Positions 1 through 64,000 are shown, counted from the stretch's first letter. The stretch is 64,000 bases of DNA from Pyrinomonas methylaliphatogenes (GCF_000820845.2 NZ_CBXV010000008.1:480705-544704); one strand, 5' to 3'. Notes: generated by a model from the sequence alone, not told the origin. Translations and numbers: made by a program.

Positions 1-918
1 ATAGTCCGGGCTTGTGCGCGTAATACCCAGATTGGCGATAACGATGTTCGATTGCTGCGATCCGGGGCGATCGACGAGATAGATGGCGCGCTCGCGCCTT
101 ACCGGCGGCGCAGGGAAGTTCGCGGCACCGGCTTCACCCCTCGCCCACGAACCGAATAGCTCATTGATGCGTTTTAACACTTGCTCACGGCGCACATCGC
201 CAACGACGATAAGGACGGCGTTGTTGGGGATGAAACGCGCGCGGTGAAACTGCTGCAGCTTCTCGCGCGTTACGGCGTCGATCGATTGCGGCGTGGCCGA
301 GATGACTGAATAGGGATGCTCTCCGAAGAGAACTCGCGCCAAACGTTCATTAGCGAGAAAGGATGGTTGCGCGCGTTGCGCGATCAGCGCCTGTTTGGCG
401 TTCTGTTTTACGAGCGCCAATTCGTTTTCGGGGAAGGCCGGATGCAACGCGATGTCGGCCATCAGATCCAACACGCGATCGCTATAGCTCGACAACCCGG
501 CGGCTGAGACCGTCGTGTAATCCGAGTTGGCGACCACGGACAGCTCTGCGCCCAAGCGCGCAACCTCTTCGGCGATCTGGCGGCTCGTGCGCTTTTCGGT
601 CCCTTCGGTGAGCATAGTCGCCAGAAGATTGGCGAGTCCGGGCAGATCCGCCGGATCATGTGCGCTGCCCGTCCGGAGCGCCAACCGATAGCTCACATAT
701 GGCAAGCGATGGTCCTCAACGATGACGATCTGCAGACCGTTGGCGAGCGAAGTCTCGAAAGGCTTCGGCAGATTGAATGGCCTCGGGGCTAACGGTTGCG
801 GCGGCTGACGACGAAAATCTTCCGATTGTCTCATAGGGCCAGCTTGGGCAAAGGCGGATCTCATGAAGGCGCCGCAAACAAGCAAGGCGGCGAGCAGAAG
901 CTGTTTTCGCTCAAACAT
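1..918 (-). CDS. M16 family peptidase-like protein, inactive subunit type (3' end cut by window edge)
   Basis: About 306 codons are visible and the frame is still open at base 1. It starts with ATG at 918 and a signal peptide (MFERKQLLLAALLVCG...FAQ). The fold signature of the pitrilysin/processing-peptidase family follows: 'NGLQIVIVEDHRLPYVSYRL', then '...GLANLLATMLTEGT', where active members have HxxEH. That zinc motif is missing here, as in the non-catalytic partner of bacterial M16 pairs. It lies 14 bp downstream of the active-type M16 gene and reads in the same direction, so the two are probably co-transcribed and form a periplasmic heterodimer that degrades peptides. The pairing is inference from the known behaviour of such tandem M16 genes. 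Confidence 0.88.
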   Translation of the reverse strand, partial: MFERKQLLLAALLVCGAFMRSAFAQAGPMRQSEDFRRQPPQPLAPRPFNLPKPFETSLANGLQIVIVEDHRLPYVSYRLALRTGSAHDPADLPGLANLLATMLTEGTEKRTSRQIAEEVARLGAELSVVANSDYTTVSAAGLSSYSDRVLDLMADIALHPAFPENELALVKQNAKQALIAQRAQPSFLANERLARVLFGEHPYSVISATPQSIDAVTREKLQQFHRARFIPNNAVLIVVGDVRREQVLKRINELFGSWARGEAGAANFPAPPVRRERAIYLVDRPGSQQSNIVIANLGITRTSPDY

Positions 919-932
919 GATCATCTCCCTCC

Positions 933-2387
933 TTACTGTTTCTGCGGGGCGGAAGGCGCATCGGACGTTTGCCCCGACTTCGCCATGCGCGCCGGGATGA
1001 TGTCGAGCACGGCGCGATTGTCGGTATCGAGATATCGCGCCACCGCTTGTTTGATCTGCTCGGGCGTCACGCTCAAATAGCTCTCCAGCTCCGTGTTAAA
1101 AAGCTCCGGATCACCATCATAGAGCGCGAACTCCGCGATCCGCTGCGCGCGAAAGAGCGACGATTGGCGACTTCGCACGGCGTTGCTCAAAAGGTTGTTC
1201 CGTAGCTTCTCCATCTCTTCAGCGGTCGGGCCCTCCGTCGCCAGTCGTTTGATCTCGGCCATGATCGTCTGCCGAATCTGCTCAACCTCCTTGCCAGGCT
1301 TCGGCAACGCGAAGATGGTCAGCGAAGATGGGCCGCGCCGCGCGTTGAGCCCTCCTTGAATGGCGATCAACGACTCTTCGCCCTTGACCAAACGTTGATA
1401 AAGGCGCGAGCTTTCGCCCTCGAGCAAAAGATCGCTGGCCAGCGAGAGCGCGTAAAAATCGGGCGTTCGCCGCGGCGGGACTTTCCAACCGATCATGAAC
1501 GCCGGAAGCTGAGCGAAACTGTCTATGTAGCGATCATGGCGCACGGCCACTTCAGGCGGTTCGGAAACATCGACCTGCGGCGGGTCGGGCTGGCGCGGGA
1601 TGGTCGCGAAATACCTCTCGACCAATTGGCGAGCTTCCTGCGGATCGAAATCACCGACGATCGCCAGCACCGCGTTATTCGGCGCATAGTAGATGCGGAA
1701 GAAATCCCTGACGTCTTCGATCGTCGCGGCGTTGAGATCCTCCATCGAGCCGATGGTCGAATGCGCGTTGGCCGGATTCTTGAAGATCATCTCGTTGATC
1801 CGCAAGAAGGCGTTGACATAGGGTTGATTGTCGAAACGAAGCCGCTTCTCTTCCTTCACCGCCTCGCGCTGGTTGTCCAAATTCTCTTGCGTGACCTTGA
1901 GCGAGCGCATCCGATCGCTCTCGAGCCACAAGGCGAGCGGCAACTGGTGCGATGGCAACGTCTCGAAGTAGTTCGTGCGCTCCGATGTCGTCGTGCCGTT
2001 CATCGTCCCGCCGGCGTTGAAGATGTATTGGAAGTGGCCCGCCTTGGGGACGTTCTCCGAACCCTGGAACATCATATGTTCGAACAGGTGAGCGAAACCG
2101 GTGCGCCCGGGCCGCTCATTGCGCGAACCGACGTCATAATAGACCGCCACGGAGACGACCGGCACAGTCCGATCCGGACTGAGGACGACGCGGAGACCGT
2201 TCGGCAAGGTGAACTTCTCGATCGGCGTTCGCGGTAACACCGATCTCAGCTGACCAGCTTCGACTCTATTTTGAACTCTATTTTGATGAGTCATCGTGCG
2301 GGTTTGACGTGCTTTCTGGGCCAGAGCGGCGGGCAGGAGGGCGAGCGCAAGGGCGGCGCTCATCGTGATGCGAACCTTCTTCGTCAT
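933..2387 (-). CDS. Secreted zinc protease, M16 family, active subunit
   Basis: A 484-residue protein with an N-terminal signal peptide (MTKKVRITMSAALALALLPA, cut near ALA-Q). The inverted zinc motif HxxEH is intact as H100-L-F-E103-H104 in 'GFAHLFEHMMFQG'. The expected downstream glutamate lies in 'NREAVKEEKR', about 75 residues later. The second M16 half (from about residue 250) lacks the motif, as is normal. The length fits single-unit bacterial M16B proteins. The likely role is periplasmic peptide or protein turnover together with the degenerate M16 protein encoded just downstream. The gene has its own start and no evident upstream partner. Confidence 0.92.
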   Translation of the reverse strand: MTKKVRITMSAALALALLPAALAQKARQTRTMTHQNRVQNRVEAGQLRSVLPRTPIEKFTLPNGLRVVLSPDRTVPVVSVAVYYDVGSRNERPGRTGFAHLFEHMMFQGSENVPKAGHFQYIFNAGGTMNGTTTSERTNYFETLPSHQLPLALWLESDRMRSLKVTQENLDNQREAVKEEKRLRFDNQPYVNAFLRINEMIFKNPANAHSTIGSMEDLNAATIEDVRDFFRIYYAPNNAVLAIVGDFDPQEARQLVERYFATIPRQPDPPQVDVSEPPEVAVRHDRYIDSFAQLPAFMIGWKVPPRRTPDFYALSLASDLLLEGESSRLYQRLVKGEESLIAIQGGLNARRGPSSLTIFALPKPGKEVEQIRQTIMAEIKRLATEGPTAEEMEKLRNNLLSNAVRSRQSSLFRAQRIAEFALYDGDPELFNTELESYLSVTPEQIKQAVARYLDTDNRAVLDIIPARMAKSGQTSDAPSAPQKQ

Positions 2388-2528
2388 CGATCTAGGTCCT
2401 CATGATTTTTTCCCCCGCGACAATCGAACTGTCGGGGCCTTAAGCTTTCGGCAAAGCTCGAAGCTTGTGTTGATACGAAGATCCACCTCCGTTTGTTTCA
2501 TCCGAACGATCCGCTGGCGCAAACGCGC

Positions 2529-2960
2529 TCACGAAGATGGAGGCTGATTGATGATGTCGCGAAGCTCCGCGCGCAAGCGCTCGATCTCAGCGAGCTTCTG
2601 TTCGACTCGCTCGAAGAGCGCCCCTTGCGCTTTGATCCCCTCATCAATCAGATAGGAGGCCGCTTCGGCGCGGTTGCGGAAGACTCCAGCCTGCACGAGC
2701 TTCTCCAGCTTCTCCTGGGCTTCGGGCGATAATCTGACCGCCAGCATGTATTCGTCCTTGGCCGCGAGCGCGCGTTCGATCGTGCGGCTGATGTCGCGCC
2801 CCAAGGCGCTCAAAGATTCAGGGATGCGCTGCAAAGCTTCACGCACAGGCGAAGAGAAGCGCTCCGGGTCCGGCTCATGCGGTGTCGCCTCGTCGCGTAG
2901 CACCAGTTCACCTTCAACCTGCTCTTCCGGACGCGATTCGGGATCAAATCTCTGGTTCAT
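2529..2960 (-). CDS. Small hypothetical protein with RHH-like segment and C-terminal coiled coil
   Basis: The reading frame opens at 3023, but ATG at 2960 is preferred: it has a GAGG about 6 bases upstream, whereas the first ATG has none. This gives 143 residues. An acidic N-terminal third is followed by 'DEYMLAVRLSPEAQEKLEKL' and '...FRNRAEAASYLIDEGIKAQ', which looks like a beta strand plus two helices of a ribbon-helix-helix (CopG/MetJ-like) domain. A heptad-like helix (about residues 110-138, FERVEQKLAEIERLRAEL) ends the protein. DNA binding is plausible but not demonstrated. It stands alone, divergent from the S41 protease gene. Confidence 0.6.
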   Translation of the reverse strand: MNQRFDPESRPEEQVEGELVLRDEATPHEPDPERFSSPVREALQRIPESLSALGRDISRTIERALAAKDEYMLAVRLSPEAQEKLEKLVQAGVFRNRAEAASYLIDEGIKAQGALFERVEQKLAEIERLRAELRDIINQPPSS

Positions 2961-3194
2961 AACCCTCGCCCTCGACTGCGCCGCGCGCGATATTTTCAGA
3001 CGATTCAGCTCCTTTAGCCACATTCTAGGAAGGCGATGGAAACGGCGTCAAGCGACTGGCAGGCTGCGCTGCTGTGGCAAGGCGATTTTCTCCTTGCCGC
3101 CCACCGCCGCTTCCGCTACTCTATCTGCAGAGCGACGCCGACGAACAGCCGAGGGCGCTCATCTTGAATCAACCCGAGAGGTCCGAAAAAGAAG

Positions 3195-4886
3195 ATGAAG
3201 GTTTATCGCGCAATCGCCCTGCTTACGCTCCTTGCGCTCCTCTCCCCGCTCTTCGCGCAACAGACGACCGCGCCTAACGGCGAAGGGACGGCACGACGAG
3301 CGAGGCTATCGAAATCCAACGAGATCGCCGAGGTCGAACAGAGCTTCGCCGAAGCTTTAAGCCTCGTCGAGGCTAATTACGTGGACGGCGCGCGGCTCAA
3401 CTATAACAACTTGATCAAATCGTCGATCATCGGGATGCTTCGCTCGCTCGATCCGCATTCGAACTATTACGATCGCAAAGAGTTCGAAGAGCTGCGTAAC
3501 GATCAGCGCTCGGAATACTTCGGCATCGGCGCCTCGATCGTCGACCGTCGCGTGGGCGACCAAGTTGACACCTACATCTTAGCGACATTCGAGAATTCGC
3601 CGGCGGCGCTAGCTGGGCTGCGTTTCGGCGATCGCATCGTCGCCGTCGATGGACAGCCGATGCACGGGCGCCCTTCAGCTGAAGTGCGCGACCGCATCCG
3701 CGGGCCGCGCGGCACCGTCGTGAAGCTGACGGTCGAACGGGCGGCGACCGGTCGCATCGAAACCGTCGAAATCACGCGCGATGCCGTCCCTCAACCCTCC
3801 GTCCCGGACGCCTATGTCATCCGCCCCGGAGTCGGCTACATAGATATGACGCGCGGATTCAACGTCACGACGGCGGATGAGCTTGAAGAGGCGCTAGAGA
3901 AGCTGCACCAGCGCGGAGTGACGGGCTTGATCCTGGACCTGCGCAACAACCCGGGTGGATTCCTGGATCAGGCCATCCGCGTGGCGGAGAAGTTCTTAAG
4001 CGATGGTCAAGTGATCCTGACGCAGAAAGGGCGTAACTTCACCGCGGATCGGACCTATCGCGCGACGAACGGCTCTCCGGATACGACCCCGCTCGTCATT
4101 TTGATCAACCGCGGCACGGCCTCGGCTTCCGAGATCGTCGCGGGCGCGATGCAGGATCACGATCGCGCGCTCATCGTCGGCGAGAACAGCTTCGGCAAAG
4201 GACTGGTCCAGAGCATCATCCCGCTCGATTATGGCGCTGGCCTGACGCTCACGTCGGCCAAGTACTACACGCCTTCGGGCCGGTTGATCCAACGCGATTA
4301 CACTAACAGCAGTTACTACGACTACATCACGCGCGGCGGTGTCGGCAACCAAGACGAAGAGACGACGATCAATCAAACACCGACCGGACCGGAAAGCCAC
4401 ACCGACACGGGGCGTCCCGTTTACGGCGGAGGCGGCATCATGCCGGACGAACTGGTCAAACCGCGTTTGATCAAACCTGAGCAACAACGGCTGATCGATC
4501 CGATCTTCGCCTTCGTGCGCGAACTCGTCAACGGGCGCATCGCCGGATTCGAATCCTACAAGGTGCAGCGCCCGATCGAATACAATCACGAACTACAGCC
4601 GACCGATTTCCCCGTAACGGACGCGCTCTATGAAGCGTTCAAAAGCTTCGTCAATAAGAGCCCGGCGTACAAGAACCTTTCGACGCTCGTCGATGCCAAT
4701 CAGGATTTCGTCAGACGCCAACTCCGCTATGACATCATCACCGCCGCCTACGGGACGGTGACTGCCACGCGCGTTTACATCCTCGATGATCCGCAAGTCC
4801 TTAAGGCAATCGAACTGCTGCCGCGCGCGCGTGAGTTGGCGATGGCGGCGCGCAACCGCACGCCGCGCCAGAAATCGTTCGAGTAA
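3195..4886 (+). CDS. S41 family carboxyl-terminal processing protease with PDZ domain
   Basis: A 563-residue protein beginning with a clear signal peptide (MKVYRAIALLTLLALLSPLFAQ). Residues about 35-110 form the N-terminal helical part ('LRSLDPHSNYYDRKEF'). A PDZ domain follows ('...SPAALAGLRFGDRIVAVDGQP'). The S41 catalytic core contains 'LILDLRNNPGGFLDQAI', the serine in 'NRGTASASEIVAGAMQDHD' and the lysine in 'GENSFGKGLVQS'. Family members (CtpA/Prc) cleave periplasmic proteins after non-polar C termini. A C-terminal extension of about 170 residues beyond the core has no recognised domain. A hairpin terminator follows 64 bases after the stop. Confidence 0.93.
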   Translation: MKVYRAIALLTLLALLSPLFAQQTTAPNGEGTARRARLSKSNEIAEVEQSFAEALSLVEANYVDGARLNYNNLIKSSIIGMLRSLDPHSNYYDRKEFEELRNDQRSEYFGIGASIVDRRVGDQVDTYILATFENSPAALAGLRFGDRIVAVDGQPMHGRPSAEVRDRIRGPRGTVVKLTVERAATGRIETVEITRDAVPQPSVPDAYVIRPGVGYIDMTRGFNVTTADELEEALEKLHQRGVTGLILDLRNNPGGFLDQAIRVAEKFLSDGQVILTQKGRNFTADRTYRATNGSPDTTPLVILINRGTASASEIVAGAMQDHDRALIVGENSFGKGLVQSIIPLDYGAGLTLTSAKYYTPSGRLIQRDYTNSSYYDYITRGGVGNQDEETTINQTPTGPESHTDTGRPVYGGGGIMPDELVKPRLIKPEQQRLIDPIFAFVRELVNGRIAGFESYKVQRPIEYNHELQPTDFPVTDALYEAFKSFVNKSPAYKNLSTLVDANQDFVRRQLRYDIITAAYGTVTATRVYILDDPQVLKAIELLPRARELAMAARNRTPRQKSFE

Positions 4887-4949
4887 AGGGTGGAAGCGAT
4901 GGGAAGTGACCCGCAGACTTCCGGCCCATAACAGAACTACGCTCTTGGG

Positions 4950-4985
4950 GAGCCGAGTAAGATCCTTCTCTCGGCTCTTCTTTTC
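4950..4985 (+). terminator. Rho-independent terminator after the S41 protease gene
   Basis: An 8-bp perfect stem GAGCCGAG (4950-4957) / CTCGGCTC (4970-4977) with a 12-nt loop is followed by TTCTTTTC. Stem plus T-rich tail on the coding strand is the classical arrangement. Confidence 0.75.
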
Positions 4986-5042
4986 ATGCTCACCCTTTCT
5001 CGCCAAAGCTTGCGCGAACTGATTAGACAGCCTATGGCCTCA

Positions 5043-5133
5043 CCTCTTCGTTTTAAACGCTCGCTCCCGCATTGCGGTCATATTCACGCATGCCGGCGAC
5101 GATCTTTGCCTCTTCGTTTTAAACGCTCGCTCC
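5043..5133. repeat. Pair of identical 25-bp direct repeats with 41-nt spacer
   Basis: The 25-mer starting CCTCTTCGTTTTAAAC and ending GCTCGCTCC occurs at 5043-5067 and at 5109-5133 without mismatch. Flanks and the 41-nt spacer are unrelated. No third copy is seen nearby and no cas gene is present. Confidence 0.9.
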
Positions 5134-5261
5134 GCCTCTGAGGCCGTGTCGGCGCACGCTGGGCCGTGCAACCACTCTGCGCGCGCGACTTGACTATCAA
5201 CTCATAATCGGCCTCGATTCGGCCTTCGCACAACCGCTGGGCGTGAGATCGCTCCGTTCGA

Positions 5262-5918
5262 CTAACCTTTGCCCGTCTGCGCGTGCGGGCTGTCGACCGG
5301 CTTGGATTCGGGCGATCCCCTCTGCCGCAGGAAGATCGACAGGACGACTAACACGCCGACCGACAAGAATTCGCTCTGCCAATTTTGAAAGGATTCGAAC
5401 CAGAAACGAGAAGTGCCGATGTAGCGGAGCGTAGAGACCGGACTTTCGCCATGTTCCTGCCGTTCTTGATTGTAGGCGGCTGCGCCGCCCGCAGCGTGGA
5501 GCGCGAAGGAGAGCGCGAAGAGCACAAGCAGCGCGAGGCTGAGCGAATTCTCGTAAAGACGCCGCACCCAGCCGCCGCGCTTCACGGGCCACGGCGCATC
5601 GGGGCGAGGCTGAGCTGATCTATCTTCCGCCTCCGGTTCGTCCAACTTCTTTGATTCCGCCGACCCTTTCTGTCGCAAGAAGACGGTCAACACGACGTAG
5701 GCGCCCATTTGCAAAAATTCGCTCTCCCAGTTTTCAAAGACCGCCTCGATGAAATGACCGCCCCATAGATAAGAAGCGAAATCCACGGTCGGCTGTCCGT
5801 GTTCGCGCTGGTCTTGGTTGTACACGCGAAAGCCTGTCGCTGCCTGTCCAGCGACGCAGACGAAGAAGAGCGTGAAAAGAACGATCGATAGACTGTTTTC
5901 GTAGAAGAAGCGGCGCAT
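5262..5918 (-). CDS. Membrane protein with two tandem DUF6766-type units
   Basis: A 218-residue protein made of two homologous halves, residues about 1-95 and 115-210. Each half runs: '(Y)ENSLS' + hydrophobic segment + 'YNQ..(R/Q)EHG' + '(F/W)FE..NW(E/Q)SEFL' + hydrophobic segment + 'FLRQ(K/R)GS(A/P)ESK'. This order matches the DUF6766 family as I remember it; its function is unknown. There are four predicted membrane segments in all, two per unit, with a charged linker rich in E, D and P between the halves. The internal duplication is directly visible; most family members are single units. It ends before an intergenic repeat and is followed upstream by an isochorismatase-type gene in the same direction, 50 bp away. 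Confidence 0.8.
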   Translation of the reverse strand: MRRFFYENSLSIVLFTLFFVCVAGQAATGFRVYNQDQREHGQPTVDFASYLWGGHFIEAVFENWESEFLQMGAYVVLTVFLRQKGSAESKKLDEPEAEDRSAQPRPDAPWPVKRGGWVRRLYENSLSLALLVLFALSFALHAAGGAAAYNQERQEHGESPVSTLRYIGTSRFWFESFQNWQSEFLSVGVLVVLSIFLRQRGSPESKPVDSPHAQTGKG

Positions 5919-5968
5919 GATCCCTCCCGTTCAAAGCCATCCGTGCTGCCTCGATTCGGCACGCCCGC

Positions 5969-6571
5969 TTATTGAAGCTTCAACCGCTCGAAATCCAATT
6001 GTGCAGATGGACCGGTGTCGGCCTTCAGAATTCTCTCCATCTGATCGAGCGCCCAGCGATGCTCCTCGTCGGTCAACGCGGCGACGCAATCTTGCGGGAC
6101 GGCGAGGTGAAAATCGCGCATGTAAGCGTCGTTGGCCGTAAAAAGGACGCAGACGTTGGTCGCGATTCCCGTCAGGACGAGCGTTCTTGCGTGCAAATAA
6201 TCGAGCAGCACGTCGAGCGTGGTCGAAAAGAAACCGGAATGCTTCGGTTTGAGCACGAAGTAGTCGTCCGGCTCGGGAAGCAACCGCTGGACCAACGGGC
6301 GCCCGCGCACGCCATCGCGCAGACAATGTTCGATCAGATTGTTGAAGTTCGACTGCCACCGCCCGAAGTTGTCGTTGACGTAGATGGCCGGTACGCCGCA
6401 ACTCTTCGCGCGGCGCTTCAACTCCGCCGCGCGCGATGCCGCGGCGACGGCCCGCTCTAATATCTTCTCGCCCCCCTCAAACTCCAGATCGTTGATGAAA
6501 TCGATCAACAACAAGGCCACCGGCGAGCTATCGGGCGCGCTGCCGTGCAAGTCCTGATTTTTGGCCGGCAT
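5969..6571 (-). CDS. Isochorismatase-family cysteine hydrolase
   Basis: A 200-residue protein. The start was set at ATG 6571 because AGGGGAG lies 6-12 bases upstream; a longer frame opens at 6685. The family triad is visible: Asp in 'ALLLIDFINDLEF', Lys in 'FVLKPKHSGFFSTTLD' and the nucleophile Cys in 'LTGIATNVCVLFTANDAYMR'. Such enzymes hydrolyse amides or ureides (nicotinamide, isochorismate, ureidoacrylate); the substrate cannot be assigned from this context. It is probably cytosolic, with no signal peptide. It reads in the same direction as the DUF6766 gene downstream. Confidence 0.85.
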   Translation of the reverse strand: MPAKNQDLHGSAPDSSPVALLLIDFINDLEFEGGEKILERAVAAASRAAELKRRAKSCGVPAIYVNDNFGRWQSNFNNLIEHCLRDGVRGRPLVQRLLPEPDDYFVLKPKHSGFFSTTLDVLLDYLHARTLVLTGIATNVCVLFTANDAYMRDFHLAVPQDCVAALTDEEHRWALDQMERILKADTGPSAQLDFERLKLQ

Positions 6572-6913
6572 GTTCTCCCCTTGCCTCCCCAACGATGACT
6601 GATCTCTCGCGCCCATCATACAGAAGGCGTAAGGGATAGCAATCTCGACTGAGGTTGGAGCACTGAAAAGGTTTCTTTCTAACAAATCCTAGGCGCGAGG
6701 AGAAGCCATCCCGACCAAAGGGCCTATCTTCTGCGCGCCTCTTCGTGTTCAATGATCGCCGCGTTCAGTCATCCGGCTCTCAGTTCAACAAAGAGCGCTC
6801 ATCGAAGAAGCGGACAGGCTCAGCGGGCTCGCGCGGCTCGACGTGCTATCTCGACCGAATCGCATCCATCGACAAAAAGGCGCAAAGAGCCTCGACCCAC
6901 CGGGCCGAGCGCC

Positions 6914-6985
6914 GCTAAAAAAGGTGGGCGAGAATGGGCGGGACGCCGCCTCTCCCCGCAAAAGATCAGCTAAAAAAGGTGGGCG
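6914..6985. repeat. 17-bp direct repeat of the terminator left arm
   Basis: GCTAAAAAAGGTGGGCG occurs at 6914-6930 and 6969-6985, period 55. The second copy forms the left arm of the hairpin at 6972-7003; the first has no adjoining complementary arm. Confidence 0.85.
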
Positions 6986-7003
6986 TTCTCGCCCACCTTT
7001 TTT
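6972..7003. terminator. Bidirectional hairpin terminator
   Basis: A 14-bp perfect inverted repeat, AAAAAAGGTGGGCG (6972-6985) and its complement (6990-7003), has loop TTCT. The GC core is flanked by A6 on one side and T6 on the other, so it can terminate on either strand. It most likely ends the 7068-8972 transcript. Confidence 0.85.
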
Positions 7004-7067
7004 CCCCTACCCTTGCTCGTTCTCGCCGGACGTTGGAGTCCGGCTTCTTTCGCTGAGTTGGGCTCGC

Positions 7068-7583
7068 TCAGTGGCTGGCGAGCCACTCATCGAAGACCTT
7101 CGCCTCTTCGAGCTTGCCGCTCCACCGAGCGCGGTTCTTGCCCGTCAGGGCGAGCACCATCGCTTGGTGCTGTCCAGCGCGGTCGCCCATGCGCTCGAAG
7201 TAGTTGTAGAGGCGGTCTATCTTGCGGACTGACTCGCGCGCCGCTTCGACCGATCTGAACGACAGGACGTTGCGGAAAAAGCGCGAGTAGACATTCTGTT
7301 CGCGCGCCGTCGTCGTGTAAAGGTCGAAGTAGCCGTCGAGCAGTCCGGCCGATTGCAGCACTTGCGCGACGTAGCTCGGGCGCGCTGGCGTTCGGCGCGC
7401 GATCTCGGCCACGTCCGTAATCCCTGCGCCGTACAGCTCCAGTATGCGCTCCTTTTTGGTCCGCTGAGCTGACTCTGCGGCGGATGTCTCTACCTCTTCC
7501 CTCAGCTCATCCTCTTCGTCGGCGTATTCCAATTCGATGGAGAGGGGTTTGAATTCGCGTTCAAGCAGATCTTCAGTCATCAT
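7068..7583 (-). CDS. Hypothetical HTH-containing protein of the Rad52 operon
   Basis: A 171-residue protein with an acidic N terminus (EYADEEDELREEVE). A probable helix-turn-helix at about residues 43-80 reads 'KKERILELYGAGITDVAEIA' followed by '...RPSYVAQVLQSAGLL', a pattern seen in small phage- and plasmid-type DNA-binding proteins. The C-terminal half is helical and basic with no recognised family. It starts 34 bp after the SWIM-Rad52 stop and shares its direction, so the two are probably one transcript that ends at the strong hairpin 6972-7003. Function unknown. Confidence 0.7.
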   Translation of the reverse strand: MMTEDLLEREFKPLSIELEYADEEDELREEVETSAAESAQRTKKERILELYGAGITDVAEIARRTPARPSYVAQVLQSAGLLDGYFDLYTTTAREQNVYSRFFRNVLSFRSVEAARESVRKIDRLYNYFERMGDRAGQHQAMVLALTGKNRARWSGKLEEAKVFDEWLASH

Positions 7584-7617
7584 CTTCTTTCGCTCCTTCT
7601 CGCGCTTGAAGCGTCTT

Positions 7618-8787
7618 TCAACCCGCGCGACGCACGCTCTCCGCAGCAGGCTTCATTTGCAGGCGCTTCAGGTGATCGATCAGACTCGATGCCGCACGCT
7701 TGGAAAGCTCTTCGACGCGGCATCCGAGTACGGCTAGACACTCTTCATCAGCGTCGATCCCCGCCTCACGCGCCAAAGCGCGGATCATGCCGATCTGCTT
7801 CGGCGTCACAAGGTCCGCGATCGTTTTGGCAAACGGGTCTCGAGGGAAATCGCCCGGCTGCGGCCCCGCTCCAACCCGCTCGATCACCTCCGATTCGCGC
7901 TGATAGAGTTCGCGCGCGATGCCGAATTTGATCGCCGCGCGCTTCAAGGCGTCGTGTTCTGCTTTCTTGATCCCGGTTTCGTTCTCCGCCGTTCCGGTCC
8001 CGACGCCTTCACGAGTGACGCCATCGATCGTGATGGCGGCGACGACGGCGACCATATCGCCGATCTGCGTGATCGAACGGACAGCGTGCGACCACGTCGG
8101 CGCCACGCGGTCGAGGATGTCGGCGACCGTGTGCCACTCGACATATTCGACCATGTGGACGTTGCCTTCCGGATCGCGCCATCCCTCGCGCTGCTTGATG
8201 AGCTTCGGATCGATCGGTTGCCGCAGAGCGCGCAGAGTCTGCACGAAAGAGAGCGGCACGACCGTCGCGCCCTGCTCGTCTTGACTCGCTGAAGCCTCAG
8301 CTTGAGCTTCCTCCACGCCCTTTTCCACAATGATCTCTTCTCTCTTCTTCCTCATCTCCGTCTCCTTTTCGTCTTCGTTTTCCGCAGGCGAACTGGGTTC
8401 GCCAGCCCGCCCCCGTTCGAAGCGCGCTTGGCGCTCCTCGGATGCGGTCTCGTTGCTGTCGGGCGCTTGTCCTAGATCGCGCCCCTCGTTTTGAACGCTT
8501 TTCACCTCGGCCTGAGATAAGAGCGCGTGTTTGACGGCGAGGATATGTTCACAGCGGAAGCTCGGATCCTGCGCCGATCGCTCCTCGTACTCAAGACACG
8601 AGCACCGGACCTTCCCACCCTCATCGCGCCAAACCTCATACGAAGTCCGTCGCCCGCGCAAAGAGGGCGTTTGGACGCGAAACCGATCGCCATCGCGCGT
8701 TACCAGCCCCATCGCGACGAGCCCGCGCGCGCGCTTTTCCCGCATGATCGCTTCCCTATCAGCCTTATTTGCCGTCCCTGCCGCCAT
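7618..8787 (-). CDS. SWIM zinc-finger / Rad52-family single-strand annealing protein
   Basis: 389 residues from ATG 8787, chosen because AAAGGAGG sits 9 bases upstream. Residues 50-85 carry a SWIM-type zinc finger: C62-x-C64 ... C79-x-H81. A low-complexity acidic linker (about 90-175) follows. The Rad52/Rad22-type domain covers about 175-300, recognisable from 'GNVHMVEYVEWHTVADILD', 'VAAITIDGV(T)REGVGTG' and 'KKAEHDALKRAAIKFGIAREL'. A C-terminal helical module begins 'LVTPKQIGMIRALAREAGID', as found at the ends of some phage-type recombinases. Rad52-family proteins anneal single-stranded DNA; DdrA of Deinococcus belongs to this family. The SWIM-Rad52 fusion is clear in sequence; a repair or phage-type recombination role is inference. 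Confidence 0.85.
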   Translation of the reverse strand: MAAGTANKADREAIMREKRARGLVAMGLVTRDGDRFRVQTPSLRGRRTSYEVWRDEGGKVRCSCLEYEERSAQDPSFRCEHILAVKHALLSQAEVKSVQNEGRDLGQAPDSNETASEERQARFERGRAGEPSSPAENEDEKETEMRKKREEIIVEKGVEEAQAEASASQDEQGATVVPLSFVQTLRALRQPIDPKLIKQREGWRDPEGNVHMVEYVEWHTVADILDRVAPTWSHAVRSITQIGDMVAVVAAITIDGVTREGVGTGTAENETGIKKAEHDALKRAAIKFGIARELYQRESEVIERVGAGPQPGDFPRDPFAKTIADLVTPKQIGMIRALAREAGIDADEECLAVLGCRVEELSKRAASSLIDHLKRLQMKPAAESVRRAG

Positions 8788-8810
8788 CGTTCCACGCCTC
8801 CTTTCCACTT

Positions 8811-8972
8811 TCAAGCGGCGCGCTCCGTCTCCGAACGCGCCCGTTCGACCATCTCACGCAACCGACGCTCAAGGTCCCCGACGCGCGCTTCCAATTCAGC
8901 GACGCGACGCCCTTGGCGATGAAGCGTCTTGAAGAGGGTATCGAACGTCTCCCAAATGTATTCGTTGCTCAC
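8811..8972 (-). CDS. 53-residue coiled-coil protein
   Basis: A small frame starting with GTG at 8972 and ending at 8811, with GGGAGG 7-12 bases upstream of the start. It begins VSNEYIWETFDTLFKT, then a continuous heptad-like helix (RRVAELEARVGDLERRLREM) rich in R, E and L. It is the first gene of the leftward transcript and its stop lies 23 bp before the SWIM-Rad52 start. The good ribosome site, tight spacing and regular heptads argue that it is real. It may be an oligomerisation or adaptor peptide; no family was recognised. Confidence 0.65.
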   Translation of the reverse strand: MSNEYIWETFDTLFKTLHRQGRRVAELEARVGDLERRLREMVERARSETERAA

Positions 8973-9027
8973 CTTCGCCCTCCCTTCACTTCTACGGACG
9001 ATCCGCCGTCCGTTTCATGCACGAAAC

Positions 9028-9100
9028 AATGTACCACAAATCTCCGGTCGTTGCAAGCGCGAAACTTAATCTTGCAAATGGGAAGAAGGTGTGCTATGTT
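9028..9100. promoter_or_regulatory. Symmetric divergent promoters with inverted-repeat operator
   Basis: The hexamer TTGCAA, itself a palindrome, occurs at 9051-9056 and 9072-9077 inside the perfect inverted repeat TTGCAAG (9051-9057) / CTTGCAA (9071-9077). Rightward: -35 TTGCAA 9072-9077, 17-nt spacer, -10 TATGTT 9095-9100, toward the XRE gene. Leftward: -35 TTGCAA (9056-9051), 17-nt spacer, -10 TACATT (complement of 9028-9033), toward the coiled-coil/Rad52 genes. A second dyad, GTTTC-atgcac-GAAAC (9012-9027), lies just beyond the leftward -10. The layout suggests that one repressor, most simply the XRE protein, controls both directions. Confidence 0.65.
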
Positions 9101-9146
9101 CCCCGACGTGGCGGGAAGAGATCCCGCCGCAAAGGAGGCAACGGAT

Positions 9147-9572
9147 ATGGCGCGATCGACATCGACGAAGAGTTTGATCAACACGCTCGAACTCGGACGG
9201 GCGATCCGACGTAAACGCGAAGAGCTCGGCTTGAGCTTGCGCGATGTGGCCAACGAAACCGGAGTTTCAGCTTCGACCTTGTCGCGGATCGAAAACGGCA
9301 CGGGCAAACCCGATACCGAAAGCATCGCGCGACTCAGCAAATGGTTGAACATGCCGGTCGAGCGCATCATCCTGGGCGAGGGAGCCGCCCCCGTGGTCTA
9401 TTTCCCACAGGAAGCGACGCCCGATATCGTTGAGGCTCATCTGCGCGCGGATCGCAATCTGACGCCGGAGACGGCGCAGGCGCTCGCCGAGCTATTCCGC
9501 GTCGCCTATGCTCAGTTCAGCAACCAAGCGGCGCGAAGCAACGAGCGTCCGTCGCGCAAGCGCAACCGGTGA
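9147..9572 (+). CDS. XRE-family transcriptional repressor (DdrO/ImmR-like)
   Basis: 141 residues from ATG 9147, chosen because AAAGGAGG is at 9131-9138; an upstream in-frame extension to 8769 is unlikely. Residues about 17-75 form an HTH_3 domain ('REELGLSLRDVANETGVSAS', 'TLSRIENGTGKPDTESIARL'). The C-terminal part ('LTPETAQALAELFRVAYAQF') is helical. This size and layout match XRE repressors that are cleaved or inactivated by ImmA/IrrE-type proteins, such as ImmR and DdrO. The next gene encodes an ImmA/IrrE-like protein, which fits. Binding to the inverted repeat at 9051-9077 is a direct prediction. Confidence 0.88.
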   Translation: MARSTSTKSLINTLELGRAIRRKREELGLSLRDVANETGVSASTLSRIENGTGKPDTESIARLSKWLNMPVERIILGEGAAPVVYFPQEATPDIVEAHLRADRNLTPETAQALAELFRVAYAQFSNQAARSNERPSRKRNR

Positions 9573-9693
9573 AGTTGATAGTTTTGAAGAAGCTTGGTCG
9601 CGTCAAACGGGCGCGGCCAGGCTCATAGCGCGTCCCACCCATTTCGTCACACATCGGACCGCGACAGCCTTCGCCGCCCGAGGTCACGTGTCT

Positions 9694-9699
9694 TATAAT
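9694..9699 (+). promoter_or_regulatory. -10 box (TATAAT) only 7 nt before a GTG start; possible leaderless transcript
   Basis: A consensus TATAAT at 9694-9699 is followed by the GTG start of the next gene at 9707, where a transcript from this box would begin. No ribosome-binding site fits between them. The -35 region is weak, and no extended -10 TG is present. Confidence 0.45.
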
Positions 9700-9706
9700 T
9701 TCCCGC

Positions 9707-10339
9707 GTGATAGGGGCAGCTTTACCACCCACGAGCAAGGGCCGATTTTACGAGCTGCGTGCGCTCAGCCTGCGCGAGTTCGCGGGCTTGCGCCATCCCG
9801 AAGAACCGCTCGACCCGTTCGCGCTGGCGCGCTTCGCCAAACTGCTGGTCGTCGATTTCGACCAGATCGAGGGCCTTTCGCCGCAGGCGCGCGCCCATCT
9901 GCTCGGAGAGGGGGCTGAAGCTTGGTCCGGCGGGGCGTGTTCGCGTCCACTTCCGAACGGGTGGCGTTTGATCATCCTGAACCCGACGCACGGCCCGCAG
10001 AGGAACAACGCGACGCTGATGGAGGAGGTCTGTCACGTCTTTCTGGGCCATAAAGCCAATCGCTTGGCGGTCGTCAACGAAAGCAATGGGCAGCAGATCA
10101 TCGCGCGCGATTACAATCCGCAGGATGAGGAAGCGGCCTACGCCGTCGGCGCGGCGGCGCTCGTTCCCTTTGCGGCGCTTCGCCGCTTCGTGCGCGATGG
10201 GCTCTCGATCTCAAGGATCGCGCGCCATTTCAACGTCAGTCGCGAGTTGGTCGAGTATCGTTTGAAGGTCACGCGACTGTGGGCCGAATATCGCGCGCGC
10301 CAAGCGAAGGAGGCCCCGTCTGAACCACAGCCACGCTAG
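9707..10339 (+). CDS. ImmA/IrrE-like protein with altered zinc motif
   Basis: 210 residues from GTG 9707. The region 'NNATLMEEVCHVFLGH' aligns by eye with the HExxH helix of the ImmA/IrrE (DUF955) family, followed about 30 residues later by 'DEEAAYAVGAAALVP', which carries the usual third acidic ligand. The first histidine of HExxH is glutamate here (E-E-V-C-H), while a nearby LGH offers another histidine. Family members cleave XRE repressors after a stress or SOS-like signal. A C-terminal helix-turn-helix-like stretch ('SISRIARHFNVSRELVEYRL') is also family-typical. It lies 134 bp after the XRE gene and 8 bp before the primase gene. Whether it is proteolytic is uncertain given the ligand change. 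Confidence 0.8.
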   Translation: MIGAALPPTSKGRFYELRALSLREFAGLRHPEEPLDPFALARFAKLLVVDFDQIEGLSPQARAHLLGEGAEAWSGGACSRPLPNGWRLIILNPTHGPQRNNATLMEEVCHVFLGHKANRLAVVNESNGQQIIARDYNPQDEEAAYAVGAAALVPFAALRRFVRDGLSISRIARHFNVSRELVEYRLKVTRLWAEYRARQAKEAPSEPQPR

Positions 10340-10347
10340 CCGGAAAC

Positions 10348-11454
10348 ATGGCGCGCCCGAAAGACAACGCGAAGCGATGGCCCGAATTGCGCGATGCCAT
10401 TAAGAGCCGTTTGAATTACAAGGAGTTCTTTCTCCGCTACTGTCCTGCGGCCCGCATCTCAGGCATGCGACTTTACTCGCGCTGCCCGATCCCGTCGCAC
10501 AATCATAGCGGTCTGGGGCGCCCAAGCCTTTCGGTCGATCTCGCGCGCGGCCTCTTTCATTGCTTCTCGCGCGGCGAAGGCGGCGATGCCATCAGGTTTT
10601 ATGAACTCATGCACAACCTCTCATTCGCCGAGGCGGTGCGCGAACTATCGCGCGATCTCGGGCTCAGCGAGCGACAGATGCCGCTCGCCTTTCGCGCCGC
10701 CCCCGATGCCGATTCGGAGGCGCTCGAACCGCTCGACGCTGAGCGGTTGGCAGCGATCTGCGAAACGTTCCTCGCCTTCTGCCGAGAGGAGGAGCAAACG
10801 GCGGGGCTCAATTACCTGATGCGGCGCGGGATCGATCCGGAGACGGCGCAGCGTGCAGGCGTCGTCTATTTTCCGCGTCGCGCATATCGGCGCGTGATGC
10901 AGAGGCTGCGCGAGGCCTTCGCGCTTGAAGAGTTACAGCGAAGCGGCCTTTTCAACAGCCGCGCTCATCTGACCTTCTATCTACATCGGCTGCTCTTTCC
11001 CTTCTACGTCAACCGCCGCCCGCGTTATCTGCAAGCGCGAGCGACGGCCCCTGGAGTTGAGCCGCGCTGGCACAACATGCGCGGCTCGGTTCCGGCGCTC
11101 TACAACGTCGACCTTTTAAACGAGTTGCCATCTGGCGCGCTCATCTACCTCGTCGAAGGTTTCACGGACACTTTGACGCTGCTCACGCATGGGTTTCCCG
11201 CCGTGGGGTTGGTCGGCGCGGGCGGTTTGAAGGAGGAGTGGATCGCTCAACTCGCCCGCTTCCGCGTCGTCGCCGCGTTCGACCCTGACGAAGCGGGCAG
11301 GCGCGCCGCCGCGCGTTATGCGGAGATGTTCCGAGCGCACGGATCGACCTTGGCGCGCATCGAACTACCGCTCGACGTCAATGACTTTTTCCGCCAGCGC
11401 CCATCTGCGGCGCTGGAATTGTCGCTGCTCACCGAAGCGGCGCTGGAGGCGTGA
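10348..11454 (+). CDS. DnaG-type primase-like protein (CHC2 + Toprim), short form
   Basis: 368 residues, starting 8 bp after the ImmA-like stop. A CHC2-like zinc domain lies at about residues 29-90: 'RCPIPSHNHSG' ... 'LFHCFSRGEGGDAIRFYE'. Canonical CHC2 reads CFxCG; here the fourth ligand is Arg (C-F-S-R-G). A core linker is followed by a Toprim domain (about residues 255-345) with the glutamate in 'IYLVEGFTDTLTLL' and the DxD pair in 'VAAFDPDEAGRRAA'. It lacks the C-terminal helicase-binding domain of chromosomal DnaG (about 600 residues), so it looks like an element-type primase. The chromosome should carry a separate dnaG. Replication or repair synthesis for the module is the likely role. 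Confidence 0.85.
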   Translation: MARPKDNAKRWPELRDAIKSRLNYKEFFLRYCPAARISGMRLYSRCPIPSHNHSGLGRPSLSVDLARGLFHCFSRGEGGDAIRFYELMHNLSFAEAVRELSRDLGLSERQMPLAFRAAPDADSEALEPLDAERLAAICETFLAFCREEEQTAGLNYLMRRGIDPETAQRAGVVYFPRRAYRRVMQRLREAFALEELQRSGLFNSRAHLTFYLHRLLFPFYVNRRPRYLQARATAPGVEPRWHNMRGSVPALYNVDLLNELPSGALIYLVEGFTDTLTLLTHGFPAVGLVGAGGLKEEWIAQLARFRVVAAFDPDEAGRRAAARYAEMFRAHGSTLARIELPLDVNDFFRQRPSAALELSLLTEAALEA

Positions 11455-11516
11455 AAGGGTCGCTTGCGGCGCCGCCAAAGAAGCTATAAACTCTCGCCGC
11501 AACGGGATCGGCAAAG

Positions 11517-12803
11517 ATGGCGGAAGAGAATCAAAAATCGGCAACGGCGGAACTAAGCCTCGTCGATAAACTCCGTTTGCTTCTCGACATCACGAAGAAG
11601 ATAAGCCGTTCGCTCGATGTCAACGAAGTGCTCAATCTCGTGATGGACACGCTCGGCTCACTGGTCCACTATGATGCGGCGGGCATCTACATCATCGAGC
11701 GCGACGGGGCGCGCGCGGCGAACGGCGAGATGATCTTTCACGCCGAATCCGTGCGCGGATATGATATCGAAGAGTTGACCGAACTGCGCCTTAAGGCGGG
11801 CGAAGGTTTAGTCGGCTACGTCGTGCAGACTGGAGAACCGGTCATCTCTCCGGACGTGCGAACAGATCCGCGCTACATCAACGCGCGCGAACGGACCCGT
11901 TCGGAGATGGTCGCGCCGATCATCTCGAACGATGAGGTGATCGGGGTCTTCGATCTCGAGAGCGATCAGCCGAACGCCTACACGGAGGATGATCTTCAGG
12001 TCCTGATGCTGCTCGCTTCGCAAGTCGCCATCATCATCGAGAAGGCGATGTTGCATCAGGAGTTGATCAGGAAGCGGCAGCTCGAAGCGCAACTTGAGGT
12101 CGCGCGCCAGGTGCAGCTTGCGCTTCTGCCGTCGAGGCATCCGCAGATCGAGGGCTTCGATATCAGCGCATACAACTTCTCGTCCGAGCATGTTTCCGGC
12201 GACTACTATGATTTCGTCCGCATCTACGACGACCAACTCGGTCTTGTGATCGCCGACGCTTCGGGACGCGGCATGCCGGCGGCGCTTCTCATGGCTTTCC
12301 TGCGCGCTTCGCTCCGCTCCGCGATACATGTCGGCTACGCGCCCAACGTTTCGATGGCGAAGGTCAACTCTCTGCTCTGCGAATCGACCGAGGAGAATCA
12401 GTTCGTGACCGCCTTCTACGGCGTGCTCGATGCGACGAACAAAACGCTCGCCTATGCGAACGCGGGGCACAATCCGCCGTTGCTCCTCGACGTCGATGGT
12501 TCGGCTCGGTTCATCGAGCGCGGCGATTTTCCGCTCGGCATGTTCGACAGCGCGCGCTACTACGAATATTACCTGAGCATCCTGCCGGGCCAGATCTTCG
12601 TGCTCTACACCGACGGGTTGACCGAAGCGACCAACGACGCGGGCGAGGAGTACGGGCGCGAGCGGCTGGCCCAGACAGTGAGCCGTGAACGGGATCGCAA
12701 GGCGCGCGATCTGATCGACGCGATCTACGGCGATGTTCTAGAGTGGACCAACGGGCGCGGCGCTGACGATGACATAACGCTGATCGTCATCAAAGCGCTC
12801 TGA
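11517..12803 (+). CDS. GAF-domain SpoIIE/RsbU-type serine phosphatase
   Basis: 428 residues. A short N-terminal helix is followed by a GAF domain (about residues 15-175; 'VLNLVMDTLGSLVHYDAAGI', 'APIISNDEVIGVFDLESDQ'). A linker 'LEAQLEVARQVQLALLPSRH' leads to a PP2C-like SpoIIE domain (about 215-425) with metal-binding acids in 'SGDYYDFVRI', 'VIADASGRGMPAALLM' and 'RGADDDITLIVI'. Such proteins dephosphorylate anti-anti-sigma (STAS) proteins in partner-switching stress pathways; no STAS or RsbW partner is seen in this window. It is cytosolic, and 12 bp separate it from the rpiB-like gene. Confidence 0.9.
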   Translation: MAEENQKSATAELSLVDKLRLLLDITKKISRSLDVNEVLNLVMDTLGSLVHYDAAGIYIIERDGARAANGEMIFHAESVRGYDIEELTELRLKAGEGLVGYVVQTGEPVISPDVRTDPRYINARERTRSEMVAPIISNDEVIGVFDLESDQPNAYTEDDLQVLMLLASQVAIIIEKAMLHQELIRKRQLEAQLEVARQVQLALLPSRHPQIEGFDISAYNFSSEHVSGDYYDFVRIYDDQLGLVIADASGRGMPAALLMAFLRASLRSAIHVGYAPNVSMAKVNSLLCESTEENQFVTAFYGVLDATNKTLAYANAGHNPPLLLDVDGSARFIERGDFPLGMFDSARYYEYYLSILPGQIFVLYTDGLTEATNDAGEEYGRERLAQTVSRERDRKARDLIDAIYGDVLEWTNGRGADDDITLIVIKAL

Positions 12804-12815
12804 TCGAGATGGCAT

Positions 12816-13538
12816 ATGAACGATAGACGCTCGGTGATGGAACGGATAAGGGGGATGGCTCGCGAAGCGCTCGCCAACGCGCCAGACGAAGCCGACTCGG
12901 CCACCATACGCGACGAATCGGCCAAGAGGATCATCACCGAGGCGGACGTGCGCGATTTGGAAGAGGGCGCGCGATTGCGCATCGCGGCGGATGCGCGCTT
13001 GACGCCGCTGGCGGCGGATATCGTCCGCGAAAAGAGGATCGAACTCGTCCGACGCACGGCGCGGCGCGGGGCTTCCGCGCCGCAGGTGATCGCCATCGGA
13101 GCCGATCACGGGGGATACGAGATGAAGGAGGAACTGAAGAAGTTCCTCATCGAACTGGGCCACCACGTGCGTGACTTCGGCACCGATTCGACCGCCGCGG
13201 TCGATTATCCGGATTTCGCTCACGCTGTGGCGCGCGCCGTCTCGCGTGGTGAAGCGGATCTCGGGATCATCGTCGATGCCGCCGGCATCGGCAGCGCGAT
13301 GGCAGCGAACAAGGTTCCGGGCGTGCGCGCGGCGGCCTGCTATTCGGTCGAGCTGGCGCGCAATTCGCGCGAGCACAATGGAGCGAACGTCCTAACGCTC
13401 GGCAGCCGCACGATCACCAAAGAGCAGATGCGCGAGATCGTGCGCACGTGGCTTTCGACCGAGATCGGCGAAGAGCGCCATCGCCGCCGCGTCGCGAAGA
13501 TCGAAGCGATCGAACGCCAATACGCTAGAACCACTTGA
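12816..13538 (+). CDS. rpiB: RpiB/LacAB-family sugar-phosphate isomerase with N-terminal extension
   Basis: 240 residues, against about 150 for ordinary RpiB. Residues about 1-88 are an added domain including 'RIITEADVRDLEEGARLRIA' and '...LTPLAADIVREKRIELVRR', which resembles extensions on RpiB proteins of bacterial microcompartment loci. The RpiB fold begins at 'VIAIGADHGGYEMKEELKKF' and continues with 'MAANKVPGVRAAACYS' and 'NSREHNGANVLTLGSR'. In E. coli RpiB the catalytic Cys66 lies in 'ICGTG'; here the segment reads 'IVDAAGIGSAM', with no cysteine. The predicted reaction is ribulose-5-phosphate/ribose-5-phosphate or a related aldose-ketose isomerisation, but the active site is altered. 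The next gene encodes a DeoC-type aldolase, 36 bp downstream. Confidence 0.85.
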   Translation: MNDRRSVMERIRGMAREALANAPDEADSATIRDESAKRIITEADVRDLEEGARLRIAADARLTPLAADIVREKRIELVRRTARRGASAPQVIAIGADHGGYEMKEELKKFLIELGHHVRDFGTDSTAAVDYPDFAHAVARAVSRGEADLGIIVDAAGIGSAMAANKVPGVRAAACYSVELARNSREHNGANVLTLGSRTITKEQMREIVRTWLSTEIGEERHRRRVAKIEAIERQYARTT

Positions 13539-13574
13539 GTCAAACTATTGGCTCCCGCAAAGGGTGAATGGGAA

Positions 13575-14480
13575 ATGGTCGTCGCTTACGATGGCGAACT
13601 GGAGAGATTGGTCGAGCAGATAACCGAAGAGATCGTCGCGCGGCTCGAGCGCGAGCGCGGGATCGATCAAGCGGCTCTTTGCAGTTGCACCTCCGAATGC
13701 TTCAACCGCTGCCCCGAAAGGATAAAGCGCGTCGTCGATGCGGGCGCCGCGCGCATCGGGCTGGTTTTGGGCGCGACAGCTTCGGCGCGCGACTGGGCCA
13801 GTCTGATCGATCACACGCTGCTCAAGCCAGAGGCGACGGAATCCGACATCAGACGTTTATGCGAAGAGGCGGCGCGGTATGGTTTCGCTTCCGTATGCGT
13901 CAACCCTTTCTGGGTGAAATCGGCCGCTTGTCTTCTGCGCGGGACGGGCGTCCCTGTCTGCACGGTGATCGGCTTTCCGCTCGGCGCGACGCTGCCTGAC
14001 GTGAAAGCCTACGAGACGCGCCGCGCGATCTTCGATGGCGCGCACGAAGTCGATATGGTGATCAACATCGGCGCGCTCAAATCGGGCGACGATTGCACCG
14101 TCGAGTACGATATCCGCGCGGTCGTCGAAGCCGCGCATGAACACAACGTCCTTTGCAAGGTCATCATCGAAACGGCGCTTCTTTCCGACGAGGAGAAAGT
14201 GCGCGCTTGCCTTGCCGCCAAACGCGCCGGGGCCGATTACGTCAAAACCTCGACCGGCTTTTCGAAAGGGGGCGCAACGGTCGCCGATGTCGCGTTGATG
14301 CGCCAAGTGGTCGGCGAAGAGATGGGCGTCAAAGCTTCGGGCGGCGTCCGCGACCTCAGCCAAGCGCGGCAGATGATCGAAGCCGGAGCGACGCGCATCG
14401 GAGCCAGCGTCGGCGTGAAGATCGTGCAAGAAGCTGGCGGACAGAACTCTTCCTCTCAAGATGCGAAGCCCGCTTATTGA
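13575..14480 (+). CDS. deoC: Deoxyribose-phosphate aldolase with Cys-rich N-terminal extension
   Basis: 301 residues from ATG 13575 (AAAGGGTGA upstream). The aldolase core starts near residue 75 ('[20 protein letters not shown]') and carries the Schiff-base lysine in '[16 protein letters not shown]', the second active-site lysine in 'VKASGGVRD', and '[13 protein letters not shown]'. It cleaves 2-deoxyribose-5-phosphate to glyceraldehyde-3-phosphate and acetaldehyde. The first 70 residues are extra: an amphipathic helix ([15 protein letters not shown]), then C-S-C ... C-x3-C ('[16 protein letters not shown]'). Microcompartment-associated DeoC proteins have comparable extensions, but no shell protein is encoded here. 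It is co-directional with the rpiB-like gene. Confidence 0.9.
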
Positions 14481-14516
14481 ACCGCGTCTCTGCTCCAATC
14501 AAGCTCGGATCGAGCC

Positions 14517-15434
14517 TCACTCGGCGCCGACTTTCGGCGCTGAAGCCCTCGCGTCGCCTGCCCTCTTCTTCAAAAGCTGAACGAATTGGCGCATCGCTGG
14601 CGTTTGATGGCGTAGACGATGGCGCACCACGGCGATGGTGCGCGATGGGATCGGATCGCTCAGCGGGCGATAGACTCGCCGACGGCTTTTATCGCTCTCT
14701 TTCGCCATCGCCGGGATGAGCGACACGCCTTGTCCCGCCGCGATCAACGAAAGGATCGTCGGAAGCTGGGCGCTGCGACAGGCGACTCGCGGCTCAAACT
14801 CATGTTGCCGACAGAAGTTCGAGACCTGTTCGCCCAAACAGTGCATCTCGCTCAACAAGATAAAGCGCTCCTTTTTCAGATCCTCGATCCGCACGCGCTT
14901 GCGTTTCGCCAATCGGTGGCCGCGCGGCATGGCGAGCAGAAGGGGTTCAGTAAACAACGGCTCGACGCGCAAGCGGCTGTCGGAGACGGGCAGCGCGACG
15001 ATCGCGAGATCTATCTCACCGGCGATCGTCGCCGCTAACAGCTGATGGGTCACCTCCTCTTGAATCGTGATCTCCACCTCCGGGTAGCGGCGAAGGAAGA
15101 GCTCGATCGTCGAAGGCAGCAGATAGGGCGCGACCGTCGGGATGGCGCCGATGGCGAGCTTTCCCTGAACTGTATGCGTCGCCTCGCGTATCTGCCTTTC
15201 GACCTGTTCGACCTCGGCCAAGATCGCCGTCGCATGGTCGAGCAGCAGGCGCCCGACATCGGTGAGCACGACGCGCCTTCCCAGGCGATCGAACAGCCGC
15301 TGCCCCAATCGCGCTTCGAGCTTCATGATCTGCTGGCTCAAGGAGGGTTGCGAGACGTGGCAACGCTCCGCGGCGCGGCTGAAGCTGCCCGTCTCGGCGA
15401 CGGCGACGAAGTAGCGCAGTTGGTGCATCTCCAT
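14517..15434 (-). CDS. oxyR: OxyR, hydrogen-peroxide-sensing LysR regulator
   Basis: A 305-residue LysR protein. The N-terminal wHTH is 'LRYFVAVAETGSFSRAAERC' and 'HVSQPSLSQQIMKLEARLG'. The effector domain contains 'EMHCLGEQVSNFC', placing cysteines at 199 and 208, the numbering and 9-residue spacing of the redox pair in E. coli OxyR. The start ATG 15434 has GGAG 9 bases upstream. It is divergent from a Mn-catalase gene, with a full OxyR-type operator between them (15455-15491). This makes peroxide-dependent activation of the catalase and autoregulation very likely. It converges with deoC, 36 bp apart. Confidence 0.93.
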   Translation of the reverse strand: MEMHQLRYFVAVAETGSFSRAAERCHVSQPSLSQQIMKLEARLGQRLFDRLGRRVVLTDVGRLLLDHATAILAEVEQVERQIREATHTVQGKLAIGAIPTVAPYLLPSTIELFLRRYPEVEITIQEEVTHQLLAATIAGEIDLAIVALPVSDSRLRVEPLFTEPLLLAMPRGHRLAKRKRVRIEDLKKERFILLSEMHCLGEQVSNFCRQHEFEPRVACRSAQLPTILSLIAAGQGVSLIPAMAKESDKSRRRVYRPLSDPIPSRTIAVVRHRLRHQTPAMRQFVQLLKKRAGDARASAPKVGAE

Positions 15435-15454
15435 CTCAAGAGGCTCCTCGATCT

Positions 15455-15491
15455 ATAGGTTTTGCCTATCGAAGATATACGAAGAAAGTAT
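15455..15491. promoter_or_regulatory. OxyR operator: four half-sites in tetramer spacing
   Basis: ATAG (15455-15458)-N7-CTAT (15466-15469)-N7-ATAC (15477-15480)-N7-GTAT (15488-15491). The published OxyR consensus is ATAG-N7-CTAT-N7-ATAG-N7-CTAT; two of the 16 defined bases differ, and these two are complementary so the outer dyad stays perfect. It lies 21 bp upstream of the oxyR start and 131 bp upstream of the catalase start. Confidence 0.85.
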
Positions 15492-15522
15492 TTTACTTTA
15501 TAGCTGAGCTCGGCTATATAGT
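15492..15522 (+). promoter_or_regulatory. Probable promoter of the Mn-catalase gene
   Basis: -10 TATAGT at 15517-15522. The -35 is weak: TTTACT at 15492-15497, 19-nt spacer. It starts immediately after the last OxyR half-site, the position at which OxyR usually activates. Confidence 0.5.
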
Positions 15523-15621
15523 CTCTCCGTTGCCACCCGAGCAAGAACGCTCACGATGCGCTCGCCATAGCGCGCGTGGCGTTCTCTGTCCTGATCATAA
15601 CGAGCCAAGGAGGAATGCACC

Positions 15622-16506
15622 ATGTTCTTACGCATCAATAGACTGCAGATCGAGCTGCCACAACCGAAAGAGGCTTCGCCCGATGCGGCCGCCGCCGTGC
15701 AGGAGCTTCTCGGCGGCAGGTTCGGCGAAATGTCCACCTTGATGAACTACATGTACCAATCCTTCAACTTCCGTCAACGCGACAAGCTGAAGCCCTATTA
15801 CGATTTGATCGCGAACATCGCGACCGAGGAACTGGGGCACATCGAACTGGTCGCGGCGACGATCAACTTGCTGTTGAACGGCGCGACTTCCGATGGCGAT
15901 CCGACCTCGGCGCCGCTTGCGCCCGGAGTGCACGCGCGCAACACGCGCCATTTCATCGAGACGGCGCAGACGGCGGTCGTCGCCAACTCCATGGGCAAAG
16001 GCTGGTCGGGCGATTATGTCTTTAACAGCGGCAACCTCGTGCTCGATCTCCTGCACAATTTCTTCCTCGAATGCGGCGCGCGGACACAGAAGATCCGCGT
16101 CTACGAGATGACGAACGATCCCGTCGCCCGCGAGATGATCGGCTATCTGCTTGTGCGCGGCGGCGTCCACGCTTTAGCCTACGCCAAAGCGCTCGAGACG
16201 GTGACGGGCGTCGATGTGAAGAAGATGTTGCCGATCCCGAGCATCCCGAACGCGAAGTTCCCCGAAGCGCGCAAGTACGAGGAGCGCGGATTCCATCGCT
16301 TCCTCTATCGCTTCAGCCCCGAAGATTACAAGGACATCGCTAAGCTTTGGACCGGCGAACATCCCGAAGATGGCAAGCCGCTTGAAGTCAAGGATGGTCC
16401 GCCGGAAGGCGGCGCCGTCCCGGTCCTGCCGAACGTCGAAGAGGAGTTCGCGCCTGGCATCAATTTCGAGCTGTTGAACGATCTGGCGAAGAAGATCCTC
16501 AGTTAG
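15622..16506 (+). CDS. Manganese catalase (non-haem)
   Basis: 294 residues with AAGGAGG 9-15 bases upstream of ATG 15622. Ferritin-like ligands of the dimanganese centre are present: E36 in 'RFGEMSTLMNY', E70-x2-H73 in 'IATEELGHIELV', Glu in 'NFFLECGARTQ' and His in 'RGGVHALAYAKAL'. It converts 2 H2O2 to water and O2 in the cytosol. The C-terminal tail ('PNVEEEFAPGINFELLNDLA') is family-typical. Expression is probably OxyR-controlled. Confidence 0.95.
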   Translation: MFLRINRLQIELPQPKEASPDAAAAVQELLGGRFGEMSTLMNYMYQSFNFRQRDKLKPYYDLIANIATEELGHIELVAATINLLLNGATSDGDPTSAPLAPGVHARNTRHFIETAQTAVVANSMGKGWSGDYVFNSGNLVLDLLHNFFLECGARTQKIRVYEMTNDPVAREMIGYLLVRGGVHALAYAKALETVTGVDVKKMLPIPSIPNAKFPEARKYEERGFHRFLYRFSPEDYKDIAKLWTGEHPEDGKPLEVKDGPPEGGAVPVLPNVEEEFAPGINFELLNDLAKKILS

Positions 16507-16572
16507 CGCCCCGTCTGGAAGCGAGAGCGAGGTCGCTCGGTCGAGCGGCGTCGCTCTCCCTATTTTGAAGAT

Positions 16573-16592
16573 CGCCCTGCAACCACAGGGCG
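16573..16592 (+). terminator. Weak hairpin after the catalase gene
   Basis: CGCCCTG (16573-16579) / CAGGGCG (16586-16592), 7-bp stem with 6-nt loop. No T-run follows, so it could be a Rho-assisted stop or chance. Confidence 0.35.
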
Positions 16593-16698
16593 TCCCTTCG
16601 ACTCGCTCGCTCCGAGAGGCCTTCAACGAAGGTCTTGCATTGCGCGCGCGGCGGATCTATGCTCCAACCGTAAACGATCCCGACGGAGGCTGCGCGCC

Positions 16699-17988
16699 AT
16701 GAAGCGGAACCTTCTGGCACTGATACTGGGCGGCGGAGCGGGCACACGCCTTTTCCCGTTGACGCAGCGGCGCTCGAAACCGGCTGTGCCGCTCGCCGGC
16801 AAATATCGTCTGGTCGATGTGCCCATCTCCAACTGCATCAATTCGGACGTGACGAAAATCTTCGTCCTCACACAGTACAATTCGGCCTCGCTCAACCGTC
16901 ACATCGCGCAGACCTATCGCTTCTCGCAATTCAGCGATGGCTTCGTCGAGATCCTCGCCGCCGAGCAGACGCCCGAAAACCCGCAATGGTTTCAAGGGAC
17001 CGCCGATGCCGTGCGGCAGGTTCTGCCGCACATCGAGGATTGGCGAGTGGATACGCTGCTGATCCTATCGGGCGATCATCTTTATCGCATGGACTATCGC
17101 GACTTCATCCGGCGTCATGACGAAACGGGGGCCGATGTGACCATTTCGGTCGTCCCGTGTGCGATGGAAGCGGCGTCGGAATTTGGATTATTGAAGACGG
17201 ATGAGACGGGCCGGGTGATCGAGTTTCGGGAAAAGCCGAGGGGACACGCGCTCGAGGAGATGCGCGTCGATACGCGCGCCTTCGGATTGGGCGAGGAAGA
17301 GGCTGCGGCGCGTCCCTTTCTCGCCTCGATGGGCATATACGTTTTTCGCTACGAGAAGTTAGTCGAACTGCTCAAGCGTGATCCGTCGTGGGTCGATTTC
17401 GGGCGCGAGGTGATCCCCGCGGCCATTCGGTGCAGCAACGTCCAAGCCTATCTCTTCAACGGCTACTGGGAGGATATCGGCACCATCTCGGCCTTCTATA
17501 AGGCCAACCTCGATCTAACCTCTCCGCTCCCGAAGTTCAATCTCTTCGACGCCGATGCGCCCATCTATACGCGCGCGCGATATCTGCCGCCCTCCAAGGT
17601 CCACAATTGCGAGATAACCGACTCGATCATCAGCGAGGGATGCATCATCAACGGCGCGCGGATTCGCCGTTCGATCGTCGGATTGCGCAGCCGTATCGAG
17701 AGCGGGACGATCATCGAGGAGACGATCCTGATGGGCGCCGATTATTTCCAGACAATCGACGAGATCGAAACTGACCATCGATTAGGATTGCCACGCATCG
17801 GTATTGGCGAAGGCTCGGTCATCCGTCATGCCATCGTCGACAAAAACGCGCGCATCGGCGCGGGCGTCCGGTTGATCAACGAAGCCGGTCTCGAGCACGC
17901 CGATGGGCCAGACGGCATGTTTTACATCCGCGACCGCATCATCATCATCCCCAAAAACGCCGTCATCCCCGATGGCACAGCCATTTGA
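16699..17988 (+). CDS. glgC: Glucose-1-phosphate adenylyltransferase (ADP-glucose pyrophosphorylase)
   Basis: 429 residues. The nucleotidyltransferase signature '[20 protein letters not shown]' opens the protein, followed by '[14 protein letters not shown]', '[10 protein letters not shown]', '[11 protein letters not shown]' and '[17 protein letters not shown]', all conserved in GlgC. The C-terminal third (from about residue 300) has hexapeptide left-handed beta-helix spacing ('[17 protein letters not shown]'). It makes ADP-glucose from ATP and glucose-1-phosphate, the committed step of bacterial glycogen synthesis. No other glg gene is adjacent; the gene stands alone with about 190 bp upstream of it. 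Confidence 0.95.
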
Positions 17989-18117
17989 AGGCGGCGCGCG
18001 AGTTTGCGCGCGTGAGGGTCGTTGAAACATTTCAATGCCTCGATTCGTTAATATGAACGACGGCCCAAAGCTCCCGCAATCGAATCGTCAAAAGACCAGC
18101 TTGGAGGAGATGCCAAG

Positions 18118-20040
18118 ATGAGGCGCTTACTGCTACTATCCTTGCTCTCTGTTCTTCCGATCATGAGTGCAGAGACGCAACAACTGCCGCCGCTCATCCC
18201 GCGAGAGATCCTTTTCGGCAATCCCGAACGCGCGAGCCCACAACTTTCTCCCGACGGGCGCATGCTCGCTTATCTTGCGCCGCACAACGGCGTTCTCAAC
18301 GTCTGGGTGCGCACCGTCGGCAAACAGGACGATCGTGTGATCACGGACGACCGCAAGCGCGGCATCCGCATCTACTTTTGGCAACCCGACAGCCGCCACA
18401 TCATCTACCTGCAGGACCAGAACGGCGATGAGAACTGGCGCGTTTATCAGACCTCTGTGGAGACCAAACAGACGCGCGACCTGACGCCGTTCGAGCGCGT
18501 GCAAGCGCGCATCGTCGCCGTCGATCCGGACATCCCGGACCGCATGCTGGTGGCGCTCAACAACCGCGATCCGCGCCTACATGACGTTTACCGCGTCGAT
18601 TTGACGACCGGCAAGCTCGAACTGGACACGCAGAATCCGGGCGACGTATCGGATTGGGTGGCGGATAACGCTTTGCGCGTGCGCGCGGCGCAGGTCCTGC
18701 TGCCCGACGGCAGCACGGAGATCCGCATCCGCGATGACGAGCGATCGCCGTGGCGCGCGTTTCTCAAGTGGGGGCCGGACGAGTCTTTCGGCGGAATCGC
18801 CGGATTCACGCGAGACAACAAACGCATCTGGTTGATCTCGAGCGTGAACGCGAACGCGGCGCGGCTGCTCGAGGTCGATCTTGCCAACGGTCAACAGCGC
18901 GTCATCGCCGAAGATCCGCAGTATGATGTCAGCGGCATTCTGGTCCACCCGCGCAAACGCACGCTTGAAGCCGTCAGTTTCGTGCGCGCGCGTTTAGAAT
19001 GGCAGATCCTCGATCGCGGACTGGAACCGGACTTCGCCGCGCTGCGCAAGGTGCGCGATGGCGACATCACGATCGCCAGCCGCGATCTAGACGACCGCAC
19101 GTGGATCGTTACCTACGTCGTGGACGATGGACCGGTCTACTGGTACGCCTACGACCGTCGGACACGGCGCGCGCAGTTGCTCTTCAGTAACAATTCGAAA
19201 CTGGAGCGGTACAAGCTCGCCAAGATGCAGCCCATCTCGTTCAAAGCGCGCGATGGGATGACGATCTACGGTTACTTGACGCTGCCCGTCGGCGTCGAGC
19301 CGCGAAACCTGCCGACGGTCCTGCTCGTTCACGGCGGTCCGTGGTCGCGCGACACGTGGGGATATAATCCGATGGTCCAGTGGCTCGCCAATCGCGGCTA
19401 CGCCGTGCTGCAAGTGAACTTCCGCGGCTCGACCGGCTACGGCAAAGCCTATTTGAACGCCGGCGATCGCGAATGGGCCGGCAAGATGCACGACGATCTG
19501 ATCGATGGCAAGAACTGGCTCGTCAAGCAGGGCATCGCCGATCCCAAGCGGGTCGCCATCATGGGCGGCAGCTACGGCGGCTATGCGACGCTCGTCGGAC
19601 TCGCCTTCACGCCGGATGAGTTCGCCGCCGGAGTCGATATCGTTGGGCCATCAAACCTCGTCACGCTGCTGCAATCGATCCCGCCCTATTGGGTTCCGAT
19701 GAAAGCGCTCTTCAGCAAACGCATGGGGAGCGACGAGGAGTTCTTGAAGTCGCGTTCGCCGCTCTTTCGTGCCCATCAGATCAAGAAGCCGCTGCTGATC
19801 GGGCAAGGGGCGAACGATCCGCGCGTCAAACAGGCCGAAAGCGATCAGATCGTCGAAGCTCTGCGTAAAGCCAACATCCCGGTCGAGTACATCGTCTACA
19901 CTGATGAAGGCCACGGCTTTGCGCGCCCTGAAAACCGGTTGCATTTTTATGCCAAAGCCGAAGAGTTTCTCGCCAAACACCTCGGCGGGCGCTTCGAGCC
20001 GATGGGCGAAATTAAAGGTCACTCCGGTGTGATCAAATAA
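18118..20040 (+). CDS. Secreted S9 family prolyl oligopeptidase-type peptidase
   Basis: 640 residues, signal peptide at the N terminus (MRRLLLLSLLSVLPIMSAET), GGAGGAG upstream of ATG 18118. Residues about 30-370 form the beta-propeller ('ERASPQLSPDGRMLAYLAP', 'WQPDSRHIIYLQDQNGDEN'). The alpha/beta-hydrolase domain contains the catalytic triad: S485 in 'MGGSYGGYATLVG', D567 in 'GANDPRVKQ' and H599 in 'DEGHGFARP'. It belongs to the acylaminoacyl-peptidase/DPP group that trims oligopeptides in the periplasm. Monocistronic; a long stem follows the stop. Confidence 0.94.
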   Translation: MRRLLLLSLLSVLPIMSAETQQLPPLIPREILFGNPERASPQLSPDGRMLAYLAPHNGVLNVWVRTVGKQDDRVITDDRKRGIRIYFWQPDSRHIIYLQDQNGDENWRVYQTSVETKQTRDLTPFERVQARIVAVDPDIPDRMLVALNNRDPRLHDVYRVDLTTGKLELDTQNPGDVSDWVADNALRVRAAQVLLPDGSTEIRIRDDERSPWRAFLKWGPDESFGGIAGFTRDNKRIWLISSVNANAARLLEVDLANGQQRVIAEDPQYDVSGILVHPRKRTLEAVSFVRARLEWQILDRGLEPDFAALRKVRDGDITIASRDLDDRTWIVTYVVDDGPVYWYAYDRRTRRAQLLFSNNSKLERYKLAKMQPISFKARDGMTIYGYLTLPVGVEPRNLPTVLLVHGGPWSRDTWGYNPMVQWLANRGYAVLQVNFRGSTGYGKAYLNAGDREWAGKMHDDLIDGKNWLVKQGIADPKRVAIMGGSYGGYATLVGLAFTPDEFAAGVDIVGPSNLVTLLQSIPPYWVPMKALFSKRMGSDEEFLKSRSPLFRAHQIKKPLLIGQGANDPRVKQAESDQIVEALRKANIPVEYIVYTDEGHGFARPENRLHFYAKAEEFLAKHLGGRFEPMGEIKGHSGVIK

Positions 20041-20053
20041 ACAAAGCGGGCAA

Positions 20054-20087
20054 AGAGGCGAGGGATCGGCGAAGATCCTTCGCCTCT
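20054..20087. terminator. Long hairpin between convergent genes
   Basis: A continuous 14-bp stem (20054-20067 with 20074-20087, one G.U) with a 6-nt loop lies between the converging S9 and AhpD-like genes. No clear T-tract on either side. Probably a shared terminator. Confidence 0.5.
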
Positions 20088-20160
20088 GAAGGCAGAACGA
20101 CTTCGCAAGTTCTGATTCGCTTCTAGATGCAAGCTTCGAGTTGCAGGAAAATCCTTTAAT

Positions 20161-21477
20161 CTACCAGTTCCAATCCCGGGCCATCGCTCCAGCGCCGTAG
20201 ATCTCTTGATAAGCGCGTATCGCTTCGTCCTCGGAAGGCAAGCGCAGCCCGTCGGTGAAACGGTTCATGAAAGCGAAGGCACATGTTTGTAACGCCACTT
20301 CGACCGCTCCCCGCTCGCCGAATTCAGCCTTCAACAGGGCGAAGTCCTCATCCGTCACGGTCGCCATGCGCGTCAGCTTGCGCGCGAAACTGACCGCAGC
20401 CAGTTCGCTCTTGGTCAACGCCGAGTCATCCTTTCTCATCGCCAATAGCTTCTTCGGATCGACGCCGAGCCTTTTGAGGCCGAGCACTTGATGCAGCGTG
20501 CAGTAGCGACAGCCATTCGCCATCGAGACGGCGAAAGAGATGTGCAGTTGAAGTTCGCGCGAGATGGCCGCGCCGTTTCGCACGCTCATCCCATATTCGC
20601 GCCAAGCTTTGGCCAAAGCCGGGACGCGCAGCATCGCGCGTTGAGAGTTGGCTATCCCTAACCCCAATCCGCCCGGCTGCGGCGATCGGCTGGCAGCCAA
20701 TGCCGCTCGGGTCGCCTCCATTTCTTCGTCTGAGATCAACGCCACACGCGCAGATGGACTCTCTCGCAGGCCCGCCGGTTGAACGTTCGCCGTCAGTTCG
20801 AACGCCCACGCTTCGACGGGCAGGTTCAGAGCTTCGTTCAATCGCACGAAGTAATTGGCAAAGCAGACCGTCATCGTTAATTCGACGATCTGCGAATCGT
20901 TGTAATGGGCGCGCACGCGCTGAAAGTCCGAGTCGCTGACTCCATGGATGTCGCGCGTCAGCAATTCCGCATATCTGAGCGCGAGCGAATCGGCAGAAGG
21001 CAGCGACTCTTCTGCGCCACCTTTCAATGCGGCGAGAAGTCCCCGCCCACTCTCGCTCGCGCGTAGCCATCTCTGCGCGTGAGCTGCCGTGTAGGCGCTG
21101 CCGTAAACTTGCGCGACGCGCAGGACAATGGCCATCTTCGTCTCCGGAGAGAGACTGCCTCCGTAAAGGACCGTGCGCACCAAGTGGGCGAACTGCGGCG
21201 CAGCCTTCGTGTGTTGCGCCAACGCTCGGATGTAGTTGGGCACGCGCTCGCCCCCAAGCGGATCCGCATTAGGCACTTCCGCTGCCGAAAGACCTTCGGC
21301 GAGCGCGACGTGTGGAGTGATCTTTATTTTGCCGCGCGCCATCTCCTCCAAAGAGGAGAGCGAGTGAAGCGCCGCCCCATCCAGCCGCCCTCCCAGAGCC
21401 GCTGAACGGAATGAGCCAAGGAACGATGCTCCGATGAAGATCGCGACGCTTAAACGAACAGTTTTTCCGCGTAGCAT
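20161..21477 (-). CDS. Exported double carboxymuconolactone decarboxylase/AhpD-like protein
   Basis: 438 residues with a hydrophobic export signal at the N terminus (LSVAIFIGASFLGSFRSAAL). It contains two CMD/AhpD-type helical domains. The first (about 80-230) lacks cysteines; the second (about 260-430) has the redox motif CxxC-x2-H in 'NGCRYCTLHQVLGLKRLG'. AhpD-like proteins act as thiol peroxidases or reductases, so only the second half is expected to be redox-active. It starts 9 bp after the upstream small secreted protein gene, so translation is probably coupled. Substrate unknown. Confidence 0.82.
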   Translation of the reverse strand: MLRGKTVRLSVAIFIGASFLGSFRSAALGGRLDGAALHSLSSLEEMARGKIKITPHVALAEGLSAAEVPNADPLGGERVPNYIRALAQHTKAAPQFAHLVRTVLYGGSLSPETKMAIVLRVAQVYGSAYTAAHAQRWLRASESGRGLLAALKGGAEESLPSADSLALRYAELLTRDIHGVSDSDFQRVRAHYNDSQIVELTMTVCFANYFVRLNEALNLPVEAWAFELTANVQPAGLRESPSARVALISDEEMEATRAALAASRSPQPGGLGLGIANSQRAMLRVPALAKAWREYGMSVRNGAAISRELQLHISFAVSMANGCRYCTLHQVLGLKRLGVDPKKLLAMRKDDSALTKSELAAVSFARKLTRMATVTDEDFALLKAEFGERGAVEVALQTCAFAFMNRFTDGLRLPSEDEAIRAYQEIYGAGAMARDWNW

Positions 21478-21486
21478 CTCTACCTT

Positions 21487-22059
21487 CTACTCCAGCAGGG
21501 CATATTCGAAACCGAAACGACCTATCTTGATCTTGCCTCGCCCGGCAATTGGTGGTTCGATGAGAAACGAATAGATCGCGCCTCGCCTGTTTTCGACCGC
21601 GGCCCGCACGGCGCCGATCATTCCGCCATCCGTCGCTCGGTAGAAGATGACGCGCAGCGCATCTGCCGCCAGGCGCTGGTAGCCAAAAACGTATTCGCCT
21701 GCCCCTAGTTCGAGATCGCCGACTCTGAGCGGCACTTGCGTTTTGAAAAAGTGCGTGTATTTGCCCTCCGCTTCGTATCCGGCAGTGATGATGACGACGC
21801 CGAAGATGTAGCGACCGTTGCCATCGATGATGCCGGATGCGGTACGCAGCTCAGTTTCGATCCGCTCTTTGACGACCGGCGCGCGTTCCGGAACGACGGC
21901 GCGCAACTCATCTTCTGTCATCCTGCGCCACTTGGAACCCTGATGATTGATCCCGCGCCCAAAGAGCGTTCTGGCAGATTTCTCTTCGCGCGGCTGAGCT
22001 TCCACCATCGCCAACGTCATCCCTAAAACGAGCAGACAAGAGAGCGTAACTCGTCCCAT
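21487..22059 (-). CDS. Hypothetical secreted protein
   Basis: 190 residues from ATG 22059 (GGGAGGAAAA directly upstream; an alternative ATG is 18 bases earlier). Signal peptide MGRVTLSCLLVLGMTLAMVEAQ. The mature part has a beta-rich pattern with 'GRYIFGVVIITAGYEAEGKY' and 'LGAGEYVFGYQR'. No family was recognised. It is coupled to the AhpD-like gene and the two may form a periplasmic unit. Confidence 0.75.
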   Translation of the reverse strand: MGRVTLSCLLVLGMTLAMVEAQPREEKSARTLFGRGINHQGSKWRRMTEDELRAVVPERAPVVKERIETELRTASGIIDGNGRYIFGVVIITAGYEAEGKYTHFFKTQVPLRVGDLELGAGEYVFGYQRLAADALRVIFYRATDGGMIGAVRAAVENRRGAIYSFLIEPPIAGRGKIKIGRFGFEYALLE

Positions 22060-22162
22060 TTTTCCTCCCTGACTCATCGCTCGAAGCGAATTCGCATGGA
22101 TATCTCACGGACATCTTAAACTCGCCGGCGTCTGGGTGGAATAGCTCTAGCGCATTTTCGGC

Positions 22163-25100
22163 TCAAAACAGTAACCTCAAACCCGCCTGCAGGACGCGCG
22201 CATCGAAAGCTTGCGTCGATTTACCGAAGTTGCCGAGCGATAGATCGGCGTTCGGCAAGTAGAGGTTGACGTTGTTCAGCGCGTTGAAGACATCAAAGCG
22301 AATTTGCAAACGCTTCTCTTCGGCAATTTCGAAACTGCGTGCAAGTGACAGATCGAGCGTCCTGTAGCGCGGCCCGCGAAAAGTGTTGCGCCCGAGCGTG
22401 CCGTTCTGCCCGGGTCGCGGTGCGGCGAAGGCGCTAGCCGGGAACAAGCCGTTCAAGAAATCTCTCTGCGCAAAACTTTTTTTGATCGTCCCGGGCAAGG
22501 GCGCATTGGGCCGATCATAGAAACCGCCGCCGACCGCGCCGCCTCCTCCGTCGAGGTTGTAATCGCCCTGCCGCGATCCATTCCATACGGAGAAAGGGCG
22601 TCCGGATTGCGCGGTGATGAGCGCCGCGACCTGCCAGTCGTTGAGCAATCCAGCTAACCAACCGCCTCGCCCCTTGAACGCCCGCGGCGTCCAGATCAGT
22701 GAAGCCGTGAAGCGATGCGGAATATCGAAGAGCGAACGGGCCCGTTCGCATCGCAAGCAATCGACATCTTGCGCGCCTTTACCCGGCTCGGAATTATCCT
22801 GAAACTGGCCAGTCGAAGTGTCGCTCGAAGTGTCAAGCCACTTCGAAAAACGGTAATTCACCTGGACCGAAAGACCGGAAGAAAAACCGCGCCGCGCTTC
22901 CGCCGTAAAACCATGATAACTGGAGTTGACGCCGTTGGTCACAAAAAGCAGCGTCCCGAAATTCGGATTGATGCGATCCTCACTCCCATCCAGAAGATCG
23001 CCGCGAAAACGGTTGATGTCATCGATTCGCTCAAGGTTGATGCCGAGCGTGCCGACGTATCCGACCTCCGCGATCCATCCGTGACCGAACTGTCTTTGCC
23101 CGCTCAAGAAGAAGCTTTCGCTGTACTGCGTCTTGATCGTCGGATTGACGACGAAGCCGGTCGGGCGAATGCGCGCACGCTCTCCGGGAAGAGGGTTGAT
23201 GCCACCTTGCGGATTCAGCCCGCGCGCGAATTCGGGATTGAAAGGCACAGGTATGTCATAGAGTATGCGCGTACCGATGCCGACGCTTGGCTGACTGACG
23301 ATCTGCACGGCATCGGGCGGAAGCGCACGAGCCCCAGCGATTGATTGTCCATGATGCGGTTGAAAGGCGAGGCTGAATCCGGCGCGGATGCTGGTCCTGC
23401 CGTCGCCAAAAGGGTCATAGGCGAGGCCGACGCGCGGCGAGAAGTTCAACCGCTCCGGCTTGTAAAGCCGTTCGACGCGTCCCACCGACGCATTCGCCAA
23501 GCGTTCGCGAAAGCTGTTGCCCGGCCCGAAGATGATCGAAGAGAGTCGCCCTTCGCGTTCGCGCGCATCGCCGAAGTAATCGTAACGCACGCCTAGATTG
23601 ATGTTCAGTCGCGCACTCGCCTTCCAATCATCCTGTACGAATAGCCCGAACTCATGAACCGTAAAGTAGCGTGGGAAACCAATTGGCTGTCCTGTGCGAG
23701 GATCGACGGTGAGCGTCTGCCGAAAAGGGCGATCGTTGATGAAGTCCGATACGCTGGCGAAAGAGAAAGTGCCAGCGGTCGCTGGGCCGATCGAAAGCCC
23801 CTTGAAGATACGACGCGCTTCGCCTCCGGCGCGGATGATGTGCGAGCTCCGCTCGAAGGAGAGCGTGTCGCGCACTTCGTAGGTGCGGAGTTTGGTCCGT
23901 TGACTGAAGACGTCGCCGAAAGGCGCGGTGATCCCAGTGATGCTAATCTCGGGAACGATCGCCTTGTCGTTGCCGCGAAGCGCATCGATGAATTGCAACG
24001 ATAGGCGCAGATCATTGACGGCGCGACCGAATAGATGTATGTGCCCGAGGTTCAAATTGCCGAAGAAACCATCAAAGGGGCCGCGACTGCCGCGCGCGGC
24101 GCGACCGAGCATCGAAGTCGAGGAACTGGTGCCGCCAGCATCGCGCTGATACTCCGCAATCCAACGCGCCGTCAATTTGTCTTTATCCCTGTTAAACGAA
24201 TGATCGAATCGCGCCAGATATTGGTCCAGTCTTATGTAATCGCGCAAATTGATCGTGGCCGTTCCCGTCGCCGGGATGGTCACGCCATCAAGAGTGAGAT
24301 CGGTTTGATTGGCGTAACGCTTGGCGCCGCTGCCGGGCAGCGGCGTCGGCGCTGGGAACTGACGGAACAGACGGGCAGCCACGCTGTTAGGGCGTTGCCT
24401 GATGATGTAATCTCTCAACTCAGGCGTCTCGACTTGGAATGAAAGCGCGCGCGCTATAGCATCGCGCGTCCCTTCATAGGAGGCGAAAAAGAAGGTGCGA
24501 TTCTTGATGATCGGGCCGCCGAGATTGCCGCCGAACTGGTTGAAGACTCGCGGCGCGCGTTCCGTTGAAAAGAAGTTGCGCGCGTTGAGCGCTGCGTTGC
24601 GGTGGTAGTGCCACAACCGACCATGAAATTCATTCGTCCCAGACCGTGTGCGTATGTTGATGACTGAACCGTTACCGCGCCCGAATTCCGCCGAGAAATT
24701 ACTCGTCTGCACTTGCACTTCTTCAACCGCTTCGAGGCTCGGCACGATCGCGGGCTCGCCCGTGTTGTTCGGATTCGTGTTCATCGCACCATCCAGCACA
24801 TAGTTGTTGCCACGATACCGATTGCCGTTCACGGTGATGACGGGCGAATTGGTCAACTTGGTCGAGTTGGCCGCTCCGGGGATGGCGGTCGCTCCTGCGC
24901 TCAATTTCGGCAAAAGGAAGACATCGCGCTGGGCCAGCGGAAGTTCTGTCGCTTGGCGCTGCGTGAAGGTGTCGGCGACGCGCCCTTCAGTTGAAACCTG
25001 CGGCGCACTCTCCGTAGCATCGACCTGCACTGTCGCTTGCACTTCGCCGACTTCGAGTCTGATTTCGAGATCGGTGATCTGCCCGACGTTCAATCTCAAG

Positions 25101-25387
25101 CCGCGGCGCTCAAAGGTCTTGAATCCCGGCACGCGCACGAAGACTGTGTAGATGCCGGGAGCAAGACCGGTCAAGCTGAAGTCGCCGCCTTCGTTCGTCG
25201 TGGCCGTTCTGACCTGCCCGTTCGCTTCGCTCTGGACCGCAACGACCGATGACGCGATCGCGTTTCCCGTCGCGTCTTTCACGACGCCGCGTAAAGTCGC
25301 TTCGGTGATCTGAGACGTGACGGAAAACGAAAACAGGAACGAAGAGATTAAAACGGCCACGGTGCGCCGCATACGAAGAAGACTCAT
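22163..25387 (-). CDS. Oar-like TonB-dependent outer-membrane receptor with carboxypeptidase-regulatory domain
   Basis: 1074 residues. Signal peptide (VAVLISSFLFSFSVTSQ), then a CarboxypepD_reg-like beta-sandwich (about 25-110; 'TLRGVVKDATGNAIASSVVA', 'GDFSLTGLAPGIYTVFVRVP'). A plug domain (about 130-250; 'NYVLDGAMNTNPNNTGEPAI', 'FSAEFGRGNGSVINIRTRSG') precedes a long beta-barrel ending in the aromatic strand '...LQAGLRLLF', typical of BamA substrates. Acidobacteria encode many Oar-type proteins; they take up or bind large substrates, but no ligand can be assigned. Monocistronic, GAGGG upstream of the start. Confidence 0.93.
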   Translation of the reverse strand: MSLLRMRRTVAVLISSFLFSFSVTSQITEATLRGVVKDATGNAIASSVVAVQSEANGQVRTATTNEGGDFSLTGLAPGIYTVFVRVPGFKTFERRGLRLNVGQITDLEIRLEVGEVQATVQVDATESAPQVSTEGRVADTFTQRQATELPLAQRDVFLLPKLSAGATAIPGAANSTKLTNSPVITVNGNRYRGNNYVLDGAMNTNPNNTGEPAIVPSLEAVEEVQVQTSNFSAEFGRGNGSVINIRTRSGTNEFHGRLWHYHRNAALNARNFFSTERAPRVFNQFGGNLGGPIIKNRTFFFASYEGTRDAIARALSFQVETPELRDYIIRQRPNSVAARLFRQFPAPTPLPGSGAKRYANQTDLTLDGVTIPATGTATINLRDYIRLDQYLARFDHSFNRDKDKLTARWIAEYQRDAGGTSSSTSMLGRAARGSRGPFDGFFGNLNLGHIHLFGRAVNDLRLSLQFIDALRGNDKAIVPEISITGITAPFGDVFSQRTKLRTYEVRDTLSFERSSHIIRAGGEARRIFKGLSIGPATAGTFSFASVSDFINDRPFRQTLTVDPRTGQPIGFPRYFTVHEFGLFVQDDWKASARLNINLGVRYDYFGDAREREGRLSSIIFGPGNSFRERLANASVGRVERLYKPERLNFSPRVGLAYDPFGDGRTSIRAGFSLAFQPHHGQSIAGARALPPDAVQIVSQPSVGIGTRILYDIPVPFNPEFARGLNPQGGINPLPGERARIRPTGFVVNPTIKTQYSESFFLSGQRQFGHGWIAEVGYVGTLGINLERIDDINRFRGDLLDGSEDRINPNFGTLLFVTNGVNSSYHGFTAEARRGFSSGLSVQVNYRFSKWLDTSSDTSTGQFQDNSEPGKGAQDVDCLRCERARSLFDIPHRFTASLIWTPRAFKGRGGWLAGLLNDWQVAALITAQSGRPFSVWNGSRQGDYNLDGGGGAVGGGFYDRPNAPLPGTIKKSFAQRDFLNGLFPASAFAAPRPGQNGTLGRNTFRGPRYRTLDLSLARSFEIAEEKRLQIRFDVFNALNNVNLYLPNADLSLGNFGKSTQAFDARVLQAGLRLLF

Positions 25388-25648
25388 CGCCGATCCCTCA
25401 CGAGTCTGCTGAGCTTTGAACTCGGTACCGCTTGCGTTGGCTGGCGATGATAGCTACAAATCGTCCTCTCACCACTAAACTTGAGTACGGTCTTCGCTTA
25501 CAACTAAGGTTATAGAGGCTTCGGGGGCGAAGTAATCGCGATCAAGTGAGGGGTGAGATGGGCATGGAGCGCGCCTCGATCTCAGGCTCGGCGTTCGCAT
25601 CTTGTGACCGCTCGGCTGAGCGTCAGACCGATGACGATCTATGCCAAC

Positions 25649-27580
25649 TTAAGGTTTACGCGCCTCGGGCGGCACAGCGCGCGGGATATCATCAGAAGGG
25701 AGCGAATCGCTCGCCTCTCTCCTCGTCTCCCGCAGCGTGGGCAACAGTTTGGGGCGCGGGATCTTGACCGTCGCCAGCGCATCAGCGCGCTTTAAGATGC
25801 TGCCATTGCTCCCTGCAACCCAAGCAGCCGTTCCGCCATGATATGCGACTCCGTACAGACGGACGTGGCTAACGTTCGGGATCAATCTCCACGTCGCGCC
25901 GCCATCGCGCGTTTGCAAGATGAATCCCTGATCGCCGACGATGAGCGCCTCATCGCGATTGGCGAGCGAGATGGCGAAGAGGTTAAGATCAACGCCGCTC
26001 TCTTGATCGCGCCAACTTCGCCCACCATCATCCGTACGCAAGATAAGCCCATGCGCGCCGACGATGAATCCGCGCCGCGCGTCGGTGAAGGCTACATCAT
26101 AGAGCCACTCGCGCACGTTCGCCGCGACACTCTCCCAAGTTTCACCGCCGTCCCTCGTGCGGAGAATGGCTCCGCCGGAGCCGACCGCGACACCATGCTT
26201 TTCGTCGGTGAACCAAACGGCTTCAAGCCATGCGAGCGTGCCTGAACGTTGAAGATGCCACGTCGCGCCGCCATCCGCCGAATGGATGATGGTTCCGCGC
26301 GCGCCGACCGCCCAACCTTCGTTGTTGACGAAATGAATTCCAAGCAAATCTTGATCTGTATCGACTGAAACCTTCTGCCAGATGAGGCCGCCATCCAGCG
26401 TGCGCAAGATCGTCCCTCGATCGCCGACGACGAAGCCGCGTCGCTCGTCGAGGAAGAAAACGGCGTTTAAGCGCGCCGTCGTGCCCGACGGGCGAATGGT
26501 CCAGCTCCTCCCTCCAGAATTCGTGAAGAGGATCTTGCCGCGCGCGCCGACGGCCCAGCCGTGAACATCGTCGATGAAGAAGATATCGAGCAGATCATCG
26601 CGCACGCCATCGGTCAACCGACGCCATTCGATCCCGCCATCATCCGAGCGTAGGATCAAACCGCCCTCACCAGCAGCCCATCCCGTCTTATCGTCAGCGA
26701 AGTAAACGGTCAATAAGCGCGGTTCCGTCTTGACGCTAACGGGCAACCAGATTTCGCCGCCGTTAGCCGTCGTTAGCGTCACGCCGTCGCTTCCAACGAT
26801 CCAACCGTGCCGCGCATCGCGAAAGAAGACCGAAATCAGATCGGCTTTGACATACGACTCCATGCGCCGCCAAGTTTCGCCCGCGTCTGTGCTGCGCAGA
26901 ATCGCACCGCTCACACCGCACGCGATGATGGTCCGATCATCGGCAAAGGCGACCCCAGTCAAAGTAAGATCGGTCACCGCCTGACGCCGCTCCCACTTCG
27001 ACCCGCCATCGCTGGTGATGAGCACCGTGCCTTTATCTCCGACGGCGACGCCGTGTGACGCATCGGAGAAGGCCACGCTCCACAGATGCGCTCGAGTGTC
27101 GGATGTCTGTCTCTGCCAAGTCTTCCCGCCATCGACCGTCGCGACGATACATCCGTAAGTGCCGACGGCCCAGCCGTGCTGACCATCCGGGGCGAAAGCG
27201 ACCGAATAAAGATGATCGCCCGTCCCGCTTCGCACAAGCTTCCAATGCGCGCCGCCATCATCGGTCAGCAAGATGGTCCCGCGCGCGCCGACCGCCACCG
27301 CCCTTTTCTCATCTTTGATGAACAGACCGTAGAGAGCCGTTCGCGCCGGTGATTCTTGCCACTCCCAATCGAAACCGCCCGAAGCGGTGCGCAGGATGAG
27401 ACCATCCGCGCCGACGGCCCAACCATGCCGTCCATCCGAAGCGAAGCGGATGGCATAGATCGATCCACCTTGTGGCAAGGGATTCTGCCAGATCCACGCG
27501 CGACGATGTTGCGCGCTTGATGCCGCGGCGACGAACAGCGCGAGCAGAAACGGGCGCAGTTTGAGGAGGGTTAGAAGCAC
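25649..27580 (-). CDS. Secreted YCF48/HCF136-type beta-propeller protein
   Basis: 643 residues with a signal peptide (LRPFLLALFVAAASSAQ). About 13 repeats of roughly 43 residues each carry the pattern 'GWAVG..G.IL.T.DGG..W' (for example 'GWAVGADGLILRTASGG', 'GVAVGDKGTVLITSDGG'). This is the sialidase-like BNR/YCF48 fold. Plant HCF136 and cyanobacterial YCF48 assist photosystem II assembly; bacterial homologues outside phototrophs are of unknown function, usually exported. It is the last gene of a leftward series and is separated from rnhA by a repeat-bearing gap. Confidence 0.88.
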   Translation of the reverse strand: MLLTLLKLRPFLLALFVAAASSAQHRRAWIWQNPLPQGGSIYAIRFASDGRHGWAVGADGLILRTASGGFDWEWQESPARTALYGLFIKDEKRAVAVGARGTILLTDDGGAHWKLVRSGTGDHLYSVAFAPDGQHGWAVGTYGCIVATVDGGKTWQRQTSDTRAHLWSVAFSDASHGVAVGDKGTVLITSDGGSKWERRQAVTDLTLTGVAFADDRTIIACGVSGAILRSTDAGETWRRMESYVKADLISVFFRDARHGWIVGSDGVTLTTANGGEIWLPVSVKTEPRLLTVYFADDKTGWAAGEGGLILRSDDGGIEWRRLTDGVRDDLLDIFFIDDVHGWAVGARGKILFTNSGGRSWTIRPSGTTARLNAVFFLDERRGFVVGDRGTILRTLDGGLIWQKVSVDTDQDLLGIHFVNNEGWAVGARGTIIHSADGGATWHLQRSGTLAWLEAVWFTDEKHGVAVGSGGAILRTRDGGETWESVAANVREWLYDVAFTDARRGFIVGAHGLILRTDDGGRSWRDQESGVDLNLFAISLANRDEALIVGDQGFILQTRDGGATWRLIPNVSHVRLYGVAYHGGTAAWVAGSNGSILKRADALATVKIPRPKLLPTLRETRREASDSLPSDDIPRAVPPEARKP

Positions 27581-27679
27581 GGATGGGAAGCCATCTTCAC
27601 AAAATTTTCTTTCGATCCGGCACAGTGCGCTCGAGAGTCAAAATTTTAACACCGCTCAGAGCGGCGATTAAACTGAAGG

Positions 27680-27788
27680 GGGCGAAGGGATGGTTGAAGA
27701 AGATTTCACCGCTCGGCCACGCCTCGCCGAACCATGTCGGAATCGCGTCATTGGGCGAAAGGATGGTTGAAGAAGATTTCACCGCTCG
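27680..27788. repeat. 36-bp direct repeat pair with 37-nt spacer (CRISPR-like dimensions)
   Basis: 27680-27715 and 27753-27788 are identical except for one base (GGGCGAAGGGATGG versus GGGCGAAAGGATGG at their left ends); both end GATTTCACCGCTCG. The 37-nt spacer is unrelated. No third repeat and no cas gene are present. Confidence 0.9.
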
Positions 27789-27862
27789 AGCCAAACCTGC
27801 CAAAGCGCCTCACGATGAAAAGGCCCAAAACAAGGTTCCGGCGAAACATGCGAGCGCGCCGG

Positions 27863-28330
27863 TTATTCATCGCGCTTGACGGCCTGGCGCGCCTTCTCTT
27901 CCAACCGCTCGAGCAAGCTCTGGTCCACCCGGCCAAGGAGCGCGATGCGACGCGCCGTCTCATCGACCGCTTCTTGAATCTCGTGCCCGGCATGTCCGCG
28001 CGTCCACTGCCAGTCTATCTGGTGCGCATCGATCGCCCGTTCAAGCTGCTGCCACAACTCTTGATTTGCCCGCTTGCGAAAGCGCCCGGTCATCGTCTCG
28101 ACGACGTAACGCGAATCGGTGATCAGGCGCACGCGACATGGCTCGCGCAAGCGCTCGAGGCCCAACGTGGCGGCGACGATCTCCGCCTGCTGATTGGTCG
28201 CGCGCCCCAAAAACCGCCCCACCGCGCGCCACTTGTCGCGATAGTTTAGAAGCGCCACCGCCGCCGCGCGCTCGCTCCCCTGCCCGTTGCCGATGCTCGA
28301 TCCGTCGCAAAAGATGGTCACTGTTTTCAA
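27863..28330 (-). CDS. rnhA: Ribonuclease HI
   Basis: 155 residues from TTG 28330. This start is chosen because GAGGAG lies 8 bases upstream and the length equals classical RNase HI; the frame also stays open to 28363. The four active-site carboxylates are visible: 'TIFCDGSSIGNGQG' (D), 'NQQAEIVAATLGL' (E), 'LITDSRYVVETM' (D) and 'EIQEAVDETARR' (D). It cleaves RNA in RNA-DNA hybrids. It lies 25 bp downstream of recG in the same direction, a sensible pairing because RecG also acts on R-loops. Confidence 0.92.
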   Translation of the reverse strand: MKTVTIFCDGSSIGNGQGSERAAAVALLNYRDKWRAVGRFLGRATNQQAEIVAATLGLERLREPCRVRLITDSRYVVETMTGRFRKRANQELWQQLERAIDAHQIDWQWTRGHAGHEIQEAVDETARRIALLGRVDQSLLERLEEKARQAVKRDE

Positions 28331-28355
28331 CGTTCGTGCTCCTCGAATAACCAGA

Positions 28356-30668
28356 TCACCCAACCGACGCCAAACCGAAGCGCGCGTCGCTTCTTACACG
28401 CTCGATCATGCGCAGCGTTTCGCGCGCGTGCCGACGCGTCGAGATATAAAGGTCAGCCTCGCGCCGCGCCTCTTCGAGAAGGCGCAGATCGCGCACCAGA
28501 TTCGCCAGCCGGAACATGGGCAATCCCGATTGCCGTGTACCCAAGATCTCGCCCGGACCGCGTATCTCGAGATCCTTCTCCGCGATGCGGAAGCCGTCGG
28601 ACGATTCTTCCATGATGCCGAGCCGTTCGCGCGCGACCGAAGTCTGTTTGTCCGATGCGATCAGCACGCAGAAGGACTGCTCGGCTCCGCGCCCGACGCG
28701 CCCGCGAAGCTGATGAAGCTGCGAAAGGCCGAACCGCTCGGCATGTTCGATGACCATCACCGAAGCGTTCGGCACGTCTACGCCGACTTCGACCACCGTC
28801 GTCGAAACGAGGATCTGTATCTCGCCCGCGACGAAACGGCGCATCACCTCTTCCTTCTCCGCCGCCTTCATCTTGCCGTGCAGGAGCCCAACTGTGAAGT
28901 GCGGGAAGACTTCATCGCGCAAGTGTTCGTACATGCGCGTCGCCGCTTTGAGATCGATCTTCTCCGACTCTTCGATGAGCGGATAGACGACGTAGACTTG
29001 CCGCCCTTTGCGCACCTCGCGCTCGATGCCGCGATAGACGCCCGCGCGTTTATCCTCACCGATGACCACCGTTTTGACGGGCGTGCGCCCCGGCGGCAAT
29101 TCGTCGATCACCGAAACGTCCAAGTCGCCGTAGACGGTCATCGCGAGGCTGCGCGGGATGGGCGTCGCCGTCATCACCAGCACGTCCGGGTTGTAGCCCC
29201 GCTCGCGCAGCGCGGCGCGTTGGAGCACGCCGAAGCGGTGCTGCTCATCGATGACGACAAGACCAAGCTTGTGAAACCGGACCGCTTCTTGAATCAACGC
29301 GTGCGTGCCGATGCAACAGTGTATGTCGCCGGCGGCGAGATCAGCGTGCAAGCGCCGTTTCTCGCTCGCGCGCAAGCTGCCGATCAAAAGTTCCACCCTG
29401 TAAGGCGTCGCGGCGAGCAACCGTTTGATGTTGCGCGCGTGCTGTTCGGCGAGGATTTCGGTCGGCACCATCAAGGCCGTCTGATAGCCGTTCTCCATCG
29501 CCGCGAGCATCGCCAGCACGGCGACCACGGTCTTGCCGCTCCCGACGTCGCCTTGCAGCAAGCGGTTCATCGGGACGTTCGATTGCATGTCGTCGAAGAT
29601 GCGGCGAATGGCGCGTTCCTGCGCGGTCGTCAGCTTGAACGGGAGGATGGAGAAGATCCGCTCGCGCATCCGGTCGGTGATCTCGATGACCGCGCCCTTC
29701 GGTTCTGCTTCGCGTTCGCTGCGCCGAAGCGCGAGCGCAAAAGAGGTCCAGAAGAACTCTTCGAAGATGAGCCGCCGGTGGGCCGGACTGCGCGCCTCTT
29801 CGTATTCGCCAAGCGGCGCGTCTTCCGCCGGGAAATGTATGCGCCGCAGCGCCTCGGCGCGCCCGATCAGACGCTGACGAGCGATGAGGTCCGCAGGCAG
29901 AGTTTCGGGGATGGCATCATCCGGCAACTGGTCCAGCACGGCATAGATGATCTCGCGCAAGCGTTTGGTGCGAAATTCGCCCAGCTTGCGGTAGATGGGC
30001 ACGCGACGCCCGGCGTGAATCGCCGCCAAAGCCGGATCGCCATCCTCTTCCGCCTCCTCCAAAAGCTCTTCGGACAAGCCGGCGCTATCCTCCCCCGCCG
30101 ATTCTTTCTCTTCGACCAAGCGCAAAAGCCCATATGCCGGCGCGCCGTGCCCGGGCAGCACCTCGAGTTCATCCGGACGGTTCAGGCGCAGGGCGAAAGT
30201 GTTGCGGCGTGCATCCCACTCCCACCGTCCATAGGCGATAAAGCGCGTCCCGCGCGCGAACTTCTGCGTGTAGTATTTGACGATGCGCGGCGCATGCCGT
30301 CCGGAGATGAACCACCAGACGACGACCGGTCTGCCGGTCATCTCCGCATCGTTCGCCGTGATCTCGAAGATGTAGAGCGGCTGATTGGGCGCGCGGTTTT
30401 TACCGACCTGATAGCCGCCAGCCACTCGCGCATAGAGTTCGAGCGAGGCTTCCACGCCGTGTCGCAGTTGGGCGATATGCGCCAGATTCGACCGATCCTC
30501 GTAACGCATCGGGAAGTAACTGAGCAGATCTTCCACAGTCGCTTCCCTCGCGTCGCGCTTGTTGACATAGGCAGCGACCGCCAAGGCCAACCGCCGCGCT
30601 CCATGCTGGCCCAGTCGCGGGATGCCGTGCGCGGCAAGCTCGAGGATCGGGGTGGAGAGGGATAACAT
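28356..30668 (-). CDS. recG: ATP-dependent DNA helicase RecG
   Basis: 770 residues. The wedge/OB domain is at about 60-200, then the helicase core: Walker A 'LLQGDVGSGKTVVAVLAMLA', motif II 'LVVIDEQHRFGV', motif III 'LVMTATPIPRSLAMTVYGDL', 'PLIEESEKIDLKAA', 'GLLHGKMKAAEKEEVMRRFV', motif VI 'QLRGRVGRG'. The TRG-like C terminus is 'SDGFRIAEKDLEIRGPGEIL'. It reverses stalled replication forks and branch-migrates junctions. An insertion (about 195-240, acidic, 'EEKESAGEDSAGLSEELLEE') sits between wedge and helicase core. The gene follows a bacilliredoxin gene at 39 bp. Confidence 0.96.
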   Translation of the reverse strand: MLSLSTPILELAAHGIPRLGQHGARRLALAVAAYVNKRDAREATVEDLLSYFPMRYEDRSNLAHIAQLRHGVEASLELYARVAGGYQVGKNRAPNQPLYIFEITANDAEMTGRPVVVWWFISGRHAPRIVKYYTQKFARGTRFIAYGRWEWDARRNTFALRLNRPDELEVLPGHGAPAYGLLRLVEEKESAGEDSAGLSEELLEEAEEDGDPALAAIHAGRRVPIYRKLGEFRTKRLREIIYAVLDQLPDDAIPETLPADLIARQRLIGRAEALRRIHFPAEDAPLGEYEEARSPAHRRLIFEEFFWTSFALALRRSEREAEPKGAVIEITDRMRERIFSILPFKLTTAQERAIRRIFDDMQSNVPMNRLLQGDVGSGKTVVAVLAMLAAMENGYQTALMVPTEILAEQHARNIKRLLAATPYRVELLIGSLRASEKRRLHADLAAGDIHCCIGTHALIQEAVRFHKLGLVVIDEQHRFGVLQRAALRERGYNPDVLVMTATPIPRSLAMTVYGDLDVSVIDELPPGRTPVKTVVIGEDKRAGVYRGIEREVRKGRQVYVVYPLIEESEKIDLKAATRMYEHLRDEVFPHFTVGLLHGKMKAAEKEEVMRRFVAGEIQILVSTTVVEVGVDVPNASVMVIEHAERFGLSQLHQLRGRVGRGAEQSFCVLIASDKQTSVARERLGIMEESSDGFRIAEKDLEIRGPGEILGTRQSGLPMFRLANLVRDLRLLEEARREADLYISTRRHARETLRMIERVRSDARFGLASVG

Positions 30669-30707
30669 GAATTTGGGGCTCGATGCCTTAAATCTTTCGC
30701 CCTTCGG

Positions 30708-31136
30708 CTAGTCCTTCTGCGCGCAGTAACGATCGAACGCTTCGATCAGTTTGCGGGCGATGCTCGCCGCATCGCTCGATTCGATCTCATGCCGCTCCAG
30801 CATGTAGACGAGCTTGCCATCTTTGAGGATGGCGATCTGCGGCGAGGAGGGCTGATAGCCGGTGAAGTAGCTACGCGCCCGCGCCGTCGCTTCGATATCC
30901 GCGCCCGCGAAGACCGTGATGGCGCGATCCGGTTTCACGTCGTGTTGCCAAGCCATAGCGACCGCCGGTCGCGCCTTGCCCGCGGCACAACCGCAGATCG
31001 AGTTGACGACGACCATGACGGTCCCCGGCTGATTGATGGCCCGATCAACCTCCTCAGGCGTGCGCGTTTCCGCAATCCCTAAGCGCGTCAGTTCCTCGCG
31101 CATCGGGCGAATCATGATCTCAGGATACGGCGTCAT
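30708..31136 (-). CDS. Bacilliredoxin (BrxA/BrxB, YphP family)
   Basis: 142 residues from ATG 31136; a GTG at 31157 is an alternative. The CGC active-site motif is present in 'VNSICGCAAGKARPA', with 'HDVKPDRAITVFAGADIEAT' and 'FTGYQPSSPQIAILKDG', both family-typical. Bacilliredoxins remove bacillithiol from mixed disulfides in low-GC Gram-positives and occur in some other phyla, including Acidobacteria. First gene of the leftward brx-recG-rnhA group. Confidence 0.9.
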   Translation of the reverse strand: MTPYPEIMIRPMREELTRLGIAETRTPEEVDRAINQPGTVMVVVNSICGCAAGKARPAVAMAWQHDVKPDRAITVFAGADIEATARARSYFTGYQPSSPQIAILKDGKLVYMLERHEIESSDAASIARKLIEAFDRYCAQKD

Positions 31137-31286
31137 CGCTCTTAAACTCTCCCTCACAAGCGAGAATTCACCCGTAAGATTTTAGAGCGTTCGACGACGC
31201 TCTTCAAAGCCGCTCGCAGGCGACAGATGGTTTTGACTGACGGCTGAAAAGCGCAATTTAACGAGCTTTCCCAGATTTTTCAGCCT

Positions 31287-31392
31287 CCTTCCCCCCGCAT
31301 ATTGCGCCTCTTCGGCGCGCAAACCTCGACGCCTGCGGCTAAAGTTTTGGCAATAAATGCCGAAATGTGTTTCGAGGGAAGTGGGGCGAAGG
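31287..31392 (+). ncRNA. Candidate structured leader RNA upstream of a c-di-GMP enzyme gene
   Basis: Five nested helices can be drawn by eye. P1: 31287-31296 with 31383-31392 (CCTTC-c-CCCC / GGGG-c-GAAGG). P2: GCGCC 31304-31308 / GGCGC 31314-31318. P3: CCTCGA 31324-31329 / TCGAGG 31372-31377. P4: GCC 31331-31333 / GGC 31337-31339. P5: an 8-bp hairpin 31345-31352 / 31358-31365. The string 'GCAAACC', 'GACGC' and 'GGCTAAAG' in this order recalls the conserved core of GEMM (c-di-GMP-I) riboswitches, but the usual P2 position between them is reduced to two bases. Identity is therefore uncertain. Confidence 0.4.
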
Positions 31393-31420
31393 CGATAACC
31401 GATCGGCGGTCAGATGCGCA

Positions 31421-33673
31421 ATGGGCGAAGAGGTCGCGAAAACCACCATCGACAAGCAGCGTTTCACCGACTATTACAGATGGTTGATCGTCGCGATCGG
31501 CCTGCTCATAGCCCTTCGCTCGATCCGGTCGCTTCCGGTCGAAAGGCTCGATTTAAGCCTCTTGTTCCTAACGGCGATGATCGTCATCACGAGCCTCCGC
31601 TTCGCCATCCCGATCCCGCGATTCGATACGAACATCACCATCTCAGACGCCTTCATCTTCCTCGCCCTTCTGCTTTACGGTCGGGAAGTGGCGGTCCTGC
31701 TCGCCGCCGCCGAAGGTTTTTGCTCCGGATTGCGCATCAGCAAAAGCAGGCGACCGTTGACCATCCTCTTCAACTCGGCGGCGATGGCCTGTTCCACTTT
31801 CGCGACGGCGATCGCGGTGCGTTCGGCCTTCGGCGACACCTCGCTCCTTCCGGACCGCAATCTGCCCGTCACGATCACGATGCTCTGCGCCATGGCGTTG
31901 GTCCAGTTCATCGGCAACACCGGGCTGGTCGCCATCGGCCTCGCGCTCAAGAACGATCTTTCGATCCTAGAGGCGTGGTATAGAAACTATCTGTGCTCTT
32001 CGCTCACCTACTTCATAGGCGCTGCCATCGCCGGACTGATCGCCTATCTGGGCCACTATGTCGGCTTCTACGGGCTGCTGATCTCCAGCCCCGTCGTCCT
32101 CATCCTCTACCTGACCTATTCTAAATACCTCGACGACATCAGGACGGCAGCGGCACAAGCGGAGTTGGCCGAAAGACAACGGGCCGAATTCGAACGCCAA
32201 CGCGCCGAGCAGGCCGAAAGGCACGTGCGCGAACTCAACCGCTACATCGCTCAACTCGAGCAGACGAGCCGCGCGTTGAAGGAGAGTCGCGAGCACTTCC
32301 GTTACGCGGCGTTCCACGACGCGCTCACGGGCCTGCCCAACAGGGCGCTGTTCACCGATCACGTCCGCTTAGCCATCGAACGCGCGAAGCGCCGTCCGGA
32401 ATACATCTTCAGCGTGCTCTTCCTCGATCTGGACCGCTTCAAACATATCAACGACAGCCTGGGCTACTCTTTCGGCGATAAGCTGCTCGTCGCCACCGCG
32501 CGGCGGTTGGAATCTTGCCTTCGGCAGGCTGACACGGTGGCCCGCTTCGGCGGCGACGAATTCGCCGTTCTGCTCGATGGGATCCGCGACTCGAGCGACG
32601 CGGTCCGCGTGGCGGAGAAGATTCAAGAGGCGCTCTCCGCCCCGTTCACCATCGAACGGAGCGAAGCCTTCATCACCGCGAGCATCGGGATCGCGTTGAG
32701 CATCAGCGGATACGATCACCCGGATGAGATCATCCGCGACGCCGATATCGCCATGTACCGCGCCAAAGAAGGCGGCAAGGCCCGTTACGAACTCTTCGAC
32801 AAAGAGATGCATTCGCGCGCGGTGGCGAGGTTGAAGATGGAGAACGATCTGCGCCGCGCGATCGAACGCGCGGAATTCTGTCTGCATTACCAACCGATAG
32901 TCGAACTCGAAACGGGCAAGCTCGTCGGGTTTGAAGCGCTGGCGCGATGGCATCATCCGGAGCGAGGGCTCGTCTCGCCCGCCGAATTCATCCCCATCGC
33001 GGAAGAGACGGGGATGATCGTGCCGATAGGCATGTTGATCTTGGAAGAGGCTTGCCGCCAGATGAGCGTTTGGCAACAACAATCTCCGGCCAACAAACAG
33101 CTCGCCATCAGCGTGAACATCTCAAGCAAGAATTGGATCCAATCCGATTTCGTCGCTCGGGTCGAATCCATATTGGCGCGTACCGGTTTCCCTCCGCATT
33201 GTTTGAAGTTGGAAGTTACAGAGAGCCTGGTGTTGGAGAACGCCGACGCGGCGACCACCGTGTTCGAGCAACTGCGCGCCCTGGGCGTCTGCCTGAGCAT
33301 AGACGATTTCGGCACCGGCTATTCATCGCTCAGCTATCTACATCGCTTCCCGTTCGATGCCTTGAAAATAGATCGCTCCTTCATCTCCAACATGGGATGC
33401 AGCGACGAAAACATCGAGATCGTCCGCACGATCACCCGCCTGGCCCAGAATTTAGGGATGGAGGTGATCGCCGAAGGCATCGAAACGATGGAACAGGTCA
33501 AGATCTTGCGCGCGCTCTCGTGCCACTACGGGCAAGGCTACTTCTTCTCCAAACCGCTCGCCGCTTGCGCGGCTGAAGAGCTCATCCGCGCCGTCAACAG
33601 CGGCGAGCGCGATTTCTTCGCGCTCAATTCACCGCCCCCGATCGGTTCGATCGAAAACAAACTGATAATGTGA
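31421..33673 (+). CDS. Membrane-bound GGDEF-EAL c-di-GMP cyclase/phosphodiesterase
   Basis: 750 residues from ATG 31421; an earlier ATG at 31367 lies inside the structured leader. The N-terminal membrane part (about 25-245) has six or seven segments. A coiled linker (about 255-310, rich in QRAE) follows. The GGDEF domain contains 'RFGGDEFAVLLDG' with an I-site RxxD ('RQAD') five residues upstream. The EAL domain has 'GFEALARWHHPERG', 'EVTESLVLEN', 'DDFGTGYSSLSYLHRFP', 'ALKIDRSFI' and 'VIAEGIETMEQ', so both active sites appear intact. Predicted to make and break c-di-GMP with product inhibition of the cyclase. Upstream RNA structure suggests post-transcriptional control. Confidence 0.93.
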   Translation: MGEEVAKTTIDKQRFTDYYRWLIVAIGLLIALRSIRSLPVERLDLSLLFLTAMIVITSLRFAIPIPRFDTNITISDAFIFLALLLYGREVAVLLAAAEGFCSGLRISKSRRPLTILFNSAAMACSTFATAIAVRSAFGDTSLLPDRNLPVTITMLCAMALVQFIGNTGLVAIGLALKNDLSILEAWYRNYLCSSLTYFIGAAIAGLIAYLGHYVGFYGLLISSPVVLILYLTYSKYLDDIRTAAAQAELAERQRAEFERQRAEQAERHVRELNRYIAQLEQTSRALKESREHFRYAAFHDALTGLPNRALFTDHVRLAIERAKRRPEYIFSVLFLDLDRFKHINDSLGYSFGDKLLVATARRLESCLRQADTVARFGGDEFAVLLDGIRDSSDAVRVAEKIQEALSAPFTIERSEAFITASIGIALSISGYDHPDEIIRDADIAMYRAKEGGKARYELFDKEMHSRAVARLKMENDLRRAIERAEFCLHYQPIVELETGKLVGFEALARWHHPERGLVSPAEFIPIAEETGMIVPIGMLILEEACRQMSVWQQQSPANKQLAISVNISSKNWIQSDFVARVESILARTGFPPHCLKLEVTESLVLENADAATTVFEQLRALGVCLSIDDFGTGYSSLSYLHRFPFDALKIDRSFISNMGCSDENIEIVRTITRLAQNLGMEVIAEGIETMEQVKILRALSCHYGQGYFFSKPLAACAAEELIRAVNSGERDFFALNSPPPIGSIENKLIM

Positions 33674-33805
33674 TCTCAGCCTTAAATCGGCGGTCGCTCC
33701 CCGGTCGACTCACATGAAGAGCCGCGCTCGCGAGACTTTTCCCATAAATCTTGCTAAACTTACGCGCTTTCACGCCGATCGCGAACCGGTCGCTAGATCG
33801 TCCCG

Positions 33806-34504
33806 ATGCAGAATCTGAGCTTGCAACCGATATCGCGCGCTGAAGATCTTGCGGCAGAGATCGCCCGCATCGAACGCTTGCTCGATGAACGGCGGCGCGA
33901 ACTCGCCTCGCTGCAAGAGGAGATGCGCGCCTTCCGCACGCTCTACACGCGGATCATCGGAAGTCGGTTGGCGGAGTTGTCCGAAATCGAACGAGCTATC
34001 CGCGAGGCGGAACGCAGGCTCCTCGGCGCGAGCGACGATGGAGAAGATGAAGCGACGAGCGACCCGCCCGAAGCTCAGCCGGAAACGAGGATGAGCTTAC
34101 GCAAAATCTTCTGGACGATCGCCAAGATGTTCCATCCGGATCATGCCGCCAATCCGCAAGAGGCCGCGCGCCGCCACTCGATCATGGCCGAGGCGAGCCG
34201 CGCCTATCGCGAGGGCGATGTCGAGAGCTTGCATTCACTGCTCGCCGATGAACGGTTGCAGTCCTACTGCGCATCGGCTCGACGCAACGAAGCCGATGAT
34301 CCTAAAAGCCGATTGCTCGATCTCAAAGAGGAACTGATCACCATCGAGTTCGGCATCAAGCGGATCAAAGGGGACGCGCTCTACAGGATAAAGCTCAAAG
34401 TCGATGACGCGGCACGACAAGGCCGGGACGCGCTTGCCGAGATGGCCGAAGATCTCGATCGTCAAATCGCCAAAGCGCGGCGGCGTCTCGCCCACCTCTC
34501 CTGA
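33806..34504 (+). CDS. Coiled-coil protein with J-domain-like segment
   Basis: 232 residues. A coiled coil at about residues 8-75 ('AAEIARIERLLDERRRELAS') is followed by an acidic linker. A J-domain-like helical hairpin with the HPD tripeptide comes next ('IFWTIAKMFHPDHAANPQEA', then 'RRHSIMAEASRAYREGDVES'). A second helical segment ends the protein. True J domains activate DnaK through HPD; here only helices II and III are convincing. Probable co-chaperone-like adaptor. It converges with lexA (11 bp between stops). Confidence 0.7.
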   Translation: MQNLSLQPISRAEDLAAEIARIERLLDERRRELASLQEEMRAFRTLYTRIIGSRLAELSEIERAIREAERRLLGASDDGEDEATSDPPEAQPETRMSLRKIFWTIAKMFHPDHAANPQEAARRHSIMAEASRAYREGDVESLHSLLADERLQSYCASARRNEADDPKSRLLDLKEELITIEFGIKRIKGDALYRIKLKVDDAARQGRDALAEMAEDLDRQIAKARRRLAHLS

Positions 34505-34515
34505 GAGCACACGCT

Positions 34516-35136
34516 TTAACTCGCCGAACGCAGCAGACCGCGGAAGATGCCTTGAATCGAAACGCGCACGGCAGGCAAGCGCAGCGGGGTAAGTTGCGAA
34601 TTCGCTGGGCGCAATTCGATCTCGTCCCCGAGACGATAGAATCGCTTCAACGTAACGCGATCGCCATCTATGAGCGCGACGACGATCTCGCCATCGCAAG
34701 CTTCAGTCCGATTCTCGATGATCGCGATATCGCCATCGCAGATGTGCTCGTCGATCATCGAATCGCCGACCACGCGCAAGGCGTAAACGTTCTCGGCGCG
34801 CACGCGCCCTAAGAGGAATCGAGGCACAGGGATCGTCTCAGCGTCGATGATCGCATCCATCGGCAGACCGGCGGCGATGCGACCGAGCAGAGGGATCTCG
34901 CACCATCCATTTGCATCCCCTTCCGCAACCACCCGCAAAATGAATCCGCTGCTTTCGCGCCGGCGCGCGATCAGACCGCGCCGCTCGAGCGCTTGGATGT
35001 GCTTGGCGACGGTCGCTTTCGAGGAGATGCCGAAATGGCGCGCGATCTGCGCATAGGAGGGTTCGTAACCATGCCGCTCGATGAAACCCGCGATGTAGTC
35101 GAGTATCTCCTTCTGTCGGCGCGTTCGCGGTCGCAT
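34516..35136 (-). CDS. lexA: LexA SOS repressor
   Basis: 206 residues. N-terminal winged helix 'RRQKEILDYIAGFIERHGYE' and 'PSYAQIARHFGISSKATVAK'. Self-cleavage site A89-G90 in 'GRIAAGLPM'; catalytic S126 in 'VVGDSMIDEH' and K164 in 'DGDRVTLKRF'. It represses DNA-damage genes and is cleaved with RecA-ssDNA. A promoter TTGACG-N18-TAGAAT lies just upstream. The LexA box of this phylum cannot be stated from the sequence alone. Confidence 0.95.
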   Translation of the reverse strand: MRPRTRRQKEILDYIAGFIERHGYEPSYAQIARHFGISSKATVAKHIQALERRGLIARRRESSGFILRVVAEGDANGWCEIPLLGRIAAGLPMDAIIDAETIPVPRFLLGRVRAENVYALRVVGDSMIDEHICDGDIAIIENRTEACDGEIVVALIDGDRVTLKRFYRLGDEIELRPANSQLTPLRLPAVRVSIQGIFRGLLRSAS

Positions 35137-35157
35137 CGCCTTTGCCCTCGCTGGCGG

Positions 35158-35187
35158 ATTCTAGCCAGTCGCGGCCTCGCGCGTCAA
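35158..35187 (-). promoter_or_regulatory. lexA promoter
   Basis: On the minus strand: -35 TTGACG (35187-35182), 18-nt spacer, -10 TAGAAT (35163-35158). The start codon follows 21 nt after the -10 box. Confidence 0.65.
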
Positions 35188-35252
35188 CGATCGCCCTCCG
35201 AAAAGAGCAGCCCGCGCCCCATTCGTTCTCGCGTTGACGCGATGAGATGAAG

Positions 35253-35271
35253 GATGAGACGATGTCTCATC
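35253..35271. promoter_or_regulatory. Perfect 19-bp palindrome between lexA and a small gene
   Basis: GATGAGAC-gat-GTCTCATC: 8-bp perfect arms around a 3-bp centre, ending 25 bp before the ATG at 35297. Likely an operator; the binding protein is unknown. Confidence 0.55.
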
Positions 35272-35296
35272 GCCAAATGACAGGGGGGGACCGAAG

Positions 35297-35515
35297 ATGG
35301 AGATCGACAAACGTAAAATCAGGACCCAAGAAGAGACCGGAGAAGAAGCGCCCATCGATCAGGTCGAAGGGATCGTCGAAGCGGAGATGGAGCTTCTCGA
35401 GGGGCGCGCCAAAGAGAGCGTCGCTCAAGCTCTGCAGGACGCCGAACTCGAACGCGAGGGGCGCCAATTGCGCGAAGAGGCGGAACGCAAACTGAAGAGA
35501 CGGCGAAACGAATAA
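35297..35515 (+). CDS. Small, highly charged helical protein
   Basis: 72 residues, very rich in E, K and R, with one long predicted helix (VEAEMELLEGRAKESVAQAL, then QDAELEREGRQLREEAERKL). A G-run (GGGGGG) lies about 10-15 bases upstream as a possible ribosome site. No family recognised. Its position behind the 19-bp palindrome and divergent from lexA suggests possible SOS-linked or co-regulated expression, which is inference. Confidence 0.5.
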   Translation: MEIDKRKIRTQEETGEEAPIDQVEGIVEAEMELLEGRAKESVAQALQDAELEREGRQLREEAERKLKRRRNE

Positions 35516-35546
35516 TTAACTCCTCCGCCCATTCCAGCTTCCTCAC

Positions 35547-36173
35547 TTATGAGCCGCCGTCGAGCGCCCGATCTATCGCCTCGCGCAAACGCGCAGGACT
35601 GCGTTCGGGATCGAAGCCGACGAACTTCTTCAGCACACGCCCATCGCGCGTGATGACGAAGGTCTGAGGGATCGAACCATAATCGCCCATGAAAGCGAGC
35701 GCGAAATCCTCATCCGCCCATCCGATCCGATAGTTGATGCCAAACCGCTGCGCGAAATCCCTTAGCTTATGCGCGTTGTCGTTAGCATCTACGGTCAACC
35801 CGATGAACTCCACTCCGCGCGACTTGAGCTCATCGTTCAACGAGACCAGATGCGGGATCTCATCGCGACACGGCGGACACCACGTCGCCCAAAGATCCAA
35901 AACGATGACCTTGCCGGCATAATCGGCCAGACGGATCGTCCCGCCGTCGAGCATCCGGATCTCGGCCTCCATCAATTCAGCCGGCACCGCCGGCAGCGCG
36001 GAATTTGCTCCGTTCGATCCAGCAGTCCTGATCGAAGAGGATGCGCCAACATTCCCCGATTCTTTCACCTCGACCGCGCGGCGCGAGCAAGCGACAACTC
36101 CGCCGATAAGCGCGATCAGCAAGAAGCAAATAGCGCGCTTGACGATCCGTCTTGCAATGGCTTGCTCGCTCAT
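35547..36173 (-). CDS. TlpA/ResA-type thioredoxin, probable lipoprotein
   Basis: The frame opens at 36245; ATG 36173 is favoured because it puts a charged n-region directly before the hydrophobic segment (RAICFLLIALIGGVVAC), giving 208 residues. 'GVVAC' is a possible lipobox. The thioredoxin domain (about residues 70-205) has CxxC in 'LWATWCPPCRDEIPHL', the family insertion 'VEFIGLTVDANDN' and the cis-Pro region 'YGSIPQTFVI'. Periplasmic reductant for cytochrome c maturation or other disulfide targets. Start choice is uncertain. Confidence 0.82.
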   Translation of the reverse strand: MSEQAIARRIVKRAICFLLIALIGGVVACSRRAVEVKESGNVGASSSIRTAGSNGANSALPAVPAELMEAEIRMLDGGTIRLADYAGKVIVLDLWATWCPPCRDEIPHLVSLNDELKSRGVEFIGLTVDANDNAHKLRDFAQRFGINYRIGWADEDFALAFMGDYGSIPQTFVITRDGRVLKKFVGFDPERSPARLREAIDRALDGGS

Positions 36174-36367
36174 CGAAGGTGAAAAACGGCGCTCATCAAC
36201 CTCGGTCGCAAAATCCGAATCCTTCACTTGGCCCATCGATCCCATGAGTCAAGCTAAACGACCGCTCTCCTCCGAGTCAAGCGGAGACGCCAATCGAACC
36301 GACCGCGCAGCCTAAACGCCAGCCGCCGATGCTCCAAACCATGGCAACCCTAAGAGAGCAATTCTCG

Positions 36368-38905
36368 TCACCGATGCCCTTCAAGCCACAGCAACGCTTC
36401 GAGCAAGTAGTAATCGCCGTAGATCAACCGCCCATCGTGCGGGCGCGTCGAAGACCCGTGGCGCAATACGCCAGGCGGAGTGCGATCGTCAGCCGACACG
36501 GGCGTCAAGTAACGATCGATCAAGGACTGCACGATGCGCTCACCTTCGTGCCGATAACGCGCCGCGCGCTCGCGGTCGCCGGTCAGTTCCGAAAGGCGCA
36601 AAAGCGCTCCGGCGATCAACGCGGCAGCCGATGTATCGCGATTGCGAAAATGCACGCCCTCATCGTAGAAGTCGTACCAAGGGACGCCATCTTCCGGCAA
36701 TCGGTCGAGGACGAAAGCGGCGATCCGTTCGGCTGTAGCAAGCAGGCGCGCGTCGCGTGTCTCCGCGTAAGCGACCGTAAACCCATAGAGCCCCCAAGCC
36801 GTGCCGCGTGACCATGAGGTATCGGCGGCGAAACCTTGATGCGTGTGGTTGAAGACCCATTCGCCAGGACGCGCCGCGTTCGCCACTTGAACCCTGATGC
36901 CGTGCGAGTTGAATTCTTGACGGCCATCGCCGGGATTGTAGTGGACCGATTGAATGACAGATCCATCTGGCCGCACCAACCATTGGGCCGAACGGAGCGC
37001 ATGTTTCAGCCCGAGCTCGCGCCATTCGGGATCGCCGGTCTCCCTGCTGGCCCACCACCAGATCTGCAAATTCATCATCGTATCGATGATCGTATCATCG
37101 CCGCCGACCTCCCACGCGGCGACGAGTTCGGTCGTCGGATTGTAAAGCTGCTTCAACCTCTCAGCCGCACGCAACGCTCCCGCGCGATACTTCGGATCTT
37201 TCGTCAACCCGTAAGCGAGGGCGGAGGAATAGAAATTCAAGAAACCGACGTCGTGATTTTGAATCATCTCCCGGCCAAGCAGACGCGCGTTCCACAGCTC
37301 AGCCCAACGCCGATAGCGTTCATCTCTGGTCCAGTCATAAAACTTCCAGAGCAGACCGGTCCAAAAGCCGCCCGTCCAGAAATAACCGTCCTGCCTTCGC
37401 CACTCACCCGTCCAATTGTCGCCTTCGGTGAAGAAGCCTTGTCCGCCGCCGTTTGCGGTCATCTTTCCGATCGGAGCCGCGGCGATGATCGGCTCCCATC
37501 GCTGAGCCGCGCGATCGACCGCTTGGCGCATCAACTCGATCGCTTCACGGTAGGATCTCTTCCGCGCCGGATTGAGCGTATCGGGCGGAGCCGATTGCGG
37601 CGCCGCCGCTTCGGAAAGCAGTCGCCAGGTGGCAGGTTGGCTCAAACGCGCGCCGAGCGCGCGAACGTAGCGCGCGAACTCATCCTGCGTTCTGATCGCG
37701 CGCGCCGGCAGAACGAGCGTCCCTGTCCCATTCCTGTGCGCTGCATCCTCTGCGCGCACCTCCATGCGCTCGGTCTCCTCTTGATCCCAAGCGGCGACTA
37801 CGTACCAGCGCGCCGAACCGCCCTCGAGTTCGAGCGGCAAAAGGTAATTTGCCGAATCGGCAAGCGCCTTCGCGCCGCTCTGCGGCGCGATCAAAGCTAG
37901 ACCCAAGCTCTGGTCCGGTAACGATTCGGTCGCCTCGGCTCCGGGTCGCAACACCTGATGCCCCCACGTAGCGATGACGCGCGCTTGCGCTACGGTCTCC
38001 TCAAACTTCGCCACGCCCTCTTTGAGCGGCAGCCCGGCGACCAACTGGATTCCGGCAACGTTTCTCGCCACGATGCGATGTTCGAACCATCGTTCGCCGG
38101 CCCATTGCGTGATCCGACTCGTCAGATCGATGCGGCGATCGCCGACGCGCCAACCTTTGTAATCAAGTTCGACGATGGCGCGCACCGGTCCAGCGCTGAT
38201 GATGCGCCAACGCCGTTCGACGACATCCGAAACTTTAACCGCTTGGCCGTCAACGAGCGCCCCGACGGCGCCAATTCCGAGCGCATCACCGATCTTGTAG
38301 ATGTCGCGCCCGAACGGCGCCTCCGCGTGATAGTCGTAATCGGGCGCGCCGAATGTTTCCAAATAGAGCCCGGGCCGCCGCTTGCCGAACAGATCGATGG
38401 CGTTCCGCTGATCGAAATAGAGCCGCCATGCGACCAATTCCGATTCCCAACCGATGCCCTCGTACTTTGCGGTGAATTTAGCATGGACGCGCTTCGGGTA
38501 GTCGCTGCGCAAACGCGCGATCGTCGCCTGATCGCCGTAGGCGATGTTGACGATGCGCGTTTGCTGCGCTTTGAGCGGGATCTGAAAGGCGATCTCATCC
38601 GCTTTGCCATCACCATCAAGATCATCCGCCTGCGATGGCAGTTCGATCGTCTGCAGCGTGCGCGCGTCCTCTTCGAGCGTCGCCGCATCGCTCGTCGTGA
38701 TGACGAACGCCCCGGCGTTAAAATCCGGCGCAATTCGTTTCAACGCCGCGACCTCGATGACGATGTTCTCATGTTCGCGCTCACGGTCCGTTTGATTCGC
38801 CACCGCCAGTTTGATGATCTTGACGTGAGAAACGGCGCCGACAAACGGAGCGGCGAGCGCACAGAAGACGAGAGAGCCAAACAAGAGGTGAGTTTTGCGT
38901 CGCAT
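36368..38905 (-). CDS. DUF4861 + glycoside hydrolase family 88/105-like protein (unsaturated uronyl hydrolase)
   Basis: About 845 residues from ATG 38905, which gives a signal peptide ([20 protein letters not shown]); a longer frame starts at 38962. N-terminal half (about 25-440): DUF4861-like beta-rich domain ('[20 protein letters not shown]', '[20 protein letters not shown]'). C-terminal half (about 470-845): (alpha/alpha)6 barrel with GH88 signatures '[20 protein letters not shown]', '[20 protein letters not shown]' and 'WYDFYDEG'. Such enzymes remove 4,5-unsaturated uronate from oligosaccharides left by lyases. It sits directly downstream of kduD, which handles the released sugar acid. 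Confidence 0.87.
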
Positions 38906-38939
38906 GCTTTTGGCAAATTTCGAGCCGAGTCGAAAGATC

Positions 38940-39701
38940 CTATCGCGCCAACCAACCGCCATCCACCACGAGCACGTGACCGTGCATGTAATCGCTCGCC
39001 GCCGAAGCCAAGAAGACCGCAGCGCCAGCTAGATCCGCTGGCTCGCCCCAGCGCCCCGCCGGAATGCGTTCGAGTATCTGACGGCTGCGCACCGGATCTT
39101 CGCGCAGCGCGCGCGTGTTGTCGGTCGCCATATAGCCGGGAGCGATGGCGTTGACGTTTACGCCTTTGGCGGCCCATTCGTTGGCGAGCGCTTTGGTCAG
39201 TTGCGCCACGCCTCCTTTGGCCGCCGCATATGCGGGCACGAGGATGCCGCCTTGAAAAGAGAGGAGACTGGCGATATTGATGATCTTGCCACGCCCGCGC
39301 TCGATCATGTGCCGCCCGGCAAGCTGCGCCAACCGCCACACGCTCGTCAAGTTGATCTCGACCACTTCGCGCCAATCATCTTCCGCATATTCGGTCGCCG
39401 GCGCGCGGCGGATCGTCCCCGCGTTGTTGACGAGGATATCGAGTTGCCCGAATCGCGCAAGCGTCGCTTCGACGAGGCGCTGCGGCGTGGCCCGATCGAG
39501 CATATCGCCGCGCAAAGCCAAACTCGATCTTCCGCGCCGCTCGATCTCAGCGCAGGTCTCTTCGGGCGAATGCGTATTGCCGTGACATGCGACATGCGCG
39601 CCCGCTTCGGCGAGCGCAATGGCGATGGCGGCGCCAAGCCCCCGTGAAGCTCCGGTCACGAGAGCCACCTTGCCATCCAATTTGAAAGCATCGAGGATCA
39701 T
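38940..39701 (-). CDS. kduD: KduD, 2-dehydro-3-deoxy-D-gluconate 5-dehydrogenase
   Basis: 253 residues. Start ATG 39701 is favoured over 39707 by the 9-base distance from GGAG and by the KduD-type beginning [14 protein letters not shown] features: '[11 protein letters not shown]', '[11 protein letters not shown]', catalytic Ser in '[13 protein letters not shown]', Y-x3-K in '[10 protein letters not shown]'. The C-terminal '[16 protein letters not shown]'-type stretch (here [16 protein letters not shown]) and '[13 protein letters not shown]' match E. coli KduD closely from memory. It reduces 5-keto-4-deoxyuronate-derived DKII to KDG with NADH in the cytosol. It lies between a second SDR gene (45 bp) and the GH88 gene. 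Confidence 0.92.
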
Positions 39702-39746
39702 CCACATTCTCTCCTTGAGAAGCGTCGCGCTCGTTCCGAGCGATGA

Positions 39747-40523
39747 TCAGTGGTTGACGCCCGAGGCCAAGAACCCGCCATCCACGACGATCACCTCGCC
39801 CGTGATGAAACTAGCCGCATCCGAAGCCAACAATATAGCCGCACCGATCAACTCCTCAACCTGACCGAACCGCCCCATCGGCGTGCGCAAAAGGAATTCG
39901 CGCCCGCGCTCCGTGTTATCGAGGAGGTTCGCGTTGAGCGGCGTGCGAAAGACGCCGGGCGCGATCGCGTTGACGGTGACCCCATACTTAGCCCACTCGA
40001 TGGCCAGCGATTTAGTTAAACTCGCCACCCCGGCTTTGCTCGCCGAATAAGCGGCGACTTCGTACAAAGCGACGAAGGACGAGAGCGAAGCGATGTTGAT
40101 GATGCGCCCGTAACGGCGCTCGATCATGTGCCGCCCGAAGATCTGACAAGCGCGCAGCGTGCCGGTCAGATTCGTATCGATGATCGCGTTCCAATCCTCT
40201 TCCGAAAAGTCTATGGTCGGCGCGCGTTTTGTCCGCCCGGCGCAGTTGACGAGGATCTCGACTTTGCCGAATGCGCCCAAAGCCTCATCCAAAAGCTTCT
40301 GCAAAGAGGCCCGATCCGAAACGTCCGAGGTGAGGCGCAACGTCCGCCGCCCGCGCGCCTCTATCTCGCGCGCCGCCTGCTCGACCTGCTCAGCGCGACG
40401 CGAAGTCGGGATGACGTCTGCGCCCGCTTCAGCCAACCCACGCGCGATCGCTAGACCGATTCCCGAAGTCCCGCCGATGACGACCGCCGTCTTGCCCGTT
40501 AAATCCAGTGGTGCGTATGCCAT
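39747..40523 (-). CDS. SDR oxidoreductase of the uronate locus
   Basis: 258 residues. Classical SDR: 'VIGGTSGIGLAIARGLAEAG', 'ILVNCAGRTKR', Ser in 'IINIASLSSF', Y-x3-K in 'AAYSASKAGVASLTKSLAIE'. The C-terminal '...VVDGGFLASGVNH' is common in gluconate/fructuronate-type SDRs. Substrate likely a keto-uronate or gluconate derivative because it leads the operon with kduD and the GH88 hydrolase; mannonate/fructuronate oxidoreductase activity is one option. First gene of the leftward operon, divergent from the transporter. Confidence 0.85.
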   Translation of the reverse strand: MAYAPLDLTGKTAVVIGGTSGIGLAIARGLAEAGADVIPTSRRAEQVEQAAREIEARGRRTLRLTSDVSDRASLQKLLDEALGAFGKVEILVNCAGRTKRAPTIDFSEEDWNAIIDTNLTGTLRACQIFGRHMIERRYGRIINIASLSSFVALYEVAAYSASKAGVASLTKSLAIEWAKYGVTVNAIAPGVFRTPLNANLLDNTERGREFLLRTPMGRFGQVEELIGAAILLASDAASFITGEVIVVDGGFLASGVNH

Positions 40524-40840
40524 CTTCCAAAATCTCGCTTTAGTTTTATGAAGAGCATTTCGAAATCCGCGATTTTATTCGGAAGCTGGCGGGAAGTCCA
40601 CCCAATTTGTTCAAATATAAGGCAAAACTTCTCCGCGCGAGGTCCGCGGGGCGGCGAATTTGGCCGTCTTTCACCGGATCGATCGACGGGCGAAGGGGCG
40701 ATCAAGATGGCCTTTTCGATTTGAGGTCGGATACCATTGACATTTTGGGAGAAAAGCGAACAAAATTTTCGAACGCTTCGGCGGTCAGTTTCAATCCGCG
40801 CGCGGCACGCGAGCGCGTCTTGAAAGGAGAGTTCGCTTTT
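40524..40840. other. Divergent intergenic control region of the uronate locus, 317 bp
   Basis: It holds the promoter of the transporter gene (40737-40766) and, on the other side, an AT-rich patch (about 40590-40620) that probably carries the SDR-kduD-GH88 promoter. No clear dyad operator was found. An in-frame upstream extension of the transporter exists but lacks a good ribosome site. Confidence 0.55.
40737..40766 (+). promoter_or_regulatory. Promoter of the ExuT-like transporter gene
   Basis: -35 TTGACA (40737-40742), 18-nt spacer, -10 CAAAAT (40761-40766). Confidence 0.55.
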
Positions 40841-42190
40841 ATGGACGAGAAAATGGGCGCGGGCCATTCGGTAGCATCCGCCAAGTCATTAGCGCAACCG
40901 ACGACGAGCGGAGCGGAGGAAGCTCGAACAGAGATCAAAGCGCGCATCGGACATTTCCGTTGGACGATCTGCGCGCTCCTATTTTTTGCCGCCACGATCA
41001 ACTACATCGATCGCCAAGTCATCGGCATCCTCAAGCCAGTTTTGGAGAACGAGTTCAGGTGGACCGAGATCGATTACAGCAACATCGTCTTCTCTTTTCA
41101 ACTCGCCTATGCCATCGGGCTGCTCGGTGTCGGGCGACTGATGGATTGGCTCGGGACGCGGCTCGGCTTCAGTTTGGCTGTCGGCGTGTGGAGCGTTGCT
41201 GCGATGGCGCACGCGCTGGCGCGTTCCGTCCTCGGGTTCAGCGCCGCGCGTTTCGCGCTCGGGTTGGGCGAAGCGGGCAATTTCCCCGCTTCGATCAAGA
41301 CGGTCGCCGAATGGTTCCCGCAACGCGAACGTGCGCTTGCCACGGGCATCTTCAACGCTGGGACGAACGTCGGCGCGCTCGCCACACCGCTGCTTGTCCC
41401 TTGGATCGCTTATCGCTATGGCTGGGAATGGGCTTTCATCCTAACGGGCGCGCTCGGTTTCCTCTGGCTCATCCTCTGGCTGGCGATCTACCATCGCCCG
41501 GAAGAACATCCGCGTCTGTCGAAAGCTGAACTCGCTTACATCCGCAGCGATCCCCCAACGCAGGAGGGGCGCGTCAGCATAGGACGGATCCTCCCGCACA
41601 AACAGACATGGGCTTTCGCGATCGGCAAATTCATGACTGATCCGATCTGGTGGCTATACCTCTTCTGGCTCCCAGACTTCTTTCACAAAACACACGGGCT
41701 CGACCTGAAAAGCTTCGGCCCACCGCTCGCCGCCGTCTACTTGATCGCCGATGCCGGCAGCGTCGGCGGAGGATGGCTCTCTTCGGCGCTGATCAAACGC
41801 GGTTGGACGGTGAACGCTGGCAGAAAGATCGCCATGCTGATCTGCGCGCTGTGCGTCGTCCCGGTGATCTTCGCGCCGCGCGTGACGAGCTTGTGGGCAG
41901 CCGTCGCTTTGGTCGGGTTGGCCGCAGCCGCCCATCAAGGTTGGTCGGCGAACATCTTTACGCTCACTTCGGACATGTTCCCACGGCGCGCCATTGGCAC
42001 GGTCGTCGGTTTCGGCGGGATGGCCGGCGCGATCGGCGGGATGTTGATCGCAAAGGTCGTCGGTTACATCCTCGAGTGGACCGGAAGCTACATCTCCATC
42101 TTCATCATCGCCGGTTCGACCTATCTCGTCGCGCTTCTCATCATTCATCTGCTCGTGCCCAGACTGGAACCGGCCAAGATCGCTGACTGA
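40841..42190 (+). CDS. MFS hexuronate transporter (ExuT/anion:cation symporter type)
   Basis: 449 residues from ATG 40841, chosen for AAAGGAGAG 11-19 bases upstream. Twelve membrane segments; the first loop carries 'INYIDRQVIGILKPVLENEF' and 'DYSNIVFSFQLAYAIGLLG', the signature of the ExuT/GudP branch. 'LGLGEAGNFPASIKTVAEWF' and 'RERALATGIFNAGTNVGALA' are family-typical. It imports uronates (galacturonate/glucuronate or unsaturated uronate) by proton symport. Divergent from the SDR-kduD-GH88 operon, which fits uptake plus catabolism of one substrate. Confidence 0.9.
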   Translation: MDEKMGAGHSVASAKSLAQPTTSGAEEARTEIKARIGHFRWTICALLFFAATINYIDRQVIGILKPVLENEFRWTEIDYSNIVFSFQLAYAIGLLGVGRLMDWLGTRLGFSLAVGVWSVAAMAHALARSVLGFSAARFALGLGEAGNFPASIKTVAEWFPQRERALATGIFNAGTNVGALATPLLVPWIAYRYGWEWAFILTGALGFLWLILWLAIYHRPEEHPRLSKAELAYIRSDPPTQEGRVSIGRILPHKQTWAFAIGKFMTDPIWWLYLFWLPDFFHKTHGLDLKSFGPPLAAVYLIADAGSVGGGWLSSALIKRGWTVNAGRKIAMLICALCVVPVIFAPRVTSLWAAVALVGLAAAAHQGWSANIFTLTSDMFPRRAIGTVVGFGGMAGAIGGMLIAKVVGYILEWTGSYISIFIIAGSTYLVALLIIHLLVPRLEPAKIAD

Positions 42191-42278
42191 TGCGGATCGA
42201 GCGGGTTTGTCGAACCCGCTCGATCGTCGCCGATTCTGGACATCATCCCTCGATGCTATCGCCGCTCCTCTCAACGGC

Positions 42279-42356
42279 CTCACCTGAAGGATCAAGCTGA
42301 AGATCGCCATCAGGTACCCAAGATCGCAACGTCTCACCTAGAGGATCAAGCTGAAG
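42279..42356. repeat. 24-bp direct repeat pair with 30-nt spacer
   Basis: 42279-42302 and 42333-42356 share 22 of 24 bases; both start CTCACCT and end GGATCAAGCTGAAG. The spacer is unrelated. Confidence 0.8.
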
Positions 42357-42441
42357 CGCCTAGACCTCGAACCAATCTTCGGGGCGGGCAGAAGAAAGTT
42401 TCAAAGACTAACAAACCTCTTGCTCAAGATCGGGCGGTTGG

Positions 42442-42450
42442 TGTTATAAT
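42442..42450 (+). promoter_or_regulatory. Extended -10 promoter of the hybrid kinase gene
   Basis: TGTTATAAT: consensus TATAAT at 42445-42450 with an extended-minus-10 TG at 42442-42443. A weak -35 TTGCTC (42420-42425) is 19 nt upstream. The start codon is about 130 nt downstream. Confidence 0.6.
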
Positions 42451-42579
42451 CCGGCTGGCATCTGGGCCACGCGCCCAGCCTGAAGATGATCATTGGGGCC
42501 GGATCTCTTCTTCGCCTTCCAAAGTCCAGGGTTCGTTCCACAACATCCTGATTCCCGGAGTTTTCCAAAGACCTGAAAA

Positions 42580-45500
42580 ATGGCTTCCCGATCACGCGCC
42601 CTGCTTAAAGAGATTCTCATCGGCATCGCCTTCGGCGTTTTAGGTTTCATCGTCAACTCCTGGAAGTTGGAGCTTTTGCCTGGCGTCTACTTGATCTTCG
42701 GCGCGGTTTCGACGCTTCTTTGCGCTGCGCGCTATGGACCGCTGAGCGGCGGCGCAGCCGGGCTGCTTGCCGGATTGCGCACGTGGTGGTTGTGGGGGCA
42801 ATGGTTCCCGGCAAGCGTTTTATGGCTATGCGGCGAAGGTGTATTTGTCGGCTACGCGCGGCGGCGGCGCTTGCTCTATGCCGTGCTTAGCTATTGGCTG
42901 CTATTAGGCAGTTGGGCAGTTCTTCTGGTCCAGCGTTACCTTTTCGGCCTCACCTGGCAAACGAGCCTAGCGCTCGGGTTGCGCAGTCTCGTCAACGGCT
43001 TCTTTTGCGCGCTCATCGCCGAAGGCATCCTTCTGCTCTACAGCCTTTTGCATCGGCGGCGCACGCAGGGCGAGCCGCAGATGGGCCACGCTTCTGTGAT
43101 CAGTTTCGCCTTGATGCTGGGCATCTTCATCCCCGTTTCCCTTTCGATCATCGGGATAACGCGCTACATCCTCAACGAAACGGTTGAATCCGTGCGGGCC
43201 GACGCTCTGGCCCGGGCGACTTCGACCCGTCGAGACATCAGTCGGCGCATCGAGACCTATCGCCGGACGGTTGAGATGACCGCCAACCTGGTCCGCGACG
43301 AGGGGATCGGTCTCGATGACGCGACGCGGCTCAACGTGCTTCTCGACGCGGCGCGATGGCAGAATCCGGAACTTGCCGGCATGTATGTGGCTGACGAGAA
43401 GGGGCGCGCCGTCGCCCATTCGCCGCAAAAGGGCGAGAAGGGCGAATCGCTGATCGGGACCAATTACAGCGATCGACAATATTATCGGGATTTGATGCGC
43501 ACTCGCCGCACGGTCTTATCTGGCGTCTACCAAGAGCGCAAAGGGAAGAACGCGCCGACGGCGGCGATCGCGGCCCCCATCTTCGACAAGGATTCCGGGC
43601 GCGTCATCGGTTTCGTCGCCGCCTGGTACGATTTGAAGCCTTTTCACGATGTGGCTTTCGTCGCCATCTCGCGCAATCTCAGGGATCAAGCGCTGATCAC
43701 CGACGCGGATGGGTATCTCATCGCCGATTCCGACCGACCGGCGGAGGATTACAAAGAGCCGATCAGCATCGCCAACACACCGCTCTATCGCGAGACTTCC
43801 TCGAGCGACATGGGCGTCCGGATGCTCAACGATTCGACGGGCGGCGCGCGAGGGTTGGGCAGCAGTTCGTGGGTTGCGTGGGACACGATCCCTGAAGCCA
43901 ACTGGAAGGTGATCGTCAAGGCTTCGCTCTGGTCCGTCGAAGAGTTCGTCATCGCGCTCTATTTGAAAGCTTTGGCGATCCTCTCCTGTTTGACCTTGAT
44001 CGCGGTTTTGATCTCGCATCTTATTGGCCGTTTCCTGAGCCGTCCTTTCGAGCTTCTCGAGCGCGGGGCGCTGCGTCTGGCGAGCGGCGATCTCTCTTCA
44101 CGGCCATCCCTCTCTCGGATGAGGACGCGCGAAGCCTATCGGCTGGCCCAAGCCTTCTCGCAGATGGCCGATAGCATCGAGCAAGCGTTGGATGAGCAAC
44201 ACGCGCTCACCTTGCGGGCGAAAGAGGCGGCGCGCGAGGCGCGCGCGCACGCCGCCTGGATCGCGGCGCTCGATAAGATCGGGCAGGAACTCTCTTCGAC
44301 CTTCGACCTTTTGAGCATCTGTCGCGCAGCGCGGCGCTATGCTTCATCGCAGACGCGCGCCGATAACCTCATCATCTCCGATTATGATGAGGCGACAGGG
44401 AAGATCGCTTGCGTCTACGCTTGGGTCGGCGGCGAAGAGCGCGATCCGCATCTTTTCCCACCGCTCTTCTTGAGCGAGAGCGTTCACAGCCGCTGCATAC
44501 GTTTACGCCAGCCGATCATCATCAATGATCTTTCCGCCGATGATGACGAATCGCTCGCCTATTCCATCGGCGAAAGCGCGTCCTCCGTGCGGTCGGTCTT
44601 TTATTTGCCGCTCATCGCCTGCGACCGCGTGGTCGGCACGCTCCAAGTGCAGAGCCACGAACCGAACAGCTACTCGCAAGCCGATGTGGAGCGAATGATG
44701 TTGCTCGCCAATCACATCGCCATCGCCATTAGCAACGCGCGCCTGTTTGAGCAAGTGCAGCAAGGCAAGGTCGATTGGGAAACGACCTTCGACAGCATGT
44801 CGGATGGCGTCTTCATCTTCGGCGAAGATGGACGGCTACGCCGCGCCAACCGCGTCGCCGCCGAGATGGAGAACAGTTCGGTCGAGCAACTCATCGGACG
44901 GCGCTGCTGCGAAGTGATGACCGAAGATGGAGGCGGGACGTGTCTTGTCGCCGAAGCGATCGGGACCGGACAACGGGTCGCGCGAGAGCTTCGCCTGTCG
45001 CGTTTCGAGCACCCGCTGTTAATAACGGTCGAGCCTCTGCGCGCCGAAGGGAGGATCTGCGGGGCGATCGCTATCGCGCGCGATCTGAGCGATCTGCGAC
45101 GTGCCGAAGAGGAGGCGCACACGCAACGCGAGCTCGTCTCACAGTTGATCGAGTTCGCGCAGGAAGCCATCTGCGCCATAGACACGCGCGGACGCACGCG
45201 ATGGTTCAACCGGAGGCTTTGCGAGGCGACGGGATTTTCCGCCGAGGAGTTACAAGATGGGACGCTCAGCGAGATCGTCCACTCGGAAGATCTCGAGCGC
45301 ACGCGCCAAGCGCTGGCCCGCGCGCTTTCGGGCGAGCGTAACATCTGCGAAGCCCGTTTCGTCCGGCGCGATGGCGAGATCCGCTGGTTCACGGCCAGCT
45401 TCTCGCCCGTCAGGACGGGCGACGCGATCTCGTTCGTGCTCGTCGTCGCGCGCGATGTGACGGATGAGCGTCGCGCTGCCGAGCAGATGGAGCTTACCAA

Positions 45501-46593
45501 TAAACTCGCCGCCGTCGGACAGCTCGCGGCGGGCGTGGCCCATGATTTCAACAATCTCCTCGCGGTCATCCTCGGTCGCGCTCAACTGTTGAAAAAACAT
45601 GCCATCGACGAACGGATGAAGAAGAGCCTCGAAGTCATCGAACGCGCGGCGCTGGATGGCGCCGCGACCGTCAACCGCCTACAGAATTTCGCGCGGCGGC
45701 GCACGGATGAGGCCAGCGAACCGGTCGCCATCAAGCAGCTTTTGCAAGACGTGCTGGAGTTGACGCGCACGCGATGGCGCGACGATGCTCTGGCGAAAGG
45801 CATCCGCTACGAAGTCGAACTCGCAGCGGACGAAGACGCGATCGTCATGGGCATAGCTTCAGAATTGCGCGAGGTCTTCACCAACTTGATCATCAACGCT
45901 CTTGATGCGATGCCTAAAGGAGGGCGTCTTCTGATCGAAGCGAGGCGCCATGAAGGGAAAGTCATCCTGCGTTTCGCCGACACCGGAGTAGGGATGACCG
46001 AAGAGGTCAAGCGCCGGATCTTCGAACCCTTCTTCACGACGAAAGGGCATGCGGGAACCGGCCTCGGGCTCGCCGTCAGCTACGGCATCATCGAACGTCA
46101 TGGCGGACAGATCGAAGTCGAGTCGGAACTCGGGCGCGGCACCGTTTTCACCATCACGCTACCCGCGCGAGATAAAGCTTCGAGTTCGGCGCCACAAGAA
46201 TCCTCCGGGATGAGCCAAACCGTCTGCGCGCTCATCATCGATGACGAAGAGATCGTGCGCGAAACTTTGGCCGATATACTCATCGAGATGGGGCACACGG
46301 TGGTGAAAGCGTCGAGCGGAGAGGAAGGGCTACGGTGGCTCGAAAAGAGCAGCTTCGACGTGGTCTTCACCGATCTTTCGATGCCCGAGATGGATGGCTG
46401 GACCGTCGCCCGACATGTGCGCGCGCGCTGGCCCAACGTTAAACTCTTGCTCGTGACCGGCTACGGCGCGACCATCGAGTTGAACGGTGAGACGGCCGAT
46501 CTGGTCGATGCGGTCATCAGCAAACCGTTCGTCTTCGACAAGATCTCCGCAGCCTTGGAGCGCGTGATGGCGCCTCAACCGCTCGCCTCCTGA
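42580..46593 (+). CDS. Hybrid sensor histidine kinase (MASE-like membrane part, dCache, HAMP, GAF, 2 PAS, HisKA, HATPase, REC)
   Basis: 1337 residues. About 1-160: several membrane segments. About 175-460: a second module flanked by membrane segments with a dCache-like extracellular domain ('ARATSTRRDISRRIETYRRT', 'VLSGVYQERKGKNAPTAAIA'). Then HAMP (about 490-540), GAF (about 560-720), two PAS domains ('DSMSDGVFIFGEDGRLRRAN'; 'FAQEAICAIDTRGRTRWFNR'), the H-box 'QLAAGVAHDFNNLLAVILGR', HATPase with 'INALDAMPKGG' and 'ADTGVGMTEE', and a C-terminal receiver ('ALIIDDEEIVRE', 'VVFTDLSMPEMDGW', 'VISKPF'). It senses an external small molecule and relays phosphate internally. No cognate regulator is adjacent. 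Confidence 0.92.
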   Translation: MASRSRALLKEILIGIAFGVLGFIVNSWKLELLPGVYLIFGAVSTLLCAARYGPLSGGAAGLLAGLRTWWLWGQWFPASVLWLCGEGVFVGYARRRRLLYAVLSYWLLLGSWAVLLVQRYLFGLTWQTSLALGLRSLVNGFFCALIAEGILLLYSLLHRRRTQGEPQMGHASVISFALMLGIFIPVSLSIIGITRYILNETVESVRADALARATSTRRDISRRIETYRRTVEMTANLVRDEGIGLDDATRLNVLLDAARWQNPELAGMYVADEKGRAVAHSPQKGEKGESLIGTNYSDRQYYRDLMRTRRTVLSGVYQERKGKNAPTAAIAAPIFDKDSGRVIGFVAAWYDLKPFHDVAFVAISRNLRDQALITDADGYLIADSDRPAEDYKEPISIANTPLYRETSSSDMGVRMLNDSTGGARGLGSSSWVAWDTIPEANWKVIVKASLWSVEEFVIALYLKALAILSCLTLIAVLISHLIGRFLSRPFELLERGALRLASGDLSSRPSLSRMRTREAYRLAQAFSQMADSIEQALDEQHALTLRAKEAAREARAHAAWIAALDKIGQELSSTFDLLSICRAARRYASSQTRADNLIISDYDEATGKIACVYAWVGGEERDPHLFPPLFLSESVHSRCIRLRQPIIINDLSADDDESLAYSIGESASSVRSVFYLPLIACDRVVGTLQVQSHEPNSYSQADVERMMLLANHIAIAISNARLFEQVQQGKVDWETTFDSMSDGVFIFGEDGRLRRANRVAAEMENSSVEQLIGRRCCEVMTEDGGGTCLVAEAIGTGQRVARELRLSRFEHPLLITVEPLRAEGRICGAIAIARDLSDLRRAEEEAHTQRELVSQLIEFAQEAICAIDTRGRTRWFNRRLCEATGFSAEELQDGTLSEIVHSEDLERTRQALARALSGERNICEARFVRRDGEIRWFTASFSPVRTGDAISFVLVVARDVTDERRAAEQMELTNKLAAVGQLAAGVAHDFNNLLAVILGRAQLLKKHAIDERMKKSLEVIERAALDGAATVNRLQNFARRRTDEASEPVAIKQLLQDVLELTRTRWRDDALAKGIRYEVELAADEDAIVMGIASELREVFTNLIINALDAMPKGGRLLIEARRHEGKVILRFADTGVGMTEEVKRRIFEPFFTTKGHAGTGLGLAVSYGIIERHGGQIEVESELGRGTVFTITLPARDKASSSAPQESSGMSQTVCALIIDDEEIVRETLADILIEMGHTVVKASSGEEGLRWLEKSSFDVVFTDLSMPEMDGWTVARHVRARWPNVKLLLVTGYGATIELNGETADLVDAVISKPFVFDKISAALERVMAPQPLAS

Positions 46594-46844
46594 AGATTTC
46601 CGAAGAAGCGCAGGCGACGCGGGGACGCCTTCCCGCATCTAAATCGATGCACAGAAAAGCGTGCTTCACGGTCAGCGCGGGCGCGATCTTCGCGCCAGTA
46701 AGCCTGACCTGTCCACGATCCGCAACAAAATCGTTACATCTGTGAGCGTCAGACGACGAAAAACGCCCGCATATACCGGCAAAACCCCACATCGGAGTCT
46801 GGCGCGAGATTTGCTTATCACAACAGCCTGGAACGTTTGAGCGG

Positions 46845-47093
46845 ATGGAAATCGAACTTGAGGGAGCTATGGTCATCGAAATGATCCCTGCCAAGATCAG
46901 AGTCATCAAGCGCAAAGAGCAGGAGGGGCGTGGCGAAACATCTCCGCCGAAGGCCAAAGAGGCGATGCGGGAGATGGTCGCCAACGTCTCGCAATGGGTC
47001 AACGAATTTCAGCAGAAGAAGCGCGAGGAGACGACGCGTGTCCTCAAATCGCTCATCGAACCGACAGCGCAAACGAGCGGAGCGGAAGCGTGA
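46845..47093 (+). CDS. Small hypothetical protein
   Basis: 82 residues, charged and helical, with 'PAKIRVIKRKEQEGRG' and 'AMREMVANVSQWVNEFQQKK'. A second possible start lies at 46869. No signal peptide, membrane segment or known family. It stands between the hybrid kinase and the ferredoxin gene, 78 bp before the latter. Codon pattern resembles its neighbours, so it is probably real. Confidence 0.5.
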   Translation: MEIELEGAMVIEMIPAKIRVIKRKEQEGRGETSPPKAKEAMREMVANVSQWVNEFQQKKREETTRVLKSLIEPTAQTSGAEA

Positions 47094-47171
47094 TCGCCTT
47101 CGCTTCCATCGTGGGCCATTTTGCCCTTAAAATTTCGAGGTGACTTTGACCACCTCGGAAGGAGCGAAAGG

Positions 47172-47447
47172 ATGGCCTACGTCGTAACTGAACCATGCGT
47201 CAACTGTCGCTACACCGATTGCGCGATCGTCTGTCCGGTTGAAGCTTTTCGCCTCGCGGAGACGATGCTCGTCATCGATCCAGAAGCTTGCATCGATTGC
47301 GATGTATGCGTGCCGGAATGTCCCGTTGAAGCGATCTATCCAGAGGATCAAGTCCCGGAAGAGTGGCGACATTATATTCAGTTGAACGCAGACAAAGCGG
47401 CGAGCGGGCTTCCCGTCATCACCGAGAAGCTAGATCCGCTCTGCTGA
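47172..47447 (+). CDS. fdxA: Seven-iron ferredoxin (FdxA type)
   Basis: 91 residues from ATG 47172 (GGAAGGAG upstream). The N-terminal cluster motif C-x2-C-x4-C-x3-C-P ('CVNCRYTDCAIVCPVEAF') and the second C-x2-C-x2-C-x3-C-P ('CIDCDVCVPECPVEAIYP') follow the pattern of [3Fe-4S][4Fe-4S] ferredoxins of the FdxA group. 'VPEEWRHYIQLNA' is also typical of this group. Low-potential electron carrier in the cytosol; the partner is not evident. Confidence 0.93.
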   Translation: MAYVVTEPCVNCRYTDCAIVCPVEAFRLAETMLVIDPEACIDCDVCVPECPVEAIYPEDQVPEEWRHYIQLNADKAASGLPVITEKLDPLC

Positions 47448-47538
47448 GTTTCAACCCTCGAGCACAATGAAGATGGCGATCTACACGCTGAATTGGGCGC
47501 CAAGCGCGACGGATGGCTCGCCCGGAAGGTTATCTCGC

Positions 47539-47814
47539 ATGGGGAAGCGCACGAAACTTCTCTTGAAAAGCTTGGCCGTAACGCTCGGCACTTTGGGCGT
47601 TGGGTTGTGGATGAGGAGGCGCCGCGCGCACCGCCTGCCCCAAAACGTGTGGGCGCGTCCCGGGATGAAAGTGACCTTCCGCGCCGAATTGATGCCCGGG
47701 CGGGACGCCGCCCAGCGAACTTTCCGCGTCAAGAAGATCCTGCCCAACGGACGTATCATCCTCGATGGCGTCAGCGGCGAACACGTCGAAGCCGAGTTCG
47801 AAACGGCGCACTGA
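47539..47814 (+). CDS. Small membrane-anchored hypothetical protein
   Basis: 91 residues from ATG 47539 (GGAAGG about 10 bases upstream; the frame is open from 47467). One membrane helix (LLLKSLAVTLGTLGVGLWM) followed by a basic stretch RRRRAHR and a small soluble beta-rich tail ('GMKVTFRAELMPGRDAAQRT', 'NGRIILDGVSGEHVEAEF'). No family recognised. It follows the ferredoxin gene by 91 bp. Confidence 0.6.
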   Translation: MGKRTKLLLKSLAVTLGTLGVGLWMRRRRAHRLPQNVWARPGMKVTFRAELMPGRDAAQRTFRVKKILPNGRIILDGVSGEHVEAEFETAH

Positions 47815-47870
47815 ACGGCGAAGTTTAGCCTTGCCGAGGAGCGCGCCTTTTGCTGGTCCAGTCCGACCGC

Positions 47871-48635
47871 TCATCGCGCGCAGGTTTGCGCGCGTCCGCC
47901 ATCGATCGCGTAAGTAACGCCCGTGATCCAAGAGGCGCGGTCCGAAGCGAGGAAGAGGATCAACTCGGCGATCTCCTCGGCTTCGCCGACTCTTCCAAGC
48001 GGATGAGTCTGCTTCGATCGTTCGAGGAAAGCGGCGTAATCCTCCTCGCTCATCCCGCCGCGCCGATGCAGTTCCGTGCGCACGACCCCGGGGTTGACCG
48101 CGTTGACGCGAATCCCCTTCGGGGCGAGTTCGAGCGCCGCGCAGCGCGTCAACTGGTCCAGCGCGGCTTTCGCCGCACAGTAAGCGAGCACGCCCGGGAA
48201 GGCGCGTAACCCCGTCACGCTCGACACGTTGACGATGTTGCCGCGCGTGCGTTCCAGATGCGGCACGGCCAATTGCATTAAACGGAAGACGGCGCGCACG
48301 TTCACATCGAACATCCGGTCCCAATCCTCTAACGTCGTGTTTTCGATCGTCCCATTGGCGATCACACCCGCCGCATTGACGAGAACGTGCAGCGCGCCAA
48401 AGCTGGCCATCGCTTCGTCGATGATGCGCGGCGCCTCTCGAGTCACATCGGCGCACACGCCTGCGGCTTCGCCGCCCGCGCCTCTTATCTCGCCGACCAA
48501 CTCCTGAAGTGCGCCCGCGCGCCGTCCGACGGCCACGATGCGCGCTCCCTCGCGCGCGAAGCGCCGTGCGACGGCGCGACCGATCCCTGATGTCGCTCCC
48601 GTCACGAGCGCGACTCGTCCGTTCAATTCTCCCAT
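47871..48635 (-). CDS. SDR family oxidoreductase
   Basis: 254 residues from ATG 48635 (GGAG 8 bases upstream; the frame is open from 48692). 'VTGATSGIGRAVARRFAREG', 'LVNAAGVIANG', Ser in 'VNVSSVTGLR', Y-x3-K in 'LAYCAAKAALDQLTRCAALE'. NAD(P)-dependent, cytosolic; substrate unknown. Convergent with the preceding small gene and divergent from the export-protein gene. Confidence 0.88.
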   Translation of the reverse strand: MGELNGRVALVTGATSGIGRAVARRFAREGARIVAVGRRAGALQELVGEIRGAGGEAAGVCADVTREAPRIIDEAMASFGALHVLVNAAGVIANGTIENTTLEDWDRMFDVNVRAVFRLMQLAVPHLERTRGNIVNVSSVTGLRAFPGVLAYCAAKAALDQLTRCAALELAPKGIRVNAVNPGVVRTELHRRGGMSEEDYAAFLERSKQTHPLGRVGEAEEIAELILFLASDRASWITGVTYAIDGGRAQTCAR

Positions 48636-48791
48636 CCTCTCATCTCCACGCAAACGAAGAACGGCGGCGATGATCTTACCAAAAGGCCCCACATCTCGAC
48701 CATTTTTGCGCGCGCTTTGTCTCCATCCGATTTTTGTGCCATCATTCTGCCCATCGAGGCGGAGGCGATCTCGAGTTTGAGGAGTTGCGCC

Positions 48792-49859
48792 ATGAGAAAG
48801 ACCGGAATCGCGATAGCTTTAGTGCCCCTTCTTTGCGGCCTGATGGCGAGCGCGCGGGCGCAAGGCGCAGGCCAAAGCGGTTCCTCAGGAGTAACAACAA
48901 GCAGCGAGGCGCTCGAAGGGCTGCTCGACGCTTCTGGAACGAACCGCTACTACAAAGTCGGTCCGGGCGACGTTCTCGACATCCGCGTCTTCGGCGAACC
49001 ACAGTTCAATGGGCCGGTCGAGGTTGACGAAGATGGCAACATCGAAATCCCCTTCGTCGAAAAGCCGATCAAGGTCAAGTGCCTTACGCGCAACGAGGTG
49101 CGCAAAGCGATCGCGCAAGAGTTGGCCCGATACTTGCGCGATCCACAGGTGAGCGTGCGCGTCATCGAACAGCGGAGCAAGACGCCGGCGATCGTCTACG
49201 GCGCGGTGCGCGCTCCCCAGCGGCTGCAAATGTTGCGGCGCGTTCGACTGCTCGAAGTCCTCGCGAGCGCCGGCGGCGTGACGGAACAAGCTGGCGGGAC
49301 GATCCAAGTCTTCCACACGGAACCGATAACCTGTCCCGAGACCGAGGAAGAGATGGCGCTCGCCGCCCAAGAGAAAGCGCAGCAGACGACAGATGATGTC
49401 TTCCGCGTCCCCTTCGACGTCTATAACCTAGAGGACCTCAAGCTCGGCAAACCGGAGGCTAATCCGATCATCCGCCCGGGCGACATCGTCATCGTGCAAG
49501 AAGCCGCGCCCGTTTACGTCACCGGCGCGGTCGTCTCGCCGCAAGGCATATACTTGCGCGAAACGACCTCGCTCATGACGGCGATCGCGATGGTCGGCGG
49601 ATTGAGGAAGGATGCCAAACCGAACGAGATCAAAATCTATCGCCGTAAATTGGGCTCGTTGGAGCCGGAGATCATCAAGGTCGACTTCAACGAGATAAGG
49701 AGACAGAAGCAGAAGGATATCGCCCTCAAGCCATACGACATCATCGAAGTGCCGGGCGCGACCGTAACCAAAGGCACTTTGATGCAAACCTTGCTCGGCA
49801 GCGCCTTCAGCAGCGTGACGACGCTCGGCACGGCGATCCCTTTGCGCGTCATCTACTGA
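48792..49859 (+). CDS. Wza-type polysaccharide export protein
   Basis: 355 residues from ATG 48792 (GAGGAG upstream). Signal peptide MRKTGIAIALVPLLCGLMAS. Poly_export domain (about 55-140; 'YKVGPGDVLDIRVFGEPQFN', 'GNIEIPFVEKPIKVKCLTRN') followed by two SLBB-type beta-grasp domains ('VYGAVRAPQRLQMLRRVRLL', 'VYVTGAVVSPQGIYLRETTS'). Outer-membrane or periplasmic exporter of capsule/exopolysaccharide. No Wzc, Wzx or glycosyltransferase gene is adjacent, so it may serve a distant cluster. Confidence 0.9.
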   Translation: MRKTGIAIALVPLLCGLMASARAQGAGQSGSSGVTTSSEALEGLLDASGTNRYYKVGPGDVLDIRVFGEPQFNGPVEVDEDGNIEIPFVEKPIKVKCLTRNEVRKAIAQELARYLRDPQVSVRVIEQRSKTPAIVYGAVRAPQRLQMLRRVRLLEVLASAGGVTEQAGGTIQVFHTEPITCPETEEEMALAAQEKAQQTTDDVFRVPFDVYNLEDLKLGKPEANPIIRPGDIVIVQEAAPVYVTGAVVSPQGIYLRETTSLMTAIAMVGGLRKDAKPNEIKIYRRKLGSLEPEIIKVDFNEIRRQKQKDIALKPYDIIEVPGATVTKGTLMQTLLGSAFSSVTTLGTAIPLRVIY

Positions 49860-49914
49860 ACGGATTGAATCAGCTCTCGGAGACCCTAAAGTTCGTGGAG
49901 GCAACGAGGAGATC

Positions 49915-50133
49915 GTGAGGCAAACGAGCCTTGCTAAGATGAGAAAGAAGAGGAGGCAACGGACCATCCTGTGGTGCGCGATCGCGGCGGCGATCATCAT
50001 CGCCCTTCTCTGGACTGAACAGATCGCTTTGCTTTACGTGCTCGCTACACTCGGGCTGACGATCCTCATGCTGATCGTCGCCTTCGCCGATCTCGAGGGG
50101 GCGAAGAGATCGGGCCAGGCGACCGATGATTAG
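49915..50133 (+). CDS. Small membrane protein
   Basis: 72 residues from GTG 49915 (GAGGAG close upstream). Basic N terminus (KMRKKRRQR), two membrane helices ('CAIAAAIIIALLW', 'LLYVLATLGLTILMLIVAF'), polar tail. It follows the export-protein gene by 55 bp and may be co-transcribed. No family recognised. Confidence 0.55.
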   Translation: MRQTSLAKMRKKRRQRTILWCAIAAAIIIALLWTEQIALLYVLATLGLTILMLIVAFADLEGAKRSGQATDD

Positions 50134-50482
50134 GATGGCGCAGTCGCGCTCTGCTTTCCCCCGAAGAGTGCCCCCACCGCCTCTCCGAAGGGGCGAGGGC
50201 CGGTGTAACGGCTTTCGCCTCGCAATGGACCGCCAATCGACCGTACCAACGTCACTGGTCCAGCAAGCGCAACTTCAGCGCGCGTCGTTCGCCTCACAAT
50301 GACCGCCAATCGACCCTACCCAACAGTCCCCATCATCTTCCCCGGCTTGCTTCCTATCGCAATGACCACCGTCTTTCGGCCTCGTCTGTCGAATGGCGCG
50401 GGTGATTTAGATCATCGCGACCAAATGAAGTAAGCTCTAATCGCGCGCAGCATCCGAGGTAGCACGGTTTCGACGGAGAGGG
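50134..50482. other. Intergenic region, 349 bp, with diverged direct repeats
   Basis: Contains the repeat pair 50214-50320 and a shorter third relative near 50355-50373. No gene seen; the promoter of the kinase gene should lie in the last 80 bp. Confidence 0.55.
50214..50320. repeat. 33/34-bp direct repeat pair with 40-nt spacer
   Basis: 50214-50247 and 50288-50320 share the string TTCGCCTC.CAATG(G)ACCGCCAATCGACC.TACC, with two substitutions and one single-base indel. A shorter related string (TATCGCAATGACCACCGTC) follows near 50355. Confidence 0.8.
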
Positions 50483-52060
50483 ATGATGTGGCGACGAAGG
50501 CTGACGAGCTCGCTTCGGCTGCACACGAAGACGACGCTGCTCGCTTCGGCGATCACACTGATCGTCTTGGCCGCGATGTTCATCATCATCAGCGCGCGGG
50601 TGGCTGACCTCGTGCGCGAAGAGCAGAAGGCTCTGGCCGAGTTACAGGCGATCAACCTGGCCCAGCAGATCAGCCAGATGCCCGCGCCGCGCCAACCAGA
50701 AGAGATGGCTCAAGCGGCGACGCTCGCGCGTGGCGCGCGCCCCGGCATCATCAGCGTTCGCATCTGGCAGCGGGTTGGGGGCGTCTTCGTCGAAACCGCC
50801 GCGGCGGCAGGGAGCGCGCCAGCCGAAGAGATCCCCGAAGAGACGAAAGATTCGCTGCGTAGCGGTCTAGCATCGCGCGTCGTCAGCGCGCTTCCCAGCA
50901 AGATGAACGGTTCGGTCTACCGCGTTTTCGCCCCGATCACGGAAGAGGGCCGAGTGAGCGGCGCCGTCGAGATCGTCGAGAAGCTCGATGACGCTCCGTC
51001 AGTCGCCGTGCGTTATCAGCAAACTGCCATCTGGATCTCCCTGCTCGCCGTCACGCTGATCACGCTTTCGACCTACCTGCTCTTCCGCCATCTGATCTAT
51101 CGTCCGATCGAAGCGCTCTTATCAGCGATGGCGCGCGCGGAAGCTGGTGATCTCAAAGCGCAAGCGCCCGTGCGCGCCTCCGATGAACTCGGTCAACTAT
51201 CTGAAGGATTCAACCGCATGATCGCGCGCATCCGCGCGATGAGCGAGGAGCGCGAGAGGCAAAAACAGCTACTCGAAGAGCGCGTCCGCGAAGCGACCGC
51301 CGAACTGCAGAGGCGCAACCAACAGCTCGAGGCGACCAATCGCGAGCTGTGGCGGATGGCGCGCCGCATCACGGAACTCGAACGGCTCGCCGCCGCGGGA
51401 CAGACGGCGGCCCAAATCGCTCATGAGGTCGGCACTCCGCTCAATCTCATCAGCGGACATGTGCAACTGTTGCGCGCCTCGATCGATGACGCGCGCGCCA
51501 CGTCGCGACTCGATATCATCAGCGAGCAGATCGAACGGATCGAAAGGATCGTGCGCCGCACGCTCGACCGCACGCGCCAAGAGGCGAGCATCTTCACCCA
51601 TATCGACATGAGCGCACTGCTACGTCGCATCTTGAATGCGACGGCGCCCGTGCTCGACGCGCGCAACATAGAACTGAAGACCGATCTCGCTCCAGATCTA
51701 CCGCCCATTGCGGGCGACGCTGATCGCCTGCAACAGGCCTTCATCAATCTGATCAATAATGCGCTCGATGCGATGGCCGAGGGCGGCGCGTTGACGGTGA
51801 GGACGCGCGTTGAAAGGAACGCCGATGAGGAGGTCATCATCGAAATCGCGGACACCGGATGCGGCATGGCTGAAGAGGTCCGCGCGCACATCTTCGAGCC
51901 ATTCTACACGACGAAAGAGCGCGGGCGCGGTGCCGGACTCGGATTGCTCATCGTCCAACAAGTGGTCCGCGAGCACGGCGGTCAAATCGAAGTCGAGAGC
52001 GCGCCGCAACGCGGGACGCTCTTTCGCCTACGATTCCCCCGCGCGCGCAGCGCCGATTGA
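50483..52060 (+). CDS. Sensor histidine kinase (NtrB/AtoS-like, membrane-bound)
   Basis: 525 residues. Membrane helix about 20-40, periplasmic region about 41-185, second helix about 187-207 ('ISLLAVTLITLSTYLLF'), HAMP (about 210-262), coiled coil (about 255-300), HisKA with H-box 'AAQIAHEVGTPLNLISGHVQ', HATPase with 'INNALDAMAEGGALTVRTRV', 'IADTGCGMAEE' and 'GAGLGLLIVQQ'. Its partner is almost certainly the sigma-54 activator encoded 73 bp downstream. Signal unknown. Confidence 0.93.
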   Translation: MMWRRRLTSSLRLHTKTTLLASAITLIVLAAMFIIISARVADLVREEQKALAELQAINLAQQISQMPAPRQPEEMAQAATLARGARPGIISVRIWQRVGGVFVETAAAAGSAPAEEIPEETKDSLRSGLASRVVSALPSKMNGSVYRVFAPITEEGRVSGAVEIVEKLDDAPSVAVRYQQTAIWISLLAVTLITLSTYLLFRHLIYRPIEALLSAMARAEAGDLKAQAPVRASDELGQLSEGFNRMIARIRAMSEERERQKQLLEERVREATAELQRRNQQLEATNRELWRMARRITELERLAAAGQTAAQIAHEVGTPLNLISGHVQLLRASIDDARATSRLDIISEQIERIERIVRRTLDRTRQEASIFTHIDMSALLRRILNATAPVLDARNIELKTDLAPDLPPIAGDADRLQQAFINLINNALDAMAEGGALTVRTRVERNADEEVIIEIADTGCGMAEEVRAHIFEPFYTTKERGRGAGLGLLIVQQVVREHGGQIEVESAPQRGTLFRLRFPRARSAD

Positions 52061-52133
52061 AGCGCGCATTCGACTGGCGCTAGGATGGAGCGAAGCTTCG
52101 GCGATCCTTCAATTCAGAAGGGGTGAAACGGCC

Positions 52134-53522
52134 ATGAAACGGATCTTAGTCATCGATGATGATCGCGCTTCGTGTGAGCTGCTGCGCGAGATCTTCGCCG
52201 CTCAGAATTGGAACGTCGAGACGGCGCAGACCCCAGCCGAAGCGTTGAATTTGGCCTCGCATACGAAGTTCGATCTGATCGTCAGCGACATCAACCTCGA
52301 AGCCGATCAATCCGGTCTCGATCTTCTGCGCGCTCTGCGCGATCGCGCGCCCGTGATCCTGATCACAGGTTTCGGCACGCTCGAAACGGCGGTTGAAGCG
52401 GCGCGCGAAGGCGCCTGGGATTTCATCTCCAAGCCCTTTAAAGTGACGGAAGTGATCGCCACCGCTCGACGCGCGATGGAGAGCGGCAAAGAACCGGCGG
52501 GCGAAAAGGTGGACATCGCTTCCTATCAGAGCGCCGGGCTAGTTGGCCGAACGCCTGCGATGATCGAACTTTACAAAGAGATCGCGCGCGTCGCCCCAGC
52601 GCGCTCCACGGTGCTCATCATCGGAGAATCGGGGACCGGCAAAGAACTCGTCGCGCGCGCCATCCACCAACACAGTCAGCGCGCCGCCGGCCCATTCATC
52701 ACCGTCAACTGCGGCGCGCTGACCGAAACGCTGCTCGAAGCGGAACTCTTCGGTCACGTCAAGGGAGCCTTCACCGGCGCCGTCAGCGACCGCAAAGGGC
52801 TCTGGGAGGAAGCTAACGGCGGAACGCTCTTCCTTGACGAGATCGGGGAGATGAGTCCAGCGATGCAAGTCAAACTCCTGCGCGCGCTGCAATCGGGCGA
52901 GATCAAGCGCGTCGGTTCGGCGCGGAGCATCAGCGTCGATGCGCGCATCATTGCAGCGACGAATCGCGATCTGGAAGAAGAGGTGGCCGCCGGTCGTTTC
53001 CGCGAAGACCTCTTCTATCGCTTGAGCGTAGTCACGCTGCGCGTCCCGGCGTTGAGGGAAAGGCGTAACGACATCCCGCTTCTCGCCGAGAACTTTCTCG
53101 GAAGAATCAGCGCGGCGCGGGGACGCCGCCTGCGCCTTTCGGCTGAAGCGATGGGATTGCTCATCGCTTACTCTTGGCCCGGTAACGTCCGCGAATTAGA
53201 ATCGGCCATCGAGTACGCCGCGTTGCGCGCGCGCGGCAATGAGATCGTGCCCGAAGATCTCCCGCCGAAGCTTCGCGGCGATGAGGCGCGCCTGCGCGCT
53301 TTGCGCGAAAATCCAGCGCTCGCCACACTGTATGCGGATCTACCGACGCTCGACGAACTGGAACGCCGCTACCTTCTTCACGTCCTCGAGGCGGTCGAAG
53401 GGAACCGGACGCGCGCGGCGGAGATATTGGGGATAGATAGACGCACGCTCTATCGAATGGCTGAACGTTTCGGGCTCAAGCTCGGCGAAGAGAGCGGTGA
53501 GCAGAAGCATGAAGCGAGGTGA
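52134..53522 (+). CDS. Sigma-54-dependent response regulator (NtrC family)
   Basis: 462 residues from ATG 52134. Receiver domain (about 1-120; 'ILVIDDDRASCELL', 'LIVSDINLEADQSGL', 'FISKPFKVTE'). AAA+ domain (about 145-375) with Walker A 'IIGESGTGKELVARAIH', the sigma-54 contact loop 'GAFTGAVSDRKG', 'NGGTLFLDEIGEMSPA' and 'FREDLFYRLSVV'. A Fis-type HTH ends the protein ('NRTRAAEILGIDRRTLYRMA'). Activates RpoN-dependent promoters when phosphorylated by the upstream kinase. Confidence 0.95.
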   Translation: MKRILVIDDDRASCELLREIFAAQNWNVETAQTPAEALNLASHTKFDLIVSDINLEADQSGLDLLRALRDRAPVILITGFGTLETAVEAAREGAWDFISKPFKVTEVIATARRAMESGKEPAGEKVDIASYQSAGLVGRTPAMIELYKEIARVAPARSTVLIIGESGTGKELVARAIHQHSQRAAGPFITVNCGALTETLLEAELFGHVKGAFTGAVSDRKGLWEEANGGTLFLDEIGEMSPAMQVKLLRALQSGEIKRVGSARSISVDARIIAATNRDLEEEVAAGRFREDLFYRLSVVTLRVPALRERRNDIPLLAENFLGRISAARGRRLRLSAEAMGLLIAYSWPGNVRELESAIEYAALRARGNEIVPEDLPPKLRGDEARLRALRENPALATLYADLPTLDELERRYLLHVLEAVEGNRTRAAEILGIDRRTLYRMAERFGLKLGEESGEQKHEAR

Positions 53523-53538
53523 ATCCGCGCCCCTCAGT

Positions 53539-54081
53539 TCAAGGTTGGTGGAGATTGACGCGATCGAGGTTGCGATTCGCCTCATTAAGCTGCTTTATCG
53601 CTTGATCGATCGCTCCGCGCGCGATCAGGTTCTCCGCCGTTTGCACCTGATGGATGGCCGTAAAGAGAAGTTCGCGCTCCCGGTCGTTGCGTTCGGCGGA
53701 GCGATTGGCGCGCGTCAGCGCCGATGTTGCGCGCGCCAAAGCGCGAAGGGCGGTCGAGCTTTGATGCCGCCGCAAGCGCATGATCGCTTCGGCGATGCGA
53801 TCGCCTGCCGTTTCGATGTCAGGATCGCGCTCGGGCAATGGCGGATGTTGGACGACGATGGGCTGCGCGTTCTGCGGCCCGCTCATCTGGCGCGCGAGAT
53901 CCGTCGTCACCGTCTCCTCGACTGAACGCCTGCTGCAGGACGAGTAGCCGGCGAAGGAGAGCAGACCGCAGAGTAGCAATGAGACGATCAAAGCTTCCCC
54001 AGCGATCGCGCGATTGGCCTTGTAACTGAAGTCAAGTCGCGCCCAGAGGGAGGACACTTTCGTTTTATCCTTCGAGATCAT
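53539..54081 (-). CDS. Hypothetical membrane-anchored helical protein
   Basis: 180 residues from ATG 54081; a longer frame begins at 54150 but abuts the arm of an inverted repeat. One membrane segment (GEALIVSLLLCGLLSFAG), then a polar linker and a helical domain ('GDRIAEAIMRLRRHQSSTAL', 'TAIHQVQTAENLIARGAIDQ') that resembles a four-helix bundle. No family recognised. It converges with the sigma-54 regulator gene. Confidence 0.6.
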   Translation of the reverse strand: MISKDKTKVSSLWARLDFSYKANRAIAGEALIVSLLLCGLLSFAGYSSCSRRSVEETVTTDLARQMSGPQNAQPIVVQHPPLPERDPDIETAGDRIAEAIMRLRRHQSSTALRALARATSALTRANRSAERNDRERELLFTAIHQVQTAENLIARGAIDQAIKQLNEANRNLDRVNLHQP

Positions 54082-54106
54082 GCAGGGAAGCGGAACCGAA
54101 GAACCT

Positions 54107-54161
54107 AGGCCGCCCGCCGTTCTTCCCCGAAAATTGATCTGCGGAGTCATGCGGGCGGCCT
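54107..54161. repeat. 11-bp perfect inverted repeat with 33-nt loop
   Basis: AGGCCGCCCGC (54107-54117) / GCGGGCGGCCT (54151-54161). It may act as a terminator for the small exported-protein gene or as a leader hairpin; on the plus strand it is followed by CAGAGCTTTTT. Confidence 0.55.
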
Positions 54162-54183
54162 CAGAGCTTTTTCGATCGAGAGA

Positions 54184-54393
54184 TTAACGGCTCGTATTGG
54201 TGTTTGCGTTCGTGTTCGTCGCCTTGGACTTCTTGGCGCGCTTGTGTGCGCGTTTATGCCGCTTCGTCTTCGCCGTGCTCGCGCTTGAGCTAGCAGACGT
54301 GTTCGTGTTCTGCCCGCTCGTCGTCTGAGCCGCAGCGAAGCTTCCAAGGCCCAACGTCAGCACGAAAGCCAGAACCAAAGCTATTCTCTTCAT
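54184..54393 (-). CDS. Small exported basic low-complexity protein
   Basis: 69 residues. Signal peptide MKRIALVLAFVLTLGLGSFA cut near AAA-Q. The mature peptide of about 45 residues is built of T, S, N, A and K/R: a polar 'TSGQNTNTSASSSAST' start, a basic block (KRHKRAHKRAKKSKA) and a 'TNTNANTNTSR' end. Probably periplasmic or surface-associated; function unknown. AGGAG lies upstream of the start. Confidence 0.7.
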   Translation of the reverse strand: MKRIALVLAFVLTLGLGSFAAAQTTSGQNTNTSASSSASTAKTKRHKRAHKRAKKSKATNTNANTNTSR

Positions 54394-54734
54394 CGTCTTC
54401 TTTCTCCTTCTCCTTTATGCAAAGTTTGATGTTTCAAGGCGCAGGCAGAAGAGATCTTGCTTTGGAGGAGCTGCCTCGACATTCAGCTATCTTGCCACTT
54501 CTCCTCGGCCTGCGCCCTTACTCTTCGGGCAAACCACGTGCCGTAAAGCTGGAGGGGAAGAAAAGGCCGACTTCCTGCGATGTGCATCGCGCGGGTCGTG
54601 TGGCGATCTTGCAACGCCGACAAGATCGCCACATGGCGAGAAGCGCCCGGGCGAGATTGATCTGCCCGCGCCGGTTAACATATGCTTGGCGACGGACGTT
54701 TCGGCCTCAACCTTGGCCGACGGGCGTTTGCAAG
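54394..54734. other. Intergenic region, 341 bp
   Basis: Divergent region between the small exported-protein gene and the matrixin gene. Holds the perfect inverted repeat at 54599-54633. An open frame runs through it into the matrixin gene but lacks a ribosome site and export signal. Confidence 0.55.
54599..54633. repeat. 13-bp perfect inverted repeat, 9-nt loop
   Basis: TGTGGCGATCTTG (54599-54611) / CAAGATCGCCACA (54621-54633). No T-run on either side, so not an obvious terminator; could be an operator, a REP-like element or an RNA hairpin upstream of the matrixin gene. Confidence 0.75.
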
Positions 54735-56108
54735 ATGCGTTCCCTTTTGGCCATTTCGATCTCTTGCCTCCTCCTCACGCATGGGTGGCAGGCGAGTCTC
54801 GCTTATACGCTTCAACGCGCGGAATCGAGCGGGACCGTACGTTGGCACGCGAAGCGGATCCGCTTTGCGCTCTCCTCCTCTTTCTTTTCCGCCCCGAACG
54901 TTCAAGGGGAGCCAGCGGAGATAGCATTGGCGGCGCGCAAAGCTCTGGCCTACTGGGCCAAAGAGACCGGAATTCAATTCAGCCTCGCCATCTCATCAGC
55001 CCAATCGGTGAGCGGCGCCTCGAGCGGCGGCGACCGCCTCAACTTGATCACGATCGCGAGCACCGCAGAAAACCTCGCCTTATTCGAGGGAGAAGGCGAT
55101 CTTCCGAGCCGCGTGCGCGTCTTCTTTCAACCGCAGACGGGCGCGATCGTCGAAGCCGACATCGCGCTCAACCCCAACATCCTCTTTTCGACCGACGGGA
55201 CGCCCGGCACCTACGATCTCGAAGCCACGCTCATCCACGAATTCGGACATGCGCTCGGCCTCTCCCACTCGGCAGTCATCGGTTCGATCATGCAGCCGCG
55301 CTTGCCGATGAACGGCGACGCAGGTCACGAAACGGCTCTGCGCCGACTGGCTGAAGATGATCGCGCTGCGGCGCGCGCGCTTTACAGACCGCGCACCGAA
55401 TGGGGCAGCCTGATCGGCAAAGTCTCCTTCAACAACGGATATCCGGTCTTCGGCGCCCACGTCTTCGTCGAAGACATAGCGACGGGGCGCATCGCCGCCA
55501 GCGATATATCGCGCGAGGATGGGTCCTACAGGATAGATGGCTTGCCGGCGGGCGAGTATCGCGTCGGAGTCGAACCGCTCGATGGGCCGATAGAACCAGC
55601 GGAGATCTTCGCGCGCTCGACCGCGCTCAACGTGTCGAATGACTTCCGCTCCTTCGTCTCGGATCGCGCCGTCGAAGTCAACGCTAATTCGCTCGTCGAG
55701 TTCAACATCAAACTTGAAGACGTTCCGCCGAAGATAGATCCGCGCGCGCTGGGCTTGAACGGAAAGCTTTCAACCGCACCGCTCGCGCTCGCCCCCGGGC
55801 GCACCTACACGCTTTCGATCGGCGGCGAGGGATTGGATGAGATCGTCGAAGTCGCGAGCGATTCACCCTATCTTGTGGTCGAAGGGATCAACGCGCGAGG
55901 CGAAGGTGCGCGCGCCCTGTTCCCCGTTCTCGATTTGCGGGTTCGCATCGGCGCGGATGCCCCGACGGGCGAGTACAGCCTGCGTTTGCGGTCAAGAGAG
56001 GGCGAGGTGGCATGGATCGTCGGCGCACTGATCGTTGAACGTCAAGTCGCACTCGATGGCGCGAAAGATGGGCCGGAGATCGAGACAGATCTCATCGAGC
56101 TAGATTAA
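54735..56108 (+). CDS. Secreted matrixin-type metalloprotease (M10) with carboxypeptidase-regulatory-like domain
   Basis: 457 residues from ATG 54735, which gives a signal peptide (MRSLLAISISCLLLTHGW). The catalytic zinc motif HExxHxxGxxH is H168-EFG-H172-ALGLS-H178, with a Met-turn candidate in 'GSIMQPRLPM'. From about residue 225 a CarboxypepD_reg-like domain ('GYPVFGAHVFVEDIATGRIA', 'DGSYRIDGLPAGEYRVGVEP') and then two beta-sandwich-like segments ('GRTYTLSIGGEGLDEIVEVA') follow. Extracellular protein degradation. It converges with a subtilisin gene, 63 bp apart. Confidence 0.9.
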   Translation: MRSLLAISISCLLLTHGWQASLAYTLQRAESSGTVRWHAKRIRFALSSSFFSAPNVQGEPAEIALAARKALAYWAKETGIQFSLAISSAQSVSGASSGGDRLNLITIASTAENLALFEGEGDLPSRVRVFFQPQTGAIVEADIALNPNILFSTDGTPGTYDLEATLIHEFGHALGLSHSAVIGSIMQPRLPMNGDAGHETALRRLAEDDRAAARALYRPRTEWGSLIGKVSFNNGYPVFGAHVFVEDIATGRIAASDISREDGSYRIDGLPAGEYRVGVEPLDGPIEPAEIFARSTALNVSNDFRSFVSDRAVEVNANSLVEFNIKLEDVPPKIDPRALGLNGKLSTAPLALAPGRTYTLSIGGEGLDEIVEVASDSPYLVVEGINARGEGARALFPVLDLRVRIGADAPTGEYSLRLRSREGEVAWIVGALIVERQVALDGAKDGPEIETDLIELD

Positions 56109-56171
56109 GCGAACGCGCGTTGGGGCAAGTCTTCCCAACGCGCGCTTTCAACTCAAGGTGACCAATGTCCA

Positions 56172-58133
56172 TCAATCGCCAAGCACAACGCCATCAGCCA
56201 ACATGATCCCATCGCCTAAGACAACGCCGTCGGCGAGCATGATCCCGTCGCCAAGCACGACGCCATCGGCCAGCATGATGCCATCAGCGAGCATGATCCC
56301 ATCAGATAGCATGATGCCATCGCCTAAGACGACTCCGTCAGCTAACATGATCCCATCGCCTAAGACGACGCCATCAGCCAACATGATCCCATCGCCTAAG
56401 ACGACTCCGTCGGCTAACATGATGCCGTCACCCAGCACGACGCCATCGGCCAGCATGATGCCGTCTTTAGAGATCTCGCCTATCATCAGCCAGTTGTTGG
56501 CTGAAAGTTTCTGATCGGCCAGCATGATGCCGTTGCAAAGTATCGGGCGCGTGCTAAAGAGCACGCCGTCGGCATAGATGAGCCGCGCGTTGAACGAGGC
56601 GCGTTCGCCCGCAATCGTATTTCCGCTGCCGAAATCGCGCAAGGTCATCCCGCCGCGAAAGATCGGATCTCCGGCCCGCAGTTCGTTGGCTTTAGGGCTG
56701 ATGGCTTGCGCCATCTTGACCGCGCCGGGGATATTGATGAGCCCGGCACCCTGCGTCACCGCGCTCAGCGCCGCATTGGCAAAGCTCTGCCCCGGTAAAA
56801 GCTGTGCCGTACGCATGAGCGCGGCTTTGACGAGGGCGGGGGTGAGGGAGCCATTGGCTTCGAGCATCAACGCGACCGCGCCGGCAACTACCGGGGCGGC
56901 AAACGAGGTGCCCGAATAGGTAAAGTACATGTTCGGAACGCCATCCGAGGTTGGTTGCTGGATGCGGTCAGGGTATTCGGTTGGAATGGTCGCCCCCGGC
57001 TCTTGTGACATGGCAGCGACGATGCGACGCCCTGGGGCGACGATATCGGGTTTGACGATATGGTCGTACATCGTCGGCCCCTTGGAGGAGAACGAAGCGA
57101 CCGTATCATCCGTGCGTGTGACGGTCGAGTGTGAGTCGGTCGCGCCGACCGTGATGGCGAACGGCGAATTGCCCGGGCTGCCGATCCCGCCGTAAACCAA
57201 GCGATAGATCGGATTGCCCTGAGCATCATAGCCGAGGATCTCTTCAGTTCGACCGCGATTCCCGGCGCTGCAAACGACGACGATCCCAGCGCGAACGGCG
57301 CGTTCGACCGCTTGGCAAAGCGGATCGGTCTCGTATGACTCTTGTACTGGCGTGCTCAAACTCATGTTGATGACGCGGATCTTGTAGCGCTCGCGATTCT
57401 GAATCGCCCACTCGATCGCCTGAAGCACACCGCTCGTCTGGCCCGTGCCGTGCTCATCGAGCACGCGAAGATCGACGAGATTGGCGCCCGGCGCAATCCC
57501 AGCGTAATTGCCCGCATAGCCGCGCGAGGCCGCCCCGCTTCCCGCCGCCACGCTGGCCACGCCCGTGCCATGGCCATCGAAGTCACCATGTCGCGGGCTG
57601 CCCGTGAAATCGACCGCGGCGATGATCCGATTATCGAAGTCCGGGTGCGCCGCGCTGATCCCGCTATCGATGATGGCGATCGTCACACCGCGCCCGGTCA
57701 ACCCTGGCGCGCCCGAGGCGCTCTGAGCTTGGACCTGCGCGGCGCCCGTCGTCTCGCGCGTCAATTCCAGATCGGCTTTGATCGGACGATCCGGCGAGAT
57801 ATAAGCGATATCCTCACGCTTGGCTAGCTCTTCAAGCGCATCCTCGGGCACTTCGGCGACCAACGCATCGAACGCTTTGAAGGTGCGCCGCGCGATGCCG
57901 CCACGCATTGCAAGCAGGTTCAAATGCGCGCCCGAAGGACGCCCCTTGGTCTGAATGATGACTCGCACCAAACGCTTGGTCGTCGATCGACGACCTTTCA
58001 AATCGAGCGCGAGCTTCGGTCTGCTCCCGCGCCCATCTTGACGCCGCTCAATCGCTGCGGGCGTCGATAATGGGATCAAACTGATTATCACCAAACTCAA
58101 TGAGATAACTTGCGCCAGTACGCGACGAAACAT
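56172..58133 (-). CDS. Subtilisin-family (S8) secreted protease with DG-hexapeptide tail
   Basis: 653 residues. Export signal (LAQVISLSLVIISLIPLSTP); I9-type propeptide (about 55-120, ending 'DIAYISPDRPI'). Catalytic Asp in 'TIAIIDSGISAAHPDFDN', His in 'DGHGTGVASVAAG', Ser in 'YSGTSFAAPVVAGAVALML'. After the catalytic domain a linker ('LRDFGSGNTIAGERASFNAR') leads to the last 97 residues: sixteen consecutive six-residue units of the form DG(I/V)(M/V)L(A/G/S), mostly alternating DGIMLA and DGVVLG. The repeats use varied synonymous codons, so they are maintained at protein level. They may form a beta-solenoid for surface attachment; that is inference. Confidence 0.93.
   Translation of the reverse strand: MFRRVLAQVISLSLVIISLIPLSTPAAIERRQDGRGSRPKLALDLKGRRSTTKRLVRVIIQTKGRPSGAHLNLLAMRGGIARRTFKAFDALVAEVPEDALEELAKREDIAYISPDRPIKADLELTRETTGAAQVQAQSASGAPGLTGRGVTIAIIDSGISAAHPDFDNRIIAAVDFTGSPRHGDFDGHGTGVASVAAGSGAASRGYAGNYAGIAPGANLVDLRVLDEHGTGQTSGVLQAIEWAIQNRERYKIRVINMSLSTPVQESYETDPLCQAVERAVRAGIVVVCSAGNRGRTEEILGYDAQGNPIYRLVYGGIGSPGNSPFAITVGATDSHSTVTRTDDTVASFSSKGPTMYDHIVKPDIVAPGRRIVAAMSQEPGATIPTEYPDRIQQPTSDGVPNMYFTYSGTSFAAPVVAGAVALMLEANGSLTPALVKAALMRTAQLLPGQSFANAALSAVTQGAGLINIPGAVKMAQAISPKANELRAGDPIFRGGMTLRDFGSGNTIAGERASFNARLIYADGVLFSTRPILCNGIMLADQKLSANNWLMIGEISKDGIMLADGVVLGDGIMLADGVVLGDGIMLADGVVLGDGIMLADGVVLGDGIMLSDGIMLADGIMLADGVVLGDGIMLADGVVLGDGIMLADGVVLGD
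56175..56465 (-). repeat. Sixteen 18-bp coding repeats at the 3' end of the subtilisin gene
   Basis: Each 18-bp unit encodes DGIMLA, DGVVLG, DGIMLS or a mixture; pairs form a 36-bp higher-order period. Neighbouring copies differ at synonymous third positions, so the array is not a recent expansion. Confidence 0.92.
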
Positions 58134-58172
58134 TTGGACTTCCTTCCAACGCTAAACGGAGATTTGAAAAGC

Positions 58173-58259
58173 GGGGCGTGCGAGGTTACGCCCCTCATGG
58201 CTTCGAGACCACTCCCTCGAAGGGAGCCCCTTGTGCCTCACCTTAAACTTCTTTAAGGT
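58173..58259 (-). promoter_or_regulatory. Three hairpins in the 5' leader of the subtilisin gene, the last terminator-like
   Basis: Read on the minus strand: hairpin ACCTTAAA-gaag-TTTAAGGT (58259-58240), hairpin CTCCC-ttcga-GGGAG (58226-58212), and a GGGGCG/CGCCCC stem (58194-58173) followed by GCTTTT. The last looks like an intrinsic terminator about 40 bp before the start codon, so attenuation is possible. No known riboswitch class was recognised. Confidence 0.45.
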
Positions 58260-58511
58260 TTCTGTGCCCGACCTATTGACAAATCCCGTGCCGCCTCCGA
58301 CGGCCAACCCGTGTGATCCCAAAACCCGAAGCGCACCAATGGTTTAAGCGGAACGAGGGCCATCCCCCGAAAGGCGCGAGCGATTGGACCAGTTGAATAC
58401 CGAGTATCCAGAGCGCATCAGCCGAAGCGCTCAGCCTGCGTAAACATGCGGGAATAGCTTCAGGTTGAGGATCTTGTTAATGGGGTATACAGTGGCAACC
58501 AGGTATACACT

Positions 58512-58624
58512 CACAATTCGCTTGGTCAGTTCAACCGAAGATCATTGCGAGCTTAGATTGGGGCGCGCACGCTTTCGTTTAGCCAACACAATTCGCTTGG
58601 TTAGTTCGACCGAAGATCATTGCG
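58512..58624. repeat. 38-bp direct repeat pair with 37-nt spacer
   Basis: 58512-58549 and 58587-58624 match at 36 of 38 bases; both start CACAATTCGCTTGGT and end CGAAGATCATTGCG. Spacer unrelated. Confidence 0.9.
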
Positions 58625-58774
58625 TCAAAGGAAAGGCCGGGCAGGCAGTTCGTCGCTGCTTTCCGAGGATCGATTCGGGTGGTCCGGCGCTACTGAGTTG
58701 ACGCTCATGAGAAGCGATCTGTAAGCTTGAATGCTTCGGGCACTCTTCGATCTTGGGGATTGGCGGGAGCGGCG

Positions 58775-59719
58775 ATGAAGTCAGATGAGGGCTTTGCAAA
58801 CCGAGCCGATCGGCGACTGTCACGGCGTCAACGCCTCGTTTGGGTGCTTTCGCTCACCTGTCTCTATGCGTTTGCCGAAGCCATCGGCGGCTGGTGGACC
58901 GGCTCTCTCGCTCTGCTTGCGGATGCGGGCCACATGTTGACGGATATTGCGGCCATCGCGCTGGCGCTTTTCGCCGCGTGGTTCGGCGCGCGTCCGGCCA
59001 ATTCGCGCAAGACTTACGGTTACTACCGTTTGGAGATCCTCGCGGCATTCATCAACGGCATCGCGCTTGTGCTCATCTCGATTTTGATCCTTTATGAGGC
59101 CTACAAGCGTTTCCTCTCCCCGCCGGAAGTCAAAGCTTCGGTGATGATCGCCATCGCTATCGGCGGACTCGTCACCAATCTCTTTTGTGCGTGGTTGTTG
59201 CATGGCGAGCATGAGCACGATTTGAACGTGCGCGGCGCTTGGCTTCACATCATCGGCGATGCGCTCGGATCCGTAGGAGCGATCATCGCCGGAGCGTTGA
59301 TGTTGGCGCGCAATTGGTGGATCGCCGATCCGCTCTTTAGCATCTTGATTACGCTCCTGATCATTTGGAGCGCGTGGCGCTTGATTCGTGAGGCGACGGA
59401 CGTATTGCTCGAAGGGACGCCGGCACACATAAATCTCGCGGCGGTCGAAGAGGCCATCCTTGAGACTGAAGGCGTCACCGACGTTCACGACCTTCACGTA
59501 TGGACCATCACGTCCGGGCGTGAAGCGCTGAGCGCGCACGTCATTCATGCCGAGGGCATATCGCAACCTGAACTATTGAGAGCTTTGCGCGCGAAGTTGC
59601 GCACGCGCTTCGGCATAGATCACTTAACTATTCAGATGGAGACGATGGATTTCGACGACGAAACCTTGCGCTTCTGTCACGTGGACACCTCGTGTTTTCG
59701 CTCAACGCGCGATCAATAG
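58775..59719 (+). CDS. Cation diffusion facilitator (CzcD/ZitB-type metal exporter)
   Basis: 314 residues from ATG 58775 (GGGAG upstream). Six membrane segments; metal-site motifs HxxxD in 'LADAGHMLTDIAAIALAL' and 'LHIIGDALGSVGAIIAG'. His-rich loop 'HGEHEHD' (about 145-152) between helices IV and V. C-terminal cytosolic domain ('VTDVHDLHVWTITSGREALS'). Exports Zn2+, Co2+ or similar ions in exchange for protons. The LarA-like gene starts 9 bp downstream. Confidence 0.93.
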   Translation: MKSDEGFANRADRRLSRRQRLVWVLSLTCLYAFAEAIGGWWTGSLALLADAGHMLTDIAAIALALFAAWFGARPANSRKTYGYYRLEILAAFINGIALVLISILILYEAYKRFLSPPEVKASVMIAIAIGGLVTNLFCAWLLHGEHEHDLNVRGAWLHIIGDALGSVGAIIAGALMLARNWWIADPLFSILITLLIIWSAWRLIREATDVLLEGTPAHINLAAVEEAILETEGVTDVHDLHVWTITSGREALSAHVIHAEGISQPELLRALRAKLRTRFGIDHLTIQMETMDFDDETLRFCHVDTSCFRSTRDQ

Positions 59720-59728
59720 CGATTTCAG

Positions 59729-60934
59729 ATGGCGACGATAAGACTCCGTTACGGTCGTCAGGCGGTGGAATTCAACTACGATGAGGCGCGGTTCCAACTC
59801 CTCGCTCCATCCGCAGTTGAAGGACCGCTTACCGACGGTGAGATGAGCGCGCGGCTTGACCAACCTTTCGACGCGCAACCGCTCGAAGAGATCATCTCAC
59901 CCGGCGAGAGCGTGCTCATCATCTTCGCCAACGTCACGCGCCTGAGCGCGAGCGGCGTCGTCGCGCAGATGCTCGTCCGTCGGTTGATCCAACTCGGGGT
60001 GGCGGCGCGCGACATTCGCGCGATCTTCGCTACGGGGATCGACCGTCGTTTGACGAAAGAGGAGAAGCGCGATCTGCTTTCGCCCTTCATTGCACAGCGG
60101 ATCGCTGCGCTCGACCATGACCCTTTCGCCGAAGCGGCGCTCGTCAACTTAGGGGAGACGGAGCATCATCTTCCGATCGAGGTAAACCGCGCTTTGCTGG
60201 ACCATTCGCACATCATCCTGACTGGTTCTGTCGCCTTCCATTCCGTCTTCGGTTTCACTGGCGGTCGCGAGCTGATCTGTCCGGGACTGTGCTCAGCGCG
60301 CACGATCGAGGCGCTGTATGAATCGGCTTTCGATGGCGCGACCGGGGAACGGCGCGCGGGCGTCGGGCCGGGCCTTCTCGATGGCAACGTCGCGCATGAG
60401 GAGTGCGAGCGCGTGGCGGCTGAGGTCGCGCCATCATTTCTGGCCTGCACGATCGTCGATGAGCGCGGGCGCCCCACGAGCTTTCACGCGGGCGATTGGC
60501 GCTTGGCGCATCGACACGCGTGCGCAGAGTATGCGACGCGCCATACGCTCGCCGTTGGCGAAAAACGCCCGCTCGTCATCGCAAGCTGTGGCGGCGATCC
60601 TTTCGACCTCAATTTAGCTGAAGCCTACGAAGCGCTGGAGATGGCCTCACGCCTTTGCATCGAAGGCGGAACGATCGTTCTGCTCGCCGAATGCAGCGAA
60701 GGTTTGGGCGCGTGCCGATGGATGCTACGCGCTTGGCAACGCAAGGCCGAGCGATATCGCATCTTCCTCATCTCTGACTTGAAGGAAGACGATGTGCGCC
60801 GGTTTGGCATTCGCACGGCAACATCTTTGGAGGAGGCGATGGCGCAAATCGAAGCGAAGCAAGAAGGGTTCATCGTTCCACATGGGGCGGCCTTCATGCC
60901 GATTATCGAAGCTCGAAGCGATCCGTCGAGCTGA
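59729..60934 (+). CDS. LarA-like DUF2088 protein, probably without the nickel-pincer cofactor
   Basis: 401 residues. Overall length and order match lactate racemase LarA: an 'NVTR' in place of the DxTR nucleotide motif, 'ATGIDRRLTKEE' where LarA has GxHR (His108), and 'FHSVFGFTGGRELICPG' where LarA has H174...GGRK184. Thus His174 is kept but Lys184, which tethers the cofactor, is Glu, and His108 and His200 are also replaced ('RTIEALYESA'). It is therefore unlikely to be a racemase. It is co-transcribed with a CDF exporter, so a metal-related role is possible. Residue numbers are from by-eye alignment. Confidence 0.8.
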   Translation: MATIRLRYGRQAVEFNYDEARFQLLAPSAVEGPLTDGEMSARLDQPFDAQPLEEIISPGESVLIIFANVTRLSASGVVAQMLVRRLIQLGVAARDIRAIFATGIDRRLTKEEKRDLLSPFIAQRIAALDHDPFAEAALVNLGETEHHLPIEVNRALLDHSHIILTGSVAFHSVFGFTGGRELICPGLCSARTIEALYESAFDGATGERRAGVGPGLLDGNVAHEECERVAAEVAPSFLACTIVDERGRPTSFHAGDWRLAHRHACAEYATRHTLAVGEKRPLVIASCGGDPFDLNLAEAYEALEMASRLCIEGGTIVLLAECSEGLGACRWMLRAWQRKAERYRIFLISDLKEDDVRRFGIRTATSLEEAMAQIEAKQEGFIVPHGAAFMPIIEARSDPSS

Positions 60935-61146
60935 AAACTCAGTCGGCATCCGATGGCACGTCAAAAGCGATCGCCGTTGGGAAAGCAGAGCCTGCCATCG
61001 AAACTGTCTCTCGGGGCCACGCAATCAAATTGCAATGAAAATTTCCGACATCCTTCCCCAACTCCCGCGACCGAATCGGGCATGATGAAAGGCGAAAAAC
61101 GAGGGTCCATCCCTTAAACGCTCTGACTAAAGGGGGTGAAGTTTTC

Positions 61147-61869
61147 ATGCTGCGAACGTTGACGCTCGTCTCCATTCTCTGTTTTGCTGGGAACACGATC
61201 GCTCAATCGACGCAAGCAAGCGCGTCCGCCAAGAGCACGACGGCCTTACAGCAAAGCAGGAGGACGATCAAGATCGCCTCTGGCACCCGCGTCGCCGCGC
61301 AACTTCAGCAAACGCTCGATGTGCGCAAGTTGAGAACTGGCGATCAAGTCGTCTTGAAGACCACGGAAGACATCAGATCAAATGGCGAGGTCGTCGCCAA
61401 GAAGGGCGCGCGCCTGATCGGGCGCGTCGTCGAAGTACAATCGAACGCGGGCGGCGCCGCCGAATCGCGCATTAAACTCCTCTTCGACCGTTTAGAAAGC
61501 GGAACCTTATCGGTTCCCATCACCGCGACGATCAATGCCATCACACAGGCCGAAGCGCAACCGGCAATGGCTGAAGGCAGAGCGGATATGAGCGTGCAAA
61601 GCCGCGGGGCGGTGCGCGCCAGCAGCTCCAACCCCGGATTGGTCGGCGGATTGGTCGGGACCGTTAGCAACGTCGCCGGCTCTGCAACGCAAACGGTCGG
61701 CGGCGTGGTCGGCGGGGCGACGAATGTCGTTGGACGCCAACTGAATGCGGTGCGCATCTCGACTGGCGCGACAGCCGAAGGCGGGACGACGCTTTCGCTC
61801 GCGGGCGGCGATCTGCGCTTGGAGAAAGGGACGGTCTTTCACTTGACGATCGAGGCGAAAGAGAATTGA
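61147..61869 (+). CDS. Hypothetical secreted protein
   Basis: 240 residues, signal peptide MLRTLTLVSILCFAGNTIAQ. A beta-rich core (about 40-130; 'TRVAAQLQQTLDVRKLRTGD', 'GEVVAKKGARLIGRVVEVQS') resembles small SH3-like or TraT-type beta domains of Acidobacteria-type secreted proteins. A glycine-rich stretch ('GLVGGLVGTVSNVAGSATQT', 'VGGVVGGATNVVG') may be amphipathic or membrane-associated. Function unknown. GGGGGTGA lies upstream of the start. Confidence 0.75.
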   Translation: MLRTLTLVSILCFAGNTIAQSTQASASAKSTTALQQSRRTIKIASGTRVAAQLQQTLDVRKLRTGDQVVLKTTEDIRSNGEVVAKKGARLIGRVVEVQSNAGGAAESRIKLLFDRLESGTLSVPITATINAITQAEAQPAMAEGRADMSVQSRGAVRASSSNPGLVGGLVGTVSNVAGSATQTVGGVVGGATNVVGRQLNAVRISTGATAEGGTTLSLAGGDLRLEKGTVFHLTIEAKEN

Positions 61870-61901
61870 GCTCACGTTTAAATGCTCTCACCCAGCCTTC
61901 G

Positions 61902-61918
61902 ATCCGGCGAAACCGGAT
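61902..61918 (+). other. Small hairpin
   Basis: ATCCGG-cgaaa-CCGGAT, 6-bp stem, 32 bp after the secreted-protein gene. Probably part of its 3' end structure. Confidence 0.45.
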
Positions 61919-61943
61919 TGAAACTACCTTACAAACGCTTTCC

Positions 61944-61993
61944 GATCGAAGAGCTCTCGCGGTGGACTTAAATCCGGGAGCTCTTCGATCTTT
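61944..61993 (+). terminator. Hairpin terminator after the secreted-protein gene
   Basis: 13-bp perfect stem GATCGAAGAGCTC (61944-61956) / GAGCTCTTCGATC (61978-61990), 21-nt loop, followed by TTTC. Confidence 0.6.
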
Positions 61994-62049
61994 CGGGCAA
62001 CCGGCGTGTTGCTTGATTTCGCGCGCCAACGTAATATTGCCAAGTAGGC

Positions 62050-63444
62050 ATGGAACGCGCGATCGAAAAGGAGATCATCACACGCCTTTGTGAGATAGTC
62101 GGGGAAGATCATGTCATCACGGAAGGGGAGAGGCTAGCGCCCTACGGACAAGATGCTCTCGGCGAACTCTTCCTGCCCGATCTCGTCGTCCTGCCGCGCA
62201 CGACCGAAGAGGTGGCCGCCATCATGAAACTGGCTAACGAGAAGCTCTTGCCAGTGACGGCGCGCGGCGGTGGCGTCGGCTATACGGGCGGCGCCGTGCC
62301 CATCAAAGGCGGACTTGTCCTGAGCACCGAGCGGATGAACCGCATCAAAGAGATCAACTTCGACGATCTTTACGCGGTCGTCGAACCGGGGGTGCGCACC
62401 TATGAGTTGCAATGTGCGGTTGAAGCGCGCGGGCTATTTTATCCGCCCGATCCAGCTTCGTTTCGCGAATCCTTCATCGGCGGGAATATCGCTGAAAACG
62501 CCGGCGGCCCGCGTTCGATTAAATACGGCGTGACCAAACACTACGTGCTCGGACTGGAGATCGTCACGCCGACGGGCGAGGTCATTCGCGCCGGAGGGCG
62601 AACGACGAAGAACGTCGTTGGGTTCGATCTAGTCGGCTTGATCTGCGGTTCCGAAGGGTTGCTTGGCATCATCACGGAGGCGATCTTGCGCCTTCTGCCG
62701 CTGCCTGAAGCGAGGCGTACGGTGCGCGCTCTTTTTCGCACTATGCGCGAAGCCTGCGCCTGCGTCCCGCAGTTTGTCCGCGCCGCGCTCGTCCCAGCCG
62801 CGATCGAGGTTATGGATCGCCATTCCATTCGCGCCGTCAACGACGCCTTCTCCTTCGGCATCCCGGACGAGGCGGAAGCGTTACTGCTGGTCGAAGTTGA
62901 CGGCAACCGAGACGAGGTGGAGCGCGAAGCGCGCATGGTCGAACGGATACTCCGCGAAAGCGGCGGATTCGATGTGCGGCGTGCAGAGACGGCTGAAGAG
63001 GAGAGAGAGCTTTGGGAAGTGCGCCGCGCTCTTTCCGACGCGATCAAACGATATGGGACGCTTAAGCTGAATAACGATGTCGTCGTCCCGCGCTCACGCA
63101 TCCCGGAGTTGATCGAGCGCGTCGAACAGATCGCGCAGCGATACGAAATCTTCGTCGTCAATTTTGGCCACGCGGGCGATGGGAACATCCACGTCAACTT
63201 CATGTGCGACGGCGACGATCGCGAGGCCGTGCGGCGCGCGCGCGAAGCCGTGCGTGAGACTTTCGCCGCGGCCCTCGAACTGGGTGGGACGATCAGCGCC
63301 GAACACGGCATCGGTTACACCAAAGCGCCCTATCTCAGAATGGCGCTTAGCGAGCCGACCATCGAAACGATGAAACGCATCAAGCGCGCGCTCGATCCGA
63401 ATTGGATCCTCAATCCCGGAAAGATGTTCAGCGACGACCGATGA
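62050..63444 (+). CDS. FAD-linked oxidase, GlcD (glycolate/D-lactate dehydrogenase) type
   Basis: 464 residues. FAD_binding_4 domain (about 40-180; 'LPVTARGGGVGYTGGAVPIK', 'FIGGNIAENAGGPRSIKYGV', 'GGRTTKNVVGFDLVGLICGS') and FAD-oxidase C domain (about 220-455; 'VVNFGHAGDGNIHVNFMC', 'ISAEHGIGYTKAPYLRMALS'). It oxidises a 2-hydroxy acid such as glycolate or D-lactate and passes electrons to a partner (GlcE/GlcF), which is not in view. Cytosolic, membrane-associated. Its 3' end is partly duplicated 66 bp downstream. Confidence 0.93.
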   Translation: MERAIEKEIITRLCEIVGEDHVITEGERLAPYGQDALGELFLPDLVVLPRTTEEVAAIMKLANEKLLPVTARGGGVGYTGGAVPIKGGLVLSTERMNRIKEINFDDLYAVVEPGVRTYELQCAVEARGLFYPPDPASFRESFIGGNIAENAGGPRSIKYGVTKHYVLGLEIVTPTGEVIRAGGRTTKNVVGFDLVGLICGSEGLLGIITEAILRLLPLPEARRTVRALFRTMREACACVPQFVRAALVPAAIEVMDRHSIRAVNDAFSFGIPDEAEALLLVEVDGNRDEVEREARMVERILRESGGFDVRRAETAEEERELWEVRRALSDAIKRYGTLKLNNDVVVPRSRIPELIERVEQIAQRYEIFVVNFGHAGDGNIHVNFMCDGDDREAVRRAREAVRETFAAALELGGTISAEHGIGYTKAPYLRMALSEPTIETMKRIKRALDPNWILNPGKMFSDDR

Positions 63445-63515
63445 GAATCTTCAAAAGATCCAGCATGTGGTCGGGGCTCTCATTGAAAGATGTTCAGCGA
63501 CGACCGATGAGAATC
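63419..63515. repeat. 31-bp direct repeat pair with 35-nt spacer across a gene end
   Basis: The 31-mer starting GAAAGATGTTCAGCGACG and ending ATGAGAATC is identical at 63419-63449 (the last codons of the glcD-like gene plus 3' flank) and 63485-63515. The 35-nt spacer is unrelated. Confidence 0.92.
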
Positions 63516-63567
63516 CTCGACGGATTGATCAAGTTTCCGCTAGAAGCGCAGAGGTTGGAGCGACCGA

Positions 63568-64000
63568 GTGAAGATCTACTTGCTCTATATCGACAGCGTC
63601 GGCGCGCTCTTTTACAACGAGCGCGTCGAAGATTCGACCGACGATGCACGAAGAGAGCGGGCGCGCGCGTGGATCGAGCGCCAATACCGCCGTTTCCGAA
63701 AGAGCGTGCGAGCGGCTGAAAATGGGGTCGGGGCGAGATTTCGCCGGCTCGAACGATGGCTCGAAGGTCGAATCTCCCCCGAAGAGACTCTGCTGCGCAG
63801 ATTACGTCACGCTTCGACGATCGAACTGGTTTACCCTTCGGCGATGGCAGAGGGCGAAGCGCAAAAGCTTTGGCGCGGTTATCTAGCGCGTCAAAGGAGG
63901 GCCCATCTCAAATGGTTCGTCATAGACCTTCTGATCGCCCCTTTGACTTTGCTCCTGATGCCGCTGCCCGGCCCGAACATCATCGGCTACTGGTTCATCT
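63568..64000 (+). CDS. Mit_KHE1-like (K+/H+ exchange-related) protein, partial at window edge
   Basis: About 144 codons visible from GTG 63568 (GGAG 7 bases upstream), open to the window end. Begins VKIYLLYIDSVGALFYNERV. The visible C-terminal part 'RHASTIELVYPSAMAEGEAQ', then '...FVIDLLIAPLTLLLMPLPGP' and 'NIIGYWFI', recalls the mitochondrial K+-H+ exchange-related family (PF10173-type: 'IELVYPS' + basic helix + 'P.PN(I)' hydrophobic end). The match is from memory and partial. Probably membrane-associated. Confidence 0.7.
   Translation, partial: MKIYLLYIDSVGALFYNERVEDSTDDARRERARAWIERQYRRFRKSVRAAENGVGARFRRLERWLEGRISPEETLLRRLRHASTIELVYPSAMAEGEAQKLWRGYLARQRRAHLKWFVIDLLIAPLTLLLMPLPGPNIIGYWFI

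What the first reader, a model, noticed from the sequence alone, without database searches (positions are those of the whole stretch)
7068..11454. XRE + IrrE-like + SWIM-Rad52 + primase module resembling a DdrO/IrrE damage regulon
Six genes face away from one divergent control region: coiled-coil, SWIM-Rad52 and HTH proteins to the left; XRE repressor, ImmA/IrrE-like protein and CHC2-Toprim primase to the right. In Deinococcus, IrrE cleaves the XRE repressor DdrO to induce DdrA (Rad52 family) and other repair genes. Here the same three family types sit in one locus with a primase. No integrase, terminase or relaxase is visible, so it may be a stand-alone repair switch rather than a prophage; a degenerate element remains the main alternative.
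Basis: partly seen in the sequence, partly recalled or inferred. Interest (0 to 1): 0.78.

Follow-up and report, generated by a model that had tools for sequence, protein, structure and literature searches.

The report
LexA-independent DNA-repair switch in Acidobacteriota
A repressor gene and its partner, next to a DNA-repair gene in a soil acidobacterium, look like the control switch of a whole damage-repair network (including recA) that is conserved across the family and does not depend on LexA, the usual master repressor.

Summary
The six genes exist as described. They are core chromosomal genes, not a mobile-element remnant. In 119 Pyrinomonadaceae genomes the XRE gene is present in about 108, the IrrE-like gene in 108 and the RAD52 gene in 92. 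The order HTH-RAD52 divergent from XRE-IrrE recurs in two other Blastocatellia families. The XRE/RAD52 control region carries two copies, exactly 38 bp apart, of a palindrome GTTkCAnnnnTGmAAC. The same palindrome lies upstream of recA in 28 of 30 genomes and, elsewhere in the family, upstream of ruvA, ruvB, uvrB, topoisomerase IB, a solo RAD52, imuA and others. It is absent from lexA promoters (0/30) and separate irrE promoters (0/20), and persists in genomes without a detectable lexA. So the XRE protein most likely controls a LexA-independent DNA-damage regulon, much like Deinococcus DdrO but with another operator. The IrrE-like protein has the IrrE fold, but its active site reads EExxH instead of HExxH in all 51 homologs aligned; whether it cleaves the repressor or only binds it is open. 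The primase is a clade-specific addition. In the window's own genome only this locus and recA carry good sites. No binding, cleavage or induction was tested.

The parts
7068..7583 (-). HTH-like protein of unknown family (P0005); same-order partner of RAD52 in other families; paralogs elsewhere carry the operator themselves
7618..8787 (-). SWIM-like + Rad52/Erf-type single-strand annealing protein (389 aa)
8814..8972 (-). 53-aa coiled-coil ORF (GTG start), first gene of the leftward operon
9012..9027 (.). operator O1 GTTTCATGCACGAAAC; next to the predicted leftward -10, over the likely start site
9028..9033 (-). predicted -10 of the leftward (RAD52) promoter, TACATT on the - strand
   Evidence: read by eye
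9050..9065 (.). operator O2 GTTGCAAGCGCGAAAC, 38 bp from O1; overlaps the leftward -35 (TTGCAA, 9051-9056) and lies just upstream of the rightward -35
9072..9100 (+). predicted rightward (XRE) promoter: -35 TTGCAA 9072-9077, 17-bp spacer, -10 TATGTT 9095-9100
   Evidence: read by eye
9147..9572 (+). XRE-family regulator (141 aa), proposed regulator of the operator
9707..10339 (+). IrrE/M78-fold protein (210 aa) with EExxH motif; proposed antirepressor or sensor
10348..11454 (+). CHC2-Toprim primase-like protein (368 aa), clade-specific addition
34516..35136 (-). lexA, present in the same window; its promoter has no GTTkCA operator

Best explanation
The locus is the control hub of a LexA-independent DNA-damage regulon. 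Shown by sequence: (1) the XRE gene, its divergent RAD52 partner and the IrrE-like gene are conserved and mostly inherited vertically; (2) two operators 38 bp apart lie between XRE and RAD52; (3) the same palindrome sits in promoters of recA and many other repair genes, and not in lexA or separate irrE promoters. Inferred: (4) the XRE dimer binds the palindrome. At most targets it would repress, because the site overlaps the -35, spacer, -10 or start site. At recA and at its own promoter the site lies just upstream of the -35, so weaker repression or even activation is possible there. (5) DNA damage, perhaps through ssDNA as for PprI and CapP, makes the IrrE-like protein inactivate the XRE regulator by cleavage or by binding, which switches on RAD52, recA and the rest; renewed XRE synthesis would then reset the system.
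For: Gene conservation in 119 genomes; XRE divergent from RAD52 wherever both were inspected, XRE-IrrE operon in genera without RAD52; same order in two other families with sites again 38 bp apart. At least 11 of 12 consensus positions: XRE promoters 49/60 (0.25 expected in shuffles), recA 28/30 (0.1), separate irrE 0/20, lexA 0/30 even at 10 of 12. Genome-wide sites with recurring targets recA, ruvB, ruvA, uvrB, topIB, solo RAD52, Sak4-like. In genomes with no lexA detected: 3-6 exact sites per genome against 0 for the reversed control, at XRE/RAD52, recA, an imuA-like gene and a DinB-family gene. Site position in promoters. IrrE fold: only CapP, PprI/IrrE and one M. tuberculosis regulator group score above Z 9, the next is 4.5. 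XRE-M78 fusions elsewhere with the same EExxH. Divergence of XRE and IrrE follows recA, Mantel r 0.69 and 0.66.
Against: No binding, cleavage or induction data. The first zinc-ligand His of HExxH is Glu in every homolog aligned, so proteolysis may be lost. The XRE C-terminal domain has no sequence match in the PDB and the model is weak there. In the window's own genome only this locus and recA have good sites; the two other pattern matches are no better than control. XRE promoters in the RAD52-less genera often lack a clear site. A second factor could bind the palindrome.
Confidence: 0.77

Rival explanations
1. The palindrome is a LexA (SOS) box and the XRE/IrrE genes are merely members of a normal SOS regulon.
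For: lexA is detected in 97 of 119 genomes including the window's; recA, ruvAB and uvrB are classic SOS genes.
Against: 0/30 lexA promoters carry the site although LexA normally controls its own gene; high-completeness genomes with no lexA detected keep the sites at recA and imuA; two lexA groups show their own repeat TTCGATAATATTCG instead.
Confidence: 0.08
2. XRE controls the regulon, but the IrrE-like protein is not a protease: it is a ligand- or ssDNA-sensing antirepressor acting by binding, like Rir of S. thermophilus. (A variant of the best explanation, not exclusive of it.)
For: EExxH in all 51 homologs aligned and in XRE-M78 fusion proteins, where cleavage in trans is unnecessary; Rir acts without cleaving its repressor (PMC7907104).
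Against: The catalytic Glu, second His and the downstream Glu region stay invariant or nearly so, more than a dead enzyme would need; Glu can bind metal.
Confidence: 0.4
3. Degenerate prophage or integrative element that happens to carry XRE, M78, Rad52 and primase genes.
For: These families are common on phages and integrative elements; COG2856/XRE pairs are often mobile (PMC8072749); Rad52 and primase match PHROGs.
Against: Present in most genomes of the family, same order in other families, divergence follows recA; no IrrE relative in 50,697 phages, only HTH-level XRE matches in viral contigs; no integrase or structural gene seen at the locus.
Confidence: 0.03

Closest known systems
DdrO/IrrE(PprI) radiation-desiccation response of Deinococcus (PMC8072749, PMC5552922, PMC10904395)
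   Same: XRE repressor with sites in its own promoter plus M78-fold partner; operator palindrome upstream of recA, ruvB, uvrB, a Rad52-family gene, a SWIM gene and a DinB-family gene; operates beside LexA; irrE without operator where it stands alone; paired sites at a Rad52-family gene.
   Different: Another phylum; 16-bp GTTkCAnnnnTGmAAC operator; EExxH instead of HExxH; no GAF-like domain (210 aa); XRE and IrrE often in one operon; XRE C-terminal domain without sequence match to DdrO; SWIM-like and Rad52 parts fused in one protein.
CapH/CapP control of CBASS, and similar XRE-M78 pairs beside ubiquitin-like (multiubiquitin/E2/ThiF) operons
   Same: XRE gene next to an M78 gene, divergent from the controlled operon; best structural match of the IrrE-like model is CapP (Z 11.9); DNA-damage/ssDNA-linked (PMC10904395).
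   Different: Those control one local defence operon, and the unfused plasmid examples seen here have HExxH; here the sites lie at many core repair genes.
DdiA of Myxococcus xanthus (PMC12288472)
   Same: XRE regulator of a LexA-independent DNA-damage response; HTH plus C-terminal dimerisation helices.
   Different: No M78 partner is described in the passages read; regulates dnaE2 and recX; homology to this XRE not tested.
LexA/RecA SOS response
   Same: Similar target genes.
   Different: No operator at lexA promoters; regulon sites persist where lexA is not found.

Membership tests
DdrO/IrrE system | XRE-family HTH repressor | tested here: met
   HTH_3 5e-17; DdrO chains among the top Foldseek rows, but only the HTH aligns well
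DdrO/IrrE system | DdrO-type C-terminal dimerisation/cleavage domain | tested here: inconclusive
   No PDB sequence hit for the C-terminal part; model pTM 0.43
DdrO/IrrE system | M78/IrrE fold | tested here: met
   Pfam Peptidase_M78 5e-12; PprI Z 10.0 and IrrE Z 9.1-9.3 over about 145 residues
DdrO/IrrE system | HExxH zinc-protease motif | tested here: not met
   EExxH in 51/51 homologs aligned
[quoted passage not shown]
   210 aa; model ends after the HTH-like helices; IrrE chains are 291-301 residues
DdrO/IrrE system | shared palindrome upstream of recA, other repair genes and the repressor | tested here: met
   with an operator sequence of its own
DdrO/IrrE system | stress-induced cleavage of the repressor | not testable with these tools
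   needs protein or cell work
LexA SOS regulon | box in the lexA promoter | tested here: not met
   0/30 lexA promoters
LexA SOS regulon | regulon sites depend on a lexA gene | tested here: not met
   sites kept in genomes with no lexA detected
CapH/CapP | M78 protein with CapP fold | tested here: met
   7t5t Z 11.9; PADLOC capP 0.0015, capH 3e-8 on the HTH only
CapH/CapP | associated CBASS operon | tested here: not met
   none of the genes read at the locus is a CBASS gene
Rad52 family | Rad52/22 annealing domain | tested here: met
   PF04098 39.9 bits, cut-off 20.3; PHROG Erf-like 8e-9

The most novel reading that the evidence does not exclude
In Blastocatellia the main DNA-damage regulon, recA included, is run not by LexA but by an XRE regulator relieved by an M78-fold partner that is no longer a conventional HExxH protease. 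In some lineages lexA has been lost and its mutagenesis gene imuA has come under the XRE operator.
Probability: 0.38. Interest if true: 0.87.

Novelty: new variant of a known kind. Interest (0 to 1): 0.78.

Why it matters
The literature read here places DdrO/IrrE-controlled repair regulons in the Deinococcus/Thermus phylum, with related pairs elsewhere often on mobile elements; my searches found no paper describing one in Acidobacteriota. A second, unrelated phylum whose recA regulon is under an XRE/M78 pair would mean that such pairs have become master regulators of core DNA repair more than once, and would give these soil bacteria a defined damage response. It also gives a testable case of a regulator taking over LexA's targets: several genomes have no detectable lexA yet keep the sites. 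The altered EExxH motif makes the open question of cleavage versus binding by IrrE-like proteins directly testable.

Tried and rejected
Mobile element: rejected (conservation, no phage or viral relatives). LexA box: rejected by lexA promoters and by genomes with no lexA found. Primase as a core part: rejected; a close homolog occurs in 24 of 119 genomes, elsewhere only housekeeping DnaG-type matches. DdrO-type C-terminal domain: PDB sequence search found nothing and structural rows cover only the HTH, so undecided. More sites in the window's own genome: the degenerate pattern gave five matches, three of them at XRE (two) and recA; the other two are not above control, and one lies inside an ORF. 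The first dyad search for an operator in genus g23 showed only fragments until the consensus was widened to GTTkCA. Some targets rest on crude ORF calling; sites inside ORFs or next to unrelated genes (about a third) are taken as chance or unassigned.

Full report
What is there. The genes lie at the stated coordinates: leftward a 53-aa coiled-coil ORF, a SWIM-like/Rad52 protein and an HTH-like protein; rightward an XRE regulator, an IrrE-like (M78) protein and a CHC2-Toprim primase-like protein. The SWIM match is weak (0.017, below cut-off); Rad52, HTH_3, M78 and the primase domains score above their Pfam cut-offs. The flanking genes read are ordinary and the window has no tRNA.

Conservation. 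In the 119 genomes of the order, the XRE protein has strong homologs in about 108 (112 including weak HTH-only hits), the IrrE-like in 108, RAD52 in 92 and the locus-type primase in 24. Three arrangements occur in the loci inspected. A: RAD52 divergent from XRE, with IrrE and primase downstream, as in the window. B: RAD52 divergent from XRE, IrrE elsewhere. C: XRE-IrrE operon, no RAD52. In two further families of the class (f2, f7) the order HTH-RAD52 / XRE-IrrE is complete without the primase. In a sample of 396 genomes of the phylum the XRE family occurs in all 28 members of this family, in 7 of 19 other class members and in none of about 349 genomes of other classes at E 1e-15. Pairwise distances of XRE and IrrE follow those of recA (Mantel r 0.69 and 0.66; permuted maximum 0.39). 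This is a vertically inherited core locus, not an element remnant.

The operator. Between XRE and RAD52 lies GTTTCATnnnTGAAAC. Widening the consensus to GTTkCAnnnnTGmAAC reveals two copies exactly 38 bp apart in most genomes with RAD52 (window 9012-9027 and 9050-9065), and again in the other families. Counting promoters with at least 11 of 12 matches: XRE 49 of 60 (shuffled 0.25), recA 28 of 30 (shuffled 0.1), separate irrE 0 of 20. Thirty lexA promoters had none, even at 10 of 12. The recA sites include the window's own genome (GTTTCATGTATAAAAC, about 80 bp upstream of the recA ORF).

The regulon. A genome-wide scan for GTTTCATnnnYGAAAC found several sites in many genomes, far more than the reversed control. 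Of 94 site rows inspected, at least 61 lie upstream of XRE/RAD52, recA (13), ruvB (8), ruvA, uvrB, topoisomerase IB with an HTH paralog (7), solo RAD52 (6), a Sak4-like AAA_24 ATPase (9; match below the Pfam cut-off) or an unknown 140-aa family (5); 11 lie inside ORFs and about 22 are unassigned. In five high-completeness genomes in which no lexA was detected, the exact wide consensus occurs 3-6 times against 0 for the control; the sites lie at XRE/RAD52, recA, an imuA-like gene and a DinB-superfamily gene, not all in every genome; in another lineage a site precedes rmuC. Read by eye, the site covers the start site (RAD52, ruvA, imuA), the -35/-10 spacer (uvrB, the 140-aa family) or the -35 (ruvB, DinB), which fits repression; at recA and at XRE itself it lies just upstream of the -35, where activation or weak repression is equally possible.

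The IrrE-like protein. The AlphaFold model (pLDDT 83, pTM 0.80) matches CapP (Z 11.9), an M. tuberculosis regulator entry group (10.1-10.7), D. geothermalis PprI (10.0) and D. deserti IrrE (9.1-9.3); the next match is at 4.5. In all 51 homologs aligned the motif is of the form TLMEE[IV]xH: the first His of HExxH is Glu, the catalytic Glu and second His remain, and a downstream EE.AY segment is nearly invariant. There is no GAF-like domain. Natural XRE-M78 fusions in Sulfitobacter, Nostoc and Rhizobium share EExxH, whereas unfused relatives in Acidiphilium, Synechocystis and Arthrobacter have HExxH. Fusion supports a functional partnership of XRE and M78 and raises the possibility of action without cleavage.

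Comparison. The nearest known system is DdrO/IrrE of Deinococcus: repressor autoregulation, a palindrome upstream of recA, ruvB, uvrB, ddrA (Rad52 family), a SWIM gene and a DinB-family gene, irrE outside the regulon, LexA not controlling recA (PMC8072749; PMC5552922). PprI and CapP are activated by ssDNA (PMC10904395). It works like that system in anatomy and target choice, but it is not shown to be a member: HExxH and the GAF-like domain are not met, the repressor C-terminal domain is undecided, and the operator is its own. M. xanthus DdiA is another XRE regulator of a LexA-independent response (PMC12288472).

Shown and inferred. Shown by sequence: conservation, order, operator, regulon sites, fold (predicted) and altered motif. 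Inferred: that XRE binds the operator (very likely), that it mainly represses (likely), that the IrrE-like protein relieves it (likely from linkage and fold), and that DNA damage is the signal (from the targets). Cleavage versus binding is open. The primase, and the small coiled-coil ORF, are accessory.

Noticed in passing
window 34516-35136 (-): lexA of the same genome lies in this window; its promoter lacks the GTTkCA operator and shows no obvious palindrome.
   Followed up: partly
L248-L263 and related lexA loci: lexA promoters of genera g24/g29 share a TTCGATAATATTCG-like repeat, a candidate LexA box separate from the XRE regulon.
   Followed up: no
L467:1086-1995, L470:1076-2028: XRE-M78 (HExxH) pairs on plasmids of Acidiphilium and Synechocystis stand divergent from multiubiquitin/E2/ThiF operons, suggesting damage-responsive control of ubiquitin-like defence operons.
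   Followed up: partly
L468, L469, L471: Single-chain XRE-M78 fusions with EExxH, one next to a SAVED-domain gene (Nostoc plasmid).
   Followed up: partly
window 10348-11454: The primase-like protein's best PADLOC match is RTasDnaG-like (1e-55), the DnaG-like partner of defence reverse transcriptases; it is limited to one clade.
   Followed up: partly
L194:2638-3039, L224:2592-3020, L236:1182-1628: A 133-148 aa protein family sits directly behind the operator in several genomes; the member scanned (L194) has no Pfam match. Candidate new damage-response protein.
   Followed up: no
L458:4596-4699: In family f7 the XRE/RAD52 control region holds four perfect operators.
   Followed up: no
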